A stretch of 21,078 nucleotides of DNA from a virus. Under the pieces are notes generated by a model. The model was not told the DNA's origin, ran no database searches, and saw nothing but the letters and a program-made list of their open reading frames with translations. The first letter of the stretch is position 1; every line of letters starts with the position of its first letter. The stretch is taken from the IMG/VR virus record IMGVR_UViG_3300035698_008862, positions 1-21,078 of that record; one strand, 5' to 3'. The translations under genes were made by a program, and so were the position numbers. This document shows positions 1 through 21,078 of this stretch, in pieces.

Positions 1-39
1 CGCTGCTTGCAACCCTGCTGCTAAATGTGTTACCGCCAT
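1..39 (-). CDS. Start of a leftward phage gene, cut by the window edge
   Basis: Only 13 codons are visible, reading MAVTHLAAGLQAA. A clear ribosome site (AAGGAG, overlapping the end of the upstream gene) lies just before the ATG, so a real start is likely. N-termini of the form MAVTHxAA occur in small virion-associated phage proteins of unknown function. That likeness is from memory and rests on very few residues. It is the last visible member of the leftward packaging/virion operon. Confidence 0.55.
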   Translation of the reverse strand, partial: MAVTHLAAGLQAA

Positions 40-40
40 G

Positions 41-199
41 TTATTTCTCCTTAATGTTTGGTATCTCTGTTTTAAGTTTCTCTAAATCATCATTTGAAAC
101 TTTGCCAGTTAACTTATGCTCCTCAACCTTGCCTGTTGCTGCACGTGTAATCTGCACTGTAAATTCTATTTCACTTTCTTGTCCGCTAAGGTTTGCCAT
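41..199 (-). CDS. Small hypothetical phage protein, 52 aa
   Basis: The protein begins MANLSGQESEIEFTV and ends LEKLKTEIPNIKEK. It is short, charged and without a signal peptide or membrane segment. An AGGGGG ribosome site lies 6 bases before the ATG, and the stop is two bases from the next gene's ATG, so it is embedded in the operon. The N-terminal half could form a beta hairpin and the C-terminal 15 residues a helix. I do not recognise a family. Its place in a leftward run of virion-like genes suggests a structural or assembly accessory role, which is inference from position only. Confidence 0.6.
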   Translation of the reverse strand: MANLSGQESEIEFTVQITRAATGKVEEHKLTGKVSNDDLEKLKTEIPNIKEK

Positions 200-214
200 G
201 CTGTCCCCCTTCTA

Positions 215-596
215 TTAAGCGTTACCTGCTGTGATCGTGTGGCCGGTCACTGACATAGGCAAGCCGTTACTGATCGTCGTTGTGCTCAACGTCATCTCTA
301 CGCCGACTGACCCATCCATCACGAACGCGTCTGCTGAGGTAGTAATCCGGTACCAGGCCGCTGTGCCTGCTGCCGCACCGGTTGTGTCCGGTGGCGTGTT
401 AGGCGTCAATATGCCCCGAGGCAGCTGCTGCCGCGAATACACCCGAGAATGTGAACGTTGCTAATAGCGTGGTCGCTGCGCCGCCTGTCGCCGGTCTACT
501 GCCATTGTATATCTTAATCTTAGCGCCCGAGCCGGCCTGTGCGGTGATCTCGTCTAACTGGTTATTTCGAAGCCCTACTACGTATCCTAGTGCCAT
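215..596 (-). pseudogene. Virion-like small protein gene split by a +1 frameshift
   Basis: Two overlapping frames together give one protein of about 126 residues. The first frame reads MALGYVVGLRNNQLDEITAQ and continues through KIYNGSRPATGGAATTLLAT to FAAAAASG. The second carries on with ILTPNTPPDTTGAAAGTAAW and ends SVTGHTITAGNA. I recognise the joined pattern (MALxY..RNxxLD, KIYxGxRPATGGAATTLLAT, T.DTTGxAxGTAxWYR, TxxTITAGNA) as a widespread family of phage proteins encoded near capsid or tail genes, of unknown exact role. The frames meet at a run of four G (C on the plus strand, 414-417). Removing one G restores S-G-I-L-T-P-N exactly. The first frame alone stops 65 residues in, after an unrelated HIDA tail. 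Either the copy is broken, it is recoded, or the sequence has an extra base. Confidence 0.75.
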
Positions 597-608
597 CTGG
601 TGTTCCCC

Positions 609-1160
609 TTATGAATTCACGAAGGCGGCCAGCTTAGCTGCCACCTCGTCGTGTTTAGCTTTCGCTGCGGCCATGTCGCGTTCAACTGCCGCCTTCTGAG
701 CTGTTGCTAACTGGATCTCTTCCTTTATGCGTTGCAGCTCCACTCGTGCCGCCGCTGCGGCTTTCAGGGCCGCTGCCTCTTTAGCCTGGGCCGCTGCTGC
801 GCCTTTCGACTCAATGCCTGCTGCCTTCAGTTTAGCCTTGGTGATCAGGCTAGCCGCTTGGGCCTTACCTTCTGCTAGGTCCATTCTAAGTTCCTCGGCC
901 TGTCTGGCCGCTTCTGCCTCGCCATCTGCACGCTGTTCTAAGTACCCTGCTTGGTCCCTCGCTGCGTCCGCTGCTAGCTTTTCACGTTGCTTAGTAAGGC
1001 TGACTATTGCTACTTCGTTTTCAGCGCGGAATTGAGCGATCTGGTCCGTCTTTTCTAGCAAGTCAGCGACCTCTAGTAAACTCTTAAATTGGTTGGCTAG
1101 CGTCTTAAGCCCTTTGGCTGACGCGTTAAGGCTGGGTTCAAACTGTTTGTTATTTGCCAT
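609..1160 (-). CDS. Alanine-rich coiled-coil phage protein, 183 aa
   Basis: The protein is almost wholly helical and rich in Ala, Glu, Lys and Gln, with long heptad-like stretches from about residue 25 to the C-terminus (for example LLEVADLLEKTDQIAQFRAE and QRIKEEIQLATAQKAAVERD). There is no signal peptide or membrane segment. A ribosome site (AAGGAAC) precedes the ATG, and the stop of the upstream gene is only two bases away. Coiled-coil proteins at this place in phage virion operons can be scaffolding, tail-tube or fibre-attachment components. I cannot choose between these from sequence. The DNA is strongly G+C-biased at third positions because of the Ala codons, which also creates a long false open frame on the opposite strand. 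Confidence 0.75.
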   Translation of the reverse strand: MANNKQFEPSLNASAKGLKTLANQFKSLLEVADLLEKTDQIAQFRAENEVAIVSLTKQREKLAADAARDQAGYLEQRADGEAEAARQAEELRMDLAEGKAQAASLITKAKLKAAGIESKGAAAAQAKEAAALKAAAAARVELQRIKEEIQLATAQKAAVERDMAAAKAKHDEVAAKLAAFVNS

Positions 1161-1161
1161 G

Positions 1162-1524
1162 TTAGTTCCTTATGCTTGATGCGCGACGTAGCAAGATAAA
1201 GACATCGATGTCCATACCGGCGCCAGTGCACAACGGTCGAATATAGCGGGTAAGCTCTTGAATTTGTTCAAGTCCTGCCGCCGTGAATGTAATCGCGTTA
1301 CCCTGCGGATCAGTAAGAATCGCCCAGGTAGTGCCGTCATTGGACCCCTGCAGTGATATCGATCCGCCGTTAAATGTACCGATCGCCTGTATCGAGCGGT
1401 CTGCATACTCGACGTATTCCAGTGGTGCTGGTGAGGCGTCTGACGCATCTAGGTTGTTGTACTCAACTAGAAGGGATGTCCCATCCATGCTGCCGACGTG
1501 TTCTTTTGTGATTACAAGTGCCAT
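1162..1524 (-). CDS. Beta-rich virion-like hypothetical protein, 120 aa
   Basis: It starts MALVITKEHVGSMDGTSLL and includes GTFNGGSISLQGSNDGTTWA, a pattern seen in small jelly-roll or immunoglobulin-like phage decoration and appendage proteins (a strand, a 'SNDGTTW' turn, a strand). It ends with a basic tail, LLRRASSIRN. The start is set by TGGAGCG eight bases upstream. It is the first gene after the large terminase, and the gap between them (66 bases) has no further gene. The role is inferred from its look and neighbours. No specific family is claimed. Confidence 0.65.
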   Translation of the reverse strand: MALVITKEHVGSMDGTSLLVEYNNLDASDASPAPLEYVEYADRSIQAIGTFNGGSISLQGSNDGTTWAILTDPQGNAITFTAAGLEQIQELTRYIRPLCTGAGMDIDVFILLRRASSIRN

Positions 1525-1590
1525 GTGTTCGCTCCATTAGGCTTGGTGAGAAGTATTCAAGCTCATAGAATATACGCGTCCACCTGTGCG

Positions 1591-4176
1591 TTAATATCCC
1601 ATTTCAGGATCCAGTGGCACGAAGGCCTCCTCAGTCTGCTTCTGACGCCTGATCTCTGGCATCGTAGGAATAGCAAACGTGAGTGCTAGTGAGTCGCCAT
1701 CGTCGGGTGACTTAACACCCCGCTTCTTGGCGTCGTCTTTAGACTCGAGCAGCAGCTCGCCACCTCGGTATGAATACCGCAGCGCCGTTAAGTCAACCTG
1801 CAGCTGATCGCCGTGTATCGCTGCGCCTTTCAGCCACTCTCGCATCTCGCCCCACATATAAGCTCGCATGTTGTAATAGATGCCGTCGCCCATCCTTATC
1901 GACGCATTGACGTCCTCTACTATTCTGATCGTCTTACCTCTCACAACTTTGTCCGGGTACCAGCCCCTCATGATGTCGGCCACACCTGCGCCGATGCCGA
2001 TCGTGTCCACTGCTATCTGCTCTGGTATCTCACCATATGCCCTGATCTCGGCGCGTGCACGGCTGGCCACCTGCATGACGTCTAACTTAGCTAGCGATAT
2101 CTGCTTGAGCAGCAGCCTGCCTCTACGGATCGTGATTGACGACTTATCGTCACCGAAGCGGGCTACGTCAATACCGACTCGCAGCTTGCCTGTCCCTTGC
2201 ACCTCGAACGGGCCTCGTTGCATGGCTGCCTTGACGGCCTCGCCGGTGATGAACGCATTGACGACTGACGCCTCGTAGTTCCTGTCGATCTCCTGCGCAA
2301 CAATGACGGCGTCCAGGTCCTCACACTGCTTGTCATACCAGGCTTGGTCCTTACGTGGATCTTCCCTCCAATCGAAGATGAACACACGGATCTTGCCGCC
2401 ATGACGCTTGCGATAGAACGGGTTACCGGCGCCGTGCGGTGTCGACACGTCGATCTTACAGTTTGAAGTCTGAGAGAGCGCAGCGTCTATAAGCTCTGGC
2501 TGTTCGTAGAACGCGCTATTGTGAGTAATGATGTGGTTGTCAGTCATATACAAGCCATCTGCGTTAGAAACGCTAATACATCGAGTTATAGCAGGCGTTA
2601 AGTCTTTGGTTACTGATACTATCGTTCTATTTAATTTATTACTGCGCTTAACCATTTTATTGAGTTTTCTGCTCAATCTAAACGGGATTATGTGTGCTGG
2701 TAATCTAATGTTTAAAATATTCATATCAAGATAACTGTCTTTTCTGCTATCCGATTTAATGCGATGCGAAGCAACCCCACCAAGCGACTGCACCAAAAAC
2801 TTAACATCCAAGGCCATCTGTGCCGAACATGTATGAAATGTAAGCATTGAACTTGACGCGCTGCCATCTGTGTCCATTAAACCCTGCAGCAATGAAATTC
2901 TTTCACCTACTGACGATAATAAATACTTGCTAGGTATATGTTTGTCTTTAGATGTTAGTCCATAAATGCCAGCGGCTTTAGCGCCACATATCATTTTATT
3001 GTTATTACCTCTTGGAGATTTACCTTTACCGTTCCCCCCAACAATCCGATATGTATAATCTTTATCAAATGATAGTTTGTAGCCAGTAGGTAAGCTTTTC
3101 TCTACCTCTGCAACAGATTCAGCATCAGCACTTGTAAATGTTATTGAAGTAGTTTTAGCAGATAAACACCCATCACCCAACAAAGAACCTACTAGATATG
3201 GGTTTAAAGGCAAGCTTTCAGTAATTTGGGTAAATTGAACTGCATGGTTATCTGGTAGCTCATATAAATATTGGGTTTGACCCCGCGGGCTAATATATAA
3301 ATACTTTTCTGCAATCTCATGAGTTCGCATTGTCTTGTTTATGCGCTTACCCCATACTTTGCTTACATCCCACAAATGATTAGGTGTTGCTTTAATTTTA
3401 GAGCCATCACTAAATTCAATGGTATGCGTTTCATGCAAGCCAACATCATTTATACCTATTACCGTTTGTGGCAAACCATCTGCCCCACTGATTACCTCCC
3501 CGACAATAATATCCCCAAGCCTTTTGTAGCCGTAAGGCGTGACTATATTGCTATCAACATCACCCGCTTCGTCTTTGAAGTAGATCGACGCACGCCCACC
3601 TCGACCAATGTTGTTGCCGGCCTCGCCAATAATGGCGCTGCCATTCTCTGGGTTAATAATCCGCATGAAAGGCGCGTGCACCTTGACGTGCCACTTCCTT
3701 GGCTTAAACTCTGGCGGCAAGAAGTCGATGAACGATCTTACCTTCCAAAACAATGAGTTAGGGTTATTGACGTCGTCCACGTAGGTTTCCTTACGGCTGC
3801 CGAAGCCGATCACCGTACCTGGGTAGAAGGTCCACATCCACACTGAGAATGCGACGCATAGCCATGAGACGCCCATGTCCCTTGACTTCTCTGCTAGTCC
3901 GTCCTCTCCTCTACGCCAGCGATCATGCAGCCACTGGATGAAGTCCTGCTGCCTTGGGAATAGCACGAACGGCATCGTCGTTGGTAGGCTCCGTTCGGCC
4001 ATACGTGGATCGAAGGTCATGCCCATATCGTTAATGAAGTCGATGGGGTTTTCTTTGTAGTGGGCTTTGAGTGCGGCTAGGTCGAACCCTGGCTCGCGTA
4101 TCCGTTTCAGTAGCGCATGGCGCTGCTCATAGACCTGTGTGTATTCTGGCTTCAGCCAGTCGATGTCGTAGTCCAC
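1591..4176 (-). CDS. terL: Terminase large subunit precursor containing an intein, 861 aa
   Basis: This is the ATPase-nuclease motor that packages DNA into the prohead and cuts the concatemer. The ATPase N-half has a Walker A-type motif AEKSRDMGVSW (residues 95-105) and a Walker B SIYFKDE (197-203). The nuclease C-half has GIDVARFGDDKS (D670), AVDTIGIGAG (D724) and SPDDGDSLAL (D825-D828), the expected acidic RNase H-like set. Residues 204-553 are an intein. Without it the protein is 511 residues, normal for TerL, and Walker B reads KDESAFYEQPE, as in relatives. The start codon is GTG, overlapping the TAG of the upstream gene (TAGTG), so translation is probably coupled. Packaging needs protein splicing, since the insert interrupts Walker B. 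Mature neighbours in the operon are TerS upstream and virion-like genes downstream. Confidence 0.95.
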   Translation of the reverse strand: MDYDIDWLKPEYTQVYEQRHALLKRIREPGFDLAALKAHYKENPIDFINDMGMTFDPRMAERSLPTTMPFVLFPRQQDFIQWLHDRWRRGEDGLAEKSRDMGVSWLCVAFSVWMWTFYPGTVIGFGSRKETYVDDVNNPNSLFWKVRSFIDFLPPEFKPRKWHVKVHAPFMRIINPENGSAIIGEAGNNIGRGGRASIYFKDEAGDVDSNIVTPYGYKRLGDIIVGEVISGADGLPQTVIGINDVGLHETHTIEFSDGSKIKATPNHLWDVSKVWGKRINKTMRTHEIAEKYLYISPRGQTQYLYELPDNHAVQFTQITESLPLNPYLVGSLLGDGCLSAKTTSITFTSADAESVAEVEKSLPTGYKLSFDKDYTYRIVGGNGKGKSPRGNNNKMICGAKAAGIYGLTSKDKHIPSKYLLSSVGERISLLQGLMDTDGSASSSMLTFHTCSAQMALDVKFLVQSLGGVASHRIKSDSRKDSYLDMNILNIRLPAHIIPFRLSRKLNKMVKRSNKLNRTIVSVTKDLTPAITRCISVSNADGLYMTDNHIITHNSAFYEQPELIDAALSQTSNCKIDVSTPHGAGNPFYRKRHGGKIRVFIFDWREDPRKDQAWYDKQCEDLDAVIVAQEIDRNYEASVVNAFITGEAVKAAMQRGPFEVQGTGKLRVGIDVARFGDDKSSITIRRGRLLLKQISLAKLDVMQVASRARAEIRAYGEIPEQIAVDTIGIGAGVADIMRGWYPDKVVRGKTIRIVEDVNASIRMGDGIYYNMRAYMWGEMREWLKGAAIHGDQLQVDLTALRYSYRGGELLLESKDDAKKRGVKSPDDGDSLALTFAIPTMPEIRRQKQTEEAFVPLDPEMGY
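2518..3567 (-). mobile_element. Class 3-type intein with LAGLIDADG homing endonuclease in TerL
   Basis: The intein spans precursor residues A204 to N553 and is followed by Ser554 as the +1 residue. Block A begins AGDVDSNIVTPYGYKRLGD, with Ala instead of the usual Cys/Ser at position 1. Block B reads KATPNHLW, with T264, H267 and W269. Block F is TRCISVSNADGLYM with C533, and block G is IITHN|S with T551, H552 and N553. The W269-C533-T551 set plus non-nucleophilic residue 1 matches the WCT signature of class 3 inteins. Two LAGLIDADG helices are present, LVGSLLGDG (328-336) and LQGLMDTDG (430-438), so it codes a homing endonuclease and is probably mobile. The insert is visibly richer in A and T than the flanking terminase exteins, as expected for transferred DNA. 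Splicing itself is inferred. Confidence 0.93.
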
Positions 4177-4364
4177 TAGTCTTCTACCACCTGCCTGAAA
4201 GTGTACTCATCCGTATCAAGATCGTAGGCCACTACCACCTCGCCATCTAGCCCTGTGCCGGTTGTCTTGAAGCCTCTGCTGGCTAGCTCCCTGATCATGT
4301 CACCCTTATTCTCGATGCCGCCTATGTCCGCGTCCGTGAGTATCGCCTCTGCTTTAAATGTCAT
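4176..4364 (-). CDS. Small hypothetical protein between TerS and TerL, 62 aa
   Basis: It starts MTFKAEAILTDADIGGIENK and ends DEYTFRQVVED. Both ends overlap neighbours: TAATG with the small terminase and TAGTG with the large one. It is therefore translationally coupled inside the packaging operon. No motif is recognised. The pattern GLDGEVVVAYDLDTDEYTF looks like three short beta strands. Its first five residues (MTFKA) equal those of the upstream small terminase, perhaps chance or a small duplication of a start region. A packaging-related role is inference from position. Confidence 0.7.
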   Translation of the reverse strand: MTFKAEAILTDADIGGIENKGDMIRELASRGFKTTGTGLDGEVVVAYDLDTDEYTFRQVVED

Positions 4365-5137
4365 TATGTCTTCCCTATTGCTTTCAGGTATGCCTCTTCG
4401 GCGGTTAGGTTAACTACCACTGCTTGCGATTGAATGGGGCCGCCGTCTGCACCTGTTACCTCTTGCTTATCAGTGAACAGCTTCAGGTGTCTGCCTAGCA
4501 GCTCGAGGCCTGCTACTTTAGGATGCGTCTTAACTTCCACCCCTTCCTTGGTAGTCTTGATGCCTGCGAACAGCGACTTGACGCCCGGCGGTAGGTTGCG
4601 AGTGTCCTTGACGAATACCTCGCTGATGCCATCGCCAAAGCATTCCTTGCATTCGGGGTTTGGATCCTTACGCTTGTCATAGCCGCTGCCACCCTCGGGG
4701 TCAAACGACGGCACCTTAGCGCCCTTCTTAACATTATCAACCTTATCGTTGTGTTCACTCTCATACTCCCAGAACTCATTTGGTGTACGTTGGTAGCGAT
4801 TGCCATCGCCCCAGCAGAAGCGGCAGCAGTGGCGCCTGTGTTCGACCAACTCACCAGGGTCGGCCATCGCTATGTTGTTGATCTCGCGCAGTACGTTGTC
4901 AGCCGTGACGTGAGTGCGCTGAGAGCGTTGGTCCATCGCCCGCTGCAGCATCGCCTGCACTTCAGGTGCTCTCAGTACGCGTGACGCATTATTTTCTGTA
5001 TAGCCCGCTCGCAGGGCTGCCTTGTAGATGTTCATTTGTGGATCTGCGAGCAGCTCCTCGACGAAGCGCAGCCGCATTGTGCCTGATCGGTCGATCTTCT
5101 TCTTCTTCTCTCCAGGCGACTTGGCTTTGAATGTCAT
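4364..5137 (-). CDS. terS: Terminase small subunit, 257 aa, with zinc-binding cysteines
   Basis: This is the DNA-recognition partner of TerL. Residues about 20-100 have the Terminase_2-type layout: a helix-turn-helix around MNIYKAALRAGYTENNASRV, then LRAPEVQAMLQRAMDQ and the helix VTADNVLREINNIAMADPGE. A cysteine cluster follows, CCRFCWGDG (C104, C105, C108) and CKECFGDG (C163, C166), a probable zinc site known in many small terminases with this domain. The C-terminal part (KVAGLELLGRHLKLFTDKQE) matches the usual TerS tail that leads to the TerL contact. It lies directly upstream of TerL and overlaps both neighbours. The start ATG overlaps the stop of the upstream gene (ATGA). Confidence 0.9.
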   Translation of the reverse strand: MTFKAKSPGEKKKKIDRSGTMRLRFVEELLADPQMNIYKAALRAGYTENNASRVLRAPEVQAMLQRAMDQRSQRTHVTADNVLREINNIAMADPGELVEHRRHCCRFCWGDGNRYQRTPNEFWEYESEHNDKVDNVKKGAKVPSFDPEGGSGYDKRKDPNPECKECFGDGISEVFVKDTRNLPPGVKSLFAGIKTTKEGVEVKTHPKVAGLELLGRHLKLFTDKQEVTGADGGPIQSQAVVVNLTAEEAYLKAIGKT

Positions 5138-5541
5138 GACTTACTTTCTATGTGTAATCCTAGCGCCCTGTTGTACATCTCGGCTAGGCTGGATAGGCTT
5201 TGCAGCCTCGTTCTATATAATCTACGGTGTCTGAAGCGGGCCCGCGAATCGGTCCACTCTTGCACCTTAACCTCGACGTTTGGATCGTCGTAGGCGTCTA
5301 TCTGCATGAGATACTTGATCGCCGACTTATGAGTCAGTCCGGCGCGGTCCGCTAACGCAACGGCGCATCGCCACTCCCCGTCAATGCTAGCCGCTAGCGC
5401 GGCTCTTGGGTTCCTCGTCGGCTCGACTCTTAACTTCAGGCGTATTGATAAACTCGATAAACTGCTGCACAAGCCGGTGCGCAACTGAGTCGTTATCGAC
5501 CTTTGGGCTAAAGGTAATTTCCATATCGATAGAACCATCAT
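5134..5541 (-). CDS. Winged-helix-like protein upstream of TerS; start uncertain
   Basis: The frame is open for 135 codons from the ATG at 5541, but the first 52 or so codons lie inside the preceding 62-codon gene and read like out-of-frame sequence. The credible part begins near AALAASIDGEWRCAVALADR and continues GLTHKSAIKYLMQIDAY then VKVQEWTDSRARFRHRRLY. This resembles a winged helix-turn-helix with a basic wing. No ATG or GTG lies at the natural start. TTG codons at 'QLRTG' and 'TGLCS' and a non-standard ATT before DGEW are the alternatives. The stop overlaps the TerS ATG (ATGA). It could be a packaging or late-gene DNA-binding protein. The reading frame is more certain than the start. 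Confidence 0.6.
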   Translation of the reverse strand: MMVLSIWKLPLAQRSITTQLRTGLCSSLSSLSIRLKLRVEPTRNPRAALAASIDGEWRCAVALADRAGLTHKSAIKYLMQIDAYDDPNVEVKVQEWTDSRARFRHRRLYRTRLQSLSSLAEMYNRALGLHIESKS

Positions 5542-5575
5542 CTCTGTCCTTTACTTTAATAAGCGCTGAAGCCAT
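5387..5575 (-). CDS. First gene of the leftward packaging operon, 62 aa
   Basis: It begins MASALIKVKDRDDGSIDMEI and runs through FSPKVDNDSVAHRLVQQFIE to EEPKSRASG. A good ribosome site (AAAGAGGG) precedes the ATG and a strong extended -10 promoter lies about 34 bases upstream, so this is the promoter-proximal gene of the leftward block. It is acidic, soluble and probably a beta hairpin plus one helix. I recognise the style (a short protein naming its own beta sheet before a helix 'xxVAxxLxxxFxxFI') from phage early-late boundary genes but cannot assign a function. Confidence 0.7.
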   Translation of the reverse strand: MASALIKVKDRDDGSIDMEITFSPKVDNDSVAHRLVQQFIEFINTPEVKSRADEEPKSRASG

Positions 5576-5608
5576 GCGGTAAACCCTCTTTAATATCTAT
5601 TTGGACAG

Positions 5609-5639
5609 ATTATATCACTTTATTTATCAACATATACAA
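5609..5639 (-). promoter_or_regulatory. Extended -10 promoter for the leftward packaging operon
   Basis: On the minus strand the sequence TGATATAAT (5609-5617) is a perfect -10 with the TGn extension. A weak -35, TTGTAT (5634-5639), sits 19 bases upstream. The predicted transcript starts near 5602, leaving a leader of about 26 bases before the first ATG at 5575. One arm of an 11-base inverted repeat overlaps the -35. Promoter use is inferred from sequence. Confidence 0.6.
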
Positions 5640-5830
5640 CAACTTATGCAATTAATTTGCAAATTACCTCCTCCGCGTCTTTCCTATTTATATCCAAGGG
5701 TATATAGTAGAGCCTGTTGTTTAGTTATTAAGTTGTTGTTTTAGTTAGGACGGCTCTGATGGAAACGCTGGTTTCTTAGCCCACGAAGACCTCACAAATC
5801 TTTCGCCTCGTCAGTCACCTAGTGTTGCGC

Positions 5831-5914
5831 ATGAGGGTACAACCTACCACTACAGGGAAACGCACCACCAAGGCACTGACAGAGATCCAAGGCACTGGCG
5901 ACGACGAAGATTAA
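5831..5914 (+). CDS. Possible 27-residue leader peptide or small protein
   Basis: The ORF reads MRVQPTTTGKRTTKALTEIQ then GTGDDED. It ends immediately before a two-hairpin module in the same way that two annotated genes downstream do (stop, then ACCATCAGCTGCAG). That parallel is the main support. Against it, no Shine-Dalgarno sequence precedes the ATG. GTG (5822) and TTG (5825) are other in-frame starts. A direct repeat inside the ORF (CCAAGGCACTG twice) encodes KALTE and QGTGD in different frames, so it does not look selected as protein. Confidence 0.25.
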   Translation: MRVQPTTTGKRTTKALTEIQGTGDDED

Positions 5915-5915
5915 T

Positions 5916-5970
5916 AAACCATCAGCTGCAGCGCATCACGGTGTGCTGCAACGGATCGTTTTGAATCCGA
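5916..5970 (+). repeat. Two-hairpin intergenic module, copy 1
   Basis: ACCATCAGCTGCAGC is followed by a hairpin built on GCAGCGCA/TGTGCTGC, then a second hairpin CGGAT-loop-ATCCG with loop CGTTTTGA. The module fills the space before an AGGAG ribosome site. Near-identical modules occur at 6416 and 7654. Confidence 0.85.
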
Positions 5971-5985
5971 CCACAGGAGAATATC

Positions 5986-6174
5986 ATGTCTTATCAATTA
6001 CCTACAATTGCAGTACCTTCTTACTATGAAGGCGACACTATTAAAAACTTTGTCAACCTTAACGTGTCGCTCGGTACTTTCCCGAAAGACGCTATCGTTT
6101 CTAAAGTAATCAACGGCCATGCCATCATAATAGGGGCCATCAACGGCGGCGAGTTCGCTGCCTTATCTAACTAA
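5986..6174 (+). CDS. Small hypothetical protein, 62 aa
   Basis: It starts MSYQLPTIAVPSYYEGDTIK and ends NGGEFAALSN. The start is set by CACAGGAGAATATC just upstream. The rest alternates hydrophobic residues (AIVSKVINGHAIIIGAINGG), which suggests a small beta-barrel or a single short amphipathic sheet rather than a membrane helix. It is the first firm gene of the rightward operon, between the divergent control region and a similar small gene. No family recognised. Confidence 0.7.
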   Translation: MSYQLPTIAVPSYYEGDTIKNFVNLNVSLGTFPKDAIVSKVINGHAIIIGAINGGEFAALSN

Positions 6175-6199
6175 AACCATCAGCCATTAGGAGATTCAC

Positions 6200-6415
6200 A
6201 TGAGAACTTACAATTACTATCAAGTGTCAGCGAACCACGCCGAGGGCGGCAAATACATCCTCTATGGCAGCTACGTCAGAAGTGACTGCCAATATGAATT
6301 GAACGAGGAACGTGACGGTTGGAAAGATGAAGGCTACAGCAGCTTCCGCGTCGTCACCCTTCAAGTAGAGGGCGCTCCAGACCCTACCGTGTACGACCAA
6401 GAAGAGCTAGAATAA
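6200..6415 (+). CDS. Small hypothetical protein, 71 aa
   Basis: It begins MRTYNYYQVSANHAEGGKYI and ends YDQEELE. The ATG follows TTAGGAGATTCAC. It is Tyr-rich and acidic toward the C-terminus, with an alternating pattern (LYGSYVRSDCQYELNEER) suggesting a small beta sheet. There is no signal peptide. It lies 25 bases after the previous gene, and its stop codon runs straight into hairpin module 2. Function unknown. The position in a cluster of small orphan genes suits host-takeover or anti-defence functions, which is speculation. Confidence 0.7.
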   Translation: MRTYNYYQVSANHAEGGKYILYGSYVRSDCQYELNEERDGWKDEGYSSFRVVTLQVEGAPDPTVYDQEELE

Positions 6416-6470
6416 ACCATCAGCTGCAGCGCATCACGGTGTGCTGCAACGGATTGTTTGATCCGATAAC
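6416..6470 (+). repeat. Two-hairpin intergenic module, copy 2
   Basis: The first hairpin is identical to copy 1 (GCAGCGCATCACGGTGTGCTGC). The second is CGGAT-TGTTTG-ATCCG, with a loop that differs from copy 1 while the stem is unchanged. The stop codon of the preceding gene abuts it, and CATAGGAG follows. Confidence 0.85.
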
Positions 6471-6490
6471 CCAACCATAGGAGAAACATC

Positions 6491-6787
6491 ATGACTAAAA
6501 CAAACGTGGCACCTCTATCACGCGGTAAGCTCATCAAAGCAGTAGACGAGATCGGCGCATTGAAAGCGCAGATCGATACCCTGAAAGCTGAGTACAACGA
6601 ACGCGTCTCGGTCTTCAAGGACTTCGGCGTAGGCGAGTTTAACGGTAAGTCCTTTCGCTTGAACGTGTCTGAAGCGATGCGCACTTCGCTAGTAAACAGC
6701 ATCGTGAAAGGTTTCCTGACACCAGCCGAGATCAAGAAAGCCTCTAAGGTTTCTCTCGTGACTAGCGTCAGCGTTAACGTCCGTTAG
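6491..6787 (+). CDS. Conserved phage coiled-coil protein, 98 aa
   Basis: It starts MTKTNVAPLSRGKLIKAVDE. Residues about 12-45 form a coiled coil (LIKAVDEIGALKAQIDTLKA), followed by GVGEFNGKSFRLNVSEAMRT and a C-terminal FLTPAEIKKASKVSLVTSVS. This layout (coiled coil, 'GxYxGxxFRxxVSxxxRTxL', 'LxPxxIxxxSxxxxVTSVxV') is one I recognise from many phages of Gram-negative bacteria, always without a known function. The start follows CATAGGAGAAACATC. The next gene is separated by a strong single hairpin rather than an overlap. Confidence 0.8.
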   Translation: MTKTNVAPLSRGKLIKAVDEIGALKAQIDTLKAEYNERVSVFKDFGVGEFNGKSFRLNVSEAMRTSLVNSIVKGFLTPAEIKKASKVSLVTSVSVNVR

Positions 6788-6796
6788 TTGTTAAAT

Positions 6797-6820
6797 GGTA
6801 GCATCCCTCGGGGTGCTGCC
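6797..6820 (+). repeat. Strong single hairpin with CUCG loop, related to the modules
   Basis: GGTAGCATCC pairs with GGGTGCTGCC around a four-base CTCG loop, giving ten base pairs with two G-U pairs. The sequence differs from the two-hairpin modules but shares the AGC...GCTGCC stem theme and the same position between a stop codon and a ribosome site. It lacks a following T-run, so it is not a standard terminator. A transcript-stability role is possible. Confidence 0.7.
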
Positions 6821-6824
6821 GTGT

Positions 6825-6844
6825 ACCAACCAACCAACCAACCA
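6825..6844 (+). repeat. Five tandem ACCA tetranucleotides before a ribosome site
   Basis: ACCA is repeated five times in perfect tandem directly upstream of TTAGGAG. Shorter CCAACCA stretches stand at the same place before the genes at 6491, 7243 and 8582, so an unstructured C/A-rich stretch upstream of the Shine-Dalgarno is a recurring design here, possibly a ribosome standby or S1-binding site. Confidence 0.7.
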
Positions 6845-6859
6845 CTTAGGAGATTTAAG

Positions 6860-7126
6860 ATGAATGACTTCACAGCTGAGTTACAAGCGATGATCAACGG
6901 CGGGGTCGCCTGGAAGATGGAAGGCAGCGTCGGCCGTGCGATGATGGGCGCCTTAAAAGCTGGCCAGTGCATGCTCGGCAGCGAACCGGCTTATGACTAC
7001 TGGGGCAACAGAATACCGGCACGCAGCGAGATACTGGCAGGCTCCTTCGGTACTTACTCATTCGTTGAAGAGCGTTTCGGTAAAGACCACGCTGACGCAA
7101 TGCTAGCAGTGGAGTTATCCTTATGA
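6860..7126 (+). CDS. Conserved small phage protein, 88 aa
   Basis: It starts MNDFTAELQAMINGGVAWKM and includes DYWGNRIPARSEILAGSFGT followed by FVEERFGKDHADAML. The motif 'YYGNxIPSRxEVxxGTxGSxxFV' is one I recognise from small phage proteins of unknown role. The reading frame is also open upstream to a TTG at 6788, but that stretch covers the hairpin and ACCA repeats. The ATG at 6860 has a perfect TTAGGAG at the right distance and is preferred. The stop overlaps the ATG of the next small gene (ATGA). Confidence 0.75.
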   Translation: MNDFTAELQAMINGGVAWKMEGSVGRAMMGALKAGQCMLGSEPAYDYWGNRIPARSEILAGSFGTYSFVEERFGKDHADAMLAVELSL

Positions 7127-7221
7127 AAATCCTCCAGCAGTACGTGCTTCAATTACAGGCGTCTTGCATCACCGACACCGAATGTGAAGAGGCCTACGCC
7201 TCAAGGGGCGAGGGCTACTAA
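7123..7221 (+). CDS. Small protein, 32 aa
   Basis: The ORF reads MKILQQYVLQLQASCITDTE then CEEAYASRGEGY. Its ATG overlaps the stop of the gene before it (TTATGA), a standard coupling arrangement in this phage, and its stop is 21 bases from the next start, with a C/A-rich stretch and AGGAG between. It has an N-terminal amphipathic helix and two Cys. Small size keeps confidence moderate. No family recognised. Confidence 0.55.
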   Translation: MKILQQYVLQLQASCITDTECEEAYASRGEGY

Positions 7222-7242
7222 ACCAACCACAGGAGAAATAAA

Positions 7243-7653
7243 ATGGGCTACACACATTACCTTTTCTACAAAAAAGAAATTAAACCAATACCAGTTGCAG
7301 ACTGGAAAGTCTTCACTGACGGTGTCACTGCCATCCTCATACTTGCCGCTGAATCTGGCGTCGCGTTGGACGTCAAAAACACTGACGACATCATCGACGT
7401 CAACGGTGTCGGCGAAGACAGCCGCGAGAATCTGGTCCTTCATCGCACCCCCGAAGATTTCACTTTCTGCAAGACAGCCAATAAGCCCTACGACCCTGTC
7501 GTCGTGGCCATCTACGGCTTAGCGGCTGACCTCTTCGAGGGCTACGAGATGCAATCTGACGGTAACCACATGGAACTTGAAGAGGGGTTCAGCTTGGCCA
7601 GTTTAGCGGTCCAACGTAAGATCTCGATCCCTTCATCGGTCGAAGACTACTAG
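7243..7653 (+). CDS. Conserved phage protein of the MGYTHY family, 136 aa
   Basis: It starts MGYTHYLFYKKEIKPIPVAD and has GVGEDSRENLVLHRTPEDFT, then FCKTANKPYDPVVVAIYGLA (residues 75-94), then EMQSDGNHMEL. The conserved triad of an N-terminal GYTHY, a central G.GE...E.F.. and F.FCKTA.KPYD identifies a common phage family, found on many tailed phages and prophages. Its function is unknown to me. ATG follows CACAGGAGAAATAAA. The stop TAG is directly followed by two-hairpin module copy 3. Confidence 0.85.
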   Translation: MGYTHYLFYKKEIKPIPVADWKVFTDGVTAILILAAESGVALDVKNTDDIIDVNGVGEDSRENLVLHRTPEDFTFCKTANKPYDPVVVAIYGLAADLFEGYEMQSDGNHMELEEGFSLASLAVQRKISIPSSVEDY

Positions 7654-7710
7654 ACCATCAGCTGCAGCGTCCCTTGGGGCACTGCAACGGATCGTTTCGA
7701 ATCCGATAAC
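7654..7710 (+). repeat. Two-hairpin intergenic module, copy 3 (variant stem)
   Basis: ACCATCAGCTGCAGC is shared with the other copies. The first hairpin changes to GCAGCGTCCCTTGGGGCACTGC, where both sides of the stem differ from copies 1 and 2 while pairing is largely kept. The second hairpin CGGATCGTTTCGAATCCG keeps its stem. This pattern of compensating change suggests selection on RNA structure. Confidence 0.85.
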
Positions 7711-7727
7711 CTAAAAGGAGTAATACC

Positions 7728-8552
7728 ATGAGAAGCAACCAACCACTAACCATCGACCAGATCCAACGCGTCGCCCCTTCAGTATTCGCAGAACGTCCAT
7801 ACATTGAGACATCTGACCAGTACGCTTTCGTGCCTACCTTCGCGGTACTCGACTCACTTAAACGTGAGGGGTTCGACGTCTACGAAGCAAAGCAGTCTAC
7901 TACCCGCATCGTCGGGAAGGGCAACTTCGCTTCACACGTTTTAAAACTTCGTCACCCTGACTCATTCCTTGAAAAAGACGCCTACGGCCGTGCCGCCGAA
8001 CATGTAGAAATCATCCTACAGAACAGCCACGACGGCGGGTCAAGCTTCAGTCTATCGCAGGGCGTCTACCGTCTCATCTGTTCTAACGGGATGGTAGCCG
8101 GTTCAACACACGGCGAGATCCGTGTCCCTCACCGCGGCGACGTATCGCATGAGATCCTCGAAGGGGCATACAGCATCGTTGAGAGCTCAGCTGAGTTGCA
8201 GTCAGTCATCCGTGACTGGAAGGCGATCGAGTTGGACGCTAACGAACAGACAGCCTTGGCGGTCGCAGCCTCCACGCTAAGGTTCGAAGACGAGGCCATC
8301 CACCACGGCAGTCGTGCACGTGTGGCCCAAAGCTTACTCGGTGCACACCGTTGGGCTGACAAGGGTAACGACCTTTGGACGACCTTCAATCGTGTTCAAG
8401 AGAACGTCATCAAGGGTGGCGTGAACCTAGGCCGCAGTGACTCAGGCCGTCGTTCAACCTCTCGCAGCATCAAGAGTGTTGACGGCGACATCAAGTTAAA
8501 CAAGGCGCTATGGACGCTGGCCGACGAACTGGCTAAGTTTAAAGTGAATTAG
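7728..8552 (+). CDS. DUF932 phage/plasmid-like protein, 274 aa
   Basis: It carries the hallmark DUF932 core, HVEIILQNSHDGGSSFSLSQ followed by GVYRLICSNGMV and EIRVPHRG (residues about 90-140). N-terminal residues 1-70 include the ERPYIETSDQYAFVPT stretch typical of the family. This family is frequent on conjugative plasmids and phages and its biochemical role is not established. The C-terminal part is basic and Ser/Arg-rich (DSGRRSTSRSIKSVDGD), possibly binding nucleic acid. The start follows AAAAGGAGTAATACC and is preceded by module copy 3. It is the largest gene of this operon. Confidence 0.88.
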   Translation: MRSNQPLTIDQIQRVAPSVFAERPYIETSDQYAFVPTFAVLDSLKREGFDVYEAKQSTTRIVGKGNFASHVLKLRHPDSFLEKDAYGRAAEHVEIILQNSHDGGSSFSLSQGVYRLICSNGMVAGSTHGEIRVPHRGDVSHEILEGAYSIVESSAELQSVIRDWKAIELDANEQTALAVAASTLRFEDEAIHHGSRARVAQSLLGAHRWADKGNDLWTTFNRVQENVIKGGVNLGRSDSGRRSTSRSIKSVDGDIKLNKALWTLADELAKFKVN

Positions 8553-8581
8553 TAATTACCACCAACCAAAGGAGAAACGAA

Positions 8582-8809
8582 ATGACAGATACAGTTTTAG
8601 AAGTTGACCACCTTATTACAATGCGAGTTACAACTGCCAATGGGAAAGTACATGTTATTGATATGGGTGATAGCTATGCTGTGGAATATCACAACAAGAT
8701 TTATAAAAATAGCCCGTTTCGGATGACCTGTACCTTTGGGAAATGCTTCACCCCTTCCGAGGTATTAAAGCAGCACGAGGTTACCGGCTTTTTATTAAGA
8801 TTTAAATAG
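8582..8809 (+). CDS. Small hypothetical protein, 75 aa
   Basis: It starts MTDTVLEVDHLITMRVTTAN and ends HEVTGFLLRFK. ATG follows AAAGGAGAAACGAA with an ACCACCAACCA stretch before it. The first 40 residues alternate in a beta pattern. The DNA is clearly richer in A and T than the DUF932 gene before it, suggesting a different origin. No family recognised. Confidence 0.65.
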   Translation: MTDTVLEVDHLITMRVTTANGKVHVIDMGDSYAVEYHNKIYKNSPFRMTCTFGKCFTPSEVLKQHEVTGFLLRFK

Positions 8810-8819
8810 GAGAATTATT

Positions 8820-9014
8820 ATGATTAGAGATGACCCACTTTACAAAAACACCATGTGGTACAGCGACTTTGAAGACCTCGTGCTTGAGATACTTCCGTCC
8901 CTCGCCGGTAAAATCGATTGGCAGATGGCCTACCACTATCGCCACAACCTTAACTTGTCGCCTGGATTGGCGGCAAGCCGTTACCTATCCAATGAAGCGA
9001 AAGGATTTTCATGA
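8820..9014 (+). CDS. Small hypothetical protein, 64 aa
   Basis: It starts MIRDDPLYKNTMWYSDFEDL and ends YLSNEAKGFS. The ATG follows AAATAGGAGAATTATT, where the TAG is the stop of the previous gene. It is rich in aromatic residues (KIDWQMAYHYRHNL) and looks helical. A longer open frame at 8830 in another phase is a shadow. The stop overlaps the next ATG (ATGA). No family recognised. Confidence 0.6.
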   Translation: MIRDDPLYKNTMWYSDFEDLVLEILPSLAGKIDWQMAYHYRHNLNLSPGLAASRYLSNEAKGFS

Positions 9015-9265
9015 CCTACACAGTATTGGACTCAAACACAGGCAGCCTCGTCCCCTGCCATGACTTTGTTACCGCCTGCCAGTTGAAAGGCCTGGACCCA
9101 AAGAAGGCCCTGGCGAATATCAAGAAACGTTCGACGTTCAGTACACGTAACCGCGACGGCGGCAGGGCGCCCAATGCGCTCTTCCATCATCGTCGCCTTC
9201 ACAATGCAGTATCAACCGCCGAGTACGTTGAGACTTGGCTTAACTTTAGGAGTTTACACCCATGA
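9011..9265 (+). CDS. Small basic hypothetical protein, 84 aa
   Basis: It starts MTYTVLDSNTGSLVPCHDFV and has a basic centre (PKKALANIKKRSTFSTRNRD) and LFHHRRLHNAVSTAEYVETW. The ATG overlaps the stop of the previous gene and the stop overlaps the next ATG, so the run 8820-9531 is translationally linked. The basic middle could bind nucleic acid. No family recognised. Confidence 0.65.
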   Translation: MTYTVLDSNTGSLVPCHDFVTACQLKGLDPKKALANIKKRSTFSTRNRDGGRAPNALFHHRRLHNAVSTAEYVETWLNFRSLHP

Positions 9266-9531
9266 AAACCTACCAATTAGTAATGTTGGCTCTCCTTTTC
9301 TGTACCACGCTGTGTGAGGCCTACACCCTAGACGAACTCGATGACGGTTCCTATGAATCGTCGACCGGTACCCGCTACCAGTATGACCTCAATGACCCAG
9401 TCGACGAGATCCGCTACGGAGTCGATCCGGCAGCGCAGATACGCGACGAGATCAACCAGGGCCTTAACCCCCTGGAAGACATCAACCGTGAACTGGGTAT
9501 CGAAAATGGAGGAGGTATCTACAATGACTAA
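9262..9531 (+). CDS. Secreted small protein with signal peptide, 89 aa
   Basis: A classical signal peptide is visible: MK, then the hydrophobic core LVMLALLFCTTL, with likely cleavage after CEA at residue 20. The mature part is acidic and includes DGSYESSTGTRYQYDLNDPV and VDPAAQIRDEINQGLNPLED. A pattern 'SSTGxxYQYDLxxPxDxxxYxxDxxAQxRD' with a Gly-rich tail recalls small exported proteins of enterobacterial prophages, a likeness I hold from memory. It has its own TAGGAG site although its ATG overlaps the upstream stop. It is probably periplasmic. No lipobox is seen. A superinfection or envelope role is inference. Confidence 0.75.
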   Translation: MKTYQLVMLALLFCTTLCEAYTLDELDDGSYESSTGTRYQYDLNDPVDEIRYGVDPAAQIRDEINQGLNPLEDINRELGIENGGGIYND

Positions 9532-9778
9532 TGGCGACTTCAGGGAGTGGCGCATCATCATGGGCTGGTCGGTTTACCGCGCCGCCCGTGAGTTAGGGAT
9601 CGCACGCTCTACCGTTAACCTCTATGAGGCAGGCGTCCGTTTCGACAATGGGCGCCTGGTAGTCGTACCGAAGGCGATTGACTTCGCATGTCGTTACCTC
9701 TGCAAGCGGGATCTTGGCGCCTTCCCTGAATTCAGCGGTGATGCTGCCGCCGGACTAACCCCAAATGGAGAAACATAA
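9524..9778 (+). CDS. XRE-family helix-turn-helix regulator, 84 aa
   Basis: The frame is open from 9341 but that part overlaps the secreted protein gene. The ATG at 9524 has GGAGGAGGT upstream and is chosen. Residues 7-38 form a Cro/CI-type helix-turn-helix, WRIIMGWSVYRAARELGIAR then STVNLYEAGVR, followed by a third helix around PKAIDFACRYL. The C-terminal 25 residues are less ordered (LGAFPEFSGDAAAGL). It probably controls a phage promoter. Its nearest candidate targets are the control regions at 5600-5750 or 17040-17130, neither proven. It overlaps the next gene (TAATG). Confidence 0.85.
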   Translation: MTNGDFREWRIIMGWSVYRAARELGIARSTVNLYEAGVRFDNGRLVVVPKAIDFACRYLCKRDLGAFPEFSGDAAAGLTPNGET

Positions 9779-10047
9779 TGAAATTATACGATGAAGATTT
9801 AGAACTCTGCACGAAAGCGCTAATGTCCCTCTGCCGTGAACAGGCTAAAGAGATCACCCACCTAGAAAACCGATTAGGCGTTAACCTTGAGGTCGATTAC
9901 CTCTTCTTCTGGCCAGCCGTCAAGAAAATAGGTGAAGAGGCCGCAGTCGGTATACTAGATATGCGCATCGCCGAACTCCCAGATGGAGACGTTAAAGATG
10001 TCCTACTCAGTAAACGTCGGGCGATCACGGAAGAGGGGATCATTTAA
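9778..10047 (+). CDS. Hypothetical protein, 89 aa, last gene of the rightward run
   Basis: It starts MKLYDEDLELCTKALMSLCR and continues EQAKEITHLENRLGVNLEV, VDYLFFWPAVKKIGEEAAVG and AELPDGDVKDVLLSKRRAI. It is acidic and helical. The ATG overlaps the stop of the regulator, with a GGAG site seven bases upstream. Its last eight bases overlap the 3' end of the leftward SNF2 helicase gene, so two transcription units converge with no room for a normal terminator. No family recognised. Confidence 0.65.
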   Translation: MKLYDEDLELCTKALMSLCREQAKEITHLENRLGVNLEVDYLFFWPAVKKIGEEAAVGILDMRIAELPDGDVKDVLLSKRRAITEEGII

Positions 10048-11476
10048 TCCGCTTAAGCCGCTGTCGTACGGCCGCTATAACCGCATCCTGCTCTTCTCTC
10101 TTCTCACTCAACCGCTGCATTACATCCTCCTCAATACTATCCGCAACAATCAGGTGGTAGGACGTCACACTGTCCGCCGCCTGCCCTTCCCTAGGCAGTC
10201 GCTTATTGAACTGCATGAACAATTCCAAATTCCAGATCGCACCATACCAAACCGCAACACTACCGCCCTGCTGTAAATTTAACCCATATCCTCCACTAGC
10301 GGGTTGGATCAACCCCATCTTAATCCTACCCGCGTTCCAATTCCGCTCGAAGTCCTTATCATCCCGCAAGTCAACCGACCCCTTAAACTCAGCCTTTAGG
10401 CGCTGCCGATCGTGGTCATACCAGAACGCCGTCAAGATATTACTATCGGTGACGTCCCTAATCTCCGCCAGTGCGTCTAACTTCGCACGGTGTATGCTAT
10501 GCGCCCCACCGGCATCATCGTAGACCGTCCCATTACAAATCTGCAGTAGCTTATTGCCAAGGACGGCAGCATTCGCAGCCTCTATCGCTCCGCCGCCTTC
10601 CAGCATCGCAACGTAGTCACGTTCAACCCGGTCGTATATCTCCCTGGCTTCTGGTGGCAGGTAGACCGGCACGATAATATGGACGACAGGTATCTGCTTC
10701 ATGCCCAGCTGCTCAAAGCTGGCACAGATGTCACCCACGGTGTCGTAGATGTCTTCCCTTGATCCGTGTCTCGGTCCCCACGTGTAGATCTGTCCGGTGG
10801 TCCGGTTAACCCGAACCGGTTGCATATACTTCTCGTGGAATTCCCTCAAGGTCCTACCCAATCGCCTTCCCCCATCCAAAAGCAACATCTGGGAGAAGAG
10901 TTTACCTAGCCCATTTGCACAGGGCGTCCCTGTGAGCTGATATAACCGCTTGATGTAACCCCTAACCCTATTCAATGCCCTAAATCGATCTGTGTCCTTC
11001 TCAGACACCATACTCGACTCATCCATAATCACACAATCATACGGCCACTTATCCCCAAACAGCTTCGCCAACCTGGGCACCAAGTCGTAATGGATGGTAA
11101 AGAACTGCGTGTCCCGCATCAGCAGGTCGCGCCTAGAGACGCGCATGTTGACCAACTTGAATACCTTAACCGGCTTACCCTTGCGGATAACCTCAACCTT
11201 GGTCACGGGTAAGTCCTTGGCGGTGATATGGTAGCCGCCCCTACGATGACGCAGGTGGTCCCACTTGTCTATCTCATCGAACCACACATTGGCGGCTATC
11301 CTTGGCGTGCCAATCACCAGCACGCGACTGACCTCCAACCGGTCGAGTAGCTCATCAGCTACCGTCGCAGCGGAGGCCGTCTTCCCGCCAGCCATGTCAA
11401 GCCAAACGCCGGCGAACGGTCTTTCCCTCAGCCAGTCCATCACAGCCAAGTCATGCGGCCTAGGTACATACTTCAT
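10040..11476 (-). CDS. SNF2/DEAD-like helicase, 478 aa
   Basis: An SF2 ATPase of the SNF2 type common in phage replication modules. Motif I is WLDMAGGKT (residues 25-33), motif II CVIMDESS (148-155, DES in place of DEAH), motif III LTGTPCANG (181-189), motif V near QPASGGYGLNLQQGG (391-405) and motif VI QFNKRLPREGQ (422-432). These cover both RecA-like domains, so the protein looks complete. It likely remodels DNA or protein-DNA complexes at replication or recombination forks. The start ATG overlaps the stop of the VRR-NUC gene, and a nuclease-helicase pair of this kind is a standard phage gene pair. Exact substrate is not known. Confidence 0.92.
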   Translation of the reverse strand: MKYVPRPHDLAVMDWLRERPFAGVWLDMAGGKTASAATVADELLDRLEVSRVLVIGTPRIAANVWFDEIDKWDHLRHRRGGYHITAKDLPVTKVEVIRKGKPVKVFKLVNMRVSRRDLLMRDTQFFTIHYDLVPRLAKLFGDKWPYDCVIMDESSMVSEKDTDRFRALNRVRGYIKRLYQLTGTPCANGLGKLFSQMLLLDGGRRLGRTLREFHEKYMQPVRVNRTTGQIYTWGPRHGSREDIYDTVGDICASFEQLGMKQIPVVHIIVPVYLPPEAREIYDRVERDYVAMLEGGGAIEAANAAVLGNKLLQICNGTVYDDAGGAHSIHRAKLDALAEIRDVTDSNILTAFWYDHDRQRLKAEFKGSVDLRDDKDFERNWNAGRIKMGLIQPASGGYGLNLQQGGSVAVWYGAIWNLELFMQFNKRLPREGQAADSVTSYHLIVADSIEEDVMQRLSEKREEQDAVIAAVRQRLKRIK

Positions 11477-11775
11477 TTCTTCATCCCCGCGATCAGTCTA
11501 TCCGCCAGATTATTATTCCAGACCACCTCAACCTCATAGCCCATCTTAAACAGCACCCCGTGCACATACTCCTGAATGGGTTGCACCCCACCGGTGAATG
11601 ACTTCGTCTCCACGAAGCGGACATACTTTGCCACGATCGCACGATGCTTCAAGTTATCAATCGGCAGCAACACAATCCGATCCGGTACACCCGACCGACC
11701 GGTCCACTTATAACACTGACCGCCCGTCGCCTCCGCGTTCTTCCGAAGTCTCTTCTCAACTACTCTTTCTTTCAT
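11473..11775 (-). CDS. VRR-NUC domain nuclease, 100 aa
   Basis: A stand-alone minimal VRR-NUC (PD-(D/E)XK superfamily) nuclease. Seen motifs: E7 in the first helix, GRSGVPDRIVLLP with P31-D32, RFVETKSF with E56 and K58, and GGVQPIQEYVH with Q68, in the order typical of the family. Such phage enzymes cut branched DNA such as Holliday junctions, established for relatives. Its start follows AAAGGAAAACGAG and it overlaps the SNF2 helicase downstream, so they are probably made together. It sits just after the candidate replication origin repeats. Confidence 0.92.
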   Translation of the reverse strand: MKERVVEKRLRKNAEATGGQCYKWTGRSGVPDRIVLLPIDNLKHRAIVAKYVRFVETKSFTGGVQPIQEYVHGVLFKMGYEVEVVWNNNLADRLIAGMKK

Positions 11776-11797
11776 CTCGTTTTCCTTTGCCGGTTAC

Positions 11798-12115
11798 GGT
11801 TACACCCCACCCGAAACCCTATATAACATGGGAACATGTATGTTTTATGTATACCCATAGATACGTAATATACCCCCTTTTACACTCTCTCATATACGTG
11901 TAGTTTAATACAATAAGGTGTAACCTGTAACCTTAATAGTATAGAAGTATATATAATACAGTAGGTTAGATAAGGTTACACCCCAAGGTTACACCATCAA
12001 AAGGTTACACCTCTAGGTGTAACTTTTTCATTTTAAGAAATCCACCTCACCTACTTTTCTGTTTTCCGACGCCTTGATAATTTCTTTTAGCAGTTCATTG
12101 GACTCAGGTGTAACC
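11798..12115. repeat. Cluster of seven GGTTACACC iteron-like repeats, candidate origin or control site
   Basis: The 9-mer GGTTACACC occurs at 11798-11806, 11974-11982, 11987-11995 and 12003-12011. Its reverse complement is at 11917-11925 and 12107-12115, with 8 of 9 bases also at 12016-12023. A shorter GGTTAC precedes the first copy and TGTAACC follows the 11917 copy. The 250-base stretch between the VRR-NUC and primase-helicase genes has no gene and is strongly A+T-rich (for example AGTATATATAATACAGTA). It also contains an ACATG-GGAA-CATGT inverted repeat at 11826-11839. Repeats beside an A+T-rich tract and a primase-helicase gene are the usual look of a replication origin. This is a hypothesis. 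Confidence 0.7.
11999..12028. terminator. Hairpin with flanking A/T runs at the end of the primase-helicase gene
   Basis: Two iterons in opposite orientation form GTTACACCT-CT-AGGTGTAAC with AAAAG on one side and TTTTT on the other. The shape is an intrinsic terminator that can work in either direction. It starts at the last base of the leftward primase-helicase stop codon, so leftward termination there is most likely, although a weaker U-run (CUUUUGA) follows on that strand. On the plus strand the U-run is UUUUUC. Confidence 0.55.
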
Positions 12116-14784
12116 TTCTTCGGGAATGACTTACTGACCCAAAAACGCCACGCTTTACCATCAACCTTGACCGGTTTTCCGTACGATCTCCAGCCCATCT
12201 TTTTCAAAAAGTAGGCAATCTTCTCGACAGGGATGAACCCACCGCCGTCATCCCAAAGCTCTATTGCCTCTTGTAATTTAGAAGGGTTGACGACCTTACT
12301 AGTTACCCAAGGCCTGCCCTCCTCGATAACATCCCGCACCAGCTGCTCGTCTATTGAAGTATTATTGTTGACCATGTCATGCTTCTCATCAGTGTCTGGT
12401 GCCCTACCCCTTGGGTTAAAGTCTGAAATCGGCCAGTCAAGCATCCACCCACGGAGTGCCTCGCGGTGACCCTCGACCGCACCGAAGAGGCTGTCAAAGT
12501 AGGCGCTGCTGTCTGGACAACCCTCACGGATTGCCAGTTCATCCAACAGGCTGCCGGTCTCATCCCCATCGATAGGCGTGTGTATCACACCGACTCGCCT
12601 AGAACCTATTGATATGGGGACCGCATCATAGTGATTACTGAATAGCATATAGTTAGTGATGTTAGGCACCTCCACCCCATCCAGTCCTTTCTTAACGATC
12701 GACACAGAAGAGTTAGCCAGTGGCGCCTTAAGGTTATCCCACGCGTCCTGCCGATTGCCGTGCATGCGGATCTCCTCAATGGCAGCGAAGGCATGGCCCT
12801 CGGCCCAACCATTGAAATTCTCATTGACTACCTCGCTAGTGCTAACCGATCTAACGTTCGGTGCGCCCATGACAGCGGCCATCAGTGCAGCGATCCATGT
12901 CTTGCCGACACCCTCACCACCAACGATCAACCACGCAAAGCTGATCTTCACGCCTGGGAACTTCACGCAGAAGGCCAGCCAGTTCATTAAGTTTTTAAAG
13001 ACCTCGGGCCTCTCGTCACACAAAAGCTCAAGGTGACGTTGCGCCCGCTTAACGGCCAACCCGTCTGCCTCTGTCCATTCCCCGGACGGTTTAGCGACGG
13101 GCGTACTAGACGGCCGGTAGGTATTCACGCATGACACGCCGTCGAGTGTGAACATCGGGTCCAGGTGCGGCATATAGACGCCACGATTCACGCGACGAGT
13201 GTGCCTGTTATCCCGCAGCATCATCCACGCGGACCGCTGGATGTCGTTCTCATCGAAGCCCGCGTGAGGGTTATGCCTGAAGTCGAACTTATGTTGGTTG
13301 AGCTTACTGCACGTGTCGTACTCATATAGAACGTCCTCGGCCTCGATATAAACATAGGGTAGGCCCCACTGCGGTAGTCCGACCTGATCGTTTAGGACCT
13401 GCCTTGGCGGGGATAACATCTGACGTGCGTCCTTGATCGTCGGCTTGACGCCGGTTAGGTCCTTCAGCCGTTCCTGCAGCGCGTGCGCCAGTGTGTCGAT
13501 GTCATACGCCTCTAGTGATGACGCTTGTGCGCGTACGGCGATGCATACTTCCGTCCGGAGCTCAATCTCAGAGCTCGCCGCGGTGATCCTCTCAAGTAAC
13601 TCTTCTCTCGAGTGGGTGGCCTCGACAGTGTCTTCAGTCTGCATAGCCTCGAGCTGAACGGCCACGCGGTCGTCGTCTTCGAGCTCGGCGAGCATAGCCT
13701 GGTAGCTAGGTCGGCTCTGCATGTCCATGAGTATGAAAGGGTCGACACCTTCGTCGAGGTGCCCGTGTAGGTAATATCGACAGAGGTCGAAGAGGTTGAC
13801 TACTCGGTTGTCGAAAGGGTCAGTGTTGTGGGTTGATCCGAAGTGCATCCTGTCGTCCGTGACGTAACAGCCACCAGGCGTCCCTCCCCCGTTAAGCCAT
13901 GTGGCGCGGCGTCCGCCGTCCCCGTCCCATGTGAATTCGTCAGATAACATGCCATCGATAAGGTCCTCTATAGTGTACGCGCGGTGGAATGCGCCGATCG
14001 GGCCAGTCTTCTGAGAAGGGTCCTTGAATTCGAAGTCGCTCGCCTCACCCGCGAACTGAGTATAGGCGTTAGCCAGCACATCCTCTTCGATGACAAGTGG
14101 AACGGTGTCACCTAGCCAGCCCTCGACGGTGCCTATCCGCTGCGGTACGTTGTCGACTGTCTCGCCTTTGAATATAGGATTCGCCGTGTAGTGCACCTGG
14201 ACCGTGCGCAGTGGCGCGACGTCGATCAGCGGACTGACACTCTTCGCCCAGGCGGTCATCTGTACAGAGTCGTAAGCCGTCTCTAGCCAGAACCATAGGT
14301 GGATCTTTAGTTTATGTTTCGCGTTAGGTTGACCGGCCGATGCACTCAGCTGCCAGACAAAGCTCGCGCCGTCGAAGATATCCGGTAGGACCTCCTTGAT
14401 ATAACGTTCGGCTGCCCTGACTGGATCCGTGGCCGGTTCGAAGTCGTCTATTCGGTAGTCGTCAACGTCAAGCATCACCCAATGGTGCGGGTTATCATCG
14501 TATAGTTTCTTCTGTCTAGGGTAGTGGTCAGGTGTCTTCGGGTCTATGCCGCCTTCTATAGACTGAGCATGGTCCTCGCCCTTGAAGTGGCCACGTATCA
14601 CGCAATGTTTAGGTTTGCGGCTGAGCTTATGTAGGAACGTCGACAGGTGGCTGAGGTCGGTGACTGGGTACTCCTTCACCTTGAAATACTTACCGCTGCC
14701 GTAGGTCTCGACGGTATCCCCGTCGAAGGCCTTGGTCATATTGATGTTACCCTTCGCTGTTAGTATTGTAATGGTATCAGACAT
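12028..14784 (-). CDS. Primase-helicase: archaeo-eukaryotic primase-like N-terminus and SF3 helicase, 918 aa
   Basis: Likely the replicative primase-helicase. The N-terminal 230 residues resemble an AEP/PrimPol catalytic domain: HWVMLDVDDYRIDD (D106, D108) supplies the metal-binding acids, and SASAGQPNAKHKLKIHLWFW (147-166) supplies H162. The C-terminal part is a D5-type SF3 helicase: AWLIVGGEGVGKTWIAALMA with Walker A 622-629, FAAIEEIRMHG with Walker B 668-672, sensor NYMLFSNHYDAVPIS (N717) and R729-R730 as probable arginine fingers. A long middle region (about 240-560) contains a Glu-rich linker. The ATG overlaps the 38-residue ORF upstream. The gene is followed by iteron-like repeats, consistent with origin-linked replication. 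The AEP call is less certain than the helicase call. Confidence 0.9.
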   Translation of the reverse strand: MSDTITILTAKGNINMTKAFDGDTVETYGSGKYFKVKEYPVTDLSHLSTFLHKLSRKPKHCVIRGHFKGEDHAQSIEGGIDPKTPDHYPRQKKLYDDNPHHWVMLDVDDYRIDDFEPATDPVRAAERYIKEVLPDIFDGASFVWQLSASAGQPNAKHKLKIHLWFWLETAYDSVQMTAWAKSVSPLIDVAPLRTVQVHYTANPIFKGETVDNVPQRIGTVEGWLGDTVPLVIEEDVLANAYTQFAGEASDFEFKDPSQKTGPIGAFHRAYTIEDLIDGMLSDEFTWDGDGGRRATWLNGGGTPGGCYVTDDRMHFGSTHNTDPFDNRVVNLFDLCRYYLHGHLDEGVDPFILMDMQSRPSYQAMLAELEDDDRVAVQLEAMQTEDTVEATHSREELLERITAASSEIELRTEVCIAVRAQASSLEAYDIDTLAHALQERLKDLTGVKPTIKDARQMLSPPRQVLNDQVGLPQWGLPYVYIEAEDVLYEYDTCSKLNQHKFDFRHNPHAGFDENDIQRSAWMMLRDNRHTRRVNRGVYMPHLDPMFTLDGVSCVNTYRPSSTPVAKPSGEWTEADGLAVKRAQRHLELLCDERPEVFKNLMNWLAFCVKFPGVKISFAWLIVGGEGVGKTWIAALMAAVMGAPNVRSVSTSEVVNENFNGWAEGHAFAAIEEIRMHGNRQDAWDNLKAPLANSSVSIVKKGLDGVEVPNITNYMLFSNHYDAVPISIGSRRVGVIHTPIDGDETGSLLDELAIREGCPDSSAYFDSLFGAVEGHREALRGWMLDWPISDFNPRGRAPDTDEKHDMVNNNTSIDEQLVRDVIEEGRPWVTSKVVNPSKLQEAIELWDDGGGFIPVEKIAYFLKKMGWRSYGKPVKVDGKAWRFWVSKSFPKKVTPESNELLKEIIKASENRKVGEVDFLK

Positions 14785-14893
14785 CGCTATTCATCCAGTC
14801 TTCGAAGGCGGTTAATAACATCGGTCTCATATGGAACGGTTGTATCTCGTGTTCAGGGATGTAGTTACCGTTATTAGTCTCCAAGTATCTCAT
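14777..14893 (-). CDS. Small protein, 38 aa, coupled to the primase-helicase
   Basis: The ORF reads MRYLETNNGNYIPEHEIQPF then HMRPMLLTAFEDWMNSDV. Its ATG overlaps the stop of the upstream gene (ATGA) with GAGGAAACGAC before it, and its stop overlaps the primase-helicase start in ATGTCTGA. Both overlaps match the style of the rest of the operon, which is the main support. The N-terminus is a beta hairpin-like 'YLETNNGNYIPEHEI' and the rest a short helix. It may serve to couple translation of the primase gene. Confidence 0.6.
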   Translation of the reverse strand: MRYLETNNGNYIPEHEIQPFHMRPMLLTAFEDWMNSDV

Positions 14894-15186
14894 GTCGTTT
14901 CCTCGCGTTTGGTGGTTGATTGGGTTTCATCTAGTGGATCTATTTTCTTCAGGCGGCTGGCTAAGACGACTATGTTCGGCCCGATGGCGATCTCCCCGCT
15001 TCTTACTTCGTGGTAGCAGTCACTGCAGGCGAATACTATACGCCCTCCTTCAGGGTGTATGATCGGATCGGAGACGTCGACCATCTGCTCTATCGTAAAG
15101 ACGGCGTATAGACCGTCAGGGGTTTGGCAGCAAAGGGTGGGCCTGACGACCATGACGAGGTCGCCTATTTTGATAGGACTTTCCAT
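14890..15186 (-). CDS. Small phage protein with Cys cluster, 98 aa
   Basis: It starts MESPIKIGDLVMVVRPTLCC and has RIVFACSDCYHEVRSGEIAI. C19-C20 and C54-C57 (CxxC) could bind a zinc ion, and the opening 'IKIGDLVMVVRP' is an SH3-like barrel start seen in many small phage proteins. The C-terminal region is basic-Thr rich (ETQSTTKREETT). The ATG follows AAGGGAGCCTAGC one base after the upstream stop. Its stop overlaps the ATG of the 38-residue ORF. Role unknown. Confidence 0.7.
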   Translation of the reverse strand: MESPIKIGDLVMVVRPTLCCQTPDGLYAVFTIEQMVDVSDPIIHPEGGRIVFACSDCYHEVRSGEIAIGPNIVVLASRLKKIDPLDETQSTTKREETT

Positions 15187-15187
15187 G

Positions 15188-15538
15188 CTAGGCTCCCTTG
15201 ATTAGTCGATTAAACTGGACCGGCTTCAGGGTCCCTGATGAGACGCGGTCTCCCTTCTTAGTCGTGAAGGTACATCGCAAGGTATTGAAATCTTCCGACG
15301 TCGAGACGACGTCAATGGTGGCTATCGCCTCGACGTTCAGGTAGTTGTGGTCTGCCGTCTGAATGAAGCGGTCGGTGATAAGGTCATGGAAGTGGTCCGA
15401 CTTGGTTATCCGATAGCCTCGACCACGCTTGGTGACGATGGTGAAGCTATGGTCATTTTCCTGTGGGAGTATTTCGGTAATCATTGCTATGGTATCAACG
15501 GCGATCAGAACGCCGCCGTCTGTGTTGATGAAACGCAT
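15188..15538 (-). CDS. Hypothetical protein, 116 aa
   Basis: It starts MRFINTDGGVLIAVDTIAMI and includes HSFTIVTKRGRGYRITKSDH and TTKKGDRVSSGTLKPVQFNR. Repeated 'strand-turn-strand' stretches with RGRGYRI look like a small beta barrel, perhaps nucleic-acid binding. It ends two bases before the next ATG. The start follows AAAGGATTATTCG. No family recognised, but it is clearly a gene by ribosome site and spacing. Confidence 0.65.
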   Translation of the reverse strand: MRFINTDGGVLIAVDTIAMITEILPQENDHSFTIVTKRGRGYRITKSDHFHDLITDRFIQTADHNYLNVEAIATIDVVSTSEDFNTLRCTFTTKKGDRVSSGTLKPVQFNRLIKGA

Positions 15539-15612
15539 CGAATAATCCTTTCGATAAAAAGCCCTGAACTAAATAAGGTGGACCGACGCCACAGGGGAGG
15601 GGACGCCGATCC

Positions 15613-15644
15613 TAACTAGGCTGCTTTTGGGGTCAGCCTAGTTA
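15613..15644 (-). promoter_or_regulatory. Perfect 11-bp hairpin spanning a stop codon
   Basis: TAACTAGGCTG pairs perfectly with CAGCCTAGTTA around a ten-base loop. The minus-strand loop is ACCCCAAAAG. The TAA stop of the gene at 15642-15929 is inside the stem. No T-run follows on either strand, so a classical intrinsic terminator is unlikely. A transcript 3'-end protector, a processing site or a protein-binding element is possible. The rest of the gap 15539-15612 shows nothing else. Confidence 0.65.
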
Positions 15645-15929
15645 AAGCTGTATGTGATCTATCATGAAGCGGACGGTGTCGTTGTACTCCCGCAGGTCGT
15701 CAGTCCGGTTATCTATCCGATGGACAAGGCTACATCGGTTGCTGTCTACGGGGGAGATGGGGCTGCCAGCTACTTCCTCCGACCCTTCTCTTAGTGCGGT
15801 CTTGAGCATGCCCTGCAGCTGGCTAAGGTTCTCGTGGAGTTGCACCGCCATGTTGTCCTGTTCGTTGAAGGACTGCTCTACTGCCGTTGCGGGGCGGTCA
15901 CACTTAGCGTTATTATCTGGTACTGCCAT
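15642..15929 (-). CDS. Small acidic phage protein, 95 aa
   Basis: It starts MAVPDNNAKCDRPATAVEQS and includes LHENLSQLQGMLKTALREGS and NRTDDLREYNDTVRFMIDHI. It is helical, with a likely coiled-coil first half. A strong ATAGGAGAACGAA site precedes the ATG. It is the first gene of the leftward replication operon, following the long hairpin leader. A pattern 'VExxxxELxxxIxxLxxxLxxLxxRLxPVxxxxxP' is common in phage regulatory small proteins. I do not assign a function. Confidence 0.65.
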   Translation of the reverse strand: MAVPDNNAKCDRPATAVEQSFNEQDNMAVQLHENLSQLQGMLKTALREGSEEVAGSPISPVDSNRCSLVHRIDNRTDDLREYNDTVRFMIDHIQL

Positions 15930-15951
15930 TTCGTTCTCCTATTTGGGGGTG

Positions 15952-16013
15952 AATAGAAGAGAGCGGGGCCTACCATCAGGGACAACTTGACCCTGCCCAC
16001 GCTCTCTTCTATT
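15952..16013. promoter_or_regulatory. Long hairpin with a 14-bp perfect stem in the operon leader
   Basis: AATAGAAGAGAGCG (15952-15965) is exactly complementary to CGCTCTCTTCTATT (16000-16013). Inside, GGG pairs with CCC and CAGGG (15977-15981) with CCCTG (15991-15995), so a two-part stem-loop of about 62 bases forms. No T-run follows on either strand, so it is not a simple terminator. If the operon transcript starts near 16048 the element lies in its 5' leader, a place for attenuation or antitermination RNA (a comparison with known put-type RNA is only a thought). Confidence 0.7.
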
Positions 16014-16053
16014 AACCCTTTGTCGGGGCCACCCCCTTCGCCGAGTCTCGCCC

Positions 16054-16084
16054 TATATAGTCTCGGGTTAGGAGACAGGCTCAA
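16054..16084 (-). promoter_or_regulatory. Weak candidate promoter of the leftward replication operon
   Basis: On the minus strand TTGAGC (16079-16084) and TATATA (16054-16059) are separated by 19 bases, the same wide spacing seen for the leftward packaging promoter. An inverted repeat GTCTC...GAGAC lies in the spacer. The -35 is poor, so the call is tentative. Confidence 0.35.
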
Positions 16085-16234
16085 ACTTAGTAGTAATACC
16101 TACTCAATAACACACAAGCACAATAGTCAAAAAGTTCGTGTGCTACTGGCTAGATATTCTATGCTCAAACGGCTTTTAACCTTCGCTTAAGAACACATCT
16201 AACACCTCAACCCAACCACAGGTTTCTTTAATAC

Positions 16235-16743
16235 CTATTCACTCTTCGCTTTTAATAATCTAAAATCTCTGTCCTCAACACTCTCACCATCTTGGACACA
16301 ATTACCATTGGCCTTACGATAATCTGCACTACCATTACACGCAATCGCTTCAACTACACTTTCTTGACCTAAATGGAAAGCGATACAAATTGCAACCATA
16401 TCTGGCTCATGTGTACCACTACCACTAAAGAAGAACACTGATGCTGCCTTACTACCTTGAGCAACCATCGGACATATCACATTGTTGCCCACACTCGGTG
16501 CGATTGCTGGTGGTACGATACGTAAGTCCCCATAATCTGCTGCTTCAGTTGTGTTATTGAGTGTGGTGTTGCCAACATTACGCCTGTTCCTACACCAACC
16601 CCTACGCCTAAACCTATTGCTCCTGCTGAGGCGTTAGCTGATGATGGATTGCCAAAGTTAAGCCCTGTTGCATTAGCTTGCTGAATTGATAAACCGACTG
16701 CTCCCGTCAAACATATTATTGCCATTGCTGTTGATAACTTCAT
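16235..16743 (-). pseudogene. Secreted Gly-rich phage protein gene split by a frameshift
   Basis: Frame one starts MKLSTAMAIICLTGAVGLSI with a signal peptide (cleavage likely after QQANA, residue 25), then a Ser/Gly-rich stretch GAIGLGVGVGVGTG. The second frame takes over and reads RNVGNTTLNNTTEAADYGDL, then IAPSVGNNVICPMVAQGSKA, and ends DRDFRLLKAKSE. The combined length is about 169 residues if one base is restored. The layout (signal peptide, Gly/Ser-rich neck, first Cys in VICPM, then GSG...CIAFHLGQ, IACNGSAD and GNC) recalls a family of exported phage proteins ending in several Cys. That likeness is from memory. The missing base lies near 16570-16625. Start follows AAGGAGATATATAA. Truncation, recoding and sequence error are all open. 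Confidence 0.75.
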
Positions 16744-16772
16744 TTATATATCTCCTTGATTTATATGGGGGT

Positions 16773-17039
16773 TTAATCATCACACGACGGACACCGGCCT
16801 TGCGCAGCAGCGGCCCAATCGAAGTCCGGACATAGTCTCTCAGCCCTGAGTGCGCCTTTACTGGCGATCTGCAGGTTCAAGGCCATGGCCGGTCCGATAT
16901 TCTTGCGGTCGTGTGCTGGTAATTGGAGATATCCAACTGTAGTCTTCGCCTTAAAAGCGAATATCTTACGCTCCGCTGTCGTTAGCGCGTTGAGGTAGTT
17001 CCAAAGATCGTTCTTTAATAGTGGGTCTGTTGTGTCCAT
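16773..17039 (-). CDS. Cro/YdaS-like DNA-binding regulator, 88 aa
   Basis: Residues 12-75 have the layout of Cro and YdaS proteins: LWNYLNALTTAERKIFAFKA then KTTVGYLQLPAHDRKNIGPA, then MALNLQIASKGALRAERLCP and DFDWA. This 'TTVGYL...ALxIExxSxGxVxxExLxPDxDW' pattern is the classical small phage repressor of early genes. A short Cys-rich end, GRCPSCDD, is additional. The ATG lacks any Shine-Dalgarno sequence and lies only a few bases from the predicted transcript start, so it is probably leaderless. It faces the rightward early operon from the other side of a divergent control region and likely represses both. Confidence 0.85.
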   Translation of the reverse strand: MDTTDPLLKNDLWNYLNALTTAERKIFAFKAKTTVGYLQLPAHDRKNIGPAMALNLQIASKGALRAERLCPDFDWAAAAQGRCPSCDD

Positions 17040-17047
17040 AGCCGAAG

Positions 17048-17074
17048 TTTATACCTATCGGTATGAATAGTCAA
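17048..17074 (-). promoter_or_regulatory. Repressor promoter overlapping an operator-like inverted repeat
   Basis: TTGACT (17069-17074) and TATAAA (17048-17053) are separated by 15 bases on the minus strand, shorter than usual. The perfect inverted repeat ATACC-TATC-GGTAT (17051-17064) overlaps the -10 and spacer. The predicted transcript starts within a few bases of the regulator ATG. Binding of the regulator here would give self-repression. Confidence 0.55.
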
Positions 17075-17090
17075 ACGTAAAACAAAGTTG

Positions 17091-17120
17091 TTGACATGTG
17101 GATATATCCTAGGGTATCGT
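17091..17120 (+). promoter_or_regulatory. Rightward early promoter, TTGACA with palindromic spacer
   Basis: A perfect -35, TTGACA (17091-17096), is followed after 18 bases by TATCGT (17115-17120). The spacer has the palindrome GGATATATCC (17100-17109), and TATCG...CGATA repeats (17115-17119 and 17128-17132) follow. The first gene starts 36 bases downstream of the -10. This is the best promoter on the plus strand in the window. Confidence 0.65.
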
Positions 17121-17155
17121 TACGATTCGATAGCAAATGAAACCGGAGAAACGAG

Positions 17156-17329
17156 ATGAAGATAAGAGATGTCGTCGCAAAGGCAAGGCAGTATTACCCA
17201 GCCTCTGTCTACATGCAGAAACAGTACGCCAGACAGGCGTGGTACTTATATCAGTCAGGACGATCCGTCCTATTATCCACTAGCGGAGTCAAGGCCGCCG
17301 GGCCTACCGTATTAGTAGGGGCGAAGTGA
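17156..17329 (+). CDS. First gene of the rightward early operon, 57 aa
   Basis: The ORF reads MKIRDVVAKARQYYPASVYM then QKQYARQAWYLYQSGRSVLL and ends TVLVGAK. CCGGAGAAACGAG gives a strong ribosome site, and the early promoter lies 36 bases upstream. The N-terminal 'MKIRDVVAKARxYYPxSxYM' is a pattern common to small phage proteins at the head of early operons. Basic and helical; function unknown. Its stop overlaps the next ATG (TGATG). Confidence 0.75.
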   Translation: MKIRDVVAKARQYYPASVYMQKQYARQAWYLYQSGRSVLLSTSGVKAAGPTVLVGAK

Positions 17330-17544
17330 TGAAACATATCTTACTTAATTATTGTACGGCTATGTCAGGGTTAGCCAGCCGTACCGTAGACTGTAAGCGA
17401 GAAGGCCTTAGTCGGTTTGAAACCATTCAACTTGCCCGTAAGAACTTCAGCGCAGAACACATAACCGTGGCTAAGAACGTAACGAAACAAGACGTAGTGT
17501 ACAAATGGTGCATGAAACAACAAGCAGTTAAGGGAGAATTCTGA
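17329..17544 (+). CDS. Small basic hypothetical protein, 71 aa
   Basis: The reading frame can also begin at a GTG three bases earlier. The ATG at 17329 overlaps the upstream stop and fits the AGGGG site better. The protein starts MKHILLNYCTAMSGLASRTV and has FETIQLARKNFSAEHITVAK then CMKQQAVKGEF. It is basic and helical. No family recognised. The ATG of the next small gene overlaps its stop. Confidence 0.65.
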   Translation: MKHILLNYCTAMSGLASRTVDCKREGLSRFETIQLARKNFSAEHITVAKNVTKQDVVYKWCMKQQAVKGEF

Positions 17545-17645
17545 TGAGCGACATAGGTGATTTATTTGATGCTTGGAAAGCACAGCCAAACCAGAAGTGT
17601 TGGTGTGGTTATAGAGCTAAAAGAGAGGCGGTTAGAGATGAGTAA
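17544..17645 (+). CDS. Small protein with CxC motif, 33 aa
   Basis: The ORF reads MSDIGDLFDAWKAQPNQKCW then CGYRAKREAVRDE. AAGGGAGAATTCTG precedes the ATG. 'MSDIGDLFxxx' is a start I recognise from small phage proteins that are normally longer (about 60-80 residues), so this copy may be shortened. Its tail overlaps the start of the membrane-protein gene by eight bases. Moderate confidence. Confidence 0.55.
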   Translation: MSDIGDLFDAWKAQPNQKCWCGYRAKREAVRDE

Positions 17646-17856
17646 TAAACACGCATTAGTGATAATAATAGCGGTTGTGCTTTGGACGTGGTTATTACTG
17701 TACATCGGAAAGCCACCCACTGGGGTAAGTGGTTGCATCACAACAAGCGATTATTACATCGTTAAGCATCACGAGAAAGAAATGGTAAAGTTGCATGAGA
17801 AGTACCAGGACTTAATGGAGCGGCACATAGACTTAATGCAAGCGAAAGGGAGATGA
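17638..17856 (+). CDS. Single-pass membrane protein with coiled coil, 72 aa
   Basis: The frame extends back to 17557, but the ATG at 17638 is preferred because it gives a clean N-terminus, MSNKHALVIIIAVVLWTWLL. Residues 6-23 are a strong membrane helix, likely oriented with the N-terminus inside. The cytoplasm- or periplasm-facing tail (KHHEKEMVKLHEKYQDLMER) is a coiled coil. Its position in the early operon suits an envelope-acting host-takeover protein. A lysis role is not suggested by anything nearby. Confidence 0.65.
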   Translation: MSNKHALVIIIAVVLWTWLLLYIGKPPTGVSGCITTSDYYIVKHHEKEMVKLHEKYQDLMERHIDLMQAKGR

Positions 17857-17858
17857 TT

Positions 17859-17981
17859 ATGAGCGAAATTGATGATATTTTAGAAGAAGCGTTAAACAAC
17901 GATTGGGATTTAGAAGATGACGCAGATCGTGAGATGTTTGGTGATGACGATTACGACTTAGAAAACATAGGCAATAAATAG
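17859..17981 (+). CDS. Very acidic protein, 40 aa
   Basis: The ORF reads MSEIDDILEEALNNDWDLED then DADREMFGDDDYDLENIGNK, with 15 Asp/Glu in the first 30 residues and few Lys/Arg. AAGGGAGATGATT precedes the ATG, and it is two bases beyond the previous stop. Such strongly acidic small phage proteins can mimic DNA to block DNA-binding enzymes, an inference from charge only. Too short for a family call. Confidence 0.55.
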   Translation: MSEIDDILEEALNNDWDLEDDADREMFGDDDYDLENIGNK

Positions 17982-18001
17982 AACAATTGAAAGGGTGAGT
18001 G

Positions 18002-18235
18002 ATGGATGTTAGTCAGTTGATAAAAAAACAACCTATACAAAGTCCCACTTTAACAACAGATGAAAAGAATGAACAGTTAATAAGGCTTCTTGAACACACA
18101 ATAGGTGAACTTGATTTTAAAGGAACAAGAACGTTAGTGTTAATGAGGCGGTTGAAGCGATGGAAAATTAAGCTACGCAAAGAATTAAATAAAGTAACTA
18201 AAGTAAATAAAGTAACAACTAGTGAGGTAAAGTGA
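18002..18235 (+). CDS. Small basic hypothetical protein, 77 aa
   Basis: A GTG at 17999 is in the same frame. The ATG at 18002 has AAGGGTGAGTG upstream and is chosen. It starts MDVSQLIKKQPIQSPTLTTD and ends basic (LMRRLKRWKIKLRKELNKVT). The final 60 bases have a loose repeat of TAAAGTAA at the DNA level. No family recognised. The basic tail may bind nucleic acid. Confidence 0.6.
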   Translation: MDVSQLIKKQPIQSPTLTTDEKNEQLIRLLEHTIGELDFKGTRTLVLMRRLKRWKIKLRKELNKVTKVNKVTTSEVK

Positions 18236-18462
18236 TGAGCCAAGACATGACGAAGTATGATGACTACTTAGGCGATGGTGTGTATGTAAGCTTTGACGGC
18301 TACCAGATAGCCATAAAAGCAAACGACCGCCACTTCCCAACAGATACGGTATATCTTGAACCGTCCGTATATGATGCACTGCAACGTTACGTAGCGCGGA
18401 TTGAAGCAATGAAGGCTGAGGAGAAAAGTGATGACAGGCAGATACGAAATGTACAAAGATAA
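18235..18462 (+). CDS. Conserved GDGVYV phage protein, 75 aa
   Basis: It starts MSQDMTKYDDYLGDGVYVSF and has DGYQIAIKANDRHFPTDTVY then LEPSVYDALQRYVARIEAMK. The 'YLGDGVYVSFDGYQIxL' segment with 'LEPxVxxALxRY' is one I recognise as a very widespread small phage/prophage protein. Its function is unknown. Its ATG overlaps the upstream stop, with GAGGTAAAGTG before it, and its 3' end overlaps the start of the DUF1508-like gene by 32 bases. Confidence 0.8.
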   Translation: MSQDMTKYDDYLGDGVYVSFDGYQIAIKANDRHFPTDTVYLEPSVYDALQRYVARIEAMKAEEKSDDRQIRNVQR

Positions 18463-18796
18463 CGAAAGCAGGTTTAGGTTCAGGCTGAAGACCAGTAGCG
18501 GGCAACGCATCATGGTGGGTATTCAAAGTTACAAAGCCCTAAGTGGGTGCGAGGCGGCGGTAAACAAGGTCAAGGTGTATTCCAAAACCGAGTCATCGAT
18601 CATTAGGATAGGGCTATTGGGTAACGCGATATCCTTTTATATCTTATCAAAGAATAGGAGAGTGATGGCCCACGGGGAAGAGTTTATGACAGAAGAGCAT
18701 AGGGACCTCTCTATTGAAACTGTTTTAAAAGTCGCACCTGGTGCAGAGATAGTTGACCTAACCTACGAACAGAGAAGAGACGGGCATGGAATGTAG
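18431..18796 (+). CDS. DUF1508/YegP-like domain protein, 121 aa
   Basis: Residues 4-48 read YEMYKDNESRFRFRLKTSSG then MVGIQSYKALSGCEAAVNKV, matching the DUF1508 fold of YegP (F-E-x-Y-K-D...F-R-F-R-L-K-x-x-N-G-...-S-x-x-Y-x-x-K-x-x-x-E...V). A further 70 residues follow (VYSKTESSIIRIGLLGNAIS, then LSIETVLKVAPGAEIVDLTY) that are not part of that domain. The start ATG at 18431 is preferred over GTG 18428. It overlaps the genes on both sides. YegP is structurally known but its role is not. The overlap of 32 bases with the previous gene is unusually long. Confidence 0.75.
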   Translation: MTGRYEMYKDNESRFRFRLKTSSGQRIMVGIQSYKALSGCEAAVNKVKVYSKTESSIIRIGLLGNAISFYILSKNRRVMAHGEEFMTEEHRDLSIETVLKVAPGAEIVDLTYEQRRDGHGM

Positions 18797-18938
18797 TGTA
18801 TGCCGTTGTGATTTTGATATAGAGGCGGAAGGCGGCATTCAGGGTTTCTTCGGGATCATACCCGTGGCGTTCTGCCCGACCTGCCTTTCATGTATGGACG
18901 ATATGATTACGACAATGAATGAGGGCCTAGAAGAATGA
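18786..18938 (+). CDS. Phage zinc-ribbon protein, 50 aa
   Basis: It reads MECSVCRCDFDIEAEGGIQG then FFGIIPVAFCPTCLSCMDDM and ends MNEGLEE. C3, C6 and C8 and a second cluster C30, C33 and C36 form a probable zinc ribbon. 'EGGIxGxFGIxPVxFCxTC' is a conserved phage motif I recognise. It begins inside the end of the previous gene, where no clear ribosome site is visible, so translation is probably coupled. Its role is unknown, perhaps control of transcription or a protein partner. Confidence 0.75.
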   Translation: MECSVCRCDFDIEAEGGIQGFFGIIPVAFCPTCLSCMDDMITTMNEGLEE

Positions 18939-19159
18939 TGGAATTCTTATATACCTTTTCGCCAGTCTTTATCGTACTAGTGCTGGTGTGTATTGTCGCC
19001 TTCCTGTACGGTGAGTGGCGATTCGGCCACGGGCTGCAGCAGAGCTTTGATAATGCACAGATCAGAAAGTTACAAGAGGAAGCATTCGCACTCGCTCAGC
19101 GCGACTGCTGTACGGAAGAGAGCAAAACCCCAAACAAGGAGAAACAGGATGAAAGTTGA
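18935..19159 (+). CDS. Small membrane protein, 74 aa
   Basis: The start is ATGATG overlapping the upstream TGA. The first or second ATG gives nearly the same protein. It reads MMEFLYTFSPVFIVLVLVCI then VAFLYGEWRFGHGLQQSFDN. Residues 10-26 are a membrane helix, and the rest a soluble helical tail (IRKLQEEAFALAQRDCCTEE). No family recognised. A longer frame starting at 18993 in another phase is a shadow of this gene and the next. Confidence 0.65.
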   Translation: MMEFLYTFSPVFIVLVLVCIVAFLYGEWRFGHGLQQSFDNAQIRKLQEEAFALAQRDCCTEESKTPNKEKQDES

Positions 19160-19553
19160 AATAGAAATTATCGATTTAGATTTACTAATAGATGCAGTGC
19201 ACACTCTCGCCTCGGCCATAAGCTCAGCCGCTAAGCCTACCGTGAAGGCCGTGGAGCCATTCGTCGAAGGTGACGCAGCGGAGAAGCCGAAGCCGAAGCC
19301 GAAAGCACCTGCGAAGGCTGCGGCCTCCAAAGAGGAACCCTTAGAAGTTTCGGAAGATGCCCCATCGGAAACGGACGAAGCTGTCCCGGACGAGGTTGGG
19401 ATAACTGAAGACGAGCTGCGATCGCTCGCCGGCAAGGCCGCAAAGTCTAACCGGTCCAAGGCCCATGACGCCGTTAAACAATACGGCGGATCGATCTCCG
19501 CAGTTAAACCAGAACAGCGTGCCGAGCTCGCTGCACTATTGGAGGCGATATAA
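19149..19553 (+). CDS. Low-complexity protein with C-terminal helical domain, 134 aa
   Basis: The frame is open from 18993, but ATG 19149 has AAGGAGAAACAGG upstream and is chosen. Residues 1-35 are acidic-hydrophobic (MKVEIEIIDLDLLIDAVHTL); 36-85 are an Ala/Lys/Pro linker (KPKPKPKAPAKAAASKEEPL); 95-134 a helical domain (LRSLAGKAAKSNRSKAHDAV, VKPEQRAELAALLEAI). This three-part plan with the 'SVKPEQRAELxALLEAI' end is one I associate with the gene just upstream of DUF2800 in related phages, from memory. Its stop overlaps the DUF2800 start (TAATG), so the two are coupled. Possibly a partner of the nuclease or of single-stranded DNA. Confidence 0.7.
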   Translation: MKVEIEIIDLDLLIDAVHTLASAISSAAKPTVKAVEPFVEGDAAEKPKPKPKAPAKAAASKEEPLEVSEDAPSETDEAVPDEVGITEDELRSLAGKAAKSNRSKAHDAVKQYGGSISAVKPEQRAELAALLEAI

Positions 19554-20725
19554 TGGCTGCGCATGCACTACTGTCTGCCTCGGGGGCAGAACGGTGGACG
19601 GCCTGCACGCCCTCGCCTCGCTATGAACTGAACTTCCCTGATAAGGGATCGATGTTCGCGCTAGAGGGTACCGTCGCTCACGCGATGGGGGAGTTCGCAT
19701 TGGCGCCTGTTGAGAAGGGACTCGAACCACTAGTCGCCGCGGACATAACCGAGAAGATGCTTCCGGATCTGTTGCTACTAGATACGGTATTCCCAAACAC
19801 GGACTGGCGTAAGGATGAACTACCGGCCATGCAGCGATACGTGCAGGGTTATGTTGACTACGTTATGTCGGTCGCCGGTGAGCGTTTCATTGAACGCCGC
19901 GTTGACTTCAGTCACCTAGTCCCCGAGGGGTTTGGTACCAGTGATGTAATCATCCTACAGAACACAACCGTGCACATCATTGATCTGAAGTATGGTAAGG
20001 GCATCCAGCGATTCGCTGACGATCCGCAGCTTAAGCTATACGCGATCGGGGCGATGCACGACTATGGGTTCATATTCGATGGCGTCACGGATGTACACCT
20101 CCACATTTACCAGCCGAGGCTAGACCACATCGACGTGCACGAGATGCCGATCAGTGACCTAACCAAGTTCAGTAAGTGGATTAAACCCCTGGCTAAACTA
20201 GCTTGGGCCGGTGAGGGTGAGTTCGTGGCGGGAGACCATTGCGGTTTCTGTAAAGCGAGAGGGCCATGCAGGGCGAGAGCCGAGGCTAACATGAAGGTAG
20301 CCATGGAAGACTTCGCTGAGCCTATCCCTAACCCTAACTCCCTGACACTAGATGAGATTGGTTACATTCTCTCGAAGACGGGCCAGATCGGTAAGTGGTG
20401 TAACGACGTAGTAGAGTACGCACTAGGCCAGGCACTAGAAGGCCACGCGATCAGTGGGTATAAGGTGGTCGAGGGTAGGTCCAATCGCAGGTGGCTGGAT
20501 GAGGTGGCTGTGTCCGCAGCGATGACAGCGTCGGGGCTCACTAATGAGCAGATGTATAATATGAAGTTGATAGGCATTACCGAGGCAGAGAAGTTACTCG
20601 GCAAGAAGTCCGGAGTGCTGAAGATGGTTGAGAAGCCGGCAGGTAAGCCAACACTGGTACCTAACACCGACAAACGTAGGCCGATGAGAGAAACATCGGC
20701 AGAGAGGGATTTTACAGATGACTGA
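19553..20725 (+). CDS. DUF2800 family nuclease, PD-(D/E)XK with likely Fe-S cluster, 390 aa
   Basis: A RecB/Cas4-like nuclease of phage recombination modules. Seen: ALEGTVAHAMGE (residues 36-47, H43), GTSDVIILQ with D131, HIIDLKYGKGI with D144 and K146, and DPQLKLYAIGAM with Q159 and Y163, the ordered PD-(D/E)XK and QxxxY motifs. An N-terminal Cys (ERWTACTPS, C18) plus CGFCKARGPC (C230, C233, C239) would hold an iron-sulphur cluster like those of AddB and Cas4. Length is normal for the family. The function is likely 5' or 3' DNA end processing for replication and recombination. The next small gene overlaps its end. Confidence 0.9.
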   Translation: MAAHALLSASGAERWTACTPSPRYELNFPDKGSMFALEGTVAHAMGEFALAPVEKGLEPLVAADITEKMLPDLLLLDTVFPNTDWRKDELPAMQRYVQGYVDYVMSVAGERFIERRVDFSHLVPEGFGTSDVIILQNTTVHIIDLKYGKGIQRFADDPQLKLYAIGAMHDYGFIFDGVTDVHLHIYQPRLDHIDVHEMPISDLTKFSKWIKPLAKLAWAGEGEFVAGDHCGFCKARGPCRARAEANMKVAMEDFAEPIPNPNSLTLDEIGYILSKTGQIGKWCNDVVEYALGQALEGHAISGYKVVEGRSNRRWLDEVAVSAAMTASGLTNEQMYNMKLIGITEAEKLLGKKSGVLKMVEKPAGKPTLVPNTDKRRPMRETSAERDFTDD

Positions 20726-20981
20726 ATATAAGAGACCAGACGTATACGCTGCAAGGCAGCTAGTGGAGGCATATACCCGACTAGACTCGTTATCTCGCTA
20801 CCTGAAAAAGCTAGACGCAAGAGTGCAGAGTGGGGCGAAATTAGAGGAAGCGGTGGACCCATCCACTCTCAGGAATAACGCGCCGCCTGAACTCCATTTA
20901 ACAAGCGAGCAGCTACGTAACTTAGTGCTGAAAAACATTAAGGAGGAGAAATCGCGAATATATGAGCTGGGAGGCGCGTAG
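20718..20981 (+). CDS. Small hypothetical protein, 87 aa
   Basis: It starts MTEYKRPDVYAARQLVEAYT and has SLSRYLKKLDARVQSGAKLE and LTSEQLRNLVLKNIKEEKSR, a helical coiled-coil style protein. It overlaps the DUF2800 3' end by eight bases and is probably coupled to it. In related phages a small gene often sits between DUF2800 and the single-strand DNA-binding gene. I do not assign a function. Confidence 0.6.
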   Translation: MTEYKRPDVYAARQLVEAYTRLDSLSRYLKKLDARVQSGAKLEEAVDPSTLRNNAPPELHLTSEQLRNLVLKNIKEEKSRIYELGGA

Positions 20982-21066
20982 AAGAATACCGAAGGGGACT
21001 AACACTCAACCCCCGAGGTGGTAATACCGAGTGAAAACGTTTCAAAGTAAACAAGGAGTAATACAA

Positions 21067-21078
21067 ATGGCAACATCA
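21067..21078 (+). CDS. Start of a further rightward gene, cut by the window edge
   Basis: Only ATG GCA ACA TCA (MATS) is visible, with AAGGAGTAATACAA before it. In phages with this gene order the next gene is usually DUF2815, a single-strand DNA-binding protein, and 'MATS/T' would fit, but that is a guess from context. The 85-base gap before it holds a weak CACTC...GAGTG stem and the palindrome GGTAATACC. Confidence 0.55.

Follow-up and report, generated by a model that had tools for sequence, protein, structure and literature searches.

A terminase large subunit gene interrupted in frame

The window, meaning the whole 21,078-nt stretch analysed (positions 1 to 21,078 of IMG/VR virus record IMGVR_UViG_3300035698_008862), carries on its minus strand a gene for a terminase large subunit (TerL) that is interrupted by what is almost certainly a class 3 intein. 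The precursor gene (1591–4176, minus strand) has a GTG start and encodes 861 aa with the intein included; it was recognised from its ORF, from PHROG matches and from its identity to phage TerLs (39–49%). The N-extein (3568–4176, minus strand; aa 1–203) ends in IYFKDE, the insert follows at 2518–3567, and the C-extein (1591–2517, minus strand) begins at Ser554, the +1 residue, with SAFYEQ and the remainder of TerL. The extein matched the PHROG terminase large subunit families phrog_2 and phrog_5989, and the intein part of TerL matched phrog_19299. A TerS gene (Terminase_2) at 4364–5137 gives the TerS-TerL gene order. E203, which is residue -1 relative to the insert, is the putative Walker B catalytic glutamate, and both D202 and E203 are invariant in a five-sequence TerL alignment.

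Downstream of TerL lies a 183-aa ORF rich in Ala, Lys and Glu (609–1160, minus strand) with no PHROG or Pfam match, and a DUF932 protein (phrog_12094, from PHROG/Pfam) is encoded at 7728–8552 (plus strand). Three ordinary phage replication genes were also seen: a SNF2-type helicase (phrog_62; 10040–11476, minus strand), a primase/helicase-like protein (DUF5906; 12028–14784, minus strand) and a PD-(D/E)XK exonuclease (DUF2800, phrog_69; 19553–20725, plus strand). When bacterial genomes were scanned with the TerL as a single protein, no relative was confirmed; an alignment-based scan of bacterial genomes found TerLs of prophages or MAGs, the nearest of them (63%) in a Gallionella MAG, which is a weak hint as to the host of the phage.

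Anatomy of the insert

The insert spans 350 aa (A204–N553; 2518–3567, minus strand) and combines a Hint splicing domain with a LAGLIDADG endonuclease. All of its features lie on the minus strand. Its first residue is Ala (A204 of TerL; 3565–3567), which offers no nucleophile. Block B contains H64-L65-W66, the class 3 HxW motif, within TPNHLW (3370–3378; H267 and W269 of TerL), while block F holds Cys330 at position F:4 (2578–2580; C533 of TerL), the proposed first nucleophile. Block G ends the intein with Thr348-His349-Asn350 (2518–2526; T551-H552-N553 of TerL), and the residue after it is S554, in agreement with the Ser or Thr expected at +1. Between blocks B and F are two LAGLIDADG motifs, LGDG (intein 130–133; 3169–3180) and MDTDG (intein 231–235; 2863–2877), each with a putative catalytic Asp. 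The first of these, D132, never varies in alignment A2 and is conserved to 90% or more in alignment A3; the second, D234, is invariant in both, and Pfam LAGLIDADG_3 scored above its cut-off in the intein. The residues named in the preliminary description (A204, W269, C533, T551 and Ser554) were all where it had placed them in the sequence and translation, and the limits that it gave for the insert, 2518 and 3567, are exact to the codon, in frame and on the minus strand.

The reading frame runs through 350 codons with no stops and no frameshifts. GC content is 38.8% in the intein and 55.3% in the extein, and at third codon positions (GC3) it is 32.3% and 67.5%, respectively. A pseudogene was ruled out, as there are no stops and every catalytic residue is present. 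A related reading, in which the insert is a degenerate remnant of an intein and its endonuclease that has lost splicing, so that the phage would be defective in packaging or the contig would be a defective prophage, could appeal to the small size of the virus record (only 21 kb); given 350 open codons, a complete set of splicing and endonuclease catalytic residues, an extein that is intact on both sides and same-site homologues that are intact too, we consider it hardly credible.

Boundaries and uninterrupted homologues

With residues 204–553 left out, the sequence KDE followed directly by SAFYEQPELIDAALSQ aligned without gaps to VDE[AS]AFL(E/Q)R of four uninterrupted phage TerLs. The predicted spliced junction reads KDE-SAFYEQ (here and below, a hyphen within a motif marks the insertion bond), immediately after the Walker B Glu203. 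This ungapped junction fixes the boundaries of the intein, and it bears out the earlier placement of the insertion at the Walker B DE-S bond. An N-terminal boundary one residue later was also considered and rejected, since the spliced TerL would then retain one Ala more than the ungapped homologues allow.

An empty site, which the preliminary description had proposed looking for among TerL homologues, turned out to be common. Initially 116 loci spanned the site; after removal of L047–L049, whose alignments enter an intein (see below), and of repeated contigs, about 108 distinct TerLs from IMG/VR and phage loci were uninterrupted there. The empty junctions mostly read DE-SA (83 loci) or DE-AA (26 loci). 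The closest empty TerLs are 66–67% identical to that of the window in amino acids, and across the 40 bp around the empty site DNA identity goes as high as 87.5%.

Assignment to class 3

Class 3 inteins are marked by Trp at B:12, Cys at F:4, Thr at G:5 and Ser or Thr at +1 (PMC5222942). The window intein has every one of these, as Trp66, Cys330, Thr348 and Ser+1, together with Ala1. We examined 89 loci with homologous inteins whose sequence reaches the C-terminal junction, and 83 of them show H-W-C-T-H-N at the six corresponding positions. The exceptions have Ser for Thr (five loci, three of which also have Lys for His) or Phe for Trp (one locus), so that the signature Trp occurs in 88 loci and the block F Cys in all 89. 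In a 27-sequence alignment the Trp-Cys-Thr triplet and the terminal HN are invariant. Conservation of the six residues across 83 of 89 loci, along with the drop in GC and GC3 relative to the extein, argues that the insert is not a chance pattern.

Searches with the sequence and with a predicted structure pointed the same way. The best phmmer matches among PDB sequences were the class 3 DnaB inteins 6bs8, 6rix and 6riy (E 2e-9 to 1e-8). An AlphaFold model of the intein (mean pLDDT 92, pTM 0.91) is predicted to comprise a Hint domain and a two-motif LAGLIDADG endonuclease. Foldseek matched the whole chain of this model to complete inteins with LAGLIDADG endonucleases (PI-SceI, E 1e-16; TliVMA) and the splicing domain to class 3 DnaB inteins. 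Pfam Intein_splicing (PF14890) covered residues 46–350 with 14.3 bits, below its cut-off of 35.8, and gave no matches in the record-wide search, which we take to mean that the model covers class 3 inteins poorly; in our reading, this score is not a defining feature of inteins. Scanning viral contigs with the intein as a single protein confirmed no relatives.

Class 1 was ruled out, as residue 1 has no nucleophile, and class 2 by the full Trp-Cys-Thr signature. A class 2-like route, in which the direct attack on the N-terminal junction comes from Ser+1 and the block F Cys is incidental, would share with our assignment an Ala at residue 1, which class 2 also allows, and a nucleophile at +1. It has next to no probability in our view: the class 3 signature, made up of Cys F:4, Trp B:12 and the Thr preceding HN, does not vary within the aligned family, Ser+1 is itself typical of class 3 (PMC5222942), and the closest solved relatives are class 3. 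Motif anatomy, the homologue family, sequence and fold matches to 6bs8, 6rix and 6riy, and the similarity to the Gaia TerL1-e intein discussed below all uphold the class 3 assignment that had first been made from the letters of the sequence, and we put the probability that the TerL insert is a class 3 intein at about 0.96.

Several variant inteins were seen in other loci. Five loci (L075, L077, L078, L089 and L095) carry class 3-like inteins with Ser for the signature Thr, which start at about 2492 in each locus and end at 3637 in L077 and at 3628 in the other four. These sit in a P-loop (GPRG-SAKS or APRG-SAKS); Pro was read at intein residue 1 in L075, L077 and L089, and in L077, L089 and L095 the penultimate His is replaced by Lys as well (SKN-SAKS). 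A homologous intein in L120 (2492–3625) has Phe for the signature Trp (H-F-C-T-H-N) and lies in a helicase-like P-loop (DDMGLGK-TTST). The inteins of L056 and L058 (about 2492–3505) have the full Trp-Cys-Thr signature yet Ser at residue 1, and follow a Glu (DDTWLE-SRNMT) in a long ORF; in the intein tree, L056 adjoins the clade described next.

Same-site relatives and conflicting trees

Inteins at the same bond (KDE-A...THN-SA) were found in three distinct viral TerLs on four metagenomic IMG/VR contigs, namely L047, L048 and L049 (identical in protein), and L050. These inteins are 57% (L047), 43% (L048/L049) and 41% (L050) identical to that of the window; they contain no stop codons, have the same residues and belong to the same length class. 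The TerL exteins that carry them are only about 39–41% identical to the window extein, and in the case of L047 an intein identity of 57% goes with an extein identity of 39%. The four same-site inteins came together as one clade in the intein tree (SH-aLRT 99), with those of the window and L047 as sisters. In the extein tree, on the other hand, the window was placed with empty TerLs, well away from the sister TerLs L047, L048 and L050. A single clade of intein-bearing TerLs was rejected on the extein tree (AU p=0.0014), a result to be read with the long branches that meet in this tree and the possible model bias that the AU test shares with it.

This distribution probably reflects lateral movement by homing, as suggested by the conflict between the intein and extein trees and by the difference in GC3 between intein and extein (32% against 67%). 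Three features expected of a homing intein were found: both acidic LAGLIDADG motifs, alleles that lack the intein and keep a conserved DNA site, and trees that disagree. The alternative is that a true class 3 intein was inherited vertically from an ancestral TerL and repeatedly lost. Change counts on the tree do not separate gain from loss, and all four TerLs are interrupted at the same bond, as common descent would have it; yet the window intein is sister to that of L047 although its TerL is left out of the sister group L047, L048 and L050, the window and L047 are more alike in their inteins than in their exteins, the GC3 values are mismatched and the LAGLIDADG motifs are intact. We therefore judge vertical inheritance unlikely, and repeated loss from an intein-bearing ancestor less likely than homing. 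The closest intein found was 57% and the closest empty TerL about 67% identical in amino acids, with no near-identical counterpart of either, so that recent activity is not readable from substitution patterns. The earlier suggestion that the intein is possibly mobile is nonetheless strengthened by the intact endonuclease motifs, the common empty site, the same-site clade and the conflicting trees.

Proposed splicing and homing

The chemistry that we propose is transferred from class 3 inteins that have been studied. Cys330, aided by His64 and Thr348, would attack the peptide bond between Glu203 and Ala1, giving a branched thioester on Cys330. The acyl group would then move from Cys330 to Ser+1, Asn350 would cyclise with the help of His349 to release the intein, and an O-N acyl shift would join Glu203 to Ser by a normal bond, so that KDE-SAFYEQ and with it the ATPase site are re-formed. 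The window intein very likely splices actively. Packaging is expected to depend on splicing: since the insert parts the Walker B glutamate from the conserved residues after it, unspliced TerL should be inactive. As for homing, the LAGLIDADG endonuclease may cut intein-free TerL genes at the conserved DE-S DNA site, with repair copying the intein in.

Sitting in an essential active site, the intein could exert control, and one could imagine it as a conditional splicing switch that holds back, or responds to conditions such as redox (through Cys330), before the packaging motor forms. The DnaB inteins of Mycobacterium smegmatis differ in how they react to environmental stress (PMC6195587). We regard such a switch as very unlikely in the window, as the sequence gives no sign of regulation and published TerL inteins spliced readily, mainly to ligated product (PMC5050341).

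Comparison with known inteins

PI-SceI, the yeast VMA1 intein, shares with the window intein a Hint domain into which a two-motif LAGLIDADG endonuclease is inserted. It starts with Cys1 and is a class 1 intein, unlike that of the window, and its host protein is not TerL. The class 3 inteins MsmDnaB1 and MchDnaB1 (6bs8, 6rix, 6riy) share active-site residues with the window intein, and their class 3 fold matches its splicing domain; they are, however, mini-inteins without an endonuclease and reside in the replicative helicase DnaB, whereas the window intein has an endonuclease and resides in TerL. The class 1 intein gp41-1 needed the changes C1A, F65W and D107C to imitate class 3 (6riz title; PMC7664689), and the Ala, Trp and Cys engineered there occur naturally at the equivalent places in the window intein.

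The nearest precedent is in mycobacteriophages, where TerL is the commonest intein host and class 3 inteins are included (Kelley et al. 2016, PMC5050341). One of the inteins in that work, TerL1-e of Gaia gp2, is inserted within Walker B, and a reporter showed it to splice. On inspection, Gaia TerL (KJ567043 gp2) has its intein after FIILNE, with HLW, the block F Cys and THN, and the intein ends at THN-SHHM. TerL1-e thus shares HxW, the block F Cys, THN, Ser+1 and class 3 membership with the window intein, interrupts the equivalent Walker B E-S bond (FIILNE-SHHM compared with IYFKDE-SAFY) and resembles it over the full length, endonuclease region included, at 27% amino-acid identity. It differs in TerL family (Terminase_1; PMC5050341) and host lineage, and falls outside the same-site clade of the window in the intein tree. 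As a class 3 intein that splices at the equivalent E-S bond was already published in 2016, the window intein is neither a first case nor a new mechanism, and the understanding of intein chemistry is unchanged by it. No published class 3 intein was found in the literature for the terminase lineage of the window; what is new to us is a same-site clade in another TerL lineage, together with the conflict between intein and extein trees.

Taken with TerL1-e, the window raises the tentative idea that class 3 inteins have entered phage terminases at the Walker B E-S bond repeatedly, each time independently, in distant TerL families (the window clade and the Gaia clade). Such a bond would be an essential, DNA-conserved site with a Glu-Ser junction that suits class 3 chemistry, and splicing there might time motor assembly; we think this possible, though on balance doubtful. 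The window intein is also a candidate splicing element that accepts Glu at -1. A well-delimited class 3 intein, its same-site relatives and many empty alleles make up a natural set in which to study how homing may proceed from phage to phage at a codon of an essential active site.
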